Position numbers and translations under genes: made by a program. From Alteripontixanthobacter maritimus (GTDB taxonomy: Bacteria; Pseudomonadota; Alphaproteobacteria; Sphingomonadales; Sphingomonadaceae): a stretch of 64,000 nucleotides of DNA. This document shows positions 1-64,000 of this stretch, piece by piece. Within the stretch, counting starts at the first letter, position 1. Every line of letters begins with the position of its first letter. Under the pieces are notes generated by a model that did no database searches, had not been told where the DNA came from, and worked only from the letters and a program-made list of their open reading frames with translations. Location: positions 815,501 to 879,500 of the forward strand of contig NZ_QBKA01000002.1 of NCBI RefSeq assembly GCF_003340475.1. Reading direction: 5' to 3'.

Positions 1-1
1 A

Positions 2-1594
2 GAGTTCATGGTCCGCAACACGTATATCTATCCCCCGCAGCCATCCATGCGGATCGTCAGCGACATTATCGCTTACACGTCGCAAAACATGCCGCGTTTC
101 AACAGCATTTCCATCAGCGGCTATCACATGCACGAGGCGGGCGCGACGGCGGTGCAGGAGCTTGCATTCACCATCGCGGATGGCAAGGAATACGCCAAGC
201 GCGCGATGGAAACGGGGCTGGATATCGACGCCTTCGCCCCGCGCCTCAGCTTCTTCTGGGGCATCGGCATGAATTTCTTCATGGAGATCGCGAAGATGCG
301 CGCGGCGCGTGCGCTGTGGCATGACATCATGCACGAGTTGGGGGCACAGAACCCGAAGTCCAAGATGCTGCGTACCCATTGCCAGACGTCGGGTGTCTCG
401 TTGCAGGAACAGGACCCTTACAACAATGTGATCCGCACGACGGTAGAGGCGATGGCAGCAGTGCTGGGCGGCACGCAGTCGCTCCACACCAATGCCCTCG
501 ACGAAGCCATCGCGCTGCCCACCGATTTCAGCGCCCGTATCGCGCGCAACACGCAGCTTGTGCTGCAGGAAGAAACCGGCATCACCAACGTCGCCGATCC
601 CCTGGGCGGCAGTTATTACATCGAAGCGCTGACCGCCGAACTGGTGGACAAGGCGCGGGCCATGATTGCCGAAGTGGACGAGGCGGGCGGCATGACCGCC
701 TATGTCGCCAGCGGCGCGCCCAAGGCCGCTATCGAACGTGCTGCCGCCGCCAAACAGGCCAGCGTCGACCGGGGCGAAACTGTGGTGGTCGGCGTGAACA
801 AATACGTGCTCGACGAAGAAGCCCAGATCGACACGCTCGATATCGACAACCATGCTGTGCGCAAAAGCCAGATTGCGCGGCTGGAAAAGGTGCGCGCCGG
901 GCGCGACGAGGCAGCGTGCCGGGCTGCTTTGGATGCGCTGCGTGATGGGGCGAAGGGCGAGGCGAATTTGCTCGCGCTCGCCGTCGACGCTGCCCGGCAG
1001 GACGCAACCTTGGGCGAAATCTCGTCCGCGATGGAGGACGTGTTCGGCCGCTACAACACGCTACCGACCCCGGTGCGCGGCGTGTTTGCCGAGGCTTATG
1101 AGAATGACAGCCGCTACGACCAAGTGGTGGAGGGTGTGCGTGCGGTGGAGCGCCGCCTTGGTCACAAACCGAAGCTGATGGTCGCCAAGATGGGACAGGA
1201 CGGTCACGATCGCGGGGCCAACGTCATCGCCAGCGCCTTTGCCGATATGGGCTTCGACGTCCTCAGCGGCCCGCTGTTTCAGACGCCAGAGGAAACCCGC
1301 GATATGGCGCTGGCCGAGGATGTTGACGCCATCGGCGCGTCCTCGCTCGCGGCGGGCCACAAGACGCTGATCCCGGAACTGATCGGGCTTTTGCGAGAGT
1401 CGGACCGCGCCGATATCAAGGTCATCGCCGGCGGGGTAATCCCGCAGAAGGATTACGACTTCCTGCGCGACGCCGGGGTGCAGGGCATCTACGGTCCGGG
1501 CAGCAACGTGGTCGAATGCGCTGCGGACGTGTTGCGCCTGCTGGGGCACAATATGCCGCCCGCTGGTGAGGAAATCGGGGAGGCTGCAGAGTGA
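2..1594 (+). CDS. scpA: Methylmalonyl-CoA mutase, 5' end outside window
   Basis: Adenosylcobalamin enzyme that interconverts (R)-methylmalonyl-CoA and succinyl-CoA, the last step of propionyl-CoA entry into the TCA cycle. The reading frame is open from base 2 and the first ATG (base 8) lies inside the conserved catalytic TIM-barrel region ([14 protein letters not shown]), so the true start is upstream. The C-terminal cobalamin-binding domain is intact, with the DxHxxG signature in GQDGHDRG (bases about 1195-1218), followed by the usual GGVIP segment near the end. Full-length homologues are about 710 residues, so roughly a quarter is missing here. The stop overlaps the next gene by four bases (GTGA). 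The nearby pccA supplies the preceding step of the pathway. Confidence 0.95.
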
Positions 1595-1986
1595 GCAATG
1601 TTGGGCCTAAAAGTGCGGGTGAGGGCGAGCAGGCTATCGTGCAGGCCGATGGCGATCGTATGCCGCTGCTTGCGTTGTCGGTCGATGATCGCCTGTATGA
1701 TTTTTTCAAGCACATGACGACTTTGTCTCTGGTTTCGCTGGGCGGCATCATGACGATTGCTTCAGAGAAAATAGTCGAAATTCCAGCTGCTGCCTTGGCT
1801 ACGGTAGTGGGACTGGTGGCAATTGGCGGTATCGGAGCATACTCCGGAATGGGCGAAATCATTCAAAGCAAAATGAAGGGAGATGCGCGGCCAAAGCGTA
1901 TTGCGTTTTATCGGGGCGTCAGTTCGCTGGGCTTCGGCATGGGTATCGGCGCGTTTCTTTCTGTATTCTTACTTGGACTTTTCTAA
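1591..1986 (+). CDS. Small membrane protein of unknown function
   Basis: A 131-residue protein that I do not recognise. It starts with GTG in a GTGA overlap with the mutase stop and ends directly before the ATG of bioB (TAA then ATG), so it sits inside the operon with no spacing. A soluble N-terminus of about 40 residues precedes three likely membrane helices (about residues 42-58, 64-86 and 108-131). Base composition looks less GC-rich than the flanking enzymes. The tight packing supports real translation. Function is unknown; a membrane-anchored accessory of the neighbouring enzymes is only a guess. Confidence 0.72.
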
Positions 1987-2997
1987 ATGACCCAGATTCG
2001 CACCGACTGGACCCGCGATGAAATCGCGACACTGTTCGACCTTCCCTTCACCGAGCTACTCTTCCAGGCCGCATCCGTGCACCGCGAGTATCATCCGCCG
2101 GAGCAGGTCCAACTCTGCACTCTGCTGAGCATTAAGACCGGCGGGTGTCCGGAGGATTGTGGCTATTGTTCGCAGTCGGTGAAGGCTGATAGCGGGGTCG
2201 AGGCGACCAAGCTGATGGATGTGCGCTCCGTCCTGCAATCTGCCGCGCAGGCGAAGGATGCCGGCAGCCAGCGGTTCTGCATGGGGGCCGCCTGGCGCAA
2301 TCCCAAGGACCGCGACATGCCTGCCATCGTCGAAATCGTGAAGGGCGTGCGCTCAATGGGCCTCGAAACCTGCATGACGCTGGGGATGCTCACGCCGAAA
2401 CAGGCCGATATGCTCGCCGAAGCGGGCCTCGATTATTACAACCACAACATCGACAGCAGCCCGGAATATTACGAACGGGTCATCTCGACGCGCAAGTTCG
2501 AGGAGCGGATCGAGACGCTCGACCATGTTCGCAATTCCGGCATCAATGTGTGCAGCGGCGGGATCGTCGGCATGGGCGAAACGCGGGAAGACCGCGTGGG
2601 CTTCGTCCACACGCTCGCCACCTTGCCCCAGCATCCCGAAAGCGTGCCCGTGAACGCTCTGGTACCGGTGAAGGGCACAGTGCTGGGCGATATGCTGGCC
2701 GATACACCGATGGCCAAGATCGACGATATCGAGTTTGTCCGCACCGTAGCGGTCGCGCGCATCACCATGCCGATGAGCATGGTGCGGCTGAGCGCGGGCC
2801 GCGAAAGCATGAGCGACGCGGCGCAGGCGCTGTGTTTCATGGCGGGCGCGAATTCGATCTTCACCGGCGACAAGCTGCTGACAGCACCCAATGCGGGCGA
2901 TGATAGCGACGCGATGCTGTTCGAGCGGCTCGGCCTGACTGCGCTGAAGGGCGAGGAGCCGATGCGGGCATGCAAGGTCGTGGAGCCGGCGGAGTGA
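1987..2997 (+). CDS. bioB: Biotin synthase
   Basis: Radical SAM enzyme that inserts sulfur into dethiobiotin to make biotin. The 336-residue length is normal. The radical SAM CxxxCxxC cluster motif is visible at Cys54, Cys58 and Cys61 ([10 protein letters not shown]). The conserved [12 protein letters not shown] stretch and the GGIVGMGE motif follow, then the C-terminal [11 protein letters not shown] region, all typical of BioB. It lies between methylmalonyl-CoA mutase and the biotin-dependent propionyl-CoA carboxylase alpha subunit, with no other bio genes in view. The cofactor maker is therefore co-transcribed with its consumer. The stop overlaps the next small gene in GTGA. Confidence 0.97.
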
Positions 2998-3206
2998 GTT
3001 TCTGGCGCTATCAAATGTTGCGGCTTTTTATCGGTCTCCCGCTGCTAATGCTTATGATGCTTATCACTCCGATATTGATCGGCATTCTGATGCTGGTCAT
3101 TCCGAGTATTGTCGCCGTAGTTATCGGGTACGTATTTTGTTTTGGCGGAACGATAATTGGCACTTATTTCATTGCGCAAAATCTTCGCATTGGCTGGGAA
3201 CGTTAG
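2994..3206 (+). CDS. Small hydrophobic membrane protein
   Basis: A 70-residue protein, mostly hydrophobic, with two or three predicted membrane helices (about residues 8-28, 27-47 and 48-62). I take the GTG at 2994, which overlaps the bioB stop as GTGA, matching the other junctions of this operon. An ATG at 3015 is an alternative. The TAG stop abuts the ATG of pccA. I do not recognise the family. It is the second small membrane protein wedged into this operon, and its function is unknown. Confidence 0.6.
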
Positions 3207-5267
3207 ATGTTCAAGAAAATCCTGATCGCCAATCGCGGAGAAATTGCCTGCCGCGTTATTCGGACGGCGCAGCGGATGGGTATCGCAACGGTGGCGGTGT
3301 ATTCCGATGCCGACCGTAACGCACCATTCGTTTCGCTGGCGGACGAGGCTGTTCATATCGGCCCGGCGGCGGCATCGGAAAGCTACCTCGTCGCGGAAAA
3401 GATCATCGCGGCGGCCAAGGAAACCGGCGCCGAGGCGGTACATCCGGGATATGGCTTCCTGTCCGAACGCGCGAGCTTCGTGGAGCAGCTCAACAAAGAA
3501 GGCCTCACCTTCATCGGCCCGCCCGCCAACGCCATCGCGGCGATGGGCGACAAGATCGAGAGCAAAAAACTGGCCAAGGCGGCGGGTGTAAATACCGTGC
3601 CCGGCAGCCCCGAAGCCATTGAAAGCACAGACGACGCTTTGAAATGGGCCAACGACATCGGTTACCCAGTAATGATGAAGGCCAGTGCGGGCGGCGGCGG
3701 CAAAGGAATGCGGCTTGCCTGGAACGACACAGATGTGCGCGAGGGGTTCGAGGCCACGCGGCGCGAGGGCAAGAACAGCTTTGGCGACGACCGCGTGTTC
3801 GTCGAAAAGTTCATCGAAGATCCGCGCCACATCGAAATCCAGGTGCTGGGCGACAAGCACGGTACCATCCTTTACCTCAACGAACGCGAATGCTCGATCC
3901 AGCGCCGCCACCAGAAGGTGGTGGAAGAAGCGCCGTCGCCTTTCGTCACGCCCAAGATGCGTAAGGCAATGGGCGAGCAGTCCGTCGCGCTGGCCCGCGC
4001 CGTGGACTATCATTCGGCCGGCACCGTGGAACTGATCGTTAGCGGCGCGGATGAAAGCGGGGAAAGCTTCTACTTTCTCGAAATGAACACCCGCCTGCAG
4101 GTCGAACATCCCGTGACAGAAGCCATCACCGGCATCGATCTGGTCGAACAGATGATCCGCGTGGCGGCCGGCCAGAAGCTGGACATGGCGCAGGACGATA
4201 TTGGCATCAATGGCTGGGCCATAGAGAACCGCGTCTACGCCGAGGATCCCTATCGCGGATTCCTGCCCAGCACCGGGCGGCTCGTACATTACCAACCGCC
4301 CGAGGCTCACGCGCATCAGGCTCCGCCGCAGCCGGGCAAGCAATCGGACCCCTACATCCGCGTCGATGACGGAGTGATGGAGGGCGGCGAAGTGTCGATC
4401 TTCTACGATCCGATGATCGCCAAGCTGGTAAGCTGGGCGCCTACGCGGGACGAGGCCGCCGATTTGCAGGTTCAGGCGCTTGACGAATTTCGCATCGAGG
4501 GCTTGGGCCATAATATCGACTTCCTCAGCGCGATCATGCAGCATCCGCGTTTCCGCAAAGGTGCGCTGACAACCGGCTTTATCGAAGAGGAATACCCAGA
4601 CGGTTTCGCCGGTGCAGCGCCAGCGCCAGAACTTCTGCCGCGCCTTGCTGCGATCGGCGGAACGATTGCAGCCATCGAGGCGGATCGCGCGCGCCGCATT
4701 TCCGGCCAGCTCGACGGACCATTGCCTCCGCCGGGTGAGTGGAACGTGCGGCTGGGCGATACCGAATATGACGTATCGTTGGAGGAGACAGGTATCACGG
4801 TGAATGGCGAGCCTGTCGACATCGCAATGCGCTACACGCCCGGTGACCGGGTGGTGTCGGTGGATGTGTTCGATCCGGCGCGCAGCGAAGCGGTTGAAGA
4901 TGCCGTACCGGCGGCTAGCTATGGCATGCAGATTGTTCGTAATGCCACGGGAATGAGGCTGACGACACAGGGGGCGGCGCATGATCTGCGTGTCCTGCCC
5001 GCCAGCATTGCCGCGCTGACGCAGCACATGATCGAGAAGGAGCCGCCCGATCTTTCAAGGCTGCTGATTTGCCCGATGCCGGGCCTGCTAGTTAAATTGC
5101 ATGTAGGCGAAGGCGAAGAGGTGCAGCCGGGCCAGCCGCTCGCCACGGTGGAAGCCATGAAAATGGAGAACATTTTGCGCGCCGAAAAGGCAGCCACCGT
5201 CAGCAAGGTAAACGCAGAGGAAGGCGAAAGCCTCGCGGTGGACGCAATCATTCTGGAGCTGGAGTAG
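3207..5267 (+). CDS. pccA: Propionyl-CoA carboxylase alpha subunit (biotin carboxylase plus BCCP)
   Basis: ATP-dependent carboxylation of biotin for conversion of propionyl-CoA to methylmalonyl-CoA. The 686 residues contain, in order, the biotin carboxylase N-domain starting ILIANRGEIACRV, the ATP-grasp glycine-rich loop (ASAGGGGKGMR), the NTRLQVEHPVTE catalytic segment, a BT-type linker domain and a C-terminal biotinyl domain. The biotin attachment motif is EAMKME, with the modified lysine at about residue 652. The order and length match alphaproteobacterial PccA rather than methylcrotonyl-CoA carboxylase, and the mutase context agrees. The beta subunit is not in the window and is probably upstream. 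Confidence 0.95.
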   Translation: MFKKILIANRGEIACRVIRTAQRMGIATVAVYSDADRNAPFVSLADEAVHIGPAAASESYLVAEKIIAAAKETGAEAVHPGYGFLSERASFVEQLNKEGLTFIGPPANAIAAMGDKIESKKLAKAAGVNTVPGSPEAIESTDDALKWANDIGYPVMMKASAGGGGKGMRLAWNDTDVREGFEATRREGKNSFGDDRVFVEKFIEDPRHIEIQVLGDKHGTILYLNERECSIQRRHQKVVEEAPSPFVTPKMRKAMGEQSVALARAVDYHSAGTVELIVSGADESGESFYFLEMNTRLQVEHPVTEAITGIDLVEQMIRVAAGQKLDMAQDDIGINGWAIENRVYAEDPYRGFLPSTGRLVHYQPPEAHAHQAPPQPGKQSDPYIRVDDGVMEGGEVSIFYDPMIAKLVSWAPTRDEAADLQVQALDEFRIEGLGHNIDFLSAIMQHPRFRKGALTTGFIEEEYPDGFAGAAPAPELLPRLAAIGGTIAAIEADRARRISGQLDGPLPPPGEWNVRLGDTEYDVSLEETGITVNGEPVDIAMRYTPGDRVVSVDVFDPARSEAVEDAVPAASYGMQIVRNATGMRLTTQGAAHDLRVLPASIAALTQHMIEKEPPDLSRLLICPMPGLLVKLHVGEGEEVQPGQPLATVEAMKMENILRAEKAATVSKVNAEEGESLAVDAIILELE

Positions 5268-5268
5268 G

Positions 5269-5640
5269 ATGCATATGAACCACTCGGCCATAGCCCCTGC
5301 AGCTGAGGAAACCGACTTCGACACGTTTTTGAAGTCCGACATTCGCGTCGGGACGATCGTAGCTGCGGACCCTTTTCCAGAAGCACGCAAACCGTCTGCA
5401 AAGCTGCGGATCGATTTTGGGGAGGCAATTGGCGTCAAGAAAAGCTGCGCCCAGATTACAGCTAACTACGCTCTGGAAGATCTGGTCGGGCGGCAAGTTG
5501 CAGCGGTGGTGAACTTCCCGCCTCGCCAGATCGGACCCGCACGCTCCGAAGTGCTGACACTGGGCTTTGCTGACGACGCAGGAGAGGTAGTGCTGGCCAT
5601 GCCCGAACGTCCGGTACCGAACGGCTCGCGGCTTTTCTGA
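5269..5640 (+). CDS. csaA: CsaA-like tRNA-binding domain protein
   Basis: A 123-residue protein built around a single tRNA-binding OB fold of the CsaA type (DIRVGTI near residue 25, FPEARKPS, then AVVNFPPRQIGP and VPNGSRLF at the end). CsaA proteins bind tRNA and in Bacillus have chaperone or export-related activity; the role in alphaproteobacteria is unclear. The start ATG lies one base after the pccA stop, so it closes the operon. A second ATG at 5275 is possible. It converges on aroB with a 15-base gap and no obvious intrinsic terminator. Confidence 0.88.
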   Translation: MHMNHSAIAPAAEETDFDTFLKSDIRVGTIVAADPFPEARKPSAKLRIDFGEAIGVKKSCAQITANYALEDLVGRQVAAVVNFPPRQIGPARSEVLTLGFADDAGEVVLAMPERPVPNGSRLF

Positions 5641-5655
5641 TGCGTTAAGGCTCCG

Positions 5656-6798
5656 TCAGTGCGCGCGCAGTTGCTCGTCCAGAAACGCGGCGACGTCAGC
5701 CAGTTCGACATCGCGCGCGAGAAATGCCTCACCGATCCCACTCAGCAGGATGAAGGGAAGGGTGCCGGCGTCCATCTTTTTGTCGTGTAGCATATGATCG
5801 ACAAGCTGCCCACCATCGGCAGTCAGACCCAAGGCCGATAAGTCGGATGGCAGCCCGGCCAAAGCGGTCTGGCGTGCCACCCGCTCCGCCTCATCTATAC
5901 CGAGATGGCCACGACGGGCGGAATACCGCGCCGCCAGCACCATGCCGAGCGCGACGCCTTCACCATGCAATAATCGGTCGCCAAACCCCGTTTTCGCTTC
6001 CAGCGCATGACCGAAAGTATGACCCAGGTTCAGCAGGGCGCGAGTACCGCTTGTTTCGCGCTCATCCTCCGCCACGATACGCGCTTTCGCCGCGACGCAG
6101 GACGAAACCGCTTCTCGAACTGCAACAGCATCATGCGCGAGCACGGGCGCGCCGTTTTGCGAGCACCAGTCGAAGAATGCCGCATCGCCCAGCACGCCGT
6201 ATTTCAGAACTTCGGCATAGCCGGCGCGCATCTCGCGGTCGGGCAGCGTCTTCAGGCAATCGATATCGGCCAGCACCAGCGACGGTTGGTGAAACGCGCC
6301 AATCAGGTTTTTGCCGGCAGCCGTGTTGATGGCAGTTTTCCCGCCCACGCTACTGTCGACTTGCGCAAGCAGTGTGGTGGGCAATTGGATAAACCCGCAG
6401 CCGCGCTTCAGGATGGCGCAGGCGAAGCCGGTCAGATCGCCGACTACGCCGCCACCGAACGCGATGACGTTATCGTTCCGCTCTACACCGATGCGCAACA
6501 TCCAGTCTGTAAGGCGCTGCAGCCCATCCCAGCTTTTGGAAGCCTCACCCGGTTCCACATCGTACCAAACCACGCTCTTTCCGGCCGCTTCCAGCGCGCG
6601 TTCCAGCCGTGCACCATGGGCCGCGCGAGCATTGGCGTCGGCGACGACCGGCACGGTTTTCTTTCGCAAAAACGAACCAGCCAACTCTCCAATCCGGTCG
6701 AGCAGTCCGCCACCGATGAGCACTTGATAGGATCGTCCGGCCAACGCCACGTCGACAATGGACATTTGGCTCGACCCTTGGTCCGTATTCACAGCCAT
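5656..6798 (-). CDS. aroB: 3-dehydroquinate synthase
   Basis: Second step of the shikimate pathway: converts DAHP to 3-dehydroquinate using NAD and a metal ion. It is 380 residues with the GGGVVGDLTGF nucleotide-binding motif, the PTTLLAQVDSSVGGK stretch and the metal-ligand region NLGHTFGHALE. I chose the ATG at 6798 because GGAGG lies ten bases upstream within the end of aroK. An ATG at 6765 preceded by AAGGG is an alternative. The start overlaps the aroK stop by ten bases, giving an aroK-aroB operon. Confidence 0.95.
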   Translation of the reverse strand: MAVNTDQGSSQMSIVDVALAGRSYQVLIGGGLLDRIGELAGSFLRKKTVPVVADANARAAHGARLERALEAAGKSVVWYDVEPGEASKSWDGLQRLTDWMLRIGVERNDNVIAFGGGVVGDLTGFACAILKRGCGFIQLPTTLLAQVDSSVGGKTAINTAAGKNLIGAFHQPSLVLADIDCLKTLPDREMRAGYAEVLKYGVLGDAAFFDWCSQNGAPVLAHDAVAVREAVSSCVAAKARIVAEDERETSGTRALLNLGHTFGHALEAKTGFGDRLLHGEGVALGMVLAARYSARRGHLGIDEAERVARQTALAGLPSDLSALGLTADGGQLVDHMLHDKKMDAGTLPFILLSGIGEAFLARDVELADVAAFLDEQLRAH

Positions 6799-7358
6799 CG
6801 GTCTATCGCCTCCAGAATGTCGCGCGCCGTTTCCGCATGCGGACCATCGTCGCTGACTACGCGAATGGGGGCCTGTTCGTAGAACTGCTTTCGCTCGGCA
6901 TGAAGGCGGGTAAGGATTTCGCGCGGGTCGCCGGTTTGCAACAAAGGCCGATGACTTTTGCGCGCCGTGCGTTCGACCAAGGTTTCGATATCGCAATCGA
7001 GCCACACGGCGATCCCGCGTTGCAGTATCGACGCGCGGGTTTGCTCGTTGCAAAATGCCCCGCCGCCGGTGGCAACGACGCCGCTACCCTCATCCATCAG
7101 GCGGGCAATTACGCGCCGTTCGCCGTCGCGGAAATAGTCTTCGCCATGCCGTTCGAAAATCTCCGCTACGCTAAGCTGCGCTGCGTCCTCGATGGCATCA
7201 TCGGCGTCCACGAAACCAGTTTGCAAAAGGCCCGCAAGCCGCCTGCCGATTGTTGATTTGCCCACGCCCATCATCCCCACGAGCACCACCGGGCGCTTGA
7301 TACGCCGGGCGATAGCGCGCAGATCGTCTGCTTCGGTCGGGGATGTGGTGTGGCGCAT
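6789..7358 (-). CDS. aroK: Shikimate kinase
   Basis: Phosphorylates shikimate at the 3-hydroxyl with ATP. It is 189 residues with the Walker A motif GMMGVGKS at residues 28-35, the DADDAIED substrate-binding segment, and GGGAFCNEQTR preceding the lid. Start at ATG 7358; the open frame extends further upstream but that part has no kinase homology and would run into the divergent gene at 7432. First gene of the aroK-aroB unit. The 73 bases to 7432 must hold both divergent promoters. Confidence 0.94.
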   Translation of the reverse strand: MRHTTSPTEADDLRAIARRIKRPVVLVGMMGVGKSTIGRRLAGLLQTGFVDADDAIEDAAQLSVAEIFERHGEDYFRDGERRVIARLMDEGSGVVATGGGAFCNEQTRASILQRGIAVWLDCDIETLVERTARKSHRPLLQTGDPREILTRLHAERKQFYEQAPIRVVSDDGPHAETARDILEAIDRWL

Positions 7359-7431
7359 TGCCGCTTCGCCTATCAATGCGCTAGAGCGAAGGCAATTGAT
7401 CGATAGTGACGGGTACGAGGCGGCGAAAGTC

Positions 7432-7623
7432 ATGTCAGCAAAGGTTTCATTGGGGTCTACGGGGCCCGATCGCGCTCGCGGGCATGGCAGGCGCAATCGC
7501 CGCATTGCGCTTGCGGTGGGTGCGCTCGCTATCTTCGTGCTGTTTGCGGCATGGTTCGACGGCGGGAAAGAACCGATCCGTCCCATCGTCCAGCCTGTCA
7601 GCGTCGAAGGAGCTACACCATGA
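7432..7623 (+). CDS. Short single-span membrane protein
   Basis: A 63-residue protein with a very basic N-terminus (residues 12-24), one clear membrane helix (about residues 25-42, ALAVGALAIFVLFAAWF) and a short C-terminal tail, suggesting an N-in, C-out topology. The stop overlaps the ATG of the next gene as ATGA, so the two are translationally coupled. I do not recognise a family. Coupling to a large exported protein makes a joint role in the envelope plausible but unproven. Confidence 0.6.
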   Translation: MSAKVSLGSTGPDRARGHGRRNRRIALAVGALAIFVLFAAWFDGGKEPIRPIVQPVSVEGATP

Positions 7624-9419
7624 AGCGGGCGTGGCTGATGGGCGGGGCGCTGCTGGTCTTTTCGTCGAGCTGGGCGGTGGCGCAGTCACAGCCTGAACCC
7701 GGTGAAGCGGCGCCCGCGCCCGCTCCTGCACCTGCACCTGCGCCTGCGCCAACCCCTTCCGCAGCTGCGCCATCGACACCGGCTCCATCGGCAGGCCTGG
7801 CGCGTGAATCTGCCAGGCGCCTGCCATCGATCCGCGAGCTGGAACGTCTACCAACGGATGAGCTTGACGAACTGCTGGGCCTGAAACCCAAATACGACAT
7901 TCCGTCGGCGGACCGCCGCTCGCTCGATCAGGTGGGAATTATCGGTGCAGCCGGCGGTGGCCTGCCGTCGGCCTCACTCGCACGGCAACCGGCTTCGCTT
8001 GTCAGGGCGGCGCTGGAAGGCACCAAGGGTCCGCTCGTATCGCGCTGGGGTCACATCCTGCTCCGTCGTGCCTTGGCGAGCCGGATGGCCGGTCCGGAAG
8101 GGCTGAACAAGGCGGATTTCGTGGGACTGCGTGTGGCGGTCCTTAACCGGATGGGCGAACATCAAGTCGCGCGCGCTCTGGCCCAGCAGGTAGACGTAGA
8201 AGACTGGCGCCCGGCGCTCCGCAACGCGGCAGTCGATGCCTATATCGGGACCGGTGATATCGTGGGTGCATGCCCGATCGTGCAAATGCAGGGTACCGCG
8301 CGCAAGGATAGCGAATGGACTATGCTGCGCTCCATCTGCGCCGCCTATGCCGGACAGACCGCCCGGGCTAGCCGCGACTTACGTGGGATGCTGGGTGACG
8401 ACGGGCTTGCGGACATCGATGTGCTGCTGGCCCAGCGATATGCCGGGGCTGCCGGGCAGGGCCGCAATGCGGTCAACATCGAATGGGACGAGGTCGAGGC
8501 GCTGAACCCCTGGCGCTATGCTCTGGCCAATGCCGTGGGTGAGACCGTTCCCGCAGCATTGCTGGACGATGCGGGACCGTACTACCAGCGCATTGCAGCA
8601 ACTGCCCCGATGCTAGGCCTTCCGCAACGCGCAGGCGGCGCGCAGGTGGCGAGCCGCGAGGGCATCCTGTCATCCGCCGCGATGGTCGATCTTTATAGCC
8701 AGATTTACGCCGCTGACGGGATCGATGGCGATGTGGCCAGCCGCGCCGCGACCCTGCGCACCGCTTATGTGGCACGTGATCCTGCCGAACGGTTCGCCGC
8801 TATCCGCAGTCTTTGGGGTAGTCCGGACGGTACTGCCGATGCAGCCGGCATCGACTATGCCGATCAGGTGCTCACGGCCTATGCCGCGGCGCGCATTTCT
8901 GCGTCCGACGATCTTGCTGACAGCGCCGCACCGCTGATAGCTGCGATGCTTGCCGCAGGTCTGGACCAGGACGCCATGCAATGGCGCGAAGTCGTGCCCG
9001 CGGGTAGCGAGGGTTGGGCACTGCTGGCATTGGCTGCGCCAAACCGTACATCGCCCGTCACGGAAAACCGCTTCGACGATTTTCGCGACCGCGACGAAAG
9101 CGGCCAGCAGCGCAAATCGGCGTTTCTGTTGGCTGGACTTGCCGGTCTCGGCCGCATCGAAAACGATGCGCTGGAAGACCATGCTGCCGATCTCGGTTTC
9201 GAAACCGGCCGTGCAACCCGCTGGAGCCGCGCCATCGATGCCGCCGGTAGCAATCGAAACGCCGCGCTTGCAGCTATGCTGGCGGGTCTGGGTATGCAGG
9301 GAGATAGCTGGGACAAAATGACGCCGCGGCATCTGTTCCACATCGTGCGTGCGCTGAACCGCTCTGGCCTCGGCGCGGAAGCGCGGATGATCGCGGCGGA
9401 GGCGGTCGCGCGGGGCTGA
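7620..9419 (+). CDS. Large exported protein with Pro-Ala linker, unknown function
   Basis: 599 residues. A signal peptide (MKRAWLMGGALLVFSSSWAVAQ) is followed by a flexible Ala-Pro linker of seven AP dipeptides, then a long Ala- and Leu-rich domain that looks helical and could form tetratricopeptide-like or other alpha-solenoid repeats; no catalytic motif stands out. The ATG overlaps the stop of the preceding small membrane protein, and the TGA overlaps the ATG of the recombinase gene by one base. I recognise no named family, although similar proteins beside xerD seem common in this order (recollection, unchecked). Likely periplasmic. Confidence 0.85.
   Translation: MKRAWLMGGALLVFSSSWAVAQSQPEPGEAAPAPAPAPAPAPAPTPSAAAPSTPAPSAGLARESARRLPSIRELERLPTDELDELLGLKPKYDIPSADRRSLDQVGIIGAAGGGLPSASLARQPASLVRAALEGTKGPLVSRWGHILLRRALASRMAGPEGLNKADFVGLRVAVLNRMGEHQVARALAQQVDVEDWRPALRNAAVDAYIGTGDIVGACPIVQMQGTARKDSEWTMLRSICAAYAGQTARASRDLRGMLGDDGLADIDVLLAQRYAGAAGQGRNAVNIEWDEVEALNPWRYALANAVGETVPAALLDDAGPYYQRIAATAPMLGLPQRAGGAQVASREGILSSAAMVDLYSQIYAADGIDGDVASRAATLRTAYVARDPAERFAAIRSLWGSPDGTADAAGIDYADQVLTAYAAARISASDDLADSAAPLIAAMLAAGLDQDAMQWREVVPAGSEGWALLALAAPNRTSPVTENRFDDFRDRDESGQQRKSAFLLAGLAGLGRIENDALEDHAADLGFETGRATRWSRAIDAAGSNRNAALAAMLAGLGMQGDSWDKMTPRHLFHIVRALNRSGLGAEARMIAAEAVARG
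7710..7751 (+). repeat. Hexanucleotide-type repeat encoding (Ala-Pro)x7
   Basis: Seven consecutive Ala-Pro codon pairs in the exported protein. The codons vary (gcg, gct and gca; ccc, cct and cca), so this is a protein-level repeat and not a perfect DNA microsatellite. It probably forms an extended spacer between the membrane-proximal end and the folded domain. Confidence 0.85.
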
Positions 9420-10348
9420 TGGCTGTCATGGGCCAGATCGGCGGCTCGCCGAAGCCTACGGATGACGCGATCGAAGATTTCCTCGCCATGCTGGCCGCGC
9501 AAAGAGGCGCTGCGGCCAACACCATCGCTGCCTATCGCTGCGATCTGGAAGGCGCACAGGAAGCCGCCGGACCCCTGATATCGGCGGACCGAGCGGCAAT
9601 TGCTAGACTGGGCCAAGCATGGTCTGCGCTCGCCCCGTCGACGGTCGCGCGCAAGGCATCCGCACTGCGGCAGTTCTACGGCTATCTGCTCGACGAAGGC
9701 TTGCGGCAGGATGATCCCTCACCGGCCTTGCCCCGGCCCACCGCGCGCCGCAGCCTGCCAAAAATCCTCTCGCACGACGAGGTCGGCGCATTGTTCGAAC
9801 AGGCGGAACTGGAAGCGGCGAGTGACCGTCCGGCCGCCATTCGTACGCTTGTTCTGCTGGAAATGTTGTACGGGTCGGGCCTGCGCGCCACCGAACTGGT
9901 CGGCCTTCCGCTCGCCTCGGTCCCGCGTGACGCGCCGCTTCTCACGGTAACCGGCAAGGGCGGCCAAACGCGGATGGTGCCGATCAGCAGCCGCGCCAAC
10001 GAGGCTTTGCGGCGCTGGCTGCCGCTGCGCACTGTGGCGCGTGACGGCGCTGCCAGATACCTGTTCCCCAGCCGTGCCGCGCATTTGACCCGGGTTCGCC
10101 TGTTCCAGCTGTTGAAGGAACTTGCCACGCGCGCAGGATTGCCGCCTGAGAAAATCAGCCCGCACGTCTTGCGCCATGCGTTTGCCACGCATCTGCTGGA
10201 GGGCGGGGCGGATTTGCGCGTGCTGCAAACGCTGCTCGGTCATGCGGATATCGCGACGACCCAGATCTATACTCATGTCGATACCGCGCGGCTGGTCGCA
10301 CTGGTAAATGAGCGCCATCCGCTTGCCTCCATGCGCTCCAGCGACTAG
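9419..10348 (+). CDS. xerD: Tyrosine recombinase, XerD type
   Basis: Site-specific recombinase that resolves chromosome dimers at dif together with XerC and FtsK. The 309 residues have an N-terminal SAM-like DNA-binding domain (about 15-105) and a catalytic domain with all active-site residues visible: Arg156 (GSGLRATEL), Lys180, His249 and Arg252 (HVLRHAFATH), His275 (LLGHADIATT) and Tyr284 (IYTHV). The end IYTHVDTARL...HPLA resembles XerD more than XerC. The genomic setting is housekeeping (accA follows), which argues against a phage integrase. Its ATG overlaps the preceding TGA. Confidence 0.88.
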   Translation: MAVMGQIGGSPKPTDDAIEDFLAMLAAQRGAAANTIAAYRCDLEGAQEAAGPLISADRAAIARLGQAWSALAPSTVARKASALRQFYGYLLDEGLRQDDPSPALPRPTARRSLPKILSHDEVGALFEQAELEAASDRPAAIRTLVLLEMLYGSGLRATELVGLPLASVPRDAPLLTVTGKGGQTRMVPISSRANEALRRWLPLRTVARDGAARYLFPSRAAHLTRVRLFQLLKELATRAGLPPEKISPHVLRHAFATHLLEGGADLRVLQTLLGHADIATTQIYTHVDTARLVALVNERHPLASMRSSD

Positions 10349-10360
10349 CGCTCAGCGCCG

Positions 10361-11308
10361 ATGATTACCTATCTCGAATTTGAAAAACCTGTCGCCGAGC
10401 TGGAAAAGCGTATCGCCGATCTGCGCGCTGCCGCCGATACGGATGAAGTCGATATTTCGAACGAGCTTCAGCGGCTTGAAATAAAAAGCGCGGATCTGCT
10501 TGCCAGCACTTACGCCGCGCTATCGCCGTGGCAGAAAACGCAGGTTGCCCGGCATCCTTCGCGCCCACATTTCCACGATCTGGTGCGCCACGCCTTCGAA
10601 GAGTTCGTGCCACTGGGCGGGGACCGTTTTTATGGCGAAGACGAGGCAATCATGGGAGGCTTCGCGCGGCTCGACGGCCGCCGTGTGATGCTGATCGGCC
10701 ACGAAAAGGGGCACGATACCGAAAGCCGGTTGCGGCACAATTTCGGGATGGGCAAGCCGGAGGGGTATCGCAAGGCGGTGCGCCTGATGGAAATGGCCGC
10801 AAGGTTCGGCCTGCCGGTAGTGACGCTGGTGGACACCTCCGGAGCATTTCCCGGTGTAGAAGCGGAAGAGCGCGGCCAGGCGGAGGCGATCGCGCGGTCC
10901 ACCGAGGCGTGCCTTGCGCTGGAAGTGCCGATGGTCGCGATCGTGGTGGGCGAGGGCGGTTCCGGGGGTGCGGTTGCGCTGGCCAGTGCCGAACGCGTGT
11001 TGATGCTGGAACACGCAGTGTACTCCGTGATTTCACCAGAAGGTTGTGCCTCGATCCTGTGGCGCTCGGCCGACCGTGCGCCCGACGCGGCGGAGGCGAT
11101 GCAAATCACTGCCCAGCATTTGAAACGACTGGGTGTGATCGACCGTATCGTGCCAGAGCCTGTGGGCGGGGCGCATCGCGATCCTGCGGCGACAGGGCGT
11201 GCGGTGGGCCAGGCGCTGGGCGAGGAGCTTGACGCGCTGGCCGGCATCGATCCCGTCGAACTGCGGCGTCAGCGTGAAGAACGTTTCCTGCAACTCGGCG
11301 CGTCCTGA
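10361..11308 (+). CDS. accA: Acetyl-CoA carboxylase carboxyltransferase subunit alpha
   Basis: Half of the carboxyltransferase that moves CO2 from biotin to acetyl-CoA to give malonyl-CoA for fatty acid synthesis. The 315-residue length is standard. The N-terminus MITYLEFEKPVAELEKRI and the crotonase-like core with GHEKGHD, VDTSGAFPG, GEGGSGGA and SVISPEGCASILW are diagnostic. It lies 12 bases after xerD on the same strand. No accD is nearby, as is usual for alphaproteobacteria. Confidence 0.97.
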   Translation: MITYLEFEKPVAELEKRIADLRAAADTDEVDISNELQRLEIKSADLLASTYAALSPWQKTQVARHPSRPHFHDLVRHAFEEFVPLGGDRFYGEDEAIMGGFARLDGRRVMLIGHEKGHDTESRLRHNFGMGKPEGYRKAVRLMEMAARFGLPVVTLVDTSGAFPGVEAEERGQAEAIARSTEACLALEVPMVAIVVGEGGSGGAVALASAERVLMLEHAVYSVISPEGCASILWRSADRAPDAAEAMQITAQHLKRLGVIDRIVPEPVGGAHRDPAATGRAVGQALGEELDALAGIDPVELRRQREERFLQLGAS

Positions 11309-11430
11309 CGAACTGCAAGCATACAGCGTACTGTTTGCGGGAACCAACCTGCGTCCCCTACGGTTAACTTTTGGACACACTTGCCGGCGATGGGTGGATT
11401 GCCGCGTCCGAAAACGTGAAGGGGACTATT

Positions 11431-12912
11431 ATGCCACGTCTGACCAAAACTGCCTGTACATCCACCGCCATTCTGGCTCTCTCGCTTGGCGGCTGCGCAG
11501 CCGTCGGTGGCGGTCCGGTTCCCGATGCGTCCGCACCTATCACCCAGACCGAGGCGCAGCAGGGCGCAGAAGCGCACCCGCAATTGCTGGCCCAGTTCGG
11601 CGGCGCGATGACTGGCCCGCAAGCCAATTACGTGGAATCCGTCGGCAAGAACATTTCGGTTCAGTCCGGCCTTGGCAATGCGCGTGAAGATTTCACGGTA
11701 TCGCTGGTCAACAGCAGTGTGAACAACGCCTTCGCGGTACCCGGTGGCTACGTCTACACCACCCGCCAACTCGTCGCACTGATGAACAACGAGGCGGAAC
11801 TCGCCGCTGTGCTTGGACACGAAGTAGGCCACGTTGCCGCGCGCCATTCGCAGCGCCGCCAACAGGCCTCGCAGCGCAATTCACTGCTCGGCGGACTGGG
11901 CGCCATCCTTTCCGGTGTGCTGCTCGGCAATAGCGGGCTTGGCGACACACTTTCGCGCGGGTTCCTGCAAGGGTCGCAGCTGCTCACTTTGAGCTTCTCG
12001 CGCAAACAGGAGCTTGAGGCCGATACGCTAGGTATCCAGTACCTGACGAGGGCTGGCTACGATCCGCGTGCGATGGGCACCGTGCTTTCCAGCCTGGCCG
12101 CGCAAAACAATCTCGATCGTAGTCTGCAGGGCCGTAATAATGCGACGATCCCTGAATGGTCGTCAACTCACCCCAACCCGGCAACGCGTGTGCAGACAGC
12201 ACTGCAAAAAGCGCAGGGTCTTCCCGGACAAGTTACCAATCGCGACACGTTCCTTACTCGGATCGACGGTCTGATCTATGGGGACGACCCTGCGCAGGGC
12301 GTGATCGAGGGCAATACGTTCCTGCATCCCGACCTGCGTCTGGCATTCAATTCGCCAAACGGATTTTACATGGTCAACGGCACGCGCGCTGTGTCCATCA
12401 ACGGCCAGAGCGGCCAGGCTCAGCTCACGACCGCGCAATATAACGGCAATCTGGAAAATTATGTGCGGAGCGGCTTTTCTGCGCTGAGCAGCCAGCAACA
12501 GCAGGTAAATCCGGGTAATGTGCAGCGCACGACCGTGAATGGTCTGCCCGCCGCTTATTCGACAGCTCGGGTCAACACCCAGAACGGTCAAGTGGACGTG
12601 ACGATCTTTGCTTACGAGTTTTCCAACTCGCAGGCCTTCCATTTTCAGACCATAACCAAGGCGGGTGGTACTTCGGTGTTCAATCCGATGTTCAATTCGA
12701 TGCGGCGCATCACTCAGACTGAAGCCGCCAATATCATCCCGCGCCGGATCGATGTCGTGACTGTCAGAGCTGGCGACACCGTCAATTCGCTCGCTAACCG
12801 GATGGCCTATCCCAATGGCCGGGTAGAGCGCTTCCGGGTCCTCAACGGGCTTTCGTCCAACGAAGCGCTGCGCGCGGGCCAGAAAGTGAAGATCGTCGTC
12901 AAGTCACGCTGA
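11431..12912 (+). CDS. M48 family metalloprotease, lipoprotein with LysM domain
   Basis: Probable envelope zinc protease of the BepA/LoiP type. It is 493 residues. The ATG at 11431 has AAGGGG upstream and gives a lipoprotein signal peptide with lipobox LGGC (Cys22); the frame extends 20 codons further upstream but with no better start. The zinc-binding HEVGH is at residues 130-134, followed by the expected downstream glutamate in QELEAD. The C-terminus (about residues 445-493) looks like a LysM peptidoglycan-binding domain (VRAGDTVNSLANRMA ... GLSSNEALRAGQKVKIV). The likely task is outer-membrane protein quality control, inferred from family. A strong terminator follows. Confidence 0.9.
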   Translation: MPRLTKTACTSTAILALSLGGCAAVGGGPVPDASAPITQTEAQQGAEAHPQLLAQFGGAMTGPQANYVESVGKNISVQSGLGNAREDFTVSLVNSSVNNAFAVPGGYVYTTRQLVALMNNEAELAAVLGHEVGHVAARHSQRRQQASQRNSLLGGLGAILSGVLLGNSGLGDTLSRGFLQGSQLLTLSFSRKQELEADTLGIQYLTRAGYDPRAMGTVLSSLAAQNNLDRSLQGRNNATIPEWSSTHPNPATRVQTALQKAQGLPGQVTNRDTFLTRIDGLIYGDDPAQGVIEGNTFLHPDLRLAFNSPNGFYMVNGTRAVSINGQSGQAQLTTAQYNGNLENYVRSGFSALSSQQQQVNPGNVQRTTVNGLPAAYSTARVNTQNGQVDVTIFAYEFSNSQAFHFQTITKAGGTSVFNPMFNSMRRITQTEAANIIPRRIDVVTVRAGDTVNSLANRMAYPNGRVERFRVLNGLSSNEALRAGQKVKIVVKSR

Positions 12913-12992
12913 TGGTGGGCGAGTAGGCCAAGGCGGGGCGACGGTCCCGTCTCGCCCATTTCTTTCTGTTCAAGTTGGGCAACAGGCACAAA

Positions 12993-13028
12993 AAAGGCGG
13001 CGGGATCGCTCCCGCCGCCTTTCTTTTG
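12993..13028. terminator. Bidirectional intrinsic terminator
   Basis: A perfect 13-bp stem, AAAGGCGGCGGGA at 12993-13005 with TCCCGCCGCCTTT at 13010-13022, and loop TCGC. T-rich sequence follows on the plus strand (TTTCTTTTG). On the minus strand a run of T (12990-12995) follows the stem, so it can also stop transcription of the convergent pilin gene. Confidence 0.92.
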
Positions 13029-13055
13029 TTGCCCCCTGTTGGAAGGCGTATCAGC

Positions 13056-13238
13056 TTAATTGAACTTGTCGTTGCTTTCAGCCATCTTCGTGGTCGTGCC
13101 GCCAAAGGTGGTGGAGAGCTGGTTACCGAGACCCTGCATTGCAGTGATGGCGGCAACAGCGATCAGAGCTGCGATTAGGCCGTATTCGATAGCCGTGGCG
13201 CCTTCTTCGTCGCGAACGAGGTTCTTGATGAATTTCAT
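13056..13238 (-). CDS. Flp-family type IVb pilin
   Basis: A 60-residue prepilin for tight-adherence (Tad) type pili. A short basic leader ends in glycine at residue 13, followed by the Flp signature ATAIEYGLIAALIAVAAI, with the prepilin-peptidase Glu at +5 and a Tyr directly after it, and a small hydrophilic tail. AGGAGA lies seven bases before the ATG. No tad assembly genes are within the window, so assembly would rely on a distant locus. It is transcribed toward the bidirectional terminator at 12993-13028. Confidence 0.93.
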   Translation of the reverse strand: MKFIKNLVRDEEGATAIEYGLIAALIAVAAITAMQGLGNQLSTTFGGTTTKMAESNDKFN

Positions 13239-13341
13239 GTGTAGTCTCCTGGTTGTAGTCTTCTTACCCGACCCCTCACGAAACGGTTTCGTCAGGAGCT
13301 ATGTGATTGGTACGGCCAACTCGTTGACAAAATCCTAAGGT

Positions 13342-13533
13342 CTATTCCTTGAAATTGTTTTTCGAAGCGTCCGTTACCTTTGTGTTGAGACCATCCCATT
13401 GCTCGGTGCTTTCATCGGCCAAAGCCGAGACGGCACCGGCAATCGCAAGAAAGATCAAAGCGAGAATCAAGCCATATTCAACGGCACTGGTGCCGCGCTG
13501 ATCGTGCGTGATACGGAGAATAAGTTTCAGCAT
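13342..13533 (-). CDS. Second Flp-family type IVb pilin
   Basis: A 63-residue paralogue of the pilin 100 bases downstream, with basic leader MLKLILRITHDQRG and the Flp core TSAVEYGLILALIFLAIAGAV. The tail is more acidic (ADESTEQWD) than in its neighbour, so the two are diverged copies rather than a recent duplication. The Glu-Tyr pair after the cleavage glycine is kept. The upstream ribosome site is weak. It is divergent from mutT. Confidence 0.9.
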   Translation of the reverse strand: MLKLILRITHDQRGTSAVEYGLILALIFLAIAGAVSALADESTEQWDGLNTKVTDASKNNFKE

Positions 13534-13618
13534 TGGCTTCGCCCGAACCTTCAGTTGAGAATGTGTTCAACATCCCTGCCAATCGAACTGCGAAGTTAAG
13601 AAAAAGTGAGGATTGCGC

Positions 13619-14080
13619 GTGGAAGTGGAAAAAAGTCCGACAGATGATGTTATTCCGGCACCGCCGATCATGCTCGTAACAGCAGCGGCGATGCAGCGTA
13701 GTGACGGCCGCTGGCTGTTGCAGCGCCGCCCCGCAAACAAGCTGCATGGGGGCTTGTGGGAATTTCCCGGTGGCAAGGTAGAACCCGGTGAAACGCCGGT
13801 CGGAGCCTTGGTTCGAGAGGTCCGGGAGGAGCTCGGTATCAAACTGAACGCGGAGCAACTTGCTCCGGCCGGATTTGCCACAGGTCCGTCAGCGGATGAT
13901 AATCACACCATTGTCATACTTCTTTACAGTACGGCGCGATGGGTGGGTGTGCCGGTTCCACAGGAAGGTGCGGCACCCGATTGGTTCACGCAGCCGGAAA
14001 TATCCCGCCTCGACTGTCCTCCGCTCGATCTGGAACTGGCTGGGCAACTGTTTGCCGGCCTGCCCGAACCTGCCAAATAG
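13619..14080 (+). CDS. mutT: NUDIX hydrolase, 8-oxo-dGTP diphosphatase-like
   Basis: Sanitises oxidised nucleotides by hydrolysing 8-oxo-dGTP to the monophosphate. It is 153 residues. The GTG start at 13619 is supported by GAGG seven bases upstream; a TTG at 13613 and an ATG at 13670 are alternatives. The complete Nudix box GX5EX7REUXEEXGU occupies residues 52-74 (GKVEPGETP...REVREELGI). The QRRPANKLHGGLWEFPGGK stretch is characteristic of MutT. The gene is divergent from the pilins and upstream of tRNA-Arg. Confidence 0.9.
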   Translation: MEVEKSPTDDVIPAPPIMLVTAAAMQRSDGRWLLQRRPANKLHGGLWEFPGGKVEPGETPVGALVREVREELGIKLNAEQLAPAGFATGPSADDNHTIVILLYSTARWVGVPVPQEGAAPDWFTQPEISRLDCPPLDLELAGQLFAGLPEPAK

Positions 14081-14104
14081 TTCGCCAAACGCGCGCGATA
14101 GGGA

Positions 14105-14133
14105 TTGCCAAGCTTGCGACCCCTGACTATGTG
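14105..14133 (+). promoter_or_regulatory. Sigma-70-type promoter for tRNA-Arg
   Basis: TTGCCA at 14105-14110, a 17-base spacer, then TATGTG at 14128-14133, placing transcription start a few bases before the mature tRNA at 14147. The same -35 hexamer and spacing occur in front of the tRNA-Asn gene in this window, which strengthens the call. Confidence 0.55.
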
Positions 14134-14146
14134 CCGCCCCTCGGGT

Positions 14147-14223
14147 GCGCCCGTAGCTCAGCTGGATAGAGTACCTGACTACGAATCAGGTGGCCGGAGG
14201 TTCGAATCCTTCCGGGCGCACCA
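14147..14223 (+). tRNA. tRNA-Arg (anticodon ACG)
   Basis: A 77-base cloverleaf with acceptor stem GCGCCCG pairing CGGGCGC, D-arm AGCTCAGCTGGATAGAG, anticodon stem CCTGA/TCAGG around loop CTACGAA (anticodon ACG, normally modified to ICG), T-arm with GGTTCGAATCC, discriminator A and encoded CCA. An intrinsic terminator follows nine bases later. Confidence 0.97.
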
Positions 14224-14231
14224 AATAAAAG

Positions 14232-14257
14232 AGGCCGTCCGATCAGGGCGGCCTTTT
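14232..14257 (+). terminator. Intrinsic terminator after tRNA-Arg
   Basis: Stem AGGCCGTCC (14232-14240) with GGGCGGCCT (14245-14253), loop GATC or GATCA, one G-T pair, then a run of five T. Its position directly after the tRNA fits. Confidence 0.85.
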
Positions 14258-14312
14258 TCGTTGGCGAGGTTCTGGCAGACGTTCGTCATCCGACCACTGA
14301 AGCAACGGAAGC

Positions 14313-14717
14313 TTAATCCGCCTGATCCTCCAACGCATGCATATCGTCGTCCGACAGTCCGAAGTGATGCCCGATTTCGTGGATCACCACATGGCGTATT
14401 AGATCCGCCCAGCGCACGCCCGTTTCGCGCCATTCCGCCAGCAAGGGTTGCCGAAACAGCGAGACCATGGGCGGCATTTCAGCAGTATCCATCACCGATC
14501 GTTCATGCAGCGGGCGACCTTCATATAGCCCGGTCAGATGCCAGCGATCGGTAAGTCCCACTGCCTGCAGTTGCTCGGTCGTAGCAAACTCCTCCACCTG
14601 CACGACCACATCGGCGAGGTGCTCGGCGAACTTTGCAGGCAGTGAGGAGAGAGCGGCGACAGCCATCGCTTCCATCCCTGGGGGGTCGGTTGGGTGCATC
14701 CTCAGCTCCTCTGCCAT
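14313..14717 (-). CDS. Zincin-like metallopeptidase domain protein
   Basis: 134 residues with a HExxH zinc motif near the C-terminus (HEIGHHFGLSD; His113, Glu114, His117, probable third ligand Asp124). The layout resembles the short metallopeptidase family (zincin_1, formerly DUF1025) common in alphaproteobacteria. The substrate is unknown and there is no signal peptide. The start at 14717 could instead be the ATG at 14699. It is divergent from the hemerythrin-like gene. Confidence 0.85.
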   Translation of the reverse strand: MAEELRMHPTDPPGMEAMAVAALSSLPAKFAEHLADVVVQVEEFATTEQLQAVGLTDRWHLTGLYEGRPLHERSVMDTAEMPPMVSLFRQPLLAEWRETGVRWADLIRHVVIHEIGHHFGLSDDDMHALEDQAD

Positions 14718-14825
14718 AACTCATATTATGGGTATTGCGGCCCGGATTGGCCAGCCAATCAGGAACCGCGCCCGCGCTCACCTGTTCGGAATACCAAGCA
14801 CATCTTTTTCGAAAAGGCCCCCGCC

Positions 14826-15317
14826 ATGAACCAGTCCGAAGATATTTTCGCCCGTTTGAAGGAAGATCATAATCGCCATCGCGATATCCTGGACCAGATG
14901 GCGCAAACCAGCGGCGAGACCGAGAAGCGCAAGGAATTGCTGACCAAATTCACGAAAGAAGTGAAAAGTCATGCATCGGCCGAGGAACAAGCTCTCTATT
15001 CAACGATGTTGCGTAAGCCGCCCACCACGGATGACACGCGCCACTCCGTTGCCGAGCATCACGAATTGAACGAAGCCCTGAACGATCTGGCCGCAACGGA
15101 CATGTCTTCCAGCGCATGGATGACCAAGTTCAAGCAGCTCGATCACGATTACCGGCATCATATCGAAGAAGAGGAAGAGGACCATTTCCCGGACTTCGAA
15201 AAGCATTTGACCGACGATGACCGCAAACACATGCGCGAAGTTTTCGAACGTCGCAAAAAGGAAGAGAAGGCGGACGCTGAGGTAACCCCGGAAAAGAAAT
15301 CGGACGCCAAGGATTGA
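14826..15317 (+). CDS. Hemerythrin-like HHE domain protein
   Basis: 163 residues with the spaced His/Glu ligands of a di-iron hemerythrin fold: DHNRHRDIL near the start, SAEEQALY, EHHELNEAL and DHDYRHHIEEEEEDHFP, then a lysine- and glutamate-rich tail. Members bind oxygen, nitric oxide or act in iron or redox stress; the exact role cannot be read from sequence. I chose the ATG at 14826, since the upstream in-frame extension has no homology. It is followed 31 bases later by the phospholipase D-like gene. Confidence 0.9.
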   Translation: MNQSEDIFARLKEDHNRHRDILDQMAQTSGETEKRKELLTKFTKEVKSHASAEEQALYSTMLRKPPTTDDTRHSVAEHHELNEALNDLAATDMSSSAWMTKFKQLDHDYRHHIEEEEEDHFPDFEKHLTDDDRKHMREVFERRKKEEKADAEVTPEKKSDAKD

Positions 15318-15348
15318 GCCGGGAGCCGAAGCGGGGCATCCCCGTTAG

Positions 15349-16920
15349 ATGAACGACCAATTTGCAGACAATGCCGGGTCCGACGAGGAGCAACTTGTAG
15401 ACCCGACAGACGTGTCCCGGCTCCGCGAAAGTGTGGAGCCGGGCGTCTGGCGTTATGCGCATGCGGATCGCGCCACCGTAATCGTTGATGCTGCCGATTA
15501 CTTTTCCGTCATGCAGGCGGCCATGTTGAATGCCCAATACCGACTGATGATGATCGGCTGGGATTTCGACACCCGCATCCATCTGGCCGAGGGTCGGCGC
15601 TGGTGGCAAAAAGGGTTCAAGGAAAAATATCCGTCGCGCCTCGGCAGTTTCTTCGTCTGGCTGTCGCGCCATCGGCCGTCATTGCAGATAAAAATCCTGA
15701 AATGGAGCTTCGGTGCGTTCAAACTGACGTTCCGCGGCAGCATGTGGGCTGACCTGCTGCGCTGGCTTCCCCATAGGCGGATCGATTTCAAATTCGATAC
15801 CGCGCATCCGGTCGGGTGCAGTCATCACCAGAAGATCGTTGTGATCGACAACGCATTGGCCGTCTGTGGCGGCATCGATATGACGATCGGGCGATGGGAC
15901 ACGCGCGAGCATAAAGAGCATGATGAAACCCGCAAGACACCGCGCGGAAAACCTTACCAACCGTGGCACGATGCAACGATGATGGTGGAGGGCGGTGTAG
16001 CCCAGGCGCTCGACGACCTTGGGCGCGACCGCTGGATCAGGGCTGGCGGTACGCCGCTCGTCCCGATGCGTCCGCCTGCCGAGAGTATCTGGCCCGATGG
16101 ACTTGAAGCGCAATTTGAGAACGTCGAGATCGGCATCGCGCGCACCCGGGCCAAATACCGGGAATGGGATGCCGTAACGGAAATCGAGGCGCTATTTCTC
16201 AACCATATCGCGCGTGCCAAAAAGTTCATCTACGCGGAAAGCCAGTACTTCGCGTCACGCAAGGTCAGCGAGGCAATCCTGGAAAGGTTGCAGGAAGACG
16301 ACCCGCCCGAAATCGTAATTGTCCATCCTGCGCATGCGGACGGCTGGCTGGAACAACAAGCCATGGATCACGCTCGCGCGCAAATCGTCGAGACCTTGCA
16401 GAAAGCCGATGTGCATGGTCGTTTCTCGCTTTGGATTCCATATACCGGCGACACGCCGATCTATGTCCATGCCAAGATCATGATTATCGATGGCGAGGTG
16501 CTGCGTATCGGGTCTGCCAATCTCAACAACCGCTCGCTCGGGCTGGATAGCGAATGCGATATGTTCATCGACGCCGCCCGACCCGCCAACAGCCATTGTT
16601 CGGATGCGATCACCGCCCTCCACCATTCGTTGATTGCGGAGCATTGCGGGCTGGAGGAAAAGGACGTCGCTGGCCTGCTGGAACGGCATGGTTCGATGGC
16701 GGCGCTGTTCGATGCGACACTGGGTGACGGCGAACGCAGCCTGCGCCGCTACGAACCGCCGGAACTGAACGACATAGAAGAAGGCGTTGCAGAGTCGGCG
16801 TTCTTCGATCCGGAGAACCCTGACGATATGTTCGAAGCCTATGCCGATGGGGGTTTGTTTCGCAAAGGAGGCAAACTCGACCGGGCGCGCCGGAAATTCA
16901 GCAGAAAGGGACGTAAATGA
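15349..16920 (+). CDS. Phospholipase D-like protein (cardiolipin synthase family)
   Basis: 523 residues with two HKD catalytic motifs: HHQKIVVID (His160, Lys162, Asp167) and VHAKIMIIDG (His374, Lys376, Asp381), each followed by the GG/GS-N elements of the superfamily. There are no N-terminal membrane helices, unlike classical ClsA. The alphaproteobacterial relatives are annotated as phospholipase D or cardiolipin synthase; substrate is not decided by the motifs. The C-terminal tail is rich in Arg and Lys. The stop overlaps the start of folE as ATGA. Confidence 0.9.
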   Translation: MNDQFADNAGSDEEQLVDPTDVSRLRESVEPGVWRYAHADRATVIVDAADYFSVMQAAMLNAQYRLMMIGWDFDTRIHLAEGRRWWQKGFKEKYPSRLGSFFVWLSRHRPSLQIKILKWSFGAFKLTFRGSMWADLLRWLPHRRIDFKFDTAHPVGCSHHQKIVVIDNALAVCGGIDMTIGRWDTREHKEHDETRKTPRGKPYQPWHDATMMVEGGVAQALDDLGRDRWIRAGGTPLVPMRPPAESIWPDGLEAQFENVEIGIARTRAKYREWDAVTEIEALFLNHIARAKKFIYAESQYFASRKVSEAILERLQEDDPPEIVIVHPAHADGWLEQQAMDHARAQIVETLQKADVHGRFSLWIPYTGDTPIYVHAKIMIIDGEVLRIGSANLNNRSLGLDSECDMFIDAARPANSHCSDAITALHHSLIAEHCGLEEKDVAGLLERHGSMAALFDATLGDGERSLRRYEPPELNDIEEGVAESAFFDPENPDDMFEAYADGGLFRKGGKLDRARRKFSRKGRK

Positions 16921-17525
16921 GCAGTCTGGTTGGACCGGATGAAGACGATCCGCGCGGTAAGCCGCCCGTACCCGAGAATGTGCAGGACGCCATTCGGACG
17001 CTGATCGAATGGTCAGGCGACGATCCGGAGCGCGAAGGCTTGCTCGATACGCCCAAACGGGTGGCGCGTGCGTGGCTTGAATATTGTCAGGGATACGGGG
17101 AGGATCCCAGCATCCATCTGAGCCGCGTGTTCGAAGAAGTGGGCGGGTATAACGAAATCGTCCTGCTAAAGGATATTCCGTTTCAGTCGCATTGCGAACA
17201 CCACATGGCCCCGATCATCGGCAAGGCAGCCATTGCCTACCTTCCGAGCGACCGCGTGGTCGGCATATCGAAGCTGGCCCGGGTGCTGCATGGCTATGCC
17301 AGGCGGCTGCAGATTCAGGAACGGCTGACGGCAGAGGTTGCGGACTGTATCTGGGACAATCTGCAACCCCAGGGGGTTGCCGTGGTGATCGAAGCGTCGC
17401 ACGCCTGCATGACCGCCCGGGGTGTTCGCACGCCCGGCGTCGGCATGACGACCAGCCGCATGATGGGCACTTTCCTGAAAGACGAACGCAGCCGAAAGGA
17501 AGTGCTCAGCCTGATGGGATACTGA
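16917..17525 (+). CDS. folE: GTP cyclohydrolase I
   Basis: Converts GTP to 7,8-dihydroneopterin triphosphate, the first step of folate (and queuosine precursor) synthesis. The 202-residue length is standard. Zinc ligand region CEHHMAPIIGKAAIAYLP and the second Cys in SHACMTARGV identify the zinc-dependent type IA enzyme. Four-base overlap with the phospholipase D-like gene suggests co-translation, although no metabolic link is obvious. An intrinsic terminator lies five bases after the stop. Confidence 0.96.
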   Translation: MSSLVGPDEDDPRGKPPVPENVQDAIRTLIEWSGDDPEREGLLDTPKRVARAWLEYCQGYGEDPSIHLSRVFEEVGGYNEIVLLKDIPFQSHCEHHMAPIIGKAAIAYLPSDRVVGISKLARVLHGYARRLQIQERLTAEVADCIWDNLQPQGVAVVIEASHACMTARGVRTPGVGMTTSRMMGTFLKDERSRKEVLSLMGY

Positions 17526-17530
17526 TACAG

Positions 17531-17559
17531 AAAGGGCGCCCCTCGCGGAGCGCCCTTTT
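17531..17559. terminator. Intrinsic terminator between folE and peroxiredoxin
   Basis: Nine-bp stem AAAGGGCGC (17531-17539) with GCGCCCTTT (17550-17558), followed by a T run on the plus strand. It lies between convergent genes; the minus-strand T tract is shorter, so it works mainly for folE. Confidence 0.88.
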
Positions 17560-17581
17560 CACATTTGGTCTGGCGAACGGC

Positions 17582-18061
17582 TTACATTTGCTCGAGCATA
17601 TGCTCTGCGCTCGATACCTTGAAGTCGCCGGGCTGTTCGACATTGAGTTGTTCGACCACGCCGTCATTCACGACCATCGAGTAGCGCTGCGCGCGCGTTC
17701 CCATTCCGAAACCTGAGAAATCCGCGTCCAGCCCGATCGCCTTGGCAAACTCGGCATTGCCGTCGGCCAGCATGGTCACGGCGTCTGCACCGTTTTCGTT
17801 CTTCCACGCGCCCAGCACGAATGCATCATTGACGGCAGTACAGGCAATTTCATCGACACCCTTGGATTTCAGGTCGCTGGCCTTGTCGATATAACCCGGC
17901 AGATGCTTGGCGGAGCAAGTGGGAGTAAAGGCGCCAGGGACGGCAAACAGCGCAACCTTGCGGCCCGCGAAATAGTCCTTCGACTGGACCTGTTCCGGCC
18001 CATCGGGCGTAGCCTTGACCAGCTTTACGTCGGGCAATGTGTCGCCAACTGAAATGCGCAT
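17582..18061 (-). CDS. Peroxiredoxin (Prx5-like)
   Basis: Thiol peroxidase reducing hydrogen peroxide and organic peroxides. It is 159 residues. The peroxidatic cysteine is Cys49 in PGAFTPTCS, matching the PxxxTxxC motif, with the conserved Arg further on (GTRAQRYSM). The length and the AVPGAFTPTCS motif point to the Prx5 group, usually reduced by glutathione/glutaredoxin. The ATG at 18061 follows GAAAGGAAA. It shares a 198-base divergent region with ahcY. Confidence 0.93.
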   Translation of the reverse strand: MRISVGDTLPDVKLVKATPDGPEQVQSKDYFAGRKVALFAVPGAFTPTCSAKHLPGYIDKASDLKSKGVDEIACTAVNDAFVLGAWKNENGADAVTMLADGNAEFAKAIGLDADFSGFGMGTRAQRYSMVVNDGVVEQLNVEQPGDFKVSSAEHMLEQM

Positions 18062-18147
18062 GGGTAATTTCCTTTCGTGAGAATACAGGTGCGCAACCGA
18101 TATAGGCGGCTTGGGCGTAGCGGCAACGGAAGCTTTGTTCGGATCAC

Positions 18148-18167
18148 ATATAAAGATAACTTTATAT
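18148..18167. promoter_or_regulatory. Perfect AT-rich palindrome upstream of ahcY (candidate ArsR-type operator)
   Basis: ATATAAAG-ATAA-CTTTATAT: two perfect 8-base half-sites with a 4-base centre, in a GC-rich genome, 92 bases before the ahcY start and 86 before the peroxiredoxin start. ArsR-family SahR regulators are reported to control S-adenosylhomocysteine recycling genes in proteobacteria from AT-rich palindromes. That this is such a site is inference. A possible -35 (TTGCAT, 18168-18173) directly abuts it. Confidence 0.55.
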
Positions 18168-18207
18168 TTGCATGAGCAGTCCGCAATCGCTAGGTAAAGC
18201 GCCACAC

Positions 18208-18233
18208 AAACGGGCCCGTTACGCGGCCCGTTT
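18208..18233 (+). promoter_or_regulatory. Stable hairpin in the ahcY leader
   Basis: AAACGGGCC (18208-18216) pairs perfectly with GGCCCGTTT (18225-18233) around an 8-base loop, followed by CGCTTTTC, 27 bases before the ahcY start codon. It could be an attenuator-like terminator, the expression platform of a leader RNA, or a simple 5' stabilising hairpin. I could not match a known SAH or SAM riboswitch consensus to the leader. Confidence 0.45.
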
Positions 18234-18259
18234 CGCTTTTCAAATGCAGGAGAATTTTT

Positions 18260-19672
18260 GTGGCCACGAAAGCCCAGGATTACATCATCAAGGATATCGG
18301 TCTCGCGGATTACGGCCGTGCTGAAATCAACATTGCTGAAACCGAAATGCCAGGCCTAATGGCTCTGCGCGAAGAATATGGTGCCGAGCAGCCTCTGAAG
18401 GGCGCACGGATTACCGGTTCGCTGCATATGACCATCCAGACTGCCGTGCTGATCGAAACGCTTACGGCGTTGGGCGCGGATGTACGCTGGGCGACTTGCA
18501 ACATCTTCTCCACCCAAGATCATGCCGCAGCGGTCATCGCGAAATCCGGCGTGCCGGTTTTCGCTGTGAAGGGCGAAACGCTGGCCGATTACTGGGACTA
18601 CGTCGGCCGCATATTCGACTGGGGTACCAACGAAGATCCGGACCAGACAGCCAATATTATCCTCGACGATGGCGGCGATGCAACCATGTTCGCATTGTGG
18701 GGCGCACGGGTGGAAGCCGGTGAAACCATGCCCGAGCCCGCCAATGCCGAAGAAGTCGAGATGCAGCGTGCGTTGAAGGCGTACATCAAGAAAAACCCCG
18801 GCTACCTGACCAAGTCGGTACAGAATATTCGCGGCGTTTCGGAAGAAACCACCACCGGTGTCCACCGCCTGTATTCGCTTGCCAAGAAGGGCAAGCTGCC
18901 GTTTCCCGCGATCAATGTGAATGACAGTGTGACCAAGTCGAAGTTCGACAATCTGTATGGCTGCCGCGAATCGTTGGTAGACGCGATCAGGCGCGCAACC
19001 GATGTCATGCTGTCGGGCAAGGTCGCCTGCGTCGCCGGTTTTGGCGATGTCGGCAAGGGTTCGGCCGACAGTCTTCGCAATGGCGGTGCGCGAGTGATGG
19101 TCACCGAAATTGATCCGATCTGCGCGTTGCAGGCAGCGATGGAAGGCTATGAAGTCGTCACCATGGAAGAGGCGACGAAACGCGCCGATATCTTCGTAAC
19201 TACCACCGGCAATGAAGACGTCATCACGGCGGAACACATGAAGGCGATGAAGCCCATGTCCATCGTGTGCAACATCGGCCACTTCGACAGCGAAATCCAG
19301 ATCGGCGCGCTCGACAATTACGAATGGGCGGAACTGAAGGAAGGTACCGACCTCGTCACCTTCCCCGACGGTAAGCAGATCATCATTCTGGCCAAGGGAC
19401 GCCTGGTGAACCTTGCTTGCGCGACAGGTCACCCCAGCTTCGTGATGAGCTGTTCCTTCACCAACCAGGTGCTGGCGCAAATCGAGCTTTTTACCAAGCA
19501 TGACCAGTATGAGAATGAAGTGTTCGTCCTGCCCAAGCATCTGGACGAGAAGGTGGCGCAGCTCCATCTCGACAAGCTCGGCGTGAAACTGACGCAGCTC
19601 AGCAAGCAGCAGGCCGACTACATCGGCGTGCCGGTGGAAGGCCCGTACAAGCCGGAACATTACCGTTACTAG
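18260..19672 (+). CDS. ahcY: S-adenosylhomocysteine hydrolase
   Basis: Hydrolyses S-adenosylhomocysteine to adenosine and homocysteine, relieving product inhibition of methyltransferases. It is 470 residues, the longer bacterial form that carries an insert in the substrate domain. GTG start at 18260 with AGGAGA upstream. NAD-binding [11 protein letters not shown] and the C-terminal PEHYRY are diagnostic. Upstream sequence holds a perfect palindrome and a hairpin, both listed separately, so expression is probably regulated. An imperfect terminator follows. Confidence 0.97.
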
Positions 19673-19705
19673 GTAACTGCGGCTGCATCGCCATTCAAAC
19701 CATTG

Positions 19706-19745
19706 AAAAGGCCCCGGTCAGCACACGCAGGCCGGGGGCTTTTTC
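19706..19745 (+). terminator. Intrinsic terminator after ahcY
   Basis: AAAAGGCCCCGG (19706-19717) against CCGGGGGCTTTTT (19732-19744), a stem with one internal mismatch, then a T run. It separates ahcY from the divL operon. Confidence 0.8.
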
Positions 19746-19792
19746 TGTCTCTGACGATTGCATCCTCTGCCCGCACCGCATAGCTGAAGCCC

Positions 19793-22135
19793 ATGGAATT
19801 GACGCCCTTCGCCATGGTCATGGTCGCCCTGCTGCTCGCCGTCTGGACGGCGGGTGCGGCGTGGCTGGCTGTGGCGGCTGCGAACCGCGCGGCGCAGGCG
19901 GAGGGAAGCCGCAAAGCCGCCCGGCGCATGTCGCGCATGATCGACGAAAGCCCGGCCATTCCGCTGCTGGTGCGCGCCGATGGCAAACTGGAAGGGCCGG
20001 ACCGGCTGGCAGGCTGGCTCGGGCTCGAAACGATGCCGCATTTCCTGTCCGAACTCGCGGGGGAAGACGCGACTGAAAACGCGGTATTGCCTGCGGAGCA
20101 AGCTCGCGAGCTTGCCCAAGCCGTGCGCCGCGCCCAGAAAACAGCCGCCCCGTTTCGCATGGTCCTCAACCCGAAGGGATCGCAGCGAAGTTTGGCGGTG
20201 CGCGGTTCACTGGCGGACCCGCAAGTATCGCCCGGCGGGGCGGCGTTGTTGTGGCTGTTCGATTTTAGCGAAAGCGAAACGGAACTCGGCCGTCTGCGCG
20301 AACAGGCGGATCGCGCACGGGGTGATTTCGGTGCGCTGGTCGGCCTGATCGAAGCGGCGCCGATGCCGATGTGGTTCCGCGAACCCAGCGGCGCGCTGCG
20401 TTTGGTGAATCGCGCCTATGTCGAGGCTGTGGGAGGCACCGATGCCGACGCTGTGGTCGCAGCCGGGACGGAATTGGTGGAGCCGGTGAAGGGCGAAGCG
20501 GCGGCCGATATTGCGCGCCAGGCCTTGCAGGAAGCGCGCGCTATCGAACGCACCGTCAGCGCTACCATCAACGGGCAGCGGCGCAGCCTGCGGGTAAGCG
20601 ACTTGCCATTGGGCGATGAAGGCATCGCGGGTTACGCGGTTGATATTGAGGAGATGGAGGAGCAGTCCCGGGCCTTCCGCGCATTCCGCGAAGCGCAACG
20701 GACCATGCTGGACCAGCTTTCCATCGGCGTGGCGCAATTCGACGCCGAACGCCAGATCGCCTTCGCCAACCAGCCCTTTCGGCGGATATTCAACATCTCG
20801 CCCGGCACGGTGTCCACTCGCATTCCGTTCGATCGGCTGCTAAACGAAGCGCGCGAGGCAGGACGCTTGCCCGAAGTACGCGATTTTCCTGAATGGCGCG
20901 GCGAGCATCTGGCCTGGTTTGCCAGCGGGGAAACGCAGGAAGAAGCCTGGCCGCTTCCTGACGGAACGCATTTGCGCATCGTCGGCCAACCGATGCCCGA
21001 TGGCGGGTTGGTGCTGATTGCGGAGGACCGGACTGAGCAGCTTGCATTGTCCGCCACGCGCGACACCTTGCTGCGCACCCGTACGGCGATTTTCGACAGC
21101 CTGTTCGAAGCGCTTGCCGTGTTCGCGCCCGATGGCCGGTTGCAGCTCTGGAACCGCAGCTTTACCGGAACATGGGGGCTGGAATCCGATGCGCTGAAGG
21201 GGCATCCCTCGGCAGAGGACCTGCTGGCTGCGTTGCGGCCCAACTTGGCCAAGGACAAGCAGGCCGACCATATCGGCGAAGTCATCCGCGCTGCGACGCT
21301 CGACCGGAAGGAAACAGGCGGCCGGTTGATGCTGCAGGACGGGCGCACGCTGGAATATGCCGGTGTTCCGCTCCCTGACGGAAATGGCCTGCTCACCGTG
21401 CTCGACATAACCGACAGCCAGAAGGCGGAGGACGCCCTGCGTGAACGGAACCAGGCGCTGGAACAGGCCGACCAGGTTAAGACGCGCTTTCTCGCCAACA
21501 TGTCCTATGAATTACGCACGCCGCTGACGTCGATCGGCGGGTTTGCCGAATTGTTGCAATCCGGGGTTGCGGGCGAACTTTCCGAGCAAGGCGTGGAGTA
21601 TGTCGACGCTATCGTGAAGTCTGTCGATAGGCTGACGGAGCAAGTTGAAAACGTGCTCGATCTTTCGCAGAGCCAAGCCGGGTTGCTGCCGATCAAGAAA
21701 CAACAAGTCGAACTGATGCCGCTGCTGACGCGGTTGGTACGTGAGCGGCAGGACGATATATCGCGCGGCGGGCTGAAACTGGACCTGCGCGGCAAACCGG
21801 GGGTGCGCATCGACGCGGACGTAAGACAACTGGGCCGCGCAGTCGCTCATCTGCTCGACAATTCCATCACTGCCACAGGCGATGGCGGTAAAATTCTGGT
21901 CGACCTTTCAAAGCAGGAAGAGGGCGTGCGGATCGTCGTGTCCGACAATGGCGCTGGCATGACCGATGCGGAATTGCGCCGCGCTTTGGACGGGAGGGCA
22001 AACGCGGGCGACGACAGCCAGCGGAAGGGACTTGGCATACCGCTTTCCCGTCAACTGGTCGAGGCGCATGGCGGCACGCTGGATATCCAGTCGGAAAAGG
22101 GTGTCGGTACCGCCGCAATTATCCACCTGCCATGA
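19793..22135 (+). CDS. divL: DivL-type PAS sensor kinase with Tyr at the phospho-acceptor position
   Basis: 780 residues: an N-terminal membrane helix (about 8-30), PAS-type regions between about 175 and 540, a HisKA-like helix pair (about 562-630) and a C-terminal HATPase domain with N-box DNS, VSDNGAGM and GLGIPLSRQLVEAHGG. The H-box reads NMSYELRTPL, so Tyr572 replaces the histidine. Caulobacter DivL has the same substitution (Tyr550) and acts as a cell-polarity regulator of CckA and DivK rather than a standard kinase. The following genes tsaE, amgK and murU match the alphaproteobacterial divL neighbourhood, supporting orthology. Stop overlaps tsaE as ATGA. Confidence 0.87.
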   Translation: MELTPFAMVMVALLLAVWTAGAAWLAVAAANRAAQAEGSRKAARRMSRMIDESPAIPLLVRADGKLEGPDRLAGWLGLETMPHFLSELAGEDATENAVLPAEQARELAQAVRRAQKTAAPFRMVLNPKGSQRSLAVRGSLADPQVSPGGAALLWLFDFSESETELGRLREQADRARGDFGALVGLIEAAPMPMWFREPSGALRLVNRAYVEAVGGTDADAVVAAGTELVEPVKGEAAADIARQALQEARAIERTVSATINGQRRSLRVSDLPLGDEGIAGYAVDIEEMEEQSRAFRAFREAQRTMLDQLSIGVAQFDAERQIAFANQPFRRIFNISPGTVSTRIPFDRLLNEAREAGRLPEVRDFPEWRGEHLAWFASGETQEEAWPLPDGTHLRIVGQPMPDGGLVLIAEDRTEQLALSATRDTLLRTRTAIFDSLFEALAVFAPDGRLQLWNRSFTGTWGLESDALKGHPSAEDLLAALRPNLAKDKQADHIGEVIRAATLDRKETGGRLMLQDGRTLEYAGVPLPDGNGLLTVLDITDSQKAEDALRERNQALEQADQVKTRFLANMSYELRTPLTSIGGFAELLQSGVAGELSEQGVEYVDAIVKSVDRLTEQVENVLDLSQSQAGLLPIKKQQVELMPLLTRLVRERQDDISRGGLKLDLRGKPGVRIDADVRQLGRAVAHLLDNSITATGDGGKILVDLSKQEEGVRIVVSDNGAGMTDAELRRALDGRANAGDDSQRKGLGIPLSRQLVEAHGGTLDIQSEKGVGTAAIIHLP

Positions 22136-22575
22136 TCGTGGACCTACCCGACCTCGCCGCGATGGAGTGGTTCGGCGCGAAGATTGCTGCGCAGTTGCGC
22201 GCCGGCGATGTCGTTGCCCTGACCGGGACGCTTGGTGCGGGTAAGACTACGTTAGCCCGGGCAATTTTGCGCGGATGTGGCCATACCGGCGAAGTTCCAT
22301 CCCCGACCTTTACAATCATCGAGGCCTACGATCCGCCGGCAACGCGTCTGCCGATCGTTCATGCCGATTTCTACCGGCTGGAAACTGCGCAGGAGGCCGA
22401 AGAGCTGGGACTCGACGATTATCGCCACGGTGCCGCTTTGCTTGCAGAGTGGCCCGAAATGGCAGGTGGTTTCGCGCAGGAAGCGGCCTGTCTTTCGATC
22501 CGTCTGGAAATTGCGGATGACGGACGGCGCGCGATTGCGGACGGCGGCGATGCTTGGCAAAGGCGGATGCCATGA
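22132..22575 (+). CDS. tsaE: tRNA threonylcarbamoyladenosine biosynthesis ATPase TsaE
   Basis: ATPase that cycles the TsaB-TsaD complex making t6A37 in ANN-decoding tRNAs. It is 147 residues with Walker A GTLGAGKTT, the SPTFTIIE segment, the HADFYRL motif and the EWPE motif, all typical of TsaE. Overlaps divL and amgK by four bases at each end, so it is translationally coupled on both sides. Confidence 0.94.
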   Translation: MIVDLPDLAAMEWFGAKIAAQLRAGDVVALTGTLGAGKTTLARAILRGCGHTGEVPSPTFTIIEAYDPPATRLPIVHADFYRLETAQEAEELGLDDYRHGAALLAEWPEMAGGFAQEAACLSIRLEIADDGRRAIADGGDAWQRRMP

Positions 22576-23591
22576 ACGAACTGCCCGATGGATTACACGA
22601 ATTCCTGACCGATGCCGGATGGCATGATGCCGCGATCGACCCGATGCCGGGCGATGCGTCCTTTCGGCGGTATTTCAGGGTGGCAAAGTTTCGAGAAGAC
22701 AGAGACGGGGGTAGCACACGGGCGATGCTGATGTACGCGCCGCCGCCGCATGAAGACCCCGCACCATTCCTTCATGTTGCGCGCTGGCTCGGTGCGAACC
22801 GCTTGCGCGCGCCCGAAATTCTCGCTGCCGACGAAGCCAAAGGTTGGGTGCTGACCGAAGATTTCGGTGATGACCGGATGCGCGAATGGCTTGATGCCCA
22901 TCCGCAGGACGAGGATACCGCCTATCGTGCGGCCATCGATGCGCTGGTCGAACTGCACCGCCTGCCTGCCGGGCCGTTCGGCGCTTATGATCTGGCAACG
23001 TACCGGCGCGAGGCGTATCTGTTTACCGAATGGTACACACGCCATGCCGGGATCGATGCCGATGCGGACAGCTATGCTGCAAGCTGGGACGAAGCGCTCG
23101 TACCGCTGCTGGACCGGCAGCAGCCCGGCATCACGGTATTGCGCGATTATCATGCGGAAAACATCATGCTGCCGCACGATCCTGCGCACGAGGCCGCTGA
23201 TCCCGCGCGCCAGGGTTTGATCGATTTCCAGGACGCGCTGGTCGGACACCCGGCTTACGATCTGGTATCGCTGTTGCAGGATGCGCGGCGGGATGTGTCG
23301 GAAGATCTGGAAAGCCGGATGCTGGCCTATTACACCGCGCAGGCCGCACCTGATGCTGGCTTTGCCGACGATTATGCAATCCTCGGCGCGCAGCGAAATG
23401 CCAAGATCATCGGAATTTTCACGCGGCTGTCCGTGCGCGATGGCAAGAAGCGTTATCTGGAAATGATCCCGCGGGTATGGGCTGCCCTGGAACGCGATCT
23501 TGCCAATCCGGCGCTTGCACCGGTAGCGCGCTGGTTCGACGAAAATATCCCGCAATCCGTGCGCGCCGCCAACGGCAGGCAAGCAGCATGA
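22572..23591 (+). CDS. amgK: N-acetylmuramate/N-acetylglucosamine kinase
   Basis: Anomeric sugar kinase that phosphorylates recycled MurNAc (and GlcNAc) at C1. It is 339 residues with an aminoglycoside-phosphotransferase fold; catalytic loop DYHAENIML and metal-binding IDFQDAL are visible. Start at the ATGA overlap with tsaE (22572). It is directly followed by murU, its pathway partner, giving a cell wall salvage route to UDP-MurNAc that bypasses MurA and is known to give intrinsic fosfomycin tolerance in species that have it. Confidence 0.92.
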   Translation: MNELPDGLHEFLTDAGWHDAAIDPMPGDASFRRYFRVAKFREDRDGGSTRAMLMYAPPPHEDPAPFLHVARWLGANRLRAPEILAADEAKGWVLTEDFGDDRMREWLDAHPQDEDTAYRAAIDALVELHRLPAGPFGAYDLATYRREAYLFTEWYTRHAGIDADADSYAASWDEALVPLLDRQQPGITVLRDYHAENIMLPHDPAHEAADPARQGLIDFQDALVGHPAYDLVSLLQDARRDVSEDLESRMLAYYTAQAAPDAGFADDYAILGAQRNAKIIGIFTRLSVRDGKKRYLEMIPRVWAALERDLANPALAPVARWFDENIPQSVRAANGRQAA

Positions 23592-24310
23592 GTTCGCGTG
23601 CGCTGGTATCCGACACTGCGATGGTAATGGCAGCCGGGATGGGTAAACGGATGCGTCCGCTCACCGCCTCGCAGCCAAAGCCGATGGTGCGCGTGGCGGG
23701 TAAACCGCTGATCGACCATGCGCTCGACAGGATGGTGGAAAGTGGCCTCACGCGGGCGGTGGTGAATGTGCACTATCTTGCGGATTCGCTGGAAGCGCAT
23801 CTGGCCGAGCGAAAGGACATCTCCGTCAGCTTTTCCAACGAACGCGACCAACTGCTGGAAACGGGCGGCGGCATGATTAAGGCTCAAGGCGATCTGCCCG
23901 ACCCGTTCTATTGCCTCAATTCCGATAATATCTGGCTTGACGGACCGCGCACTGCGTTTGCCGACCTGTCGCAATTGTGGGACCCGGCACGGATGGATGC
24001 GCTGCTGCTGGTAGTCCCTCATGGCCGCGCAGTGAACTTTCGCGGCAAAGGCGATTTCCACATGGACGGCACGGGGTTGCTCAGCCGCCGCCGCAGTGGT
24101 CGCATCGCGCCGTTCATCTATTCCGGCATCCAGCTGGTAAGCCACCGCCTTCTGCGCGACGCGCCTGACGGAAAGTTTTCCACCAACATCTTGTGGACCC
24201 GCGCGATGGAGGAGGGGCGCCTGTTCGGTGCCGCTTTCACCGGCTTGTGGTTCGAAGTGGGCACACCGCAAAGCATCGCTCCGACCGAGGAAGCTCTGCG
24301 GCGTGGGTAG
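23588..24310 (+). CDS. murU: N-acetylmuramate alpha-1-phosphate uridylyltransferase
   Basis: Nucleotidyltransferase making UDP-MurNAc from MurNAc-1-phosphate. It is 240 residues with the signature AAGMGKRMRPLT followed by PKPMVRVAGKPLIDH, and the C-terminal WFEVGTP. Start at ATG 23588 overlaps the amgK stop as ATGA; an in-frame extension upstream has no homology. Pairing with amgK makes MurU the likely identity over other sugar nucleotidyltransferases. Confidence 0.92.
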   Translation: MSSRALVSDTAMVMAAGMGKRMRPLTASQPKPMVRVAGKPLIDHALDRMVESGLTRAVVNVHYLADSLEAHLAERKDISVSFSNERDQLLETGGGMIKAQGDLPDPFYCLNSDNIWLDGPRTAFADLSQLWDPARMDALLLVVPHGRAVNFRGKGDFHMDGTGLLSRRRSGRIAPFIYSGIQLVSHRLLRDAPDGKFSTNILWTRAMEEGRLFGAAFTGLWFEVGTPQSIAPTEEALRRG

Positions 24311-24340
24311 GATATTCATGCCTTCAGGTCGGGCAAAGTC

Positions 24341-27340
24341 TTGACCGGTCGCTTAGCCCCGCAGGTCTATTCCATTGCAGCGCATCGCGGGTTTGCCGAT
24401 GCTTTGGTGGCGGGTCTGGTTCCACGCTATTCGGACGGTGCACTTGGCCTGGCCCGGCTGACGCTGCTGCTGCCGAGTTCGCGCATGCAGCGTACCGTGA
24501 CCGAGGCGTTTATCCGGCACTACGACGCACGTTCCGGCACTGGGGCGGATACCGCGCAGGGATTGCTGCTGCCGCGCATGGCAGTGATCGGCGACCTCGA
24601 TCTCGACGAGACGCTGGGCAGCCTGCTCGATCCTTTGGGTGCAGCGGATATCCCGCCTGCGGTCGATCCGACATTCCGGTGGCTGGCAATCGCGGATATC
24701 CTGAAGGACGAACTCGCTGACAAGGCTCCATCCGGCGCGACCTTGCTTCGTCTTGCCCGCGATGTTGCCGCGACGATGGACAGGTTGCTGGCGGAAGATG
24801 TCGCGCCCGAAGACCTGACGTCGGATCGCATCCTCGATCTGCTGGGCGATTTGGCAGGTCATTGGCAAAATTCCCTGCGGACTTTCGCGCGGGTTCAGCA
24901 GCATTGGCTGACTGAACTGCAAGCCATGAACCGGCTCGACGCATCTGCCCGGCGCAACCGCCTGTTCGACCACGCGGCGCAGCGCTGGAAGGCGGATCAG
25001 CCGAAAACGCCTATCGTGGCCGCAGGCGTCACTAGCGCCGCCCCTGCTCTTGCTGCCTTGTTGCGCGTGGTGGCCGATATGCCGCAAGGCGCGGTGATCA
25101 TGCCCGATCTGGACCTCGCGATGGATGATGGGGTTTGGGACGAACTGGGGCGGGCCGGGGTCGGCGACAATCCCGGCGATCCGCCCTTCGCGCGGGAAGA
25201 CGCGGTGACGCATCCGCAATATCATCTTAAACTGCTGCTGAACCGCATGGGCGTAGCCCGCGCCGAAGTGCGCCAATGGCACCGCAAGGGCGATACGGCT
25301 GCTCCCCCCGAACGCACGCACGCAATATCTTCGCTGTTCCTACCGCCGGAAGCGAGCAAGGGTTGGGTCGACTTGCCGGCCGACAAGCGCCGGCTGGCTG
25401 GCGTCTCTTTGATCGAGACGGCCAATCCGGAAGAGGAAGCGCAGGCCGTGGCCTTGCTGGTGCGGCAGGCGGTCGAACATTCCGAGCGCCGCGTAGCCAT
25501 AGTTACGCCGGATCGCGGGCTGGCGCGGCGCATCGTACAGCATCTGCGCCGTTGGCACATACAGGCCGACGATTCCGCTGGGCAGTCGCTCGACCAGACG
25601 CGGAGCGGGCGGCTTTTCCTACTCTTGGCCGAAACGCTGGCCGAGCATGCCGCGCCCGTACCGCTTGCCGCGCTGCTGGAACACCCACTTGTCGCTATCG
25701 ACCAGGATCGCGGTCAATGGCTGTCCAACGCCCGCGCATTCGAACGCGCATTGCGCGGTCCACGAATTGCGCCCGGATTGGAACCGCTTGATGCTGTGGC
25801 GCAAAATGCGCAGGTCGCAGAATGGTGGAGCGATGTCGCCGGTATGCTCGCCCCGCTGTTCGAACGAGATACCGCTGACACCGATGAGGCTCCGCTGGCC
25901 GACTGGCTGGACCTGCTGGCGACCACTGCGGAAGCGTTGTGCGGCGAGGCCCTGTGGGCGCGTGAGGATGGGCGCGAATTGTCGCGTTTCGTGGAAGCGT
26001 TGCGGCTGAACGCTCGCGAGCGCGGCACCACTCTTGCTGCGTCCGAGCTACATCTCGCGCTACGTGATGCGATGGAAGGCGTGGCGGTGCGTCCGTCCTA
26101 TGGCGGGCATCCGCGCGTCGCCATTTATGGTTTGCTGGAATCGCGCGGGGCGCGGGCGGATCTCGTCATTTGTGCCGGACTGAACGAAGGGTCCTGGCCC
26201 GCTCGCCCTGCAACCGATCCGCTGCTTGCGCCCCCCGTGCTGCGAGCGCTCGGCGTACCGGGTGCAGATTTCCGCATTGGCCTGTCGGCGCACGATCTGG
26301 CGGGCGCGATGGGTGCGCCCGAAGTAGTGCTGAGCCGCGCACGCCGCGACAGCGCTGGGCCAGCAATTGCCTCCCGCTTCCTGTTGCGGGTACGCGCCCT
26401 GCTGGGTGCAGACTTACTGTCTCGCCACGTCGATACCGAAACCCCGGAATTGGCTAGAGCCTTGGATTACGCGCCACGCGCCGACCCCTATCCGCAGCCA
26501 GCCCCGATGCCCACGGCAGAGCAGCGCCCGCACCGCATCAGCGTGACTGCGATCGACCGGCTGCGTTCCGATCCGTACCAGTTCTATGCCGCTCAAATTC
26601 TGCGCCTGTCGGAGATGGACGCGCTGGACGCCGAACCCTCGCCCGGTTGGCAAGGGCAGGTGGTCCACGACATCCTGCAGAAATGGCATGAGGGCGAGGG
26701 TCCGATCGACGAGGTTGCAAAGCGCGAGCTGAAACGAATGAACGCCCATCCGCTGATGCGCGCGCTGTGGCAACCACGCCTTATGAAGGCGTTACAGTGG
26801 GTCGATGACACAATCTGCAACGATGACAGCCGTGTGCCCGCATTGTTCGAACGATGGGGCGATTTCAAAATGGCCGAAGTCGAGATATTCGGCCGTATCG
26901 ATCGGCTGGACCGGTTGGCGGAAGGCGGCTTCGCCGTGGTCGATTACAAGACTGGTAGGCCGCCGACCGGTGCGCAGGTAGAGGCTGGCTATGCCCTGCA
27001 ACTCGGCACGCTGGGGCTTATGGTGGAGGCCGGCGGGTTCGCTAAGGATGACCCGACCGCGAGGGGCGAGGCAAGCGTCTTCGAATACTGGTCGCTGGCT
27101 AAATCCGCCGGGTCCGACAATGCTTTCGGGTTTATCGCCACTCCCATCATGACCGGCAACAAGCGCAGCGGCATCCCGCCCGAAGACTTTCTTCCCGAAA
27201 CGCGGCGTATGTTGGGTGAGGCCTTGGACAAATACATTACAGGTAACGCACCGTTTATTGCGCGCGAGAACCCCGATGCGCCAAGTTATGCGACCTACGA
27301 CCAGCTGATGCGGCTGGACGAATGGATGGGCCGGATATGA
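24341..27340 (+). CDS. addB: Double-strand break repair protein AddB
   Basis: Nuclease/inactivated-helicase subunit of the alphaproteobacterial AddAB complex that resects DNA ends for RecA. It is 999 residues. The C-terminal RecB-type nuclease motif VVDYKTGRPP lies near residue 867, followed by QLGTLGLM. No ATG is available between the murU stop and the conserved N-terminus; the first usable codon in frame is TTG at 24341, so a TTG start is inferred. The stop overlaps addA as ATGA. Confidence 0.93.
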   Translation: MTGRLAPQVYSIAAHRGFADALVAGLVPRYSDGALGLARLTLLLPSSRMQRTVTEAFIRHYDARSGTGADTAQGLLLPRMAVIGDLDLDETLGSLLDPLGAADIPPAVDPTFRWLAIADILKDELADKAPSGATLLRLARDVAATMDRLLAEDVAPEDLTSDRILDLLGDLAGHWQNSLRTFARVQQHWLTELQAMNRLDASARRNRLFDHAAQRWKADQPKTPIVAAGVTSAAPALAALLRVVADMPQGAVIMPDLDLAMDDGVWDELGRAGVGDNPGDPPFAREDAVTHPQYHLKLLLNRMGVARAEVRQWHRKGDTAAPPERTHAISSLFLPPEASKGWVDLPADKRRLAGVSLIETANPEEEAQAVALLVRQAVEHSERRVAIVTPDRGLARRIVQHLRRWHIQADDSAGQSLDQTRSGRLFLLLAETLAEHAAPVPLAALLEHPLVAIDQDRGQWLSNARAFERALRGPRIAPGLEPLDAVAQNAQVAEWWSDVAGMLAPLFERDTADTDEAPLADWLDLLATTAEALCGEALWAREDGRELSRFVEALRLNARERGTTLAASELHLALRDAMEGVAVRPSYGGHPRVAIYGLLESRGARADLVICAGLNEGSWPARPATDPLLAPPVLRALGVPGADFRIGLSAHDLAGAMGAPEVVLSRARRDSAGPAIASRFLLRVRALLGADLLSRHVDTETPELARALDYAPRADPYPQPAPMPTAEQRPHRISVTAIDRLRSDPYQFYAAQILRLSEMDALDAEPSPGWQGQVVHDILQKWHEGEGPIDEVAKRELKRMNAHPLMRALWQPRLMKALQWVDDTICNDDSRVPALFERWGDFKMAEVEIFGRIDRLDRLAEGGFAVVDYKTGRPPTGAQVEAGYALQLGTLGLMVEAGGFAKDDPTARGEASVFEYWSLAKSAGSDNAFGFIATPIMTGNKRSGIPPEDFLPETRRMLGEALDKYITGNAPFIARENPDAPSYATYDQLMRLDEWMGRI

Positions 27341-30300
27341 GCGGCGCCGGACCCACAGGTAAGGTTTATCCGCTGAAGGATAACCAAGCGCGCGCGGTCG
27401 ACCCGTCGCAAAGCGTTTGGCTGTCCGCCAGCGCGGGCACGGGCAAGACGCAGGTGTTGTCGGCGCGAGTGCTGCGTCTGTTGCTGCGAAAGGGTGTCGA
27501 TCCGTCACAAATCCTGTGTTTGACGTTCACCAAGGCGGGGGCTGCCGAAATGGCAACCCGCGTGAACGAGGTGCTGGCAAACTGGGTGCGAATGCCCGCC
27601 GATGCGCTGGCCGCGGATATGGAAGCCATCGGCGCGCCGACCGATCCCGACACGCGCGAACTTGCGCGCAGCCTGTTCGCAAGCGTGCTGGACACTCCGG
27701 GCGGCGGGCTGCGGATCGACACGATCCACGCATTTTCGCAATGGCTGCTCGCCGCCTTCCCCGACGAGGCCGGCCTGATGCCCGGCAGCCGCGCGATGGA
27801 AGATCGCGATCGCGAGGTTTTGAGCCATCAGGTGCTTGCAGACATGCTGGTGGATTGGGAGCGGACGGGCGAAACCGACCTGCTAGGCCATCTCGGCGGC
27901 ATGACGCTGCGTATGGGGCCGGACGGCGTGCGCAGCTGGATGATGCGCTGCGCCGACCATCGCTCGGCGTGGGAGGGTAAGGGTGCGTGGCAGGAAAGCG
28001 ACATCGGTTCGCGTACCCGCGTGTTGCTGGGATTGCCGTCGGACGCCACGCGCGACGGCCTGTCCCAGCTGTGCAGCGACGACCGTTTCGATGTCGCGGC
28101 GCTACGGATTTGTCTTGCGGAATATGAGGGATGGAATGCGAAGGGCGGGCGCGAGGCGGCGGCGGTCATTCCCCCGTTTCTGTCGGCGGACGCCGAGGGC
28201 CGGTTTGCTCAGCTGAACACGCTGGAAGCCGCGCTGTTCTTCAAAAATGGCAATCCGCGTCTGCCCAAGGCGGCTGGCGACGCCGTTCGCGATGCAAGCG
28301 CACGCGTGCAGGACAGTGTAAATACGATCCGCCAGCAGCAGGCACTGTTCGATCTTGTGGACCTGCTGGTCCCTGCGTTAACCATCGGGCGGAGGTTCGC
28401 CTTACGGTGGGAGGCGGCCAAGGCGCGCGAAGGGTTGATCGATTTCGACGATCAGATCAGGCGCGCCGCCGACCTGCTTACCAATGACGCAATGTCGGAC
28501 TGGATCCGTTACAAGCTCGATCGCCGGTTCGACCACATCCTGATTGACGAAGCGCAGGATACGAACGAGGCGCAATGGTCCATCATCCGGGCACTGACTG
28601 ACGATTTCTTCTCCGGTCGGGGCCAGCGGGACGATCGGTTGCGCACGATTTTCGTGGTTGGCGATTACAAGCAGGCCATCTTCCGCTTTCAGGGGACCAG
28701 CCCCGAAAACTTCCGCATCGCGCGCGACTATTTCGCCGATGCCATGGCGACCGCGCGCAGCAATGCGCTGGCCATCGGCGAACGGACATCGGTTGGCGAA
28801 TTGCAGGATCTGGGACTGGGTCGGTCGTATCGCACTTCACAGCCCGTACTCGATATCGTGGACGACGCCATCGCCGCAATCGGTCCGGCAGAGTTCGGAT
28901 TGGCCGATGGGGCAGGTAAGCATGAGGGGTTCGATCGCCCGGGTTTGGTGCGGCTGTGGGACCCGATCGGTGCTGCGCCGGAAGCGGATGATATCGCATC
29001 CGCCTCCTCAGATTACGAGGAAACAGGCGACCACCTGACCCAACCCGAATTCGAAATGGCCGATCGTATCGCCGATCAGGTCCGCGGCTGGATGAGAGAC
29101 GGTTTTCCGTTGATGAAGGATGGCGGCCGCCGGGCGGGTCCGGGCGATGTGATGGTACTCGTCCGCAAACGCCGGGATCTGGCCGGGCTGATCGTCGCCA
29201 GACTCCATGCGCGCAATGTGCCGGTTGCGGGGGTCGACCGGCTCCGGCTAGGTGCGCCGTTGGCGGTGAAGGACCTGATGGCAGCGCTGCGCTTCGCCGC
29301 GCAGCCATTAGACGATCTCAGTCTGGCGAACCTGCTTGTCGGTCCGCTGGTCGGATGGACGCAGGAACAACTGCTCCAGCATGGCTATCGCGATCCCAAA
29401 ACGCGATTGTGGGACCACCTGCGCAAGGCGGAGCATCCCGAAGCCGCCGCGACCGCCGACAGGCTGCGCGATTTGCTCCGCCTCGCCGATATCGAATCGC
29501 CGCAGGCTTTGCTGCACTGGCTGTTGGTTGGCCCATGGCAAGGGAAGCGCAAGCTGATGGCGCGTCTAGGCCGGGAGGCGGCGGACCCGATCGACGAACT
29601 GCTCAACGCCGCCGCGTCCTTCGCTGCCGCGCATGTGGTCAGCCTGCAAGGGTTCATCCGGTGGTTCGACGCCGGCGATAGCGAACTGAAGCGCGAGGCC
29701 GAAGGCGCTGGCGGTCAAGTCCGGGTGATGACTGTGCACGGATCGAAGGGGTTGCAAGCACCCATCGTCATCCTGGCCGATGCGACGGGCAATCCGGACA
29801 CCTCGCCCACCCGTGGCCTCGCTCTGCCGGATATGACGGGTACCGCCATACCGCTGCCGCCCCTGCGTAGCGCGGAGCGTGTCGGTCCAATTGCAGACGC
29901 GGATGAAGTGCAATCGCGCGAAGAACGCGAAGAGCACTGGCGGCTGCTTTACGTTGCCATGACGCGCGCGGAAGAAGCACTGTTCATCGGCGGCGCGCTG
30001 ACGAAGCGGGAACAGGAACCTGCACCCGATAGCTGGTATGCGCAGCTTGCTCCGCTGTTCGAAGGCGACGGGCAGCCAGACCCGATATGGGGCAGCAGCC
30101 ACACACGCGGTTCGCAGGCACCAGACCAGCCTGCGCTTGCGGAGATACAGTCCGGAACGCTGCCCGATTTGCCGACATGGGCCACAACACCCATCGGCCC
30201 TGAACCGGTACCGCCACGCCCGCTTGCTCCGTCATCGGCGGGGGATGAACAAGGCGCCGATCCGCCATTGCCCGCAGATCGTGCGAAAGATGCGGCGCGG

Positions 30301-30828
30301 CGTGGTATCCTGCTCCACGGATTGCTGGAACGGTTACCGGAAGTCGACGCGGCGCAGCGGCGTGAGCTGGGCGCGGGGTGGCTTGCACGGCAGGCTGCCG
30401 ACGTTCCGGAACACGAGCGTGATGAGATGCTGGCCTCCGCGCTGGGCGTGCTCGAAACACCGAGTTTTGCGGACCTGTTTGCACCCGGCGCGCTGGCAGA
30501 AGTGCCGCTTGCCGCGACCGTGAACAAGGTGGTTGTCGCAGGCATTGCGGACCGGCTGCTGGTAACGGACAAAAAGGTGCTCGTGGTGGATTACAAAACC
30601 GCCCGCCGTCCGCCGACGTCGGCCGAGGCCATCCCGGCAGGTATAGTGCGCCAGATGGCCGCTTACGCCGCAGCATTGCAGGTCATCTTCCCCGATCGTC
30701 CGGTTGAGGCGGCGGTACTATATACTCAGACACCCGCATTGTTCGTAATTCCGGACGCGGTGCTGGCGGAAAACGGCCCTCGCTTGCAGCCCGAACAGGA
30801 AAGCTTTGCAGCCTCACCCGTTGAATGA
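27337..30828 (+). CDS. addA: Double-strand break repair helicase AddA
   Basis: UvrD/Rep-type 3'-5' helicase with a C-terminal nuclease domain, partner of AddB. It is 1163 residues. Walker A SASAGTGKTQVL begins near residue 31; TFTKAGAAEMA (motif Ia), IDEAQDTNEAQW (motif II), VGDYKQAIFRFQG (motif III), MTVHGSKGLQAP (motif V) and LLYVAMTRAEE (motif VI) appear in order. The nuclease motif VVDYKTAR is near residue 1083. Start chosen at the ATGA overlap with addB. Confidence 0.96.
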   Translation: MSGAGPTGKVYPLKDNQARAVDPSQSVWLSASAGTGKTQVLSARVLRLLLRKGVDPSQILCLTFTKAGAAEMATRVNEVLANWVRMPADALAADMEAIGAPTDPDTRELARSLFASVLDTPGGGLRIDTIHAFSQWLLAAFPDEAGLMPGSRAMEDRDREVLSHQVLADMLVDWERTGETDLLGHLGGMTLRMGPDGVRSWMMRCADHRSAWEGKGAWQESDIGSRTRVLLGLPSDATRDGLSQLCSDDRFDVAALRICLAEYEGWNAKGGREAAAVIPPFLSADAEGRFAQLNTLEAALFFKNGNPRLPKAAGDAVRDASARVQDSVNTIRQQQALFDLVDLLVPALTIGRRFALRWEAAKAREGLIDFDDQIRRAADLLTNDAMSDWIRYKLDRRFDHILIDEAQDTNEAQWSIIRALTDDFFSGRGQRDDRLRTIFVVGDYKQAIFRFQGTSPENFRIARDYFADAMATARSNALAIGERTSVGELQDLGLGRSYRTSQPVLDIVDDAIAAIGPAEFGLADGAGKHEGFDRPGLVRLWDPIGAAPEADDIASASSDYEETGDHLTQPEFEMADRIADQVRGWMRDGFPLMKDGGRRAGPGDVMVLVRKRRDLAGLIVARLHARNVPVAGVDRLRLGAPLAVKDLMAALRFAAQPLDDLSLANLLVGPLVGWTQEQLLQHGYRDPKTRLWDHLRKAEHPEAAATADRLRDLLRLADIESPQALLHWLLVGPWQGKRKLMARLGREAADPIDELLNAAASFAAAHVVSLQGFIRWFDAGDSELKREAEGAGGQVRVMTVHGSKGLQAPIVILADATGNPDTSPTRGLALPDMTGTAIPLPPLRSAERVGPIADADEVQSREEREEHWRLLYVAMTRAEEALFIGGALTKREQEPAPDSWYAQLAPLFEGDGQPDPIWGSSHTRGSQAPDQPALAEIQSGTLPDLPTWATTPIGPEPVPPRPLAPSSAGDEQGADPPLPADRAKDAARRGILLHGLLERLPEVDAAQRRELGAGWLARQAADVPEHERDEMLASALGVLETPSFADLFAPGALAEVPLAATVNKVVVAGIADRLLVTDKKVLVVDYKTARRPPTSAEAIPAGIVRQMAAYAAALQVIFPDRPVEAAVLYTQTPALFVIPDAVLAENGPRLQPEQESFAASPVE

Positions 30829-30877
30829 TGACACCAGCCCCCCAGATAGGGCGCCAGCACAAATACAGGAGCATTTC

Positions 30878-31198
30878 ATGCCGACACAAGCCGTAACCGA
30901 TGCCAGTTTCCAGTCCGATGTTCTGGAAGCAGACAAGCCTGTATTGGTCGATTTCTGGGCTGAATGGTGCGGGCCATGCAAGATGATTGCGCCCGCTTTG
31001 GAAGAGATCAGCGACGAACTTGGCGAACAGGTGACGATCGCTAAGATGGATATTATGGAAAACCCCGACGTTCCGGGCAATATGGGCGTGCAGGGCATCC
31101 CCTATCTGGTGCTGTTCAAGAACGGTCAGAAGGTTGCGGAGATGAAAGGCGCTGCGCCAAAGAGCCAGCTCAAAAGCTGGATCGAAGGGCAGCTTTAA
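30878..31198 (+). CDS. trxA: Thioredoxin
   Basis: General disulfide reductase of 106 residues with active site WCGPCK (Cys31, Cys34) and the cis-proline segment GIPYLVLF. Start ATG 30878 has AGGAG nine bases upstream. It is the last gene of the divL-to-trxA group, 49 bases after addA. It converges on the phosphatase gene at 31224. Confidence 0.97.
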   Translation: MPTQAVTDASFQSDVLEADKPVLVDFWAEWCGPCKMIAPALEEISDELGEQVTIAKMDIMENPDVPGNMGVQGIPYLVLFKNGQKVAEMKGAAPKSQLKSWIEGQL

Positions 31199-31223
31199 GC
31201 GCTTGGCCTGATACGCCGTAGTT

Positions 31224-32027
31224 TCAGGCGTAACCCGAAGCAGACAAGCGTGCCGCCAGATCGTCGAACAAATGGCGACTGGCGGCCGCGATCATTCCCT
31301 TACGTCCATCGTCGACGCGATAGGGCGATCCGTCCAGCCGCAGGCAAGTTCCACCTGCCTCGTTGAGGAACAGGCAACCTGCTGCATGATCCCAGGGCAG
31401 GGTCCGCTCGTAGATGGCGAGATCGTGATCGCCGATGGCTACCAGTGGATATTCCTCCGCCGCACAGCCGGGGGCGCTGGCGGCCCGGTACACAGGATCG
31501 ATATCACGCGCGAAAATTTCGCGTTGTCTGTCGGACATAAACCGCCGCATGGCAGACAGGCTGGGCGGGGTCTCGCCAGTCGAATTTACCGTTATTCGAT
31601 CGCCGTTGACGAAGGCCCCCGCGTCCTTCCTTGCCGAGAGAAAGCGATCCCTTTGCGGATCGTAGATCCATCCGGCAACAGCCTCACCCGCATCTGCCAA
31701 CGCGATCATGATCGCGAAATGACCTTTGCCGCTTGCGAAATTGGATGTTCCGTCGATCGGGTCGATAATCCAGCACGGATCGGACAATCGCTCCATAACC
31801 GACGGATCCTCGTGCGCGGCTTCTTCACCCACGACCGCTACGTCCGGCTGCAATCGCGTGAGCGCTTCGGTCAGAAACTCCTCGGTTTCGCGGTCTGCAA
31901 TTGTGACCAGATCGTCTTTCGCCTTTTCCTCCACCTCACCATCGGCAAGGTTGCGCCAGCGCGGCATAATCGACCGTTCCGCTGCAAAACGCATCAGGCC
32001 GAGTATCTCGTCGTCGAGCGCGCTCAC
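31224..32027 (-). CDS. Inositol monophosphatase family phosphatase
   Basis: Metal-dependent sugar-phosphate phosphatase of 267 residues. Motifs: GEE (67-69), DPIDGTSNF (89-97) and WDHAAG (212-217), which bind the catalytic magnesium ions. The family includes SuhB, CysQ and HisN; the motifs alone do not settle the substrate, which could be inositol phosphate, histidinol phosphate or PAP. The start is a GTG at 32027 in a GTGA overlap with the argJ stop, so it is coupled to argJ. Confidence 0.88.
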   Translation of the reverse strand: MSALDDEILGLMRFAAERSIMPRWRNLADGEVEEKAKDDLVTIADRETEEFLTEALTRLQPDVAVVGEEAAHEDPSVMERLSDPCWIIDPIDGTSNFASGKGHFAIMIALADAGEAVAGWIYDPQRDRFLSARKDAGAFVNGDRITVNSTGETPPSLSAMRRFMSDRQREIFARDIDPVYRAASAPGCAAEEYPLVAIGDHDLAIYERTLPWDHAAGCLFLNEAGGTCLRLDGSPYRVDDGRKGMIAAASRHLFDDLAARLSASGYA

Positions 32028-33250
32028 GAACGGTAATCCGCGTTGATATCGATATAACCGTGGGTAAGATCGCAGGTCCATACGGTCGCGCGCCCGTCGC
32101 CAATGCCCAGATCGACATCAATGTCGATTTCATCTCCGGCCAGATGCTCGGCAACGGGCGCTTCGTCGTAATCCGCTACGGGCTGCCCGTCCCGCGCAGC
32201 CCAGATTCCACCAAATCCGATGGATAGCTTGTCCCGGTCGGCAGGCTCGCCCGCTTTGCCCACGGCCATAACCACGCGCCCCCAATTCGCGTCGCCGCCC
32301 GCTATGGCGGTCTTGACGAGGGGGGAGTTCGCAATGGCCAGCGCAATATTACGCGCGCTGTCGTCGCTGGCCGCACCCGTTACACGAATTTCGATGAACT
32401 TCGCGGCGCCTTCACCGTCGCGCACCACCAGTTGCGCCAACTGCCTACAGACATCGTGCAAGGCAGCGGCAAACGCGTATGCTCCGGCGTCGTCCATTTC
32501 GAGCAAGGGCCGGTTCCCGGCCGCTCCCGTCGCGAAGGCGAGCACCGTGTCGCTGGTGGACGTGTCCCCATCAACCGTAATGCAGGAAAACGTGCGCTTG
32601 TTCGCATCCTCCAGCATCTGCTGCAACAGGCTGGGAGCAATAGCGGCGTCGGTAAAAATATAGCCGAGCATGGTGGCCATGTCGGGCGCGATCATGCCGC
32701 TGCCTTTAATGATGCCGTTCAACTGCACTTTCGTATCGCCGATCATGGCGGTAGCGGTCGCCCCCTTGCAGAAGGTGTCGGTGGTGCCGATTGCCAGCGC
32801 TGCATCTCGCCAATCAGCAGGTTCGGCATCCAGCACGGCAGCAACGCCGGCTTTCGCCTTGTCCATCGGTAGCGGCACCCCGATTACCCCGGTGGAAGAC
32901 ACGAAAACAGCTTCCGGCGCGCAACCAAGATGTGCGGAAACTTGCGCGGCAATCTGCTCCACGGCGGTTCGCCCGCGATGGCCTGTAAACGCGTTGGAAT
33001 TGCCGGCGTTTACAATCAACGCGCGAGCGACCCCCTGTTTGACCTGCTCACGGCCCAGCTCGACTTCGGTCGAGGCGCAGGCGCTTTGCGTGAAGACCCC
33101 CGCCACAGCCGTACCGGGCGCGAACTCGACATAGGTCAGATCGCAACGGTCCCAATCTTTGTAATGTGCCCTTGCAACGCGCGCAGTGACACCTGCGATT
33201 TGAGGCAGGGTCGCGAACGGTAGGGCCAAAGGGGAAGGGGCAAGATCCAT
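32024..33250 (-). CDS. argJ: Bifunctional glutamate N-acetyltransferase/ornithine acetyltransferase
   Basis: Cyclic arginine biosynthesis enzyme that moves acetyl from N-acetylornithine to glutamate. The 408 residues contain the autoproteolysis site KGSGMIAPDMATMLGY, with cleavage between Ala192 and Thr193; Thr193 becomes the N-terminal nucleophile of the beta chain. Length and motif are standard. It is upstream of the phosphatase gene in a two-gene minus-strand unit. Confidence 0.96.
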   Translation of the reverse strand: MDLAPSPLALPFATLPQIAGVTARVARAHYKDWDRCDLTYVEFAPGTAVAGVFTQSACASTEVELGREQVKQGVARALIVNAGNSNAFTGHRGRTAVEQIAAQVSAHLGCAPEAVFVSSTGVIGVPLPMDKAKAGVAAVLDAEPADWRDAALAIGTTDTFCKGATATAMIGDTKVQLNGIIKGSGMIAPDMATMLGYIFTDAAIAPSLLQQMLEDANKRTFSCITVDGDTSTSDTVLAFATGAAGNRPLLEMDDAGAYAFAAALHDVCRQLAQLVVRDGEGAAKFIEIRVTGAASDDSARNIALAIANSPLVKTAIAGGDANWGRVVMAVGKAGEPADRDKLSIGFGGIWAARDGQPVADYDEAPVAEHLAGDEIDIDVDLGIGDGRATVWTCDLTHGYIDINADYRS

Positions 33251-33272
33251 CGGGTACGTCGCTTACCGCCCA

Positions 33273-33298
33273 AGGTCCGCATGGGCAACGGCGGACCT
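33273..33298. repeat. Inverted repeat between argJ and the secA region
   Basis: AGGTCCGC (33273-33280) and GCGGACCT (33291-33298), eight perfect base pairs with a 10-base loop, about 20 bases upstream of the argJ start on its side. No T run follows, so it is not a typical terminator; it could be an argJ operator or leader hairpin. Confidence 0.35.
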
Positions 33299-33415
33299 CG
33301 CGAACCGAAATCGGCATGGCGGAAGAAGGCTGTTCCGGGGTAATTGACGCAGCAGGTTACATAGTTACCGCGCAGCACTGGATTTATTTGATCGATATGC
33401 GTATGGCTATAGGCG

Positions 33416-33688
33416 ATGCTTCGTCGTTTGCTTGCCACACTTGCTATTATTACCGGCCTTGCTGCCGCAGGTGCACCAGCGCACGCGCAGCTTTCGTCGT
33501 CGAGTGTCAGCGAAATGGTGGCTTTTGGTGACACCGACCGGGAGCGTAAGGAAGAAGAATGTCGCGATGCGCGTAAGCGTATCGCACGGGGTGACAAGAC
33601 CGCATTGCCCAAGGGGTGCCGTCCGCTCAAGCCGGTAACAATCTATATTCCAACAGTACAGATTGGCATCGACCGCGCCGCTAAGTAG
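33416..33688 (+). CDS. Small exported protein upstream of secA
   Basis: 90 residues with a textbook Sec signal peptide (MLRRLLATLAIITGL... AHA, cleavage after residue 24) and a short mature part containing two cysteines (Cys49, Cys68) that could form a disulfide, a charged segment (DRERKEEECRDARKRI) and a hydrophobic C-terminal stretch ending VQIGIDRAAK. I do not recognise the family. It precedes secA by 109 bases on the same strand with no terminator between them. The position invites comparison with SecM, treated in the findings. The ribosome site is weak (AGG close to the ATG). Confidence 0.68.
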   Translation: MLRRLLATLAIITGLAAAGAPAHAQLSSSSVSEMVAFGDTDRERKEEECRDARKRIARGDKTALPKGCRPLKPVTIYIPTVQIGIDRAAK

Positions 33689-33782
33689 CCGCGCGCTTAC
33701 CATACTATACGATTTCGTTTCCGGTCGCTGCTTCCCCTTTTAAAGGGGGCGGGGCCCATTTTCATTCAGCCTATAAAATTCA

Positions 33783-33795
33783 GGAACACGGTTCC
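33783..33795 (+). promoter_or_regulatory. Hairpin covering the secA ribosome binding site
   Basis: GGAAC (33783-33787), loop ACG, GTTCC (33791-33795), two bases before the secA ATG. The only good Shine-Dalgarno (AGGAA) forms the left arm, so it would be hidden when folded. A second palindrome, CCCCTTT-T-AAAGGGG at 33734-33748, lies upstream and its G tract could compete for the CCCC next to the start codon. Confidence 0.45.
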
Positions 33796-33797
33796 CC

Positions 33798-36539
33798 ATG
33801 ATCCAATCGCTCATGAAGTCGATATTCGGCTCATCCAACGATCGCTATGTCACGTCTATCGGCAAGGTCGTTTCGCAAATCAACGCGCTGGAGCCTGAAA
33901 TTCAAGCGCTGTCGGATGTGGAGCTGCAAGGACAGACGCAGAAGTTCCGCGATATGCTGGCCGATGGCAGCAAGCTTGACGATATCTTGCCGGAGGCCTT
34001 TGCCACCGTGCGTGAAGCTTCGGTGCGCGTGCTGGGTATGCGGCATTTCGATGTGCAGCTGGTCGGCGGCGTTGTGCTTCACCGCGGTGAAATCGCCGAA
34101 ATGCGCACGGGTGAGGGTAAGACGCTGGTGGCCACGCTTGCGACTTATCTCAACGCGATCGAGGGGAAGGGTGTCCACGTCATTACCGTGAACGATTACC
34201 TCGCCAGCCGCGATGCACAGTGGATGGGGCAGATTTACGAGTTCCTCGGCCTTACCTTCGGAACCATCGTGCCGAATATCGGCGAAGATGCGCGGCGTCA
34301 GGCATACGCCTCCGACATCACATACGGCACGAATAACGAATTCGGCTTCGACTATCTGCGCGACAATATGAAGCACGAGCGCGGCCAGATGGTCCAGCGC
34401 CCCTTCAATTTCGCCATCGTCGACGAGGTTGACTCCATCCTCGTGGACGAGGCGCGAACACCGCTGATCATCTCCGGTCCGACCGAAGACAAGACTGACC
34501 TTTACGTCACCATCGACGCTATCGTGAAGCAGATCGATCCCGACTTTTACGAAGCGGACGAGAAGACCAAGAATATTTCGTGGACCGAAGACGGTAACGA
34601 AAAAGTCGAACAGATGTTGGTCGAGGCCGGCCTGATGGAAACCGACAATCTGTACGACGTGGAAAATACGCAGGTCGTCCACCACCTCGACCAGGCTCTC
34701 AAAGCCAACATTATGTTCAAGCGCGATACCGATTATATAGTGAAGGACGACAAGATCGTCATCATCGACGAATTTACTGGCCGCATGATGGAAGGGCGGC
34801 GTTGGTCTAATGGCCTTCACCAGGCGGTCGAGGCGAAGGAAGGCGTCAAGATCGAGCCCGAGAACCAGACCATGGCCTCGATCACATTCCAGAACTTCTT
34901 CCGCATGTATCCCAAACTGTCCGGCATGACCGGTACCGCCGCGACCGAAGCGAGCGAATTCTGGGATATCTACAAGATGAATGTGGTGGAGATCCCCACC
35001 AACGTGCCGGTCCAGCGGATCGACGAGGATGACGAGTTCTACAAGAACACTGTCGATAAGTTCAAAGCCATCGCCAAAGCCATCGCCGAAAAGGCCGAGA
35101 TCGGCCAGCCGACGCTGGTGGGTACGGTCTCGATCGAAAAGTCCGAACTGCTCAGCAAGTTTCTCGACGACGAGGGTGTGAAACACGAAGTGCTGAATGC
35201 CCGCTTCCACGAGCGTGAGGCGCATATCGTGGCGCAGGCTGGCCGGCTTGGCGCAGTTACCATCGCGACCAACATGGCCGGCCGCGGTACCGATATCCAG
35301 CTTGGCGGAAACGTGGAATTCCGTGTCAATGATGAGCTGGCGGAGATGGAAGACGGGCCGGAGCGCGATGCGGCGGTGGCGAAGATTACCGAGGAGGTCG
35401 GCGCCGAACGCGAACGGGTGCTGGAAGCAGGCGGCCTGTTCGTTCTGGGTACCGAACGGCACGAAAGCCGCCGGATCGACAATCAGCTGCGCGGTCGTTC
35501 TGGCCGTCAGGGCGACCCCGGCCTCTCGCGTTTCTATCTCTGTCTCGAAGACGATCTGTTGCGGATTTTCGGCCCCGATACGCTGTTCGCCCGGATGATG
35601 AATTCAAACCTCGAAGATGGCGAAGCGATCGGCTCCAAATGGCTGTCCAAGGCTATCGAAACTGCGCAGAAGAAGGTCGAAACGCGCAATTACGATATTC
35701 GCAAACAGGTCGTCGAATATGATGATGTGATGAACGACCAGCGCAAGGTGATCTACGAACAACGCGCCGAGATCATGGACAGCGAATCGGTCGATGATGT
35801 GGTCATCGACATGCGTCATGACACTGTGGGCAACGTGGTGACGGAAGCCTGCCCGCCGGGCTCCTATCCGGAACAGTGGAATATCGATGGACTGAAGGAA
35901 CGCCTGCAGGAGGTGTTCGGTATCCAGCCCCCGGTCGACGATTGGTTGCAGGAAGATCAGGTCGAACCGGAGCTGATCGAAGAACGGGTCCGCGCTGAAA
36001 CCGACCGGATCATGGACGGGAAGATCGCATCGACGGACGCCAGCGTATGGCGCCGTGTCGAAAAGAGCATTCTCCTCGAACGGCTCGACCATCACTGGAA
36101 GGAACACCTCGCCACGCTGGATGCTCTGCGCCAGGTCGTTTCGCTGCGTGCGTATGCCCAGAAACAGCCGATCAACGAGTACAAGCGTGAAGCGTTCGGC
36201 CTGTTCGAACGGATGCTGGAAACCCTTCGTGAGGATGTGACGAGCATTCTTCTGAAGAATGAATTGCGGGTCATGCCACGCGAAGCGTTGCCGGATCTAC
36301 CCGACTTCCTCACCGGCCATATCGATCCGTTGACCGGCCTCGATAATTCGGACGACAATGACGGTTCGCGAGGACAGGAAGCGATGTTCGGAGCGCTAGC
36401 CGGGGCATCTCGCGCAGGCACTGGTCCGGGCGGCGCGGTCCAGGACGATCCCTACGCTGCAATGAATGTCAGCCGGAACGCGCCATGCCCTTGCGGGTCA
36501 GGCAGCAAGTACAAACACTGCCACGGGGCGGCGGCCTGA
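33798..36539 (+). CDS. secA: Preprotein translocase ATPase SecA
   Basis: Motor ATPase driving Sec-dependent export. It is 913 residues. Walker A GEGKT at 105-109, DEVD at 209-212, and the C-terminal zinc finger [12 protein letters not shown] that binds SecB and ribosomes are all present, so the protein is complete. The start codon is preceded by AGGAA held in a small hairpin. Upstream lies a small exported protein on the same strand. Confidence 0.98.
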
Positions 36540-36688
36540 ACGTACCCACCAATAATGGCACTCGTGATCGGGTATAGGCTTGGACGGATTGGGGGGCGGT
36601 ATGGCAGAAGTGCCGCCCAGTTCGAGCCAACGGTGCTAGCTGACCAATGGGCCGCTCAGGGCTATTCAGCTCAAGCTTTTGAAAAGAA

Positions 36689-36763
36689 TGGCTCCCCGAG
36701 TAGGATTCGAACCTACGGCCAAGTGATTAACAGTCACCTACTCTACCGCTGAGCTATCGGGGA
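36689..36763 (-). tRNA. tRNA-Asn (anticodon GTT)
   Basis: A 75-base cloverleaf on the minus strand with acceptor TCCCCGA/TCGGGGA, D-arm AGCTCAGCGGTAGAG, anticodon loop CTGTTAA (GTT), T-arm GGTTCGAATCC, discriminator G and encoded CCA. Confidence 0.97.
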
Positions 36764-36801
36764 GCAGCCTTCCAAGCGGTATCGAGGAAGGCAGGAATGC
36801 G

Positions 36802-36830
36802 CCTATATGGGTGGGCCGCGCCTTTGGCAA
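36802..36830 (-). promoter_or_regulatory. Sigma-70-type promoter for tRNA-Asn
   Basis: On the minus strand TTGCCA (36830-36825), a 17-base spacer and TATAGG (36807-36802), about 40 bases before the mature tRNA. The same -35 and spacing precede tRNA-Arg at 14105. Confidence 0.62.
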
Positions 36831-36891
36831 GAGGGTGTTGCGGGAATTGAAGAACTGTTCAGCTGACGAGCGGCTGCGCAGCCGGCTCGGC

Positions 36892-37680
36892 CTAGAAAAC
36901 GAACTGTTCCGCCACGATGCGTTCGTCCAGCGCGTGCCCCGGATCGAATAGCAGACCGAGGCTGTTTTCGTGCTGGATGGCCAGCTCCACACTGACCACA
37001 TCGCGCAGTTCGCGCTGGTCCGCGACGACGGACACGGGGCGTTTCTCGGCCTCCAGGACGCGGAAAGTGATGCGGCTGCGGTCGGGCAGGATGGCGCCGC
37101 GCCAGTGCCTTGGCCGAAACGCGCTGATCGGGGTGAGCGCAATCAGGGCGGAATCCAGCGGCAATATCGGTCCGTTGGCGGACAGGTTGTAGGCCGTGGA
37201 GCCGGCGGGCGTTGCGACGAGCACGCCGTCGCTCACCAGTTCTTCGATCCGCACACGATCGTCGATCGATATTTCGATTTTCGCCGTCTGGCGCGTTTCA
37301 CGCAGCAACGATACTTCGTTGATGGCGCGAAAATGCTGCGTTTCACCGTCCTGCGTGGTCGCTGTCATTGCCAACGGCGCCACATCGAAGCACTTGGCGC
37401 GATTGACGCGCGATAGCAGGTTTGCGCCCTTGCGTGGGCGATTCATGAGGAAGCCCACAGTGCCCTTGTTGATGCCATAGGCCGGGATAACCCGCCCATT
37501 GTCGAGCATTCGGTGCAGGGTTTGCAGCATGAAACCGTCACCGCCCAGAACGACCACCGCGTCTGCTTCCTCAAGTGATACGAAGTGCTGCGTATCCCGC
37601 ATGGTTTCGGCGGATTCCAGCGCCTGAGGTGTGTCCGATACGGCCAGCGCCAGCCGAGTTATCTCCTGCGTTGCAGTCAT
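36892..37680 (-). CDS. nadK: NAD kinase
   Basis: Phosphorylates NAD to NADP. It is 262 residues with the GGDG motif (VVVLGGDGFMLQTLH), the NKGTVGFLMN region and the glycine-rich SDGVLVATPAGSTAYNLSANGP that binds NAD. Start at ATG 37680; the frame is open upstream but without homology. Divergent from the EAL gene. Confidence 0.95.
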   Translation of the reverse strand: MTATQEITRLALAVSDTPQALESAETMRDTQHFVSLEEADAVVVLGGDGFMLQTLHRMLDNGRVIPAYGINKGTVGFLMNRPRKGANLLSRVNRAKCFDVAPLAMTATTQDGETQHFRAINEVSLLRETRQTAKIEISIDDRVRIEELVSDGVLVATPAGSTAYNLSANGPILPLDSALIALTPISAFRPRHWRGAILPDRSRITFRVLEAEKRPVSVVADQRELRDVVSVELAIQHENSLGLLFDPGHALDERIVAEQFVF

Positions 37681-37844
37681 GGCGATCCATCCCCCGAGTG
37701 GCCCTGCTCGGCCCGGCGTGACCTTATCGAAGGCAAGCCGGCTGGCAGTATCGCGAACAGTCCTATGGCGAGGTGTCCCATTTGGCAACGCAGCCCCGCT
37801 TCGCCAGCGCATATCGGTTCTTCGCGCATTATAGACTGTGCGCT

Positions 37845-39161
37845 ATGCGTCATGCCGTGATCGACCGAAATGAACCCTCCCGCGATATGCTGACCGGGCT
37901 TGCCAACCGGGCAGGTGCCATGACGCGCATCGCCAAGTGGCAAGCGAAAGCCGCAGCAGAAGGGGAGGCGGCCCCGATCCATGCGATGCTGATCGGTATC
38001 GGACGGATCGCTACCGTGAACCTGGCCTATGGCGAAGCCGCAGGTGACGGGGCGCTTTCCGAAATCGCGCGGCGCATCGATCACTTTGCGGCCGACGAGT
38101 TTGAAACCGGCGGCTTTTTGGCGGCGCGCCTGGATGGCGGGAAGTTCCTGCTGACCGCGTGCGAACCGTGCAGCCGCGAACGCTGGCAATGGCTGGGCGA
38201 GGCGCTGGCGGATTCGCTTGCTCATCCGATTGCTGCCGCCGAAGGGGCCGGAGTGGTCCGGTTGTGGCCACGCCTGTCGCTGATCAGGCTCGCGCCGGGG
38301 GAGGCTGCGGACAGCCTGCTGGACCGGCTCGCGCACTCGCTCGATACGGCGCAGCGCGTCCACGGCAAACGCCTGTTCTGGGCGGACCAGACGGCAGAGG
38401 TGCCGGGGCGGGGCGCAGCACAGCTCGAAGTGGACCTGCTGGCAGCACTGAACCGCGACGAAATCGAAATCTGTTTTCAGCCGCAATATTCCCTGTCCGA
38501 CGGGACACTGGTGGGCGCGGAGGCGTTGGCACGTTGGCAGCACCCCGATCTCGGGCTGGTCGGCGCAGGGCCATTGTTCGAGATAGCGGAACGGGCCGAT
38601 CACGTGGCGCAACTGTCGCGCCATATAGCCGAGCGCGCATTGACTAAGGCGGCGGCTTGGCCGCGCCATTTGCGCATGTCCCTCAACATCACGCCGGCCG
38701 ACCTCGCCTCCACCAGCTTTGCCGAAAGCTTCACCGGCCTGCTTAAAAATTGCGGCTTTCCGGCTGATCGTCTGACGCTGGAATTGACCGAGCAGGTGTT
38801 GCTTTCCGATATCGAGCAGGCGGGAGAGGCGCTGGGCGAATTACGTGCAGCAGGCATGCGGATCGCGCTGGATGATTTCGGGGCAGGCTTTTGCAATTTT
38901 CGTTATTTGAAGGTCCTGCCGCTCGACACGCTGAAGCTGGACCGCGCGATGATCGAAGGCATCGCCGAGGATCCGCGCGATCTGGCAGTATTGCGCGGTA
39001 TTATCGCAATGGCCCGCGCACTCGGCTTGTCACTGGTAGCGGAAGGTATCGAAACCGAAGCACAACGCAAGGTTGCCAAGCGAGAGGGCGTGGAAGTTGT
39101 GCAGGGATTCCTGACCGGGAAACCGGTTGGCGCGGAAGATTTCCTGAAACTTACGCGGTAA
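37845..39161 (+). CDS. EAL-domain protein with degenerate GGDEF domain
   Basis: 438 residues from the ATG at 37845 (a GTG at 37773 would add 24). The N-terminal half resembles a GGDEF domain (DMLTGLANR) but the active-site loop reads DGGKF instead of GGDEF, so cyclase activity is unlikely. The C-terminal EAL domain keeps the catalytic set: E in EALARW, N in SLNITPAD, E in LELTEQ, DD in ALDDFGAGF, K in LKLDR, and EGIE and QGF. It is therefore probably an active c-di-GMP phosphodiesterase. No membrane helices. Target process unknown. Confidence 0.87.
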   Translation: MRHAVIDRNEPSRDMLTGLANRAGAMTRIAKWQAKAAAEGEAAPIHAMLIGIGRIATVNLAYGEAAGDGALSEIARRIDHFAADEFETGGFLAARLDGGKFLLTACEPCSRERWQWLGEALADSLAHPIAAAEGAGVVRLWPRLSLIRLAPGEAADSLLDRLAHSLDTAQRVHGKRLFWADQTAEVPGRGAAQLEVDLLAALNRDEIEICFQPQYSLSDGTLVGAEALARWQHPDLGLVGAGPLFEIAERADHVAQLSRHIAERALTKAAAWPRHLRMSLNITPADLASTSFAESFTGLLKNCGFPADRLTLELTEQVLLSDIEQAGEALGELRAAGMRIALDDFGAGFCNFRYLKVLPLDTLKLDRAMIEGIAEDPRDLAVLRGIIAMARALGLSLVAEGIETEAQRKVAKREGVEVVQGFLTGKPVGAEDFLKLTR

Positions 39162-39178
39162 AAGGTTCGGTGTGCCCG

Positions 39179-42100
39179 CTACGCCGCTTTCTTCAAAGCT
39201 CGCTTCGCCACGCCGCTCAGGCCCTTCGTAAGCTGGAACAAACCGTTAAGGCGGCTCTGCGGATCGCCCCACGCGCGGTGGATAACCAGCTTCATGTCGG
39301 GACGTAGCTTCGCTGTGCCTTTCAACCGGTCGACATAGGCAATCAGACCGGGGCCATCGGGGAAATCATTGTTGTGGAACGTGACCAGCGTACCGCGTGC
39401 GCCGACATCGATCTTGGCGATGTTGGCCGCGATGGCCTGATGTTTGATTTCAATAAGGCGGATCAGATTGCGTGTGGGGTCGGGTAGCGGACCGAACCGG
39501 TCAATCATTTCGGCTGCCAGCGCTTCTATCTCGCCCTTATCGGCGGCATCGTTGAGGCGGCGATACAGCGCCATGCGGACGGCCAGATCAGGCACGTATT
39601 CTTCGGGAACCATAATTGGCGCATCGACGGTAATCTGTGGGCTGACGGTATCGCGTTCGGTCAGGCCCGCGGCGCCTGCCTTGACTGCCAGAATCGCGTC
39701 CTCCAGCATGGATTGGTACAGTTCGAAGCCGACTTCGCGAATATGGCCCGATTGTTCGTCCCCCAGCAAATTGCCGGCACCGCGAATGTCGAGGTCGTGA
39801 CTGGCCAGCTGGAACCCCGCACCCAGCGTATCGAGATCGCCAAGCACTTTCAGTCGTTTTTCCGCCACTTCCGATAGCTGCGAGTTTTCGCCATAAGTGA
39901 GGTAGGCATAGGCCCGCAGTTTGGAGCGGCCGACACGCCCGCGAAGTTGATAAAGCTGCGCCAGACCGAACCGGTCGGCGCGGTGGATGATGATGGTGTT
40001 GGCGGACGGAATGTCGAGCCCGCTTTCCACAATGGTCGTGCTGAGCAGGACATCGTATTTCTTCTCGTAAAACGCGCTCATTCGCGCTTCCACTTCGCCG
40101 GCACTCATCTGCCCGTGCGCGCTTACGGCCTTCACTTCGGGGACCGTGTCGCGCAGCCAGCCTTCCAGCTTCTCCATGTCGGAGATGCGCGGCACCACGA
40201 TGAAGCTTTGCCCGCCGCGGTGGTGTTCGCGAAGCAGGGCTTCACGCATGACCATATCGTCCCATTCCATCACATATGTCCGCACCGCCAGCCGGTCCAC
40301 CGGCGGGGTCTGAATGGTCGAAAGCTCGCGCAGGCCCGTCATCGCCATTTGCAGCGTGCGCGGGATCGGGGTGGCGGTCAGTGTGAGCATGTGCACGTCT
40401 GCGCGCAGGCTTTTCAGCTTCTCCTTGTGCGTCACGCCGAACCGCTGTTCCTCGTCGACGACCACGAGTCCAAGGTTCTTGAACTGCGTGCTTTTCGACA
40501 GGATGGCATGAGTACCGACAACGATATCCATTGTCCCTGCCGCCAGCGCCTCGCGCGTTTCTGTAACTTCCTTGGACGGGACGAGCCGCGACAGACGCCC
40601 GATATTCAACGGGAAGCCCTTGAACCGTTCGGCGAAATTCTGGAAATGCTGCCGGGCGAGCAGGGTGGTGGGGGCCACGACCGCGACCTGTTCGCCATTC
40701 ATCGCCGCGACGAAGGCTGCGCGCAGGGCCACCTCGGTCTTACCGAAGCCGACATCGCCGCAAACCAGACGGTCCATCGGGCGGCCGCTTTCCAAATCGC
40801 GCAGCACGTCTTCGATCGCGCGCTCCTGATCGTCGGTTTCTTCCCATGGGAAGCGATCGAGGAACTGGTTGTAGCTGGACTCGTCCGGCTCCAGCACGGG
40901 TGCTTTCTTCAGCGCGCGTTCGGCGGCGGTCCGCATCAGCTCGCCGGCAATGGCGCGTATACGTTCCTTCAGCTTACTGCGACGTTTCTGCCACGCTTCG
41001 CCGCCCAGCCGATCAAGCATAACGGCATCTTCGCTGCTGCCGTAGCGGGTGAGGACGTCGATGTTCTCGACAGGAATGAACAGCTTGTCGCCGCCCTTAT
41101 ATTCCAGGATTACGCAGTCATGCTGGCTCTTGCCGACTGCGACCGGTTCGAGACCCAGATATTTGCCGATGCCGTGTTCGGTATGAACGACCAGATCGCC
41201 GCGGGCGAGCGCCTGTAGTTCGGCCAAGAAAGCATCTGCGCCCTTTTTCTTCTTCCGCCGCCGGACCAATCTGTCGCCAAGGATATCCTGTTCGGTAAGG
41301 ACTTCCATCTCCGCATTTGCAAAACCGTTTTCCAACGGCAGCACCATGGCGGCAGGGTGGTTCCTGCTTCCGCCCTTGGCGGCTGCCGCCCCAAGGGCTT
41401 CCTGCCAGCTATCGGCAATCCGGATATCCAAGCCCGCCTCGGATAGGATCGATGCGATCCGGCTGCGGCTGCCTTGCGAATAGGCGGCAATCAGCGGGCG
41501 TTTGCCCTGCGCGGCCAAGCCCTTCAGATGCCCGGCAGCGGCTTCGTAGACGTTATCGCCGCGCGCTCGCTCCGCACTGAAATCGCGTGAGGACTGGAAA
41601 CCGAAATCGATCACCTTGTCGCTTTCGGGTTCGGCGAAGATTACGGTGCGGTGGATCGGCCAGCCTTCCAATGCGACCTTGAATTCGCGTTCCGCAAGAT
41701 ACAGCGTTTCGGCATCGAGCGGGCGGTAGCTGCCCTTCGCCTGTCCTGCGGCATCGACGCGGTTCTGGTGGTAGTCTGCAATATCGGTGAGGCGTTCCTC
41801 GCCGGCCGTAATGGCGCCTGCATCGATTACCGCAACATCCTCGGTGCCGACGTGATCGAACAAGGTGACCAGCCGTTCTTCGAAAAGCGGCAGCCAATGC
41901 TCCATGCCGGCGAGGCGGCGGCCTTCACTGACCGCTTCGTAAAGCGGATCCTGCGTGGCGGTAGCACCGAATTGTTCGCGGTAACGGCTACGGAACCGCT
42001 TGATACTGTCCTCGTCCAGCAAAGCTTCGCTGGCGGGCAGCAGCAGGAAACTATCCAGCGTACCGGTAGTCAGCTGCGTCTGCGGATCGAACAGCCGAAG

Positions 42101-42676
42101 GCTTTCCAGCTCATCGCCGAAGAAATCCAGCCGCAAACCCTGTTCGAGACCGGATGGATAGATGTCGAAAATCGAACCACGGACCGCGAACTCACCGGCG
42201 TCCGCCACGGTATCCGTGCGTGAATAACCCTGTTTCTGGAGCAGGCCTGTCAGGCTGTCATGCCCGATGGTGATACCCGGTTTCAGCTCGCGCACGGATT
42301 CGCGAATTCGGAACGGGGTGAGTACGCGCTGCAGAACTGCGTTGGCTGTCGTCACGACCAGCTGCGAACTGCCGCCGACCGGGTTCTGCAACCGGTGCAA
42401 GGTCGAGAGGCGTTTTGCACTGATGGAGAGCGCCGGGCTGGCCCGGTCGAAGGGCAGGCAGTCCCATGCCGGGAACTCCAGCACGTCCATCTCTGGAGCA
42501 AAGAATTGCGCGGCTTCCACCATGGCGCGCATCGCGGTGTCGTCTGGCGCAACAAAAACGGCGCGCGTCTTGGCTGCGCGCGCTAGGTCGGACATGACGA
42601 GCGGCTGCGCTCCGCGTGCAACGGAGGACAGGGTTAGTGGCCGCTCGGCCTGCAGAATACGGTTGAGGTCGGGCAT
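39179..42676 (-). CDS. mfd: Transcription-repair coupling factor
   Basis: Translocase that removes stalled RNA polymerase from lesions and recruits UvrA. It is 1165 residues: an N-terminal UvrB-like region, the RNA polymerase interaction domain (VVHTEHGIGKYLGL), a RecG-like helicase with Walker A GDVGFGKTE near residue 645 and the DEEQRFGV box, the TRG motif region and the C-terminal TRCF domain. Complete. It converges with the EAL gene with 17 bases between stops. Confidence 0.97.
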   Translation of the reverse strand: MPDLNRILQAERPLTLSSVARGAQPLVMSDLARAAKTRAVFVAPDDTAMRAMVEAAQFFAPEMDVLEFPAWDCLPFDRASPALSISAKRLSTLHRLQNPVGGSSQLVVTTANAVLQRVLTPFRIRESVRELKPGITIGHDSLTGLLQKQGYSRTDTVADAGEFAVRGSIFDIYPSGLEQGLRLDFFGDELESLRLFDPQTQLTTGTLDSFLLLPASEALLDEDSIKRFRSRYREQFGATATQDPLYEAVSEGRRLAGMEHWLPLFEERLVTLFDHVGTEDVAVIDAGAITAGEERLTDIADYHQNRVDAAGQAKGSYRPLDAETLYLAEREFKVALEGWPIHRTVIFAEPESDKVIDFGFQSSRDFSAERARGDNVYEAAAGHLKGLAAQGKRPLIAAYSQGSRSRIASILSEAGLDIRIADSWQEALGAAAAKGGSRNHPAAMVLPLENGFANAEMEVLTEQDILGDRLVRRRKKKKGADAFLAELQALARGDLVVHTEHGIGKYLGLEPVAVGKSQHDCVILEYKGGDKLFIPVENIDVLTRYGSSEDAVMLDRLGGEAWQKRRSKLKERIRAIAGELMRTAAERALKKAPVLEPDESSYNQFLDRFPWEETDDQERAIEDVLRDLESGRPMDRLVCGDVGFGKTEVALRAAFVAAMNGEQVAVVAPTTLLARQHFQNFAERFKGFPLNIGRLSRLVPSKEVTETREALAAGTMDIVVGTHAILSKSTQFKNLGLVVVDEEQRFGVTHKEKLKSLRADVHMLTLTATPIPRTLQMAMTGLRELSTIQTPPVDRLAVRTYVMEWDDMVMREALLREHHRGGQSFIVVPRISDMEKLEGWLRDTVPEVKAVSAHGQMSAGEVEARMSAFYEKKYDVLLSTTIVESGLDIPSANTIIIHRADRFGLAQLYQLRGRVGRSKLRAYAYLTYGENSQLSEVAEKRLKVLGDLDTLGAGFQLASHDLDIRGAGNLLGDEQSGHIREVGFELYQSMLEDAILAVKAGAAGLTERDTVSPQITVDAPIMVPEEYVPDLAVRMALYRRLNDAADKGEIEALAAEMIDRFGPLPDPTRNLIRLIEIKHQAIAANIAKIDVGARGTLVTFHNNDFPDGPGLIAYVDRLKGTAKLRPDMKLVIHRAWGDPQSRLNGLFQLTKGLSGVAKRALKKAA

Positions 42677-42748
42677 ATGTGAACGAAGCGCACGGAGGCT
42701 GCGTTTTATCCTGTCATGTAAGAAAAAAGCGGTTTGGAAGGATGGAGA

Positions 42749-43051
42749 CTACGCCTTGTGATGCGCGCCGATCGTGACATAATCGAGCAACTGCATCTTC
42801 GCCATCAACTCGCCCGCCAGCGCATCGGGTGTCGGTTCGGATTTGAGCGCCCAGGCCATGATTTCCACATCGTCCTCGTCGAGCAGCGCCTCGAACCATG
42901 CCAGTTCGCGTTCGCTCCAATCGGCATGATAGGCATCGTAAAATCCGCCGATCATATAGTCGGCTTCCCGCGTGCCGCGATGCCAGGAACGGAATTTGGC
43001 ACGCGCAAAGCGGGGGGCGAGGTCGGGCATATCTGGCGTTGTGGAGGACAT
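42749..43051 (-). CDS. sdhE: FAD assembly factor SdhE
   Basis: 100-residue protein that promotes covalent flavinylation of succinate dehydrogenase. The conserved RGxxE signature is present in RGTREADYMIGGF, with the ELAWFEALLDEDD stretch that follows. Start ATG 43051. It lies 72 bases upstream of mfd on the same strand and is divergent from recG, an arrangement common in alphaproteobacteria. Confidence 0.92.
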   Translation of the reverse strand: MSSTTPDMPDLAPRFARAKFRSWHRGTREADYMIGGFYDAYHADWSERELAWFEALLDEDDVEIMAWALKSEPTPDALAGELMAKMQLLDYVTIGAHHKA

Positions 43052-43170
43052 GGCTGCGCCATACCCGTTCACATGGCAGCGTTCAATTCGCGATTGCTCT
43101 TCCCAGCACGCGCCGTCACCTTAGCTGCCACTCGCAATCGCAGGCCGTGTTTGGCATAGGCAGACCCACG

Positions 43171-45234
43171 ATGCGTCCCGATATTCTCAACCCCCTGTTT
43201 GCCGAAACGGATACGCTGGACGGCGTCGGGCCGAAACTCGCCAAACCCCTGGCGAAGCTGGGCCTGACCCGCATCCGTGACGTAATCTACCATCTGCCCG
43301 AACGGTTCGTTACGCGGCGCGCGGTGCAGAATCTGGACGCGGCGTCGCCGGGCGAGCAGATTGTCGTTGCGCTGACCGTTACCGAACATCGCGCCAGCAA
43401 CGGGCGAGGGCCGTATCGCGTGATGGCGACCGATACTCTCGGCAATGTCTGCGCGCTCACATATTTCGGGCGGGCATCCTATTCGGCCAAAAAGCTGCTG
43501 CCGGTTGGCGAGACGCGTTGGGTGGCGGGGCGGCTCGACCAGTATGGCCAGATGCTGCAGATCGTGCATCCCGATCACGTGGTGGAAGGCAGCGGCGATA
43601 CTCTGCAGCGTTTGTGCGAGCCGGTCTATTCACTGGCGGAAGGGCTGACACAACCGAAGGTGGCGTCGCTGGTGCAGCAATCGCTGGAGCGGCTGCCGGA
43701 GCTACCGGAATGGATCGAGACCTCGCAGCTGGACGGCGCGGGCTGGCCCGGTTGGGCGGATGCGTTGGCGTTGGCGCACAAAAGCGACCACGAAACCGCG
43801 CGCGACCGTCTGGCTTACGACGAATTGTTGGCGAACAGCCTGGCGCTGTTGCTAGTCCGGGCCGAGGGCCGCAAGCGAGCGGGCCAGCCGTTGCGCGGTG
43901 ACGGGCAATTGCGGGCGAAGCTAGAGCTGCCGTTCCCGCTTACAGGCGCGCAGAAACGCTCCAATGAAGAGATTGCTGGCGACATGGCGCAGGAGTCGCC
44001 GATGCTCCGGCTGTTGCAGGGCGATGTCGGGGCAGGCAAAACCGTGGTCGCGCTGGAAGCGATGCTGGTCGCGGTGGAGTCTGGCGCACAGGCCGCGCTC
44101 CTCGCTCCGACCGAAATCCTGGCTCGTCAGCATTTCGAAACGCTGCAGGCCATGCTCCGCCCGGTTGGGGTGGAAATCGCGCGGTTGACGGGGCGCGACA
44201 AGGGGCGAGCACGGGAAGGTATCCTGATGGGGCTGCTGGATGGTAGCATCGATATCATCGTGGGAACGCACGCGATCTTTCAGGACAGTGTGAACTACCG
44301 GAACCTTGGCCTGGTCGTGATCGACGAGCAGCACAGGTTCGGCGTCTCGCAGCGCCTGATGCTGGCGGCCAAGGGTCGCCGCGCGCCGCATACGCTGGCG
44401 ATGACCGCGACGCCGATCCCGCGCACGCTGACGCTGGCGCAATATGGCGAGATGGACGTCAGCCGGCTCGACGAGCTGCCGCCGGGCCGCCAGCCGATCG
44501 ATACGCGCGTGGTGCCGCAGGACCGGCTGGCCGAAGTGGTCGATGGTGTGGCGCGGCACGTGGCGGGCGGGCAGCAGGCCTATTGGGTGTGCCCGATGGT
44601 ACGCGAAAACGAGTTTGTCACCGAAGATATCGCCGCGGCGGAGGCGCGCTATGCCAGCCTTCGGGAACGCTTCGGTGACGATGTGGTGCTTGTCCACGGC
44701 CAGCTGACACCCGAATTGAAGGATGCAGGAATGCAGAGGTTTGCCAGCGGGCAGGCCAAGCTGCTGGTGGCGACCACGGTCATCGAGGTCGGCGTCGATG
44801 TGCCTGCTGCGACCTTGATGGTAATCGAACAGGCCGAACGCTTCGGCCTTGCTCAGCTTCACCAGCTGCGCGGCAGGGTGGGGCGGGGCGCTGAGAAATC
44901 CGTGTGCCTTCTCCTGCGGGGCGACGCGCTCTCGGAAACCGGCAAGCGTCGGCTGGCCCTGATGCGCGAAAGTCAGGATGGCTTTCGTCTGGCGGAAGAG
45001 GATCTGGAGCTGCGCGGCGGCGGCGAATTGCTGGGCATACGGCAATCGGGCGACACGCCGTTCCGCACTGCCACACTCGAACAAATCCAGCGCCTGTTGC
45101 CTGTCGCCCATGCCGATGCACGGCTGCTGATGGAGCATGGCGACGGGCTGGAGGGCGCACGCGGCGAAGCGGCGCGGGTGTTGCTCTATTTGTTCGAGCG
45201 CGATTGGGGAGTGAAGACCCTGCGCGGGGGGTAA
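43171..45234 (+). CDS. recG: ATP-dependent DNA helicase RecG
   Basis: Branch-migrating helicase for stalled forks and Holliday junctions. It is 687 residues: N-terminal helix-hairpin and OB wedge domain (VGPKLAKPLAKLG), Walker A GDVGAGKT at about 284-291, DEQHRFGV at about 385, and the C-terminal QLHQLRGRVGRG. The ATG at 43171 fits the normal RecG N-terminus; an in-frame upstream extension has no homology. Confidence 0.97.
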   Translation: MRPDILNPLFAETDTLDGVGPKLAKPLAKLGLTRIRDVIYHLPERFVTRRAVQNLDAASPGEQIVVALTVTEHRASNGRGPYRVMATDTLGNVCALTYFGRASYSAKKLLPVGETRWVAGRLDQYGQMLQIVHPDHVVEGSGDTLQRLCEPVYSLAEGLTQPKVASLVQQSLERLPELPEWIETSQLDGAGWPGWADALALAHKSDHETARDRLAYDELLANSLALLLVRAEGRKRAGQPLRGDGQLRAKLELPFPLTGAQKRSNEEIAGDMAQESPMLRLLQGDVGAGKTVVALEAMLVAVESGAQAALLAPTEILARQHFETLQAMLRPVGVEIARLTGRDKGRAREGILMGLLDGSIDIIVGTHAIFQDSVNYRNLGLVVIDEQHRFGVSQRLMLAAKGRRAPHTLAMTATPIPRTLTLAQYGEMDVSRLDELPPGRQPIDTRVVPQDRLAEVVDGVARHVAGGQQAYWVCPMVRENEFVTEDIAAAEARYASLRERFGDDVVLVHGQLTPELKDAGMQRFASGQAKLLVATTVIEVGVDVPAATLMVIEQAERFGLAQLHQLRGRVGRGAEKSVCLLLRGDALSETGKRRLALMRESQDGFRLAEEDLELRGGGELLGIRQSGDTPFRTATLEQIQRLLPVAHADARLLMEHGDGLEGARGEAARVLLYLFERDWGVKTLRGG

Positions 45235-45250
45235 ACACCCCGCCTGGCAG

Positions 45251-45727
45251 TCAACCCTGCTCGCTTATCAACACCGCAACCAGCGTCTTGGCGGCCGCGT
45301 TAACGTCCGCCCATGCCAGGTCGAAATCGGAACTGTCACCGTGGTAGGGATCGGCCACGGCATGTCCCTCCCGCCCGGGTACCATATCCATCAGCAGTGC
45401 GAGCCGCGCTGTCGCATCTGCCGGCCTGATCGCTTCCAGGTCCGCCAGATTTTGCGCATCGAAGGCGAAGATATGGGTGAAATCTAAAAAATCCTGCGCA
45501 GTCACCTGCCGCGCGCGCAGATCCTCTATGGCGCTGCCATTCCGTGCCGCAGCGGCAATCGCGCGGCCATCCGGTTCCTTGCCGATGTGATAGTCGCCGG
45601 TACCAGCGCTATCGATCTCCACTTCCAGCCCGGCCTCCGCTGCCGCCGTTCGAAAGGCGCCATGCGCCATCGGGGACCGGCAGATATTACCGAGGCAGAC
45701 GAACAGCACTTTGGGTTTATTGCTCAT
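45251..45727 (-). CDS. Low-molecular-weight protein tyrosine phosphatase
   Basis: 158 residues. The P-loop CLGNICRSP starts at Cys11 with Arg17, and the general-acid loop DPYHG lies near the C-terminus. In other proteobacteria such enzymes (Wzb, Etp) often control polysaccharide export kinases, but no kinase is adjacent here. Start ATG 45727. It converges on recG with 16 bases between stops. Confidence 0.93.
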   Translation of the reverse strand: MSNKPKVLFVCLGNICRSPMAHGAFRTAAAEAGLEVEIDSAGTGDYHIGKEPDGRAIAAAARNGSAIEDLRARQVTAQDFLDFTHIFAFDAQNLADLEAIRPADATARLALLMDMVPGREGHAVADPYHGDSSDFDLAWADVNAAAKTLVAVLISEQG

Positions 45728-45795
45728 ACCCCTGCCTACTGGACCAAGCGGGGAAGGGGCAATAGGGTCAGCCCAGCTTTTACAGGAGAACACGC

Positions 45796-47577
45796 TTGTC
45801 CATTCGCAACCTTGCTCTGACCGCCTCGTGCGTAGCTCTTTGCGCAGTAGCTGCACCAGCCTTCGCCGCGCCGGCCGACGACTATATCGAGCTGCGCGAG
45901 GAAATCTGGCAGGATGTGCTGGATGATAACCCCACCCTTGCAACGCGCGTCGGGGATCGGCGCGGGGATGGCAGGCTGGGCGACCTGTCGCTCGATGGTT
46001 ACCTCGAAGACATTACGGAAGCGCGCGAATTTCTTGCGCGGCTGGAGCAGATAGACGCGGCCAGCCTACCCGCCGATCTGCGGGTCGATCACGCTATTCT
46101 GCGCCGGTCCTTGCAGGGCGAGATCGACGCATCACAGTTCGATCATACCCGCTACGTGATGTTTACCAATCGCGGGGGCTGGTTCTTTTCGCTCGCCTCG
46201 CTGCCCTATAGTTCACCGCTTTTCACCGAAGCCGACTATGAAAGCTATGTCGGGCGGCTGGAAGCCTTCCAGCCCATGCACCGGGACGCGATGGCGCGGG
46301 CGCGCAAGGGTGTGGAGATGGGCCTAACGCAGGCTTGCGAACCGATGCAGGGACTGGACGCCCGCGTCGAACGCGCAATCTTCGACACGCCGGAAGAGTC
46401 CGGCCTTTACGCACCCTTTGCAGAACGTCCGGCCACTATTGGGGAGGCAGATTGGACCGCGCTACAGATGAGGGCGAAAACCGCCTTGACCGACGGCGTG
46501 TATCCATCGCTCCGCGAATTTGTTGCCTTCTACCGCGACGACTACATGCCAAAATGCCGCAACGGGCTGCCCGGCGTTTCCGAGACACCGCGCGGGGATG
46601 ACTATTACGCCTATCGCGTCAAGAACTTCACGACCACCGACATGACACCCGACCAGATCCATAATCTGGGCCTGTCGGAAGTCGCCCGGATCAGGGCCGA
46701 GATGGTGGAAGTCGCAGGCAAGGCAGGCTTCGACACGCGCGAGGCGTTTATCGATCACTTGCGCACCGATCCGCAATTTTATGCCGAAACACCGGAAGAG
46801 CTGATGCGTGAGGCGCAGGCGCTGGCTAAGGTAATGGACGGCTGGATGCCGAAGCTGTTCGGCACGCTTCCCCGGCTTCCCTATACGGTCCAGCCGATCC
46901 CGGCCGCGCAGGCACCCGGCAACACCACCGCCTATTATGAAAGCGGATCGCTGGAAACCGGACAACCCGGCATTTACCGCGTCAACACGACCGAGCTGGA
47001 CCAGCGCCCATTGTGGGAATTGCCCGCGCTCGGCGTGCATGAGGCGGTACCGGGACATCATCACCAGATCGCATTGCAACAGGAACTGGATATTCACCCG
47101 CTGCGCCGGCATGGAACATTCTTCACCGCTTTTGTCGAGGGTTGGGGGCTGTATTCCGAACGCCTCGGTATCGAGATGGGCCTGTATGATACGCCCGCGA
47201 AGGAAATGGGTCGGCTAAGCTACGAAATGTGGCGCGCCACGCGGCTGGTGGTCGATACCGGGCTTCATTCCAAAGGCTGGACCAAGCAACAGGCCGTGGA
47301 CTTCATGCTGGACAGCACGGCGCTGACGCCGGGTAATATCGATGCTGAGGTCAACCGCTACATCACCTGGCCGGGACAGGCGTTGGCGTACAAGATCGGC
47401 GAGCTCAAAATCCGTGAACTGCGTACGCGGGCAGAAACTGCGCTGGGTGCGAAGTTCGATCTACGGGCGTTTCACGATACCGTTCTGGAAAATGGCGCTG
47501 TGCCGCTGGACGTGCTGGAAGCGCATGTGGACCGCTGGATTTCAGCCGAACTGGAGGGCGACGCTGCCGCGGCCTAA
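45796..47577 (+). CDS. DUF885 family exported protein, probable metallocarboxypeptidase-like
   Basis: 593 residues with a signal peptide (MSIRNLALTASCVALCAVAAPAFA). A TTG start at 45796 is supported by AGGAGA six bases upstream and by the fitting signal peptide. The DUF885 hallmark HEAVPGHHH near residues 415-423 resembles a zincin motif, with a further YSERLGIEMG segment after it. Function in the family is uncertain; a periplasmic peptidase is the usual proposal. Its stop overlaps the stop of the convergent kinase-like gene. Confidence 0.88.
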   Translation: MSIRNLALTASCVALCAVAAPAFAAPADDYIELREEIWQDVLDDNPTLATRVGDRRGDGRLGDLSLDGYLEDITEAREFLARLEQIDAASLPADLRVDHAILRRSLQGEIDASQFDHTRYVMFTNRGGWFFSLASLPYSSPLFTEADYESYVGRLEAFQPMHRDAMARARKGVEMGLTQACEPMQGLDARVERAIFDTPEESGLYAPFAERPATIGEADWTALQMRAKTALTDGVYPSLREFVAFYRDDYMPKCRNGLPGVSETPRGDDYYAYRVKNFTTTDMTPDQIHNLGLSEVARIRAEMVEVAGKAGFDTREAFIDHLRTDPQFYAETPEELMREAQALAKVMDGWMPKLFGTLPRLPYTVQPIPAAQAPGNTTAYYESGSLETGQPGIYRVNTTELDQRPLWELPALGVHEAVPGHHHQIALQQELDIHPLRRHGTFFTAFVEGWGLYSERLGIEMGLYDTPAKEMGRLSYEMWRATRLVVDTGLHSKGWTKQQAVDFMLDSTALTPGNIDAEVNRYITWPGQALAYKIGELKIRELRTRAETALGAKFDLRAFHDTVLENGAVPLDVLEAHVDRWISAELEGDAAAA

Positions 47578-48917
47578 TCGGTAGGCCTGAGCATCTCCTG
47601 CAGAATTGCGCGGACATCCACCCGCGCACCCAGGCGTGCGCCCAGTAGTGCGGTGCCGCTGATTTTTCGCTGGACGAACAGAGTTTCGGCAGGCGGCAGG
47701 TGCCACGCCTCCCGATCTCTTGCGATGGGCATGGACGTTTCGCGCAGTTCCGGCACGAACGCACGGTCACCGAAGTCGAACGGCCCCTCGTGGCTCATTT
47801 CCGTGACGACGATATCGATCAGCCTGTCGACCCGCTCCGGGTGACGATCGACAGCTGCCAAGCCTAGAAAGCCTGTTGCCAGAGCTTCCTCACGTACGCG
47901 TTGCCGGTCCTCCGACAGCCCCGCATCGATCATTCTGCGATAGGCAGCCTGGACATCGGGCGCGACAGCCCGCGCTGCGCCGAAGTCGAGCAGGACGATC
48001 TTGTCGTCCACCCCATCCACCCCTCGTCGGAAACGATAATTGGCAAAATTCGGATCGGTCTGCATTACGCCGAACTCCAGAAGCTCCCGAGCGACCAAGC
48101 GGATCAACCGCGCAAACATCCGGTCCCTTTGTTCCTGCGATTCGGTTTCGAGGGTTTCGATCGGCACGCCCGGTTCGAAACTCATGGCGAGAACCTTGTC
48201 GCGCGTCAGGTCTTCTGCAAGCTCCGGAACAACGAAGGCCGGCTCGTTTTCCAGCAAACCCGCGTAAAGCTGCATCTGCTCGCCTTCGCGTCGGTAGTCC
48301 GCCTCTTCGTGCAGTTGTGCCTTGGCAGCAGCAAGCAACGGCGCAATGTCCAACTCCTCGGGCAGCATCTTGGAGACTCGCAGCAAGCCAGCGACATTGT
48401 CGACATCGGAATCGATACTTTCGGCCACTCCGGGATACTGCACCTTGATGGCGAGTGTGCGCCCGTCGCGCGTTTCCGCCTTGTGAACCTGCCCGATGGA
48501 TGCTGCGGCCATCGGCCGGGCATTGAACAGCTTGAATTGTTTGCGCCAACCTTCGCCCCATTCGACAGCCAGCACCCGGTCGAGCTGTTTAGGCGGCATG
48601 AAATCCGCATTGTCGCGCAGCGTCGCTAGGATACCGCTCAGTTCCGCAGGCAGGAAATCGCCGGCATCCATGGAAATCATCTGGCCAAGCTTCATCGCGG
48701 CGCCGCGCATATGGCCGAGCCTGTCAGCAAGACGGCGCGCATTGCCCGGCGTCAGCAACATATCTTCCAATCGCGGCCGTTCGCCCGACGCGAGACGCCG
48801 CGCACCTTCCGCCGCCATTCCCTGAGCCACTCCGCCTGCCAGCCGAGCAAATCCGCCGAACCGCGCGAGCCTGCCGCTGGGTACGGCCCGGCCGCGCTTG
48901 TTATTTCCATCGTCCAT
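47574..48917 (-). CDS. ABC1/UbiB-family atypical kinase
   Basis: 447 residues from the ATG at 48917 (a TTG at 48953 is possible). The KxGQ motif region (AAMKLGQMISMDAGDFLP), the Ala-rich loop AAASIGQVHKA, the VAIKVQYPGV-like lysine segment (LAIKVQYPGV) and the DFGAAR metal site match the ABC1/ADCK family, which supports ubiquinone synthesis and lipid homeostasis. True UbiB has C-terminal membrane helices that are not evident here, so I do not call it ubiB. Ends tail to tail with the DUF885 gene, stops overlapping by four bases. Confidence 0.88.
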   Translation of the reverse strand: MDDGNNKRGRAVPSGRLARFGGFARLAGGVAQGMAAEGARRLASGERPRLEDMLLTPGNARRLADRLGHMRGAAMKLGQMISMDAGDFLPAELSGILATLRDNADFMPPKQLDRVLAVEWGEGWRKQFKLFNARPMAAASIGQVHKAETRDGRTLAIKVQYPGVAESIDSDVDNVAGLLRVSKMLPEELDIAPLLAAAKAQLHEEADYRREGEQMQLYAGLLENEPAFVVPELAEDLTRDKVLAMSFEPGVPIETLETESQEQRDRMFARLIRLVARELLEFGVMQTDPNFANYRFRRGVDGVDDKIVLLDFGAARAVAPDVQAAYRRMIDAGLSEDRQRVREEALATGFLGLAAVDRHPERVDRLIDIVVTEMSHEGPFDFGDRAFVPELRETSMPIARDREAWHLPPAETLFVQRKISGTALLGARLGARVDVRAILQEMLRPTD

Positions 48918-48991
48918 GCCAGCCCAACGCCGTAACAACGCGGTCGGTCCCAATCCCGAGACATTCCCGCCCGCACGCGGGTTGCCGCGCG

Positions 48992-49015
48992 GTAGCCCTT
49001 ACGGCTAAGGGCTAC
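48992..49015. promoter_or_regulatory. Perfect 10-bp inverted repeat upstream of the rhamnose operon
   Basis: GTAGCCCTTA (48992-49001), loop CGGC, TAAGGGCTAC (49006-49015), 32 bases before the rfbA start and in the divergent gap with the ABC1 gene. No T run follows. It may be an operator or a leader hairpin for the polysaccharide operon. Confidence 0.5.
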
Positions 49016-49046
49016 GAAAGACAGAAACTTCGGACATTCCCGGCAC

Positions 49047-49955
49047 ATGAACGCAAAACGATCTGGCGGCGGCGACCGCAAGGGCATTATTCTGGCAGGG
49101 GGAACCGGCACACGGCTTTGGCCCCTGACGCGCGGCGTGTCGAAGCAACTGATGCCGGTCTATGACAAGCCTATGATCTACTATCCGCTCAGCACCTTGA
49201 TGCTGGCCGGTATCCGCGAAGTGCTGATCATCACCACGCCGCAGGATGCCGAGGCGTTTCGCGCGGTGCTGGGCGATGGTGCGGATTGGGGAATGAGCAT
49301 CGAATATGCCGTGCAACCCACTCCCGACGGGCTGGCGCAAGCGTTTCATATCGGTGCGGACTTCGTGCGCGGTGGACCTAGCTCGCTCGTGCTGGGGGAC
49401 AACATCTTTTACGGCCACGGCCTGCCCGAACTGCTCGGTAATGCAGATGCGCAGACCGATGGCGCCAGCGTTTTTGCCTATTACGTCGGTGATCCGCAGG
49501 CCTATGGGGTGGTCGAATTCGACGAGCAGGGCCGCGCCCGGACGATCGAAGAAAAACCTTCGCAACCTAAGTCCAATTACGCGGTAACAGGCCTGTATTT
49601 CTATGACGAAACCGTTGTCGATCGCGCCCGCGACCTTAAGCCCTCGCCGCGTGGAGAGCTGGAGATTACCGACCTAAACCGGCTGTATCTGGACGACGGC
49701 GCGTTGAATGTGGAAATTATGGGGCGTGGTTACGCCTGGCTCGATACGGGCACGCATTCGTCGTTGCTGGATGCCGGAACCTATGTCCGCATTACCGAGG
49801 AACGGCAGGGGCTGAAGATCTGCTGCCCGGAAGAAATTGCATGGCGCAAGGGCTTCATTGATGACGAGCAGCTTGCCCGCATTGCGGAGCCATTGAAGAA
49901 ATCGGGCTATGGCGACTATCTCGCCGACTTGCCCAACCACCGTTACACCCAATGA
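49047..49955 (+). CDS. rfbA: Glucose-1-phosphate thymidylyltransferase
   Basis: First step of dTDP-L-rhamnose synthesis: glucose-1-phosphate plus dTTP gives dTDP-glucose. It is 302 residues with [16 protein letters not shown], the [16 protein letters not shown] segment and LGDNIFYG. First gene of a tightly overlapped rfbA-rfbC-rfbD-rfbB operon. The stop overlaps rfbC as ATGA. Confidence 0.97.
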
Positions 49956-50497
49956 AGCTGGTACGCGGCGACATCGAGGGGCCGGTGATTATCGAACCGG
50001 CGGTGTTCGGCGACGAACGCGGCTTCTTCATGGAAAGCTGGAACGCGCAAAAATTTGGCAGCGAAGGCCTGCCGACCGAATTTGTGCAGGACAATCATAG
50101 TCGCAGCGGCAAGGGCGTGCTGCGCGGGATGCATTTCCAGAATCCGGGTCCGCAAGGCAAGCTGGTCCGCGTGGTTTCCGGAGCGGTGTACGATGTTGCG
50201 GTCGATTTGCGGCGCTCCAGCGCAACTTTTGGACAATGGATGGGCGTGGAACTAAGCGCGCAGAACAAACGGATATTCTGGGTCCCCCAGGGTTTCGCGC
50301 ACGGCTTTCTGACGTTGGAAGACGGAACGGACTTCCTGTATAAATGCGATGCGGCTTATGCACCCCAAGCCGAACATTCGCTGCAATGGGATGATCCGTC
50401 GGTGGGCATCGAATGGCCACTGGATGGGCTGGAACCGATCCTTTCGGACAAGGACCGAAACGGCACGCCGCTTGCAGAAATCGAGGCATTTGCGTGA
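49952..50497 (+). CDS. rfbC: dTDP-4-dehydrorhamnose 3,5-epimerase
   Basis: Third step of the dTDP-rhamnose pathway. It is 181 residues, cupin fold, with RGMHFQNP (catalytic His), [11 protein letters not shown] and YKCDAAYAP motifs. Starts in ATGA overlap with rfbA and ends in GTGA overlap with rfbD. Confidence 0.96.
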
Positions 50498-51351
50498 AGG
50501 TTCTGGTGACAGGAACCGGCGGACAGGTGGGCTCCGCACTGATGGCCAGTGCGCCTGAGGAATGGGACGTTGTGGGTCTGGCCCGCGCAGAGCTGGATCT
50601 CGCGGACGGCGGGGCAATCCGCGCGATGGTTGCCCGACACAAGCCCGATTTCGTGATCAACGCCGCCGCCTACACCGCTGTTGATAAGGCGGAAGAAGAA
50701 GCGGAACTGGCGCAGGCCATCAACGGCGCGGCACCAGGGCATTTCGCTGCCGCGCTTGCCGAAATGGGCGGCAGGCTGGTGCAGGTCAGCACCGATTTCG
50801 TTTTCGACGGCACCTCGTCCACACCCTATACGCCCGATGCGCCGCGCAACCCGCTTTCCGTTTACGGCGCGAGCAAGGCGGCGGGCGAGGATGCAGCAGG
50901 TGCAGACGCGATCATTTGCCGCACCAGCTGGGTCTATGCCGCAGGCGGCGCGAATTTCGTCCGCACCATGTTGCGTCTGATGGGGGAGCGAGACGCGCTG
51001 AACGTGGTGTCCGACCAGATCGGCGCGCCGACACATGCTGCAGGTCTGGCGCAAGCGTTGTGGGGGCTGGCGCGGGCCAACGTACCGGGCACATATCACT
51101 ATCAGGATGCTGGCGTAGCGAGCTGGTATGATTTCGCTGTGGCAATTTACGAAGAAGCCCGCGCCCTTGGCTTGCTGACGCGCGATGTAGCCATTGCGCC
51201 GATCCCCACCAGCCAATACCCCACACCGGCCGCCCGTCCCGCCTTCAGCGTACTGGACGTGACCGAGACAACCGGCATATTGAACGAGGCCCCATCGCAT
51301 TGGCGCGCAAACCTGCGCGAAATGCTGCAAGAGGAACAGCGCATTGGCTAA
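50494..51351 (+). CDS. rfbD: dTDP-4-dehydrorhamnose reductase
   Basis: Final step to dTDP-L-rhamnose, NADPH-dependent. It is 285 residues with the Rossmann motif GTGGQVGSAL, INAAAYTAVDKAE, the STDFVFDG segment and YGASKAAGE (catalytic Tyr and Lys). GTG start in a GTGA overlap with rfbC. Confidence 0.95.
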   Translation: MKVLVTGTGGQVGSALMASAPEEWDVVGLARAELDLADGGAIRAMVARHKPDFVINAAAYTAVDKAEEEAELAQAINGAAPGHFAAALAEMGGRLVQVSTDFVFDGTSSTPYTPDAPRNPLSVYGASKAAGEDAAGADAIICRTSWVYAAGGANFVRTMLRLMGERDALNVVSDQIGAPTHAAGLAQALWGLARANVPGTYHYQDAGVASWYDFAVAIYEEARALGLLTRDVAIAPIPTSQYPTPAARPAFSVLDVTETTGILNEAPSHWRANLREMLQEEQRIG

Positions 51352-52396
51352 TTTGCTCGTCACTGGCGGGGCCGGTTTTATCGGCGGAAATTTCGTACAT
51401 TATTGGCGCGAAGCGCATCCTGAGGACACGATCCATGTGCTCGATGCGCTGACCTATGCTGGCAATCGTGCGACTATCGCCGATTTGCCGGACGAACAGT
51501 TCGTGGAAGGCGATATTTGCAATTCGGACATGGTTGAAAAGCTGTTGCGTGACCGCGCTATCGATACGGTTGTGCACTTTGCCGCCGAAAGCCACGTCGA
51601 CCGCAGCATTACCGGACCAGACGCATTCATCGAAACCAATGTCGTCGGCACGCACAGTATGTTAAAGGCGGCGCGCAAGGTTTGGCTTGATGGATCGGGA
51701 CGCGGTCACCGCTTCCACCATGTCAGCACCGATGAGGTTTACGGCTCGCTCGGCCCGAATGATCCGGCGTTCAGCGAAACGACCGCGTATGCGCCCAATT
51801 CACCCTATTCGGCCTCCAAGGCTGGCTCCGACCACCTCGTGCGAGCCTATCACCACACGTTCGGGCTGGATGTCACGACCAGCAATTGTTCCAACAATTA
51901 CGGGCCGTACCAGTACCCGGAAAAGCTGATTCCGCTGTTCTTAATCAACGCGCTGCATGGCCGGCCGCTGCCCATTTACGGCGATGGCATGAATGTGCGC
52001 GATTGGCTGCATGTAGAAGACCATTGCCGCGGGATCGAGGCGGCTTTTACCGATGGGAAGGCGGGCGAGGTGTACAATATCGGTGGCGGGCAGGAATTGC
52101 CCAACCTCCATGTGATCGATGCAGTTTGCCGCGGCGTTGACGCTGCATTCGCTGCCGACCCTGAACTGGCTAGGCGGTTCCCGGGCGCACCGGCGGCACA
52201 AGGTAAGCCGAGCGACAGTCTCAAAACCTTTGTCGAGGACCGCAAGGGTCATGACCGCCGTTATGCCATCGATGAAACGAAGGCGCGCGAAGAGCTGGGA
52301 TATTCCGCCAGCCGCACGTTCGATGAAGGTTTCGCGCAAACGCTCGCTTGGTATCTCGATAACGAGGACTGGTGGCGCCCCTTGATGGCGAATTGA
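51344..52396 (+). CDS. rfbB: dTDP-glucose 4,6-dehydratase
   Basis: Second step of the pathway. It is 350 residues with TGGAGFIGGNFVHYW, HFAAESHVDRSI, STDEVYGSLG and YSASKAGSDHLVRAYHHTFG, all diagnostic of RmlB. The start is TTG at 51344, inside the end of rfbD, with GAGGA about eight bases upstream. The gene order A-C-D-B differs from the enteric B-D-A-C order. Confidence 0.96.
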   Translation: MANLLVTGGAGFIGGNFVHYWREAHPEDTIHVLDALTYAGNRATIADLPDEQFVEGDICNSDMVEKLLRDRAIDTVVHFAAESHVDRSITGPDAFIETNVVGTHSMLKAARKVWLDGSGRGHRFHHVSTDEVYGSLGPNDPAFSETTAYAPNSPYSASKAGSDHLVRAYHHTFGLDVTTSNCSNNYGPYQYPEKLIPLFLINALHGRPLPIYGDGMNVRDWLHVEDHCRGIEAAFTDGKAGEVYNIGGGQELPNLHVIDAVCRGVDAAFAADPELARRFPGAPAAQGKPSDSLKTFVEDRKGHDRRYAIDETKAREELGYSASRTFDEGFAQTLAWYLDNEDWWRPLMAN

Positions 52397-52400
52397 GCCA

Positions 52401-53027
52401 ATGGCGCTGCTGTCCCGCCTGGGCACTGTTGCCGCCGATGCCGGATCGGCCATTCGGGCGGGTAAGCTGCGCGCGTTTCTGGCTGGGAAGTTGCGAAATT
52501 CGGTATGGGCGCGGGTAGAAAAACGCCATGTCTTGTATCGGCTCGACAAGACCCTGCTAACGCCGCCGCGCGCGGGACTGGATGCCCGCCGTTATAAAAA
52601 CATCGACGCGCTGGACGCCAAGGCTTTCAGCGAAAGCGGTTCCGGTGGCATGCCGCGCCAATGGTATGAGGACCGCTTCGCAGAAGAGGCCGTGCTTTGG
52701 GCTGCAGTCGAACATGGTGACTACGCCGCGTTCCTGTGGGTCGTCACGGGCGCTGCGCTGCCGGGTTGGTACATACCGCTTCAGCCGCGCGACAAGGTTG
52801 TTTACGCGGTAGTGACGGCAGAAGCGTTCAAGGGCCGCGGCCTCGCACCCGATCTGGTGCGTGCGGCATTGCTAGCGGAGCAGGAGGAGGGAGCGGATAT
52901 GCTGGTCGATTGCAAAGTCTGGAACAGTTCCGCCCGGCGCGCCTTCGAGAAAGTCGGCTTCAAGTCCTTTGCCACCGTTCCGCCGAGCGCGCTCAAACCA
53001 TTCGACGGAACCGAGGGGCAGTTGTGA
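52401..53027 (+). CDS. GNAT-family acetyltransferase-like protein
   Basis: 208 residues. The C-terminal half (about 95-195) has GNAT features: YAVVTAEAFKGRGLAPDLV (acetyl-CoA pyrophosphate loop) and WNSSARRAFEKVGF. The N-terminal 60 residues are basic and of unknown fold. Starts four bases after rfbB and overlaps the next glycosyltransferase gene by one base, so it belongs to the polysaccharide operon. It might acetylate a sugar nucleotide or polymer; there is no direct evidence for the substrate. Confidence 0.75.
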   Translation: MALLSRLGTVAADAGSAIRAGKLRAFLAGKLRNSVWARVEKRHVLYRLDKTLLTPPRAGLDARRYKNIDALDAKAFSESGSGGMPRQWYEDRFAEEAVLWAAVEHGDYAAFLWVVTGAALPGWYIPLQPRDKVVYAVVTAEAFKGRGLAPDLVRAALLAEQEEGADMLVDCKVWNSSARRAFEKVGFKSFATVPPSALKPFDGTEGQL

Positions 53028-53977
53028 TGGCCGAAGACAGCCCCGGCCAACCCGACTTGTCCGTACTCCTCGTCAATTGGAATACCCGGCAGATGACGCT
53101 GGAATGCCTGCAGTCCATTTACGACGAAACGGTTCGCACCGATTTCGAAGTGATCGTCATCGATAACGCGTCGAAGGACGGCTCGGTCGAGGCAATCCGG
53201 GAACAATTTCCGCAAGTCCGCCTGATTGTCGAAACCGAAAATCATGGGTTCGGGCGGGCCACCAATATTCAAGTCAAACAGGCGCAAGGGCGTAAGTTGC
53301 TGTTGCTCAACACGGATACGGTCGTGCTGGACGGGGCGATCGATAATCTTTTCGCATTTGCGGAAGGCAATCCGGAAGCGAAAATATGGGGCGGACGGAC
53401 GCTCTATGCGGACAAAACCCTGAACCCCACATCCTGCTGGGCGAAGCCAACGCCGTGGTCGATGTTTGCTTACGCCACCGGATTGTCTGCCGCGTTTCCC
53501 GGATCGGCGCTGTTCAATCCGCGCGCTTATCCCGGTTGGGATCGTGACACTGTGCGTCAGGTGGACATTGTAACCGGATGTTTGTTGATGATCGACAGGG
53601 ATTTTTGGAAAGAACTGGGCGGCTTCGATCCGCAATTCTTCATGTATGGCGAGGAGGCCGATTTGTGCCTGCGCGCGGCCGAACAGGGCGCGTCCCCGAT
53701 GATTACGCCCGATGCGACCATAATTCATTATGACGGCGGCAGCACCAAGCCCGGCGCGCGGAAGATCGAGCGGACATTTGCCGCAACACAAGGAATGGCG
53801 GAACGGCATTTCGCTCTCGGCAGCCGTTGGACGGGGCAGGCCGCACTGAAACTGGCGGCAGCAATGCGCGCGGTCGGGTACCGGCTGACTGGCAAGCGCG
53901 ACGCGGCGAAAATATGGTCCGAGGTCTGGCGCGGGCGTAAGGTTTGGAGCGGTACGAAGCTGCGCCATGATGGCTGA
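53027..53977 (+). CDS. Family 2 glycosyltransferase
   Basis: 316 residues of GT-A fold, starting SVLLVNWNTRQMTLECLQS, with VIDNASKDGS, the nucleotide-metal motif NTDT (95-98) and GGFDPQFFMYGEEADLCLRA, which resembles rhamnosyltransferases of the GT2 family. Given the adjacent dTDP-rhamnose genes a rhamnosyltransferase role is likely but not proven. Start ATG 53027 in TGATG overlap; the end overlaps the next gene. Confidence 0.9.
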   Translation: MAEDSPGQPDLSVLLVNWNTRQMTLECLQSIYDETVRTDFEVIVIDNASKDGSVEAIREQFPQVRLIVETENHGFGRATNIQVKQAQGRKLLLLNTDTVVLDGAIDNLFAFAEGNPEAKIWGGRTLYADKTLNPTSCWAKPTPWSMFAYATGLSAAFPGSALFNPRAYPGWDRDTVRQVDIVTGCLLMIDRDFWKELGGFDPQFFMYGEEADLCLRAAEQGASPMITPDATIIHYDGGSTKPGARKIERTFAATQGMAERHFALGSRWTGQAALKLAAAMRAVGYRLTGKRDAAKIWSEVWRGRKVWSGTKLRHDG

Positions 53978-54971
53978 ACTGCGCTTCATTTCGGACGCCG
54001 AGGCGAAGGACTTGCTGGCGGGCAAAGGAAGCTGGCGGCAATACCCAGCCTACGCCGCGCAGGCCGCGCGGCGAATTGGCGCACGGTCCCGCTATGCGCT
54101 GATTAAGCAGGACGGCACGGCAGTTGCGCTTGCCAATCTGCGTACCAAACAAGTCGCTGCCGGGGTACTGTCGAGCACTTTAATCAGTCATGGTCCGGTG
54201 TTCCTGGGTGAGCCCACACAGGCTGCGCTTGATACCGTTGTACGGACCTTGCGGCAGCGCATATCTGGTGAGGAGAAGGGCGAACTGGTCATCGACCCTG
54301 ATCCCTTCCTGGCAGAGCTGGATTTGCGAATTGCGAACGATACAGGCAAAACCACGGTTAGCGACGGATACCGGACGATAGTGCTCGATATCAGCCGCGA
54401 CGAGGAGCTGATCCAGGCAGGCTTTCACGGGAAATGGCGGACCGATTGGCGCCGCGCCGGGAAAGAGGGGCTGGAACTACGTTCCTCTGGCGACCCCGAC
54501 GAGATCGAGCGTATGGAGCCATTGCTCGATGAACTGGCCCGGACCAAGGGGTTTGCCGTACCGCAGGACGCTGCATTCTTTGCCGAAGCCGCGAGGCAGG
54601 CGGGCGAGGGTGAGCGGTTCATCATTCAGCAAATCTGGAAGGATGGCGAATTGCTGTCCGGGCATATCGGCGCCTACTCGGGCGATACGGCGGTCTATTT
54701 GCTCGGCGCGACATCGGAACGCGGCCGGCCATTGCGCGCTGCCTATCTGGCGCAGTGGGGCGCCATTTTGACAGCCAAATCCCTGGGCATCACACGTTAC
54801 GATCTGGGTGGGATCGACCCTGAAGAAAACCCTGCAGTGTATCGTTTCAAAAATCGTATGGGTGGTACCGAAATCGTTTCGCCCGCTCCGGTAACTTACA
54901 AGGCGGGCGGATGGCGCGGTCCTTTGCTGGGTCTTGCAAAAGCGGTGTACGCCAAAGGAAAACGGATATGA
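53967..54971 (+). CDS. FemAB-like GNAT-fold protein
   Basis: 334 residues. The C-terminal third (GRPLRAAYLAQWGAI, ITRYDLGGIDPEENPAVYRFK) matches the FemAB/FemX-like double-GNAT fold used for adding amino acids to peptidoglycan precursors or, in polysaccharide loci, for modifying sugars. Substrate unknown. Starts ten bases inside the glycosyltransferase gene and ends in ATGA overlap with the deacetylase. Confidence 0.82.
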   Translation: MMAELRFISDAEAKDLLAGKGSWRQYPAYAAQAARRIGARSRYALIKQDGTAVALANLRTKQVAAGVLSSTLISHGPVFLGEPTQAALDTVVRTLRQRISGEEKGELVIDPDPFLAELDLRIANDTGKTTVSDGYRTIVLDISRDEELIQAGFHGKWRTDWRRAGKEGLELRSSGDPDEIERMEPLLDELARTKGFAVPQDAAFFAEAARQAGEGERFIIQQIWKDGELLSGHIGAYSGDTAVYLLGATSERGRPLRAAYLAQWGAILTAKSLGITRYDLGGIDPEENPAVYRFKNRMGGTEIVSPAPVTYKAGGWRGPLLGLAKAVYAKGKRI

Positions 54972-55648
54972 CCCGGCCCGTCGCCAACTTTCACGGTATT
55001 GGCGAACCCCCTATCGCGATCGATGCGGATGAACGGCCTTATTGGCTTAGCGAGACGCAATATGCCGAAGCCATATCCCGCCTGATGGATAGCGATAAGG
55101 CGGTTTTGTTCACATTCGATGACGGCAATCTGTCCGACCTCGACATCGGCGCGCCTGCGCTGGGTGACGCGGAGGCGGTGTTCTTTATCTGCTCGAACAG
55201 GATCGGGCGGGAGGGGTACCTGGACCGGGAACAGTTACAGGAACTGGCAGCGGTACGAAATTTCCGCATCGGAAGCCACGGATGCGATCACACAAGCTGG
55301 CGGACGGTGTCGGGCGCAGCGCGCAAGGCAGAGATTGCCGGATCTCGCAAGCAGCTGGAAGTTGCCATCCAGGCGCCGGTGATCGAGGCGGGCATTCCGT
55401 TTGGCGCGTATGATCGCGGTGTTCTGAAAGATATTGCCGATGCAGGCTATACAGCCGCCTACAGCAGCGACGGCGGCCCGCGTTACACCATGATAGACGC
55501 TGACCCCACGCGTGTTATTCCCAGGCTTTCGTTCCGCGGCGACCGCGACATCGCAGCGCAGGCGCACGCTTTGTTAGAAAGTTGCAGCATCGCCGCACGC
55601 TTGAAGCAGGAGGCGAGATTGCGCGCGAAGGTGCTGCTCAAACGCTAG
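54968..55648 (+). CDS. Polysaccharide deacetylase (NodB homology)
   Basis: 226 residues with the NodB-type motif FTFDDGN (catalytic Asp and metal Asp near residues 50-52), SHGCDH (metal histidines near 102-106) and AGIPFGAYD. No signal peptide, so it may act on a cytoplasmic lipid-linked or sugar substrate. Last gene of the plus-strand operon, three bases before the convergent wecB stop. Confidence 0.87.
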   Translation: MTRPVANFHGIGEPPIAIDADERPYWLSETQYAEAISRLMDSDKAVLFTFDDGNLSDLDIGAPALGDAEAVFFICSNRIGREGYLDREQLQELAAVRNFRIGSHGCDHTSWRTVSGAARKAEIAGSRKQLEVAIQAPVIEAGIPFGAYDRGVLKDIADAGYTAAYSSDGGPRYTMIDADPTRVIPRLSFRGDRDIAAQAHALLESCSIAARLKQEARLRAKVLLKR

Positions 55649-55651
55649 CAG

Positions 55652-56806
55652 TTATGCGAGGCCGTGAGCCGTCGCCACTGCCGCAGCGATCCGCGCACTA
55701 GCCTTGCCATCACCATACGGATTATGCGCCTGCGCCATCGCGTCATAGGCCTGTTTATCGTCGAGCAGGCGATTTGCCTCGCTCACAATACGGTCCCGGT
55801 CGGTCGCGACAAGTTTGGCCGTACCGGCGTCGATGCCTTCCGGACGCTCGGTCGTATCGCGCATCACCAGTACCGGCTTGCCGAGGCTTGGCGCTTCTTC
55901 CTGAATGCCGCCGCTGTCGGTCAGCAACAGTTCCGCCATACCCATCAAACGGACGAAATGAGGATAATCGAGCGGCTCGATCAAGGCGACGTTTTCGCGT
56001 CCTGCGAGCGCCGCTTCCATCACCGGGCGCACGTTCGGATTGGGGTGTACGGGGAAAATGACGGCGACATCGTCCCGGTCTGCAATCTGCCCCACCGCAG
56101 CGGCTATACTGCGCATTCCCTCGCCGAAATTCTCACGCCGATGCGCCGTCAAGGCCACGATCCGTTTCCCAGCGAAGCGCGAGGCCACTTCATCGAGCCC
56201 ATTAGCTAAGGAAGCATCCTTTGCCACTCGGTCATGCGTCGACAGCAGGGCGTCGATCACCGTGTTGCCGGTAATGTGAATATTTGCGTCCGGCACATTC
56301 TCGGCCCGCAGCGAGGCCGCAGCCCCATCGGTCGGTGCAAAATGCAGATCGGCGACAGTGCCGGTAACCTTGCGGTTCACTTCCTCGGGCCACGGGGAGT
56401 AGATATCCCCGCTGCGCAGGCCTGCCTCGACATGGCCAACCGGGATCTTGCGGAAATAACTCGCCAGCGTCACCATCATGGTGGTCAGCGTGTCGCCATG
56501 CACAAGCACGCGATCCGGCTTCCATTCGTCCAGCGCCGCGCCGTAGCTGGTGATGATGCGGGCCGATAGATCGTCGAGCGATTGGCCGGCCTGCATCAGA
56601 TCGAGATCGATATCGGGCACGATCCCGCCGATCTCCAGCACCTGGTCGAGCAATTCGCGATGCTGCGCCGTGACCGCCACGCGCACGTCCATCCCGCCGT
56701 GATTGCGTAAAGCGTGTACGACCGGAAACATCTTAATGGCTTCCGGCCTGGTGCCGAAGCTAACCAGAATGCGCGGTTGTCCGGCGGTCTTGGCTGGAGC
56801 GCTCAC
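55652..56806 (-). CDS. wecB: UDP-N-acetylglucosamine 2-epimerase, non-hydrolysing
   Basis: Interconverts UDP-GlcNAc and UDP-ManNAc. About 384 residues: SFGTRPEAIKMFPVV, VHGDTLTTM, GHVEAGLRSGD and LTDSGGIQEEAPSLGKPVLVMRDTTERPEG are all family hallmarks. GTG at 56806 forms a GTGA overlap with wecC; a GTG two codons upstream (56812) is equally possible. Supplies substrate to WecC. Confidence 0.95.
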   Translation of the reverse strand: MSAPAKTAGQPRILVSFGTRPEAIKMFPVVHALRNHGGMDVRVAVTAQHRELLDQVLEIGGIVPDIDLDLMQAGQSLDDLSARIITSYGAALDEWKPDRVLVHGDTLTTMMVTLASYFRKIPVGHVEAGLRSGDIYSPWPEEVNRKVTGTVADLHFAPTDGAAASLRAENVPDANIHITGNTVIDALLSTHDRVAKDASLANGLDEVASRFAGKRIVALTAHRRENFGEGMRSIAAAVGQIADRDDVAVIFPVHPNPNVRPVMEAALAGRENVALIEPLDYPHFVRLMGMAELLLTDSGGIQEEAPSLGKPVLVMRDTTERPEGIDAGTAKLVATDRDRIVSEANRLLDDKQAYDAMAQAHNPYGDGKASARIAAAVATAHGLA

Positions 56807-58056
56807 GCCCACATGCCCCGCGTGTCGTAGGTTATCTTGCCTTCGCTCAAGCTGCGGGGCGCATCCTTGAACGCATCATGATCGACCAGTACCCCGACCA
56901 GTTCGGCCTGGTCCATGGCCGTATCGTAATCTACCAACTGCGCGCCGCGTTGCGCCAGCGTCCCGGGCAGTTCGGTTGTGAATGGTTCTACGACCAACAG
57001 GCGCGGTCCGTAATCGGTGGCCAGTTCCTCGGCAATTTCCAATGCCGGACTTTCGCGGAAATCGTCGATGTTCGGCTTGAACGCCAGGCCCAGCAGCGCA
57101 AGCTTCGCGTCAGGCGCGGCGTCCAGCATGGCGCGCATCCGATTGGCGACATGAACGGCCTTCGCGTCGTTCACTTCGCGGGCGGTACGGATGATGCGAG
57201 CTGTTTCGGGCGAACCTGCAACCAAGAACCATGGATCGACCGCAATGCAATGTCCGCCAACACCGGGGCCGGGCTGAAGGATGTTCACGCGCGGATGCCG
57301 GTTGGCCAGCCGGATGACCTCCCAAACATCGATGCCCTGTTCCTCGGCCAGCAGCGACAGTTCATTGGCGAAGGCGATGTTCACGTCGCGAAAGCTGTTT
57401 TCGGACAACTTGACCATTTCCGCCGCGCCAGCGTTCGACGGCACACATTCGCCATCCACAAACCCGCGATAGAACGCCGCCGCGCGCACTGAGCAGGCAT
57501 CGGTCAATCCGCCGATCACGCGGTCGTTGGCGACCAATTCTTCGATAATTTTTCCAGGGAGCACGCGTTCGGGGCAATAGGCGACGGCAATGTCCGGGGA
57601 GTCGGAATGGCCCGGCACAGCAAGATCGGGACGCAACTCCGCCAGCAATTGCGCGATCGCTGCGGTCGTACCCACTGGCGAGGTCGATTCCAGGATCACG
57701 CAGGCTCCCGGTCGAACCTGCGGCGCGATCATGCGCAGCGCACTTAAAACAAACGAGATATCGGGCTGGTTATCACCCTTGAACGGAGTGGGCACCGCGA
57801 TGAGATAAACGTCCGCCACCGGGGCCTGTGTTGCGGCCGACAGATGCCCACTTTCCACGACGCGGTGGACCAGCTCGTCGAGGTCCTTCTCCTCGATATG
57901 CACCGCGCCCGAATTGATTGTGTCGACCACACTTTGCGTCACGTCGACCCCGCGGACCTTCAAGCCGGAGCGGGCGATTACGGCAGCGGTTGGCAGTCCG
58001 ATATAGCCGAGACCGATCATGGCCACATCGAATTGTGGTGCGTCAGTTGTCGTCAT
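56803..58056 (-). CDS. wecC: UDP-N-acetyl-D-mannosamine dehydrogenase
   Basis: Oxidises UDP-ManNAc to UDP-ManNAcA with two NAD. It is 417 residues with GLGYIGLPTAAVIARSG, the VPTPFKGD segment, ESTSPVGTT and the active-site region GVGGHCIAVDPWF containing the catalytic Cys. Start ATG 58056; a further in-frame ATG at 58083 lacks homology. Coupled to wecB. Confidence 0.93.
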   Translation of the reverse strand: MTTTDAPQFDVAMIGLGYIGLPTAAVIARSGLKVRGVDVTQSVVDTINSGAVHIEEKDLDELVHRVVESGHLSAATQAPVADVYLIAVPTPFKGDNQPDISFVLSALRMIAPQVRPGACVILESTSPVGTTAAIAQLLAELRPDLAVPGHSDSPDIAVAYCPERVLPGKIIEELVANDRVIGGLTDACSVRAAAFYRGFVDGECVPSNAGAAEMVKLSENSFRDVNIAFANELSLLAEEQGIDVWEVIRLANRHPRVNILQPGPGVGGHCIAVDPWFLVAGSPETARIIRTAREVNDAKAVHVANRMRAMLDAAPDAKLALLGLAFKPNIDDFRESPALEIAEELATDYGPRLLVVEPFTTELPGTLAQRGAQLVDYDTAMDQAELVGVLVDHDAFKDAPRSLSEGKITYDTRGMWA

Positions 58057-58192
58057 GTACGGATTGGCCCTAAGGCCCCCCATCGAATTGCAGTCGTGAA
58101 GCCCATAGCGGACCGGGTGCGTTTTGCCACGGGCAAGTTTGCAGCTGTTTAAACCGATTGCCGGTAAAGGGCTGGTCGAAGCATGGACCGGA

Positions 58193-58966
58193 TCACGACG
58201 AAATTGGGTTCCGTCCGCTCAGCCGCGTTTTCAGCAGAAGCATGGCAAACGCGCTATTCGTGCTGGCGTAACGGCCCACCATCTTGCGCGGCTCCTTCAC
58301 CATCCTGTGGAACCATTCAAGCCCCGCTTGCTGCATCCATTCAGGCGCGCGGCTGACATGCCCGGCCAGAACATCGACACTGCCGCCTACACCCATGATG
58401 AAGGGTACGCGCAGCTTGCTGGCATTGCGGTTGAGGAAGCGTTCCTTGTGCGGCGTCGGCATGGCGACGAACAGGCAATCCGCGCCGCTTTCGCGAATAC
58501 CGGTGACGATTTCCGACTCGTCTTCTTGAGCGAAATAACCGTGGCGCGATCCGGCGAATTCCAAGCCGGGGAAGCGGCGCTTGGCCTCGATTATAGCGGC
58601 ATCGAGCTGCGATTGTTTTGCGCCGAGAATATACGGCCGCCTACCGGTGCGCGCGCAATGAGCGAGCAGTTCGAGAAACAGATCGACCCCAGGCACGCGC
58701 TGCGCGCCGTCTACACCGAACATCTTCAACCCGAGCACGATCCCCATACCATCGATCCCAATGATATCGCTGCCCCGAACATCTGCTGCCAGCTCGGGAT
58801 CCTTGTCGAGCTTGATAAGCTTGGCCACGTTTAGCGCCGTATGGCGAACGGGCGGGCTAGCGGGATCGGTATCGCGTGCACTCATCGCGGCTTCGGCGCG
58901 CGCAACCGTCTGATCCATGGTCAAAAGATCGACCGGCGTGTCGAAGAACCTGATTCGGCGGGTCAT
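58193..58966 (-). CDS. WecG/TagA/CpsF family glycosyltransferase
   Basis: 257 residues of the GT26 family: GIDGMGIVLGLK, RVPGVDLFLELL, PYILGAKQ, FVAMPTPHKERF and GVGGSVDVLAGHVSRAPEWMQ. Members transfer ManNAc or ManNAcA to undecaprenyl-PP-GlcNAc. With wecB and wecC beside it, ManNAcA transfer (WecG) is the best guess. Starts in ATGA overlap with the upstream polymerase-like gene. A 136-base gap separates it from wecC, with no clear signal in it. Confidence 0.9.
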   Translation of the reverse strand: MTRRIRFFDTPVDLLTMDQTVARAEAAMSARDTDPASPPVRHTALNVAKLIKLDKDPELAADVRGSDIIGIDGMGIVLGLKMFGVDGAQRVPGVDLFLELLAHCARTGRRPYILGAKQSQLDAAIIEAKRRFPGLEFAGSRHGYFAQEDESEIVTGIRESGADCLFVAMPTPHKERFLNRNASKLRVPFIMGVGGSVDVLAGHVSRAPEWMQQAGLEWFHRMVKEPRKMVGRYASTNSAFAMLLLKTRLSGRNPISS

Positions 58967-60387
58967 GCGGTGTATGAGCGTACATGCTCTGGCGGACGGT
59001 CTTTAGGCAAAGGTAGAGCACCTGCGGGACTGTGTGTGCTGGTTACGCCAGAATGCGATGGCCGGACGACGTTAGGCAATTGAGCGCGGCGCTGGGCCGT
59101 ATCGCTCAAAGCTAGGGACACGGCAGCGCCGGTAAAGGCCAAGTACCAGCTGTTGGCGCCGCCAAAATACGCGACCGTAAATCCAAGGAAGGTTAGTAAG
59201 AAAAGCAGAATTGCGATTGATTTATAAAATAGAGCATCCTGCCCTCGCGATCGGCCAGCTGCTTTCGCGACCATGTTAATCGATACTATTGCCAGTGCGA
59301 AAAATAGCAGGGCCGTGGGAAACCCATGGCGCAATGCCAAAAGGAGCCAATGGGAATCGACAGTTGCGTTGACCATCCAGGCCGGGCGGTCGTACCCGGC
59401 AAAACCAATACCGAAAATCGGATTGTTCAAAGCAGTCGCGAAACCAAATTCGTAAATCAACATACGATAGTTGCCGGTAGCGGCGCTTAGAGTCAGATAT
59501 CGAACGATAAACGAGAATACCCCGCTTTGAGTTAAAACCTGCAACAATAGCATGATAACCGAAGTAAATATTATCGCGGTCTTCCAACTCAAAAGCATGG
59601 TGCGGCTTTGCAACCAATCGTAGAAGATCATTACAAAGCCTAGGAAAAGACCGATGAGAGCGGCAGAGCTAAGGGAAAAGAAACTGAGTAGGGCAGCAAT
59701 CGTACCGGCGATGCGGGGCCATTTGCGTATTCCCCCAATCAAATAAATTGGTAGGATTGAGCATAGTATTAGCCCGCCAAGAATAGGATGCGAGAACGGT
59801 CCGCTGGACCGTAAGAGGCCGAGCCGATATTCGCTTTGTAGCGTTTGACCGGTTATTTCCAAACCAGCATCGTAGTAAGGTAACGGCCCGAAAATCCCTG
59901 CAAATATAGGCTTTACAATTGGCGCACCCCTGATTGATTCGAGTGCCATCGAGCCGCCAGCGATCAACAAGCCAAAGACGATCAATATCATGACCGTGCG
60001 AAATTCTGCCATATTGCGTACCGAGTATCTGCCTATGAAATAAGCCATCGCGGTATCAAGAGCGAGCGCACCCCCGCGCTCAAGGCCGGACGTAATACCG
60101 TAATGGTAGCTCATACTGACGAAGATAAACAAGCTGCCAAGCCCGAGCAGCGTATCGCAGAGCGTAATCCTTAAGGCACGATTGGCAAAGGCTGAAATAA
60201 TTAGGGGTAGCGCAGCGATGGCAACCAGCCGATCGGCAAAGAACACAAGGTCGCCGGCCGAGAGGCGAACCTCGCGCGGTAGCAAAAGCGCATAAATGAA
60301 AATAACCAGCAGCCAGACGGTCGGTCTTCCCGTGTGAGCGGCGTTCGCGAGTGTTATTGGTCTGCTTCTATCCATGGTCAGTAACAT
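58963..60387 (-). CDS. O-antigen polymerase/ligase-like membrane protein
   Basis: 474 residues with about ten to twelve hydrophobic helices and a large periplasmic loop in the second half, as in Wzy polymerases and WaaL ligases. A loop containing GNYRMLIYEFGFATALNNPIFG resembles the Wzy_C/O-antigen ligase motif. Polymerase and ligase cannot be told apart by sequence alone; position with wecG-wecC-wecB favours polymerase. Composition is clearly more AT-rich than the window average. An ATG at 60375 is an alternative start. Confidence 0.85.
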   Translation of the reverse strand: MLLTMDRSRPITLANAAHTGRPTVWLLVIFIYALLLPREVRLSAGDLVFFADRLVAIAALPLIISAFANRALRITLCDTLLGLGSLFIFVSMSYHYGITSGLERGGALALDTAMAYFIGRYSVRNMAEFRTVMILIVFGLLIAGGSMALESIRGAPIVKPIFAGIFGPLPYYDAGLEITGQTLQSEYRLGLLRSSGPFSHPILGGLILCSILPIYLIGGIRKWPRIAGTIAALLSFFSLSSAALIGLFLGFVMIFYDWLQSRTMLLSWKTAIIFTSVIMLLLQVLTQSGVFSFIVRYLTLSAATGNYRMLIYEFGFATALNNPIFGIGFAGYDRPAWMVNATVDSHWLLLALRHGFPTALLFFALAIVSINMVAKAAGRSRGQDALFYKSIAILLFLLTFLGFTVAYFGGANSWYLAFTGAAVSLALSDTAQRRAQLPNVVRPSHSGVTSTHSPAGALPLPKDRPPEHVRSYTA

Positions 60388-60772
60388 TGGCGGTATTTGT
60401 GCAAATTATTAGCGCCCCGAAACAGGCCGGCTGGTTCCCATTTCTACAGGCCGGCCATGGCTTGACCGAACGGCCGCAGTTCCGAAACATGTAAGCAGAC
60501 CTTTGGTATGGTTGGGATGGGGGGAAACGAAACGAAACAATTCATCAAAGCGGCTGCAAGACCGCGGCGGTTTCTCGCGTAGCATCTGGCAAGGTGCTTT
60601 AGTAGCGTTTCCCTGTCATCGCCAGCCATTCAGACCACTATCGCTCATGGCCGTGCGCGGCTCGTCCAGATTTTAGAAGCGATTGCTTCCTCTTTCTAAC
60701 TGGAAACGCTTGTAAATTTGGCGCCGTCTCAGTATCGGTACTGAAGTCAACGTTCACGAACGAGACCTTATT
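60388..60772. other. Divergent intergenic region, no gene seen
   Basis: 385 bases between the polymerase-like gene and the methyltransferase. It holds a direct repeat of ACAGGCCGGC (60422-60431 and 60446-60455), a short run GAAACGAAACGAAAC near 60526-60540 and a small GAAGC-GATT-GCTTC hairpin at 60676-60689. Small open frames here lack any convincing homology or ribosome site. Confidence 0.6.
60710..60744 (+). promoter_or_regulatory. Candidate promoter overlapped by a palindrome, upstream of the methyltransferase
   Basis: TTGTAA (60710-60715), a 17-base spacer, TATCGG (60733-60738). The -10 sits inside a perfect inverted repeat TCAGTA-TCGG-TACTGA (60729-60744), a good position for a repressor. 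CGTTCACGAACG, another small palindrome, follows at about 60750. The -10 is weak, so the call is tentative. Confidence 0.35.
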
Positions 60773-61426
60773 ATGTCGCTGTCTGATCCACGGAACAACC
60801 GTTCGTTATCATATAAGCTGCGCAGTCGTAGAGACAGGTTTCTCCGCAAGTTCCTAGTAAATAACGGGCGGCGGATTCTCGATTTAGGTGGGACGGCGCA
60901 TTACTGGCGGCGCGTCGGTCTGAACTTCCTCAACGAGAATGGCTTTACAGTCACGATAGTAAATTTGGAAGCCAACGACCTTGGAACAGGACCTTTCAAG
61001 ATGCTCGTTGGTGATGCCACCCAGTTGGATTTACCCGACGGCTCCTTCGATATCGTTCATTCAAACTCCGTTATCGAGCATGTTGGCGGGCAAGCAGAAA
61101 TTGCCGCCTTTGCTTGTGAAACGCGGCGACTGGCCCCGGCACATTATGTGCAAACGCCAAATTTCTGGTTTCCCATCGATCCTCATTTCTGGAAATTTCC
61201 AGGGTTCCACTGGTTGCCAGAATCGGTACGAGCCAGACTATTGCAAAAGTTTTCCATCGCAACAGCAGGCCGTATCGGAGACTATCAAAAAGCGCTTCAC
61301 GCTGTCCGGGGAACACGCTTGTTATCCATCGATCAATGTAAAGCGCTGTTTCCGGAATCCAAATTGACAACCGAGAAGTTTCTGGGGCTCAATAAATCAT
61401 TAATTCTCTATAGAAACGCCAGTTAA
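60773..61426 (+). CDS. Class I SAM-dependent methyltransferase
   Basis: 217 residues with motif I ILDLGGTAHYW, acidic motif II VNLEAND, GDATQLDLPDGSFDIVHSNSVIEH (post-I and motif III) typical of Methyltransf_11-type enzymes. Substrate unknown; position suggests sugar or lipid-linked glycan methylation. AT-rich like its neighbours, and possibly acquired with them. Confidence 0.88.
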   Translation: MSLSDPRNNRSLSYKLRSRRDRFLRKFLVNNGRRILDLGGTAHYWRRVGLNFLNENGFTVTIVNLEANDLGTGPFKMLVGDATQLDLPDGSFDIVHSNSVIEHVGGQAEIAAFACETRRLAPAHYVQTPNFWFPIDPHFWKFPGFHWLPESVRARLLQKFSIATAGRIGDYQKALHAVRGTRLLSIDQCKALFPESKLTTEKFLGLNKSLILYRNAS

Positions 61427-61443
61427 CTTCTAAAGGATAGCGA

Positions 61444-62460
61444 TTATACATCATAGCTTCGCTCTATAATGCCGTCCTCCTTCCTAAACATTTCGCGCAG
61501 TCTGATGCGCCAATCGTGACGCTCGGCAGTTTCGCGGGCGTTCCTTGATCCGATCTCCTGTAGATGGTCTGATTGCGAAGCCAGATCGGTAAGAAATGCA
61601 CGCGCTTCGGGTGCTTCGTCAGGCAACTCTAGCAGAGCATCGGGCCAGTCGAACAGATCGCTCGTTTCCGGTGCGCTGGGGCGTTGGCCGGCAATAACAC
61701 ATCCTGCAGCCATCGATTCGTACCAGCGTTGACCAACGAAAGAACAGGTAAATCGGTTATGCGGGTCGTAAGCTTCAGGCGCGTAGGCAAGAGCAATCTT
61801 CGAATAGCGTAGCAGGCTGGCGAAGTGAGCTCGGTGCGCTACCCAATCGGTAAGAGCGCCTATCGTCATATGGTTCGTATGATGGAAAAACCCGCGCTTT
61901 TCAATGTTGTGATACTGTGCGAGCTCCGCGCTCAATTCAGGGGGCTGGCGGCCATATCCGTTCACATCGATCGGTCTGGACTTCATTGGCACGTCACTGC
62001 CGAACAATCGTGTGTCGACACCGATGGGCATGTAGGAAACCTTGGTGCCAAGCAGGTCCGCCTGCTCTGCGATCAGGCTTCTCATGGGTGTGAAAATTTC
62101 GTCGACCCGGCTCAGCAACTTGCGATAGCTGGTAAACGGCCGCAAGGCGCGCGGGATCTTCACGAGTTTTGGCGATAAAAATCCATCAAAAACATAGGCG
62201 TAAACTTTCGCATTCGCGGAAATTCTGTCCCTGTATTCTGCAAGATCGGCAACCAGGGTGGCAAAGCCGATTGCGGTGAAAATCCACGGAAGATCACCAT
62301 GCTCCCCCACTTCCGAAGGGGCATGCACGACCTTACACGCGATCGTATCAGCAATGACACGGTCGAGTTCCAACACACACGCCTGGGCCGGGATGCATGG
62401 CAGCCCCGGCGGATCGGTCACCAGGAGCACGGTCGGCGTTTCCAATTCAGTTTTAGCCAT
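61444..62460 (-). CDS. Putative glycosyltransferase, GT-B fold
   Basis: 338 residues. The C-terminal half (FSFVGQRWYESMAAGCVIAG-like segment, with E-S-M-A-A-G-C) matches the donor-binding part of group 1 glycosyltransferases; the N-terminal half is diverged and holds a sugar-nucleotide-like LVTDPPGLP. The usual EX7E motif is not obvious, so activity is not certain. It converges on the methyltransferase gene with 17 bases between stops. Confidence 0.7.
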   Translation of the reverse strand: MAKTELETPTVLLVTDPPGLPCIPAQACVLELDRVIADTIACKVVHAPSEVGEHGDLPWIFTAIGFATLVADLAEYRDRISANAKVYAYVFDGFLSPKLVKIPRALRPFTSYRKLLSRVDEIFTPMRSLIAEQADLLGTKVSYMPIGVDTRLFGSDVPMKSRPIDVNGYGRQPPELSAELAQYHNIEKRGFFHHTNHMTIGALTDWVAHRAHFASLLRYSKIALAYAPEAYDPHNRFTCSFVGQRWYESMAAGCVIAGQRPSAPETSDLFDWPDALLELPDEAPEARAFLTDLASQSDHLQEIGSRNARETAERHDWRIRLREMFRKEDGIIERSYDV

Positions 62461-62775
62461 TTCCCGGTCCCTTCAGGCGGCCAGACTCTGCTTGTCGCTC
62501 TGGCGCTTCAAACAAAGATAGGAACCAATGATCTTGATGCATTCGGGGCGGTCCGGCTGTCATGAACACGGGCTATGTTTGCAGGCGAGTTCACTGGTCC
62601 GGTTGCCTACCAAAGTCAAAACTGCACTAGCCAGATTCCTCGCCAACACGGACCGTGTTTCTCAGCATACGACCGCGGCGATCCATCTATGCCGAATCAC
62701 AGAAAACGCTTTCCTACAGCAATGCCTTGCTCATAGCGCGCCTGTTCTTGTTTTGTTTCAACTGGAGAATCGCTT
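62461..62775. other. Intergenic region before the spike-like genes
   Basis: 315 bases between the divergent glycosyltransferase and the spike-like gene. No convincing open reading frame, tRNA fragment or attachment-site repeat was found. It holds the palindrome at 62645-62659, and GGAGA seven bases before the next ATG. Confidence 0.6.
62645..62659. promoter_or_regulatory. Palindrome upstream of the spike-like operon
   Basis: AACACGG-A-CCGTGTT: two perfect seven-base arms around one base, about 117 bases before the spike-like gene. Operator-like, but without a recognised regulator. Confidence 0.35.
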
Positions 62776-63045
62776 ATGTCGCTCGATATTTTTTCCGGCC
62801 ATTCCGATACGCCGTCCGCCCCGGCACGGGCTTGCTTTGCTGTCAGCCCCTCGGACACCGAAAACCTGCCAAGGGTGCCGAAGGCGCTGTATGTCGGAAC
62901 CAGCGGGGACATTACGCTGCGCTGCGCCGACGATAATCTTGATGTTATCTTCCGCAATGTGCCTGCCGGTATGATCCTGGACATTCGCGTTACCAATGTC
63001 CGTGCAAGCGGCACGACCGCTGCCGACATCGTGGCGCTCGCCTGA
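62776..63045 (+). CDS. Spike base protein-like, RCAP_rcc01079 family (gene transfer agent head spike)
   Basis: 89 residues. The pattern ARACFAVSPSDTENLP, ALYVGTSGDITLR, FRNVPAGMILDIRV and RASGTTAADIVALA matches what I recall of the rcc01079-type spike base protein. In Rhodobacter capsulatus rcc01079 and rcc01080 (ghsA, ghsB) encode the head spikes of gene transfer agent RcGTA that bind the recipient's capsule. Start ATG 62776 has GGAGA seven bases upstream. The stop overlaps the next start as TGATG, as expected for a two-gene spike module. No other phage structural genes are in view. Confidence 0.77.
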   Translation: MSLDIFSGHSDTPSAPARACFAVSPSDTENLPRVPKALYVGTSGDITLRCADDNLDVIFRNVPAGMILDIRVTNVRASGTTAADIVALA

Positions 63046-64000
63046 TGGGGGCGTTGGGTTTTGGATTCGGATCAAACGTACGATCACGGGCGCATTTGCT
63101 GATGAATGGCGGTGCGGTGCCTGTGGCGCCGTGGCAACCTACCGGCGCGGTTGGAACCGATGGCTGGTCCGTCACCACCGCATCGCCTCGGGATCTGTCC
63201 TTTGCCGCCGTTCCGGTGGACCGGGCCGGCTTCGACCAAACCGGTATGGCTACCACTTGGAAGGAAAGCGTGCTGCTGACCAAGCGTGTCCGCCAGGCAT
63301 ACCCAGACGAAGCTGCATTTACGGCAGACCGGATTGCGGTGTCGGATTATATCTATGCCGAGGATATAGCGAAGGGTTTTACAAACGGGAGTTTGGAAAC
63401 CAGTCCGCCACCCATTGCAGCCTGGATAATGCCCGCATGCGAGCTGGTTGCAGGATCGGTCCATTGGGAAATAGCGGCCTATCATCGTGACGCGCGCTCG
63501 GATCCGATAACCGGTGTTGGCCGTCAGGTCGCCGCGGTACGGGTGCGAGCCAATAACGGCACCGAGGCGTCGCCTTGGCAGACGGTCGGTAAAACGTCGA
63601 TATCCACACTTTGCCAGGATGCATCCGCCATGGAATGCTTCGAGGGCGATCTGGACATCGGCGCATTGGCCGACGGCCCGTTCTGGCTGGAAGCGGAAGT
63701 GTTCCCCTGGTTTGGCGGTACCGGCAGCGTGCTGAAAAGCGAAGCGCGCACTGGCCAGCGGGAATTCTCGCGCCGCTGGTTCTGCAAGAACGTCACCCGC
63801 GCAGCTAACCCACCGATGGTGTATGTGGCGTCTACTGGTGATGATGCCCTGGGTGAGGTGTCATCTGACAGCGCAACTGCTCGGGCAAAGCCTTGCCGAA
63901 CCTTGGGCGGCGCTTGGGCTCGCGCTCGCACCGTGTTGGGTAACGGCCGTGGTACGATGGACGGCCTGCGTGTTCGAGTGCTGGATACGGTCGATAGTGG
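63045..64000 (+). CDS. Large spike/fibre-like protein, rcc01080-type, cut by the window end
   Basis: The frame is open from the ATG at 63045 to the last base, at least 318 residues, so the C-terminus lies outside. The first 250 residues (SYIYAEDIA-like and WIMPACELVAGSVHWEIAAYHRD segments) resemble the large partner of the rcc01079-type spike base. From about residue 265 the pattern VYVASTGDDALGEVSSDS..AKPCRTLGGAWARA looks like the onset of a right-handed beta-helix, as in tailspikes that touch polysaccharide. The ATG overlaps the preceding TGA. Identity of the pair is inferred from the first gene and this layout. Confidence 0.72.
   Translation, partial: MGALGFGFGSNVRSRAHLLMNGGAVPVAPWQPTGAVGTDGWSVTTASPRDLSFAAVPVDRAGFDQTGMATTWKESVLLTKRVRQAYPDEAAFTADRIAVSDYIYAEDIAKGFTNGSLETSPPPIAAWIMPACELVAGSVHWEIAAYHRDARSDPITGVGRQVAAVRVRANNGTEASPWQTVGKTSISTLCQDASAMECFEGDLDIGALADGPFWLEAEVFPWFGGTGSVLKSEARTGQREFSRRWFCKNVTRAANPPMVYVASTGDDALGEVSSDSATARAKPCRTLGGAWARARTVLGNGRGTMDGLRVRVLDTVDS

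Follow-up and report, generated by a model that had tools for sequence, protein, structure and literature searches.

A probable SahR-type operator against the predicted ahcY promoter of Alteripontixanthobacter maritimus and its gene-specific placement among predicted methyl-cycle promoters

An AT-rich palindrome lying directly against the predicted ahcY promoter of Alteripontixanthobacter maritimus very probably serves SahR as its docking site. SahR is a known regulator that, in many related bacteria, switches on recycling of the by-product left by the spent methyl donor; we consider it highly likely that the whole SahR-operator explanation holds, including SAH-relieved repression of ahcY, sahR-metF-metH-metH and metK. 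The genes behind the three genomic copies of the palindrome make up the published SahR core regulon, which supports a SahR-type interpretation. The site, its three copies with their genes, its conservation, its co-occurrence with the regulator gene and its fixed position against a conserved promoter-like sequence are established here. A reading of raw sequence leads to the predicted operator of a known SAH-sensing regulator and yields a precise predicted methyl-cycle promoter map for an Erythrobacteraceae-like genome.

Results and Discussion

The palindrome and the predicted ahcY promoter

The window, by which we mean the whole 64,000-nucleotide stretch of DNA analysed, had been described beforehand as carrying a perfect 8+4+8 AT palindrome in the intergenic region between a peroxiredoxin gene and ahcY. 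Both points are confirmed: positions 18148-18167 read ATATAAAGATAACTTTATAT, with ATAA flanked by two 8-base perfect inverted-repeat arms, and the element lies between the starts of the minus-strand peroxiredoxin gene (18061) and of plus-strand ahcY (GTG, 18260; Table 1). Its 8-4-8 symmetry alone is not remarkable, the window holding three perfect repeats of this form against a mean of 1.25 expected from 20 shuffles, which is within chance, even though, in a window of 60.6% GC, the palindrome is the sole AT-rich-armed one among the three. The sequence itself is beyond chance: ATATAAAGNNNNCTTTATAT, expected 0.01 times per shuffled window at up to three mismatches, is observed once.

Table 1. Coordinates of the features around the palindrome, numbered within the window
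Feature	Position	Strand	Details
Peroxiredoxin (Redoxin family), divergent, 159 aa	17582..18061	-	PF08534, E 5.8e-36
Possible peroxiredoxin promoter	18099..18126	-	-35 TTGCCG 18126-18121, 16-base spacer, -10 TATATC 18104-18099
SahR-type operator (predicted)	18148..18167	.	perfect 8+4+8 palindrome ATATAAAG-ATAA-CTTTATAT; direct reading
Predicted ahcY -35, TTGCAT	18168..18173	+	zero bases after the palindrome
Predicted ahcY -10, TAGGTA	18191..18196	+	17-base spacer; same ahcY-site alignment
Predicted ahcY transcription start, approximate	18203..18203	+	placed from promoter position
ahcY, adenosylhomocysteinase, 470 aa, GTG start	18260..19672	+	TIGR00936, 588.8 bits vs cut-off 497.6

Alignment of ahcY sites reveals a conserved TTGC-N17-TA directly behind the palindrome, and in the window TTGCAT follows with no intervening base, in agreement with the earlier proposal that the palindrome abuts a possible -35. 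The strict pattern TTG[CA]-N17-TA occurs in 57 of 60 ahcY flanks (window included; the set excludes any site that has under 60 upstream bases or more than four mismatches), starting 0 or 4-6 bases past the palindrome in 56 of them, against a mean of 1.95 of 60 in shuffled flanks. A -10 of the form TAGGTA, without a final T, fits alphaproteobacterial promoters, in which, according to the accessible text of PMC8407463, the -35 TTG is kept and the final T of the -10 is mostly absent.

Three genomic copies and a candidate regulator

At up to one mismatch, the palindrome occurs at only three places in the 2.68-Mb genome (two contigs searched), preceding ahcY, an ArsR-methyltransferase gene that heads a metF-metH operon, and metK (identified by TIGR01034). 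Two further places appear at three mismatches; because the reversed-pattern control gives as many, we treat these as chance. The ArsR-methyltransferase gene, a putative sahR (G000:C2:1938897-1939943), encodes 348 aa with ArsR and methyltransferase domains, matching PF01022 and NF033788 above their cut-offs and PF08241 at its C terminus in profile searches, and is followed by metF (TIGR00676) and then metH in two parts (TIGR02082). Here the palindrome sits 10 bases upstream of the sahR start, a placement before the regulator's own gene that autoregulation would predict. The preliminary description had found no ArsR gene in the window and proposed a regulator acting from elsewhere, to be sought by scanning the genome for copies before methyl-cycle and arsR-family genes. 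Each element is borne out: all three PF01022 matches of the genome lie outside the window, the ArsR-methyltransferase gene is ~1.1 Mb away, and the scan recovers copies at sahR-metF-metH-metH and at metK. At up to four mismatches, the palindrome precedes sahR in 30 of 30 loci (the best 30 of 130 genomes with a match, own included) and metK in 21 of 30 (the best 30 of 147, own included), the other nine lacking the site; both samples are biased to near relatives.

In the mechanism that we favour, SahR, a winged-helix protein of the ArsR family with a fused methyltransferase-like domain, would sit as a dimer on the palindrome, directly against the ahcY -35, and hinder RNA polymerase. S-adenosylhomocysteine (SAH), on accumulating, would bind the methyltransferase-like domain and cause SahR to leave the DNA, whereupon ahcY, sahR-metF-metH-metH and metK would be expressed together, SAH would be cleared, and methionine and SAM would be remade. 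That SahR binds the site, that it represses and that SAH is its effector are taken over from published SahR work.

Conservation before ahcY and co-occurrence with the regulator

Of 80 alphaproteobacterial ahcY loci, 60 carry the site at up to four mismatches in the 400 bases ahead of the gene, the best match having 0 mismatches in 37 loci, 1 in 13, 2 in 4, 3 in 4 and 4 in 2 (three loci, L065, L081 and L082, had fewer than 400 bases upstream); the remaining 20 have no match. At the same threshold the controls gave no match in 160 coding stretches and, in 80 reversed upstream regions, three matches, each with four mismatches. The site is thus conserved upstream of ahcY in relatives, so that both outcomes named as refuting in the preliminary description, a lack of further copies before methyl-cycle genes and a lack of conservation before ahcY, are contradicted. 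In a set of 149 family genomes that includes this one, the searches detected the regulator in 130 and the motif, at up to one mismatch, in 117: the motif is present in 114 of the 130 genomes with the regulator vs 3 of the 19 without (Fisher p 3e-10, a value that ignores kinship and counts some genera twice), and the reversed motif in 2 of 149. In three genomes the motif is hence present although no regulator was detected at E<=1e-40, and in 16 the regulator occurs but the strict motif does not. Together with the three genomic copies, the 60 of 80 ahcY loci and this co-occurrence lend sequence-level support to the initial suggestion of SahR-type ArsR control of ahcY.

The association is not a strict one. 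Among 45 named relatives the regulator is found in 43 and the ahcY site is missing from 10, nine of which keep the regulator (L044 is without it), so that a simple rule in which the site is lost when the regulator is lost can be rejected. Because most site-less relatives retain the regulator, the ahcY site can evidently vanish alone; and since several regulator-bearing genomes have no ahcY site (Aurantiacibacter odishensis, L013, as well as L018, L022, L039, L040, L041 and L051), the link between regulator and ahcY is not obligatory. A. odishensis is the nearest AhcY relative, and yet it lacks the ahcY site. The converse case is L047, where the ahcY site is present and the regulator was not found in that assembly. 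Across the ten site-less genomes and L047, motif copies at up to three mismatches appear in 10 of 11; these looser copies mean little alone, because the reversed pattern matches in 6 of 11. By coordinate, a motif copy adjoins the regulator gene in six of the 11.

Several individual genomes show arrangements of their own. In A. odishensis two imperfect palindromes lie 44 bases apart just upstream of the regulator gene (G149:C18:243999-244062), and a Novosphingobium sp. ES2-1 plasmid typed as conjugative (NZ_CP063447.1) carries sahR-metF-metH-metH (L184:3435-8014) preceded by a pair of imperfect palindromes spaced 30 bases from each other. By eye, ahcY seems to stand directly behind metK in L054, and in Thermaurantiacus (L057; G193:C10:381263-381282) the pre-ahcY and pre-regulator sequences, ATTTAAAG and ACTTAAAG, seem to have drifted together, possibly reflecting a changed SahR specificity.

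Fixed operator registers and a possible contact with RNA polymerase

The position of the operator relative to the predicted promoter depends on the gene. At ahcY, 56 of 60 loci keep a gap of 0 or 4-6 to the -35, even as the distance from the operator to the start of the ahcY match spans 61-176 bases. At sahR, 22 of 30 loci have a TTG that begins 6 bases ahead of the palindrome, so that the operator fills the -35/-10 spacer; at metK, the TTG begins 38-40 bases ahead of it in 16 of 21, which puts the operator immediately downstream of the predicted start. The predicted sahR promoter (L005:6938-6974; G000:C2:1939937-1939973) would start transcription ~1 base before the ATG, which may leave the sahR messenger with no leader or almost none; several relatives look similar. 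For metK the predicted promoter, TTGCCA-N17-TAACAC, falls inside the end of an upstream lnt-like gene (L006:6756-6800), its -10 overlapping the stop codon of that gene.

We searched 396 genomes of the order for the exact palindrome followed by TTGC-N17-TA, allowing gaps of 0-14, and obtained 123 matches in 118 genomes, the reversed pattern giving 0. The gaps are discrete, at 0 (85 matches), 4 (4), 5 (25), 6 (3) and 11-14 (6), and never 1-3 or 7-10; ahcY is directly downstream in all 30 of the 123 matches that were examined. A class-wide sample gave matches in 9 of 385 genomes; outside the family the matches number six, with gaps of 4-5. Both registers occur inside single genera (e.g. g41, g91, g96), which suggests that the gap changes in one step, with no values between. 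The six exact palindromes with gaps of 11-14 are in other genomes and probably sit at genes other than ahcY; four of them have a common GTCAACGC stretch.

These registers bear on the most serious rival to simple repression, in which SahR is bound but does not merely block at ahcY: the operator would double as an UP element, or SahR would touch RNA polymerase, and control at ahcY would differ in kind from that at sahR and metK. An ahcY operator upstream of the -35 is less typical of a steric repressor than the sahR or metK positions, and both the gene-dependent placement and the missing order-wide gaps speak for this rival. Against it, the two ahcY registers lie half a helical turn apart, a spacing that suits a single fixed protein contact poorly; Brucella microti induces ahcY and sahR jointly, suggesting the same sign of control (available text of PMC8710502); and common ancestry accounts for part of the gap clustering. 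We therefore regard a departure from simple blocking as rather unlikely, and view with similar doubt the bolder formulation that one regulator works through three fixed gene-specific registers, with SahR or the AT-rich operator (as an UP element) interacting with RNA polymerase at ahcY. If that formulation is true, ahcY would tolerate, order-wide, no more than two separate spacings that differ by half a helical turn, and an interaction with RNA polymerase at ahcY, beyond blocking, would grade the response of three methyl-cycle steps. A fixed, gene-specific operator register was not found in the accessible main-text passages of the SahR literature searched, and it may be the only part of our account that specialists do not expect. 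The fixed registers pose the testable question of how one repressor draws different responses from three promoters, for which the lineages that keep SahR but lack the ahcY site offer natural variants.

The divergent peroxiredoxin

Co-regulation of the divergent peroxiredoxin had also been raised; a shared site would tie defence against oxidative stress to the methyl cycle. The two genes are divergent neighbours in the window, and of the 80 ahcY loci searched, 41 contain a peroxiredoxin homologue, 38 of which were used (L050, L051 and L052 were dropped because the locus end cuts the peroxiredoxin match). The site is present in 31 of the 38, and in 18 of those the peroxiredoxin gene is more than 600 bp away; in 18 of 18 such loci a distance of only 72-130 bp separates the site from ahcY, and the peroxiredoxin gene has no copy nearer than 300 bp. 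This does not support co-regulation. The possible peroxiredoxin promoter, proposed from sequence and from by-eye likeness in the near relatives L014, L016, L017 and L020, moreover lies 21 bases outside the palindrome. Peroxiredoxin probably does not belong to the SahR regulon, and a site serving both genes strikes us as improbable. In 22 of the 38 loci (L015, L021, L022, L025 and others), ~740-950 bases separate peroxiredoxin from ahcY, space for one gene.

Other regulators and RNA-based control

The palindrome might instead be used by another regulator, whether a different ArsR, a MetR-like or a MarR protein, and the genome does encode two other ArsR-type genes (C2:567184 and C2:1904941). No copy of the palindrome lies next to either of them, however; the ArsR-methyltransferase gene, by contrast, has one 10 bases before its start, a pairing that recurs in all 30 best-matching loci (best 30 of 130); we rate a different regulator as very improbable.

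A chance palindrome, a terminator or a leader RNA hairpin has next to no probability: 8-4-8 symmetry by itself is no rarity in the window, but the genome-wide distribution speaks against chance and conservation before ahcY refutes it. An inverted repeat, AAACGGGCC / GGCCCGTTT, does lie between the predicted ahcY start and the gene. No terminator was found, and 58 ahcY leaders fold no more than their shuffles (mean z 0.09, none below -2), and on these two results we reject leader RNA control of ahcY. Riboswitch control is excluded by Rfam searches, which detected no SAM/SAH riboswitch at E-values up to 1 at the three sites of this genome (three matches below threshold, each within L003, concern unrelated sRNA/miRNA models) and none above the gathering score in 14 ahcY loci without the motif, where one tRNA was matched.

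Comparison with known systems

The reading that we prefer, SahR on its operator, can be set beside several known systems. In other proteobacteria a SAH riboswitch likewise regulates ahcY in response to SAH; it differs in being an RNA element, and has no Rfam match at the three sites described here. Among protein regulators, SahR itself is reportedly founded on the work of Novichkov et al. in 2014. SamR of Xanthomonadales, a distant SahR homologue, also recognizes a palindrome and controls methionine genes; as described in the accessible text of PMC4239095, it differs in its 24-bp motif and larger regulon, with ahcY outside it.

Closer likenesses are found within the Alphaproteobacteria. A Sinorhizobium meliloti homologue of the regulator, not labelled SahR, has 39% identity and, at 1023 bp, the length of the gene named sahR in Ensifer aridi (available portion of PMC8877191); it is followed by metF, and upstream of it lies a related palindrome, ACATAAACATATCTTTATGT. 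In B. microti, acid induces ahcY, metH, metF and sahR together, at least in the part of PMC8710502 available, which agrees with the prediction from one shared repressor. For SahR of alphaproteobacteria, the text available of Leyn et al. 2014 (PMC4239095) gives a 20-bp palindrome, regulons in 7 of 7 Sphingomonadales, and the core targets sahR, ahcY, metH, metH2, metF and metK. A. maritimus has three 20-bp sites with 0-1 mismatch, common to target genes, and sahR, ahcY, metF, metH and metK are all present behind the motif. Judged against the same text, the likeness extends to the ArsR-family gene with metF and metH, the length of the palindrome, the targets and the order, and the systems do not differ in kind; what is new is the three sites of this genome and the gene-specific position of the operator.

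Follow-up and report, generated by a model that had tools for sequence, protein, structure and literature searches.

A Head-Spike Gene Pair of the Gene Transfer Agent Type within an Exopolysaccharide Locus of Alteripontixanthobacter maritimus

Results

The Spike Pair and the Surrounding Locus

The window analysed here, i.e., the whole stretch of 64,000 nucleotides from the Alteripontixanthobacter maritimus genome, carries at its right end a gene for a head-spike base protein of 89 aa belonging to the Rcc01079 family (62776–63045, + strand), followed by a head-spike fibre gene of which the first 318 of 702 codons fall within the window (63045–64000, + strand, continuing to 65153 outside it). 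The base gene is an intact frame of 89 codons, and the long frame behind it begins within the base stop codon, in the TGATG overlap described by the first-pass annotation. Upstream of the pair, Pfam identified a glycosyltransferase (Glyco_trans_1_2; 61444–62460, - strand), a methyltransferase (60773–61426, + strand), a WecG/TagA glycosyltransferase (58193–58966, - strand), a UDP-sugar dehydrogenase of the UDP-ManNAc dehydrogenase type (56803–58083, - strand) and a UDP-GlcNAc 2-epimerase (55652–56812, - strand); an O-antigen ligase/polymerase-like protein (Wzy_C; 58963–60387, - strand) was matched at E 3e-6, below the Pfam cut-off. RmlA/RmlD/RmlB-like dTDP-rhamnose genes (49047–52396, + strand) were read from sequence only. 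The first-pass annotation had likewise placed rhamnose, ManNAcA and O-antigen polymerase-type genes beside the spike. Downstream of the fibre gene Pfam identified SGNH, methyltransferase, acetyltransferase and Wzc genes, and Wzx, glycosyltransferase and Wza genes were assigned there by reading the sequence. As exopolysaccharide (EPS) genes flank the pair on both sides, it lies inside the polysaccharide locus and not at its end, where it had originally been placed.

The base protein matched NF048002.1 (“spike base protein, RCAP_Rcc01079 family”; NCBIfam) over residues 4–88 at 1e-31 and 109.1 bits, the curated cut-off being 28 bits, and belongs to the family over its whole length. PHROG 12296 was a further match, and a profile built from 34 relatives matched the solved base of the Rhodobacter capsulatus GTA (RcGTA; PDB 6tb9) at E 2.2e-17, whereas a Pfam search returned no family for either base or fibre, the fibre body included. 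The resemblance to rcc01079 noted in the first-pass annotation was thus borne out. The window copy is the only base gene in its genome.

The first nine residues of the fibre, MGALGFGFG, are a candidate docking peptide resembling IALGLGLGL of RcGTA, where fibre residues 2–10 lie on the base pentamer as a five-point star (PMC7296036); such an alternating hydrophobic-glycine N-terminus is a mark of the RcGTA-type head spike. Defined strictly as hydrophobic-Gly-hydrophobic-Gly in residues 2–14, the motif was found in 32 of 51 EPS-linked fibres vs. 41 of the 789 genes called in those loci, spikes counted in. A tie between this motif and the presence of a GTA capsid was suggestive in the first 25 genomes and vanished with the rest (26/13 vs. 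5/6). Behind the docking peptide the fibre bodies diverge widely (13% mean column identity among 45 fibres), and among their distal parts Pfam identified GDSL hydrolase (9 of 45) as well as arabinofuranosidase, beta-helix, and lectin-like domains, with no such domain in the window's fibre. The window's fibre body is 55–58% identical to those of two relatives with similar EPS loci. A profile search of the PDB with the fibre matched no RcGTA chain. AlphaFold models had a pLDDT of 32 with 4 sequences and a mean of 51.5 with 6 sequences, residues about 122–466 being partly confident, and fold searches from the poor model gave nothing usable.

The GTA Cluster of the Genome

One HK97-type capsid gene is present in the genome (C2:2226255), and through it a single RcGTA-like head-tail cluster was located 1.35 Mb from the spike pair and devoid of a base gene. 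The cluster (L074) has the canonical gene order of an RcGTA-type GTA, and its Pfam matches comprise terminase (TerL), portal, capsid, tail tube, DUF2460, hub, NlpC/P60, and Rcc01698_C. A search for GTA_TIM (PF13547) found no match. The head-tail cluster that the first-pass annotation had suggested looking for therefore exists. In the g12 homologue of the cluster (L074:11868-14363, G000:C2, 831 aa as called), the non-contractile tail sheath domains PF23844 and PF23845 are fused to DUF2460.

Two Genomic Homes of the Spike

A base match was found in 53 of 299 genomes of the family. The family survey contained 41 full-length loci, the window included, with 25 in EPS loci, 12 in the GTA cluster, exactly between the GTA capsid gene and g6, and 4 elsewhere, and for 63 additional loci, all from named genomes, the corresponding numbers were 26, 21, and 16. 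Homes were assigned by sequence similarity, with marker proteins taken from the window and from the GTA cluster of its genome; of the four unassigned loci carrying the promoter element described below, at least three also hold sugar-transfer genes. None of the surveyed loci combines the two settings. That the GTA-embedded class consists of prophages was ruled out, as its capsids match that of the GTA and the gene order is canonical. With 37 of 41 family loci in one of the two homes vs. any EPS marker in only 1 of 30 random loci, the location of the spike in relatives is not random. None of the three observations by which the first-pass annotation proposed to overturn its own claim, i.e., no likeness to rcc01079, no GTA cluster in the genome and random loci in relatives, was thus made. 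The base tree, which is weakly resolved (89 columns), requires a minimum of three switches from one home to the other. Outside the family, nine loci were found, two of them EPS-linked (L215, L217), several in prophages and three elsewhere. Three loci from one genus of another family (L210, L211, L213) have the base gene in a conserved chromosomal setting that is neither EPS nor GTA, with neighbours that read as murA-like and hisD-like genes.

A Promoter Element Common to Spike and GTA Genes

A promoter-type element, AAAACGCTTTCCTACA (62703–62718, + strand), is located 73 nt before the base ATG. In EPS-linked loci the element, YTTTCCTAC(A), lies about 55–80 nt upstream of this codon, and YTTTCCTACA occurs within 130 nt in 37 of 51 EPS-linked loci, in 0 of 33 GTA-embedded loci (Fisher 2e-12) and in 1 of 493 control genes. 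Across 34 genomes, the extended pattern WWWNNRYTTTCCTACA matched well over 100 times and its reversed control 4 times. Of the 87 distinct sites examined, 53 precede seven recurrent gene families: TerS-like (11), DUF6456 (10), phage lysozyme (8), HTH (7), spike base (6), a small unknown protein (6), and GTA_holin_3TM (5). The pattern was derived from spike promoters, but holin, lysozyme, and DUF6456 genes played no part in its derivation. The element is thus common to GTA lysis and regulatory genes, and one of the TerS-like sites belongs to the GTA operon TerS of one genome (L297). In the window's own genome it also precedes the GTA holin (C2:1568266), a TerS-like gene (1489918) and an IrrE-type protein (1894087).

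Several genes under the element deserve separate mention. TerS-like HTH genes were seen at L251, L254, L278, L281, L282, L287, L302, L306, L312, and L315; some genomes have several such genes each, L297 being the sole copy placed in a GTA cluster. A family of 75–88 aa proteins lies directly under the element (L260, L266, L295, L327, L331, L335), and in the window's genome the gene near it at G000:C2:1894087 (L280) is of the IrrE/M78 peptidase type.

In R. capsulatus, GafA and CtrA trigger the late genes of the GTA, among them those for head spike, tail fibre and lysis, and GafA homologues are annotated as DUF6456 (PMC9638019), while GafY of Caulobacter binds about 18 accessory promoters (PMC11150451). 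Because the motif precedes GTA holin, endolysin, DUF6456, and TerS-like genes, membership of the EPS-linked spike in the GTA regulon is very probable. A second signal, TAACC-N5-GG, is found upstream of 15 of 19 GTA operons, mostly just ahead of a TTGACA-like box, and palindromes of the TAACC-N5-GGTTA type precede eight EPS-linked spikes and 0 of 493 controls.

Co-inheritance of Spike and EPS Type

In the 24 genomes with EPS-linked spikes compared, spike similarity correlated with EPS gene sharing given rpoB (0.40, p = 0.0005, which is the permutation floor of the test), and partial Mantel coefficients for spike vs. EPS content beyond species phylogeny were 0.37–0.45. Of these genomes, 19 have a GTA capsid, and in them agreement with rpoB was seen for the capsid (0.54) but not for base (-0.10), spike (0.12), or EPS content (0.04). 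With rpoB controlled for, base and EPS correlated at 0.71 and spike and EPS at 0.45 in the 19 genomes; the capsid also correlates with EPS (0.52), and with both rpoB and capsid held the values were 0.37 for spike (p 0.002) and 0.62 for base. These data show that spike and EPS genes are co-inherited by linkage. The earlier idea that the spike and the genes for its receptor are swapped together is thereby supported as far as co-inheritance is concerned, while kin recognition by matching of spike and EPS is plausible.

Discussion

The pair, carried in the EPS locus, is likely to provide the resident RcGTA-type GTA with its head spike, co-expressed with the GTA and matched to the coat. Pentamers of the base would occupy the capsid vertices and the fibre would dock onto them through its alternating hydrophobic-glycine N-terminus, leaving the body to bind, or trim, the cell's own EPS. 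The genes in the EPS locus would be switched on together with the GTA via the shared promoter element. As the spike genes are located within polysaccharide loci here and in many relatives, a presumed sugar-binding protein is inherited together with the genes that make the coat, and since linkage means joint inheritance of spike and EPS type the particles would tend to match the coats of related cells. We infer incorporation into the particle, EPS binding, and a benefit from targeting kin.

The reason for the linkage is a different matter. It is quite possible that EPS loci are recombination hot spots in which the pair landed and with which it now moves along, without any selection for matching; this concerns why the genes are linked and is compatible with the pair being a GTA spike. 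In agreement with this, Wza and Wzc, which are generic genes linked to the pair, show a covariation with EPS content as strong as that of the spike, so that linkage alone may be enough to explain it. Similarly, one pair of genomes (G240 and G079) has an EPS sharing of 0.59 and a spike similarity of 0, and with about three changes of home on the base tree relocation appears to be rare. On the other hand, EPS linkage is also seen in R. capsulatus (PMC10218006) and at L215 and L217 in other families, which suggests repeated arrival or long retention, and the distal fibre domains include carbohydrate-acting types.

It is less probable, and we regard it as unlikely, that the pair works independently of the GTA, as a secreted or surface protein that binds or modifies EPS and has a pentameric base of its own. 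The GDSL and arabinofuranosidase domains in distal fibre parts would fit such a role. Six of the 25 surveyed genomes with EPS-linked spikes are without a Phage_capsid match, and five of 25 named ones lack a GTA capsid match, although some of these are incomplete metagenome bins. The spike can therefore outlive the structural cluster or act without one, and pairs in such genomes are intact. However, the promoter motif is common to GTA holin, endolysin, and TerS-like genes, and relatives carry the same base between capsid and g6. Furthermore, G079, which has no Phage_capsid match at all, retains a gene resembling GTA_holin_3TM downstream of the element (L256, G079:C2:251515), an apparent relic that suggests a recent loss of the structural cluster. 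That the pair was left by a siphophage, as a prophage remnant or moron, is very unlikely, for even though the fibre body resembles phage proteins (43% identity with an IMG/VR contig and 32% with Synechococcus phages) and phages such as RcapNL carry relatives of the base, there are no phage genes around the pair, the frames are intact, the promoter element is conserved in many genera, and the phage relatives of the body have different N-termini and no base gene within the stretch fetched.

If the pair is the spike of the resident GTA, it is tempting to speculate, and we do so tentatively, that the spike genes of the GTA in sphingomonads and related Alphaproteobacteria make up, with those for its polysaccharide receptor, one mobile, co-inherited cassette for kin recognition, exchanged as a whole and tied to the GTA regulon through YTTTCCTACA, so that DNA would go mainly to cells with the same coat. 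The persistence of costly GTAs is an open question, and according to one proposal their delivery is restricted to kin by receptors (discussed in PMC10883770). Joint inheritance of a receptor-binding protein and the genes that make the receptor would render this proposal directly testable. For sphingomonads the promoter element provides a handle on dispersed GTA genes, and a natural comparison is offered by the two locations of the spike.

That spike genes adjoin capsule genes is already known from R. capsulatus, where the capsule cluster is required for GTA binding and both adjacency and co-regulation have been stated (PMC10218006). As far as the literature was searched, the recurrence of this arrangement, the two-home pattern, the co-variation with EPS, and the promoter motif were not found described. 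The accessory GTA regulon of GafY/GafA in Caulobacter and R. capsulatus is similar in that dispersed lysis and spike genes are co-activated, and differs in that YTTTCCTACA was not found in the GafY/GafA literature searched. The GTA-embedded pair of the Sphingomonas type, between the capsid gene and g6, has the same base family and a docking motif partly in common with the window, but it is located inside the GTA operon and has neither YTTTCCTACA nor EPS linkage. The closest parallel is GhsA/GhsB (Rcc01079/Rcc01080) of RcGTA. The window's fibre is longer than GhsB (702 vs. 325 aa), its body is related to phage proteins, its promoter element was not found in the RcGTA literature searched and its host is from another bacterial order. 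The two pairs nevertheless have in common the base family, the adjacency of base and fibre genes, a docking peptide at the fibre N-terminus, and a location next to capsule genes (rcc01081-01086 in RcGTA) and apart from the head-tail cluster.
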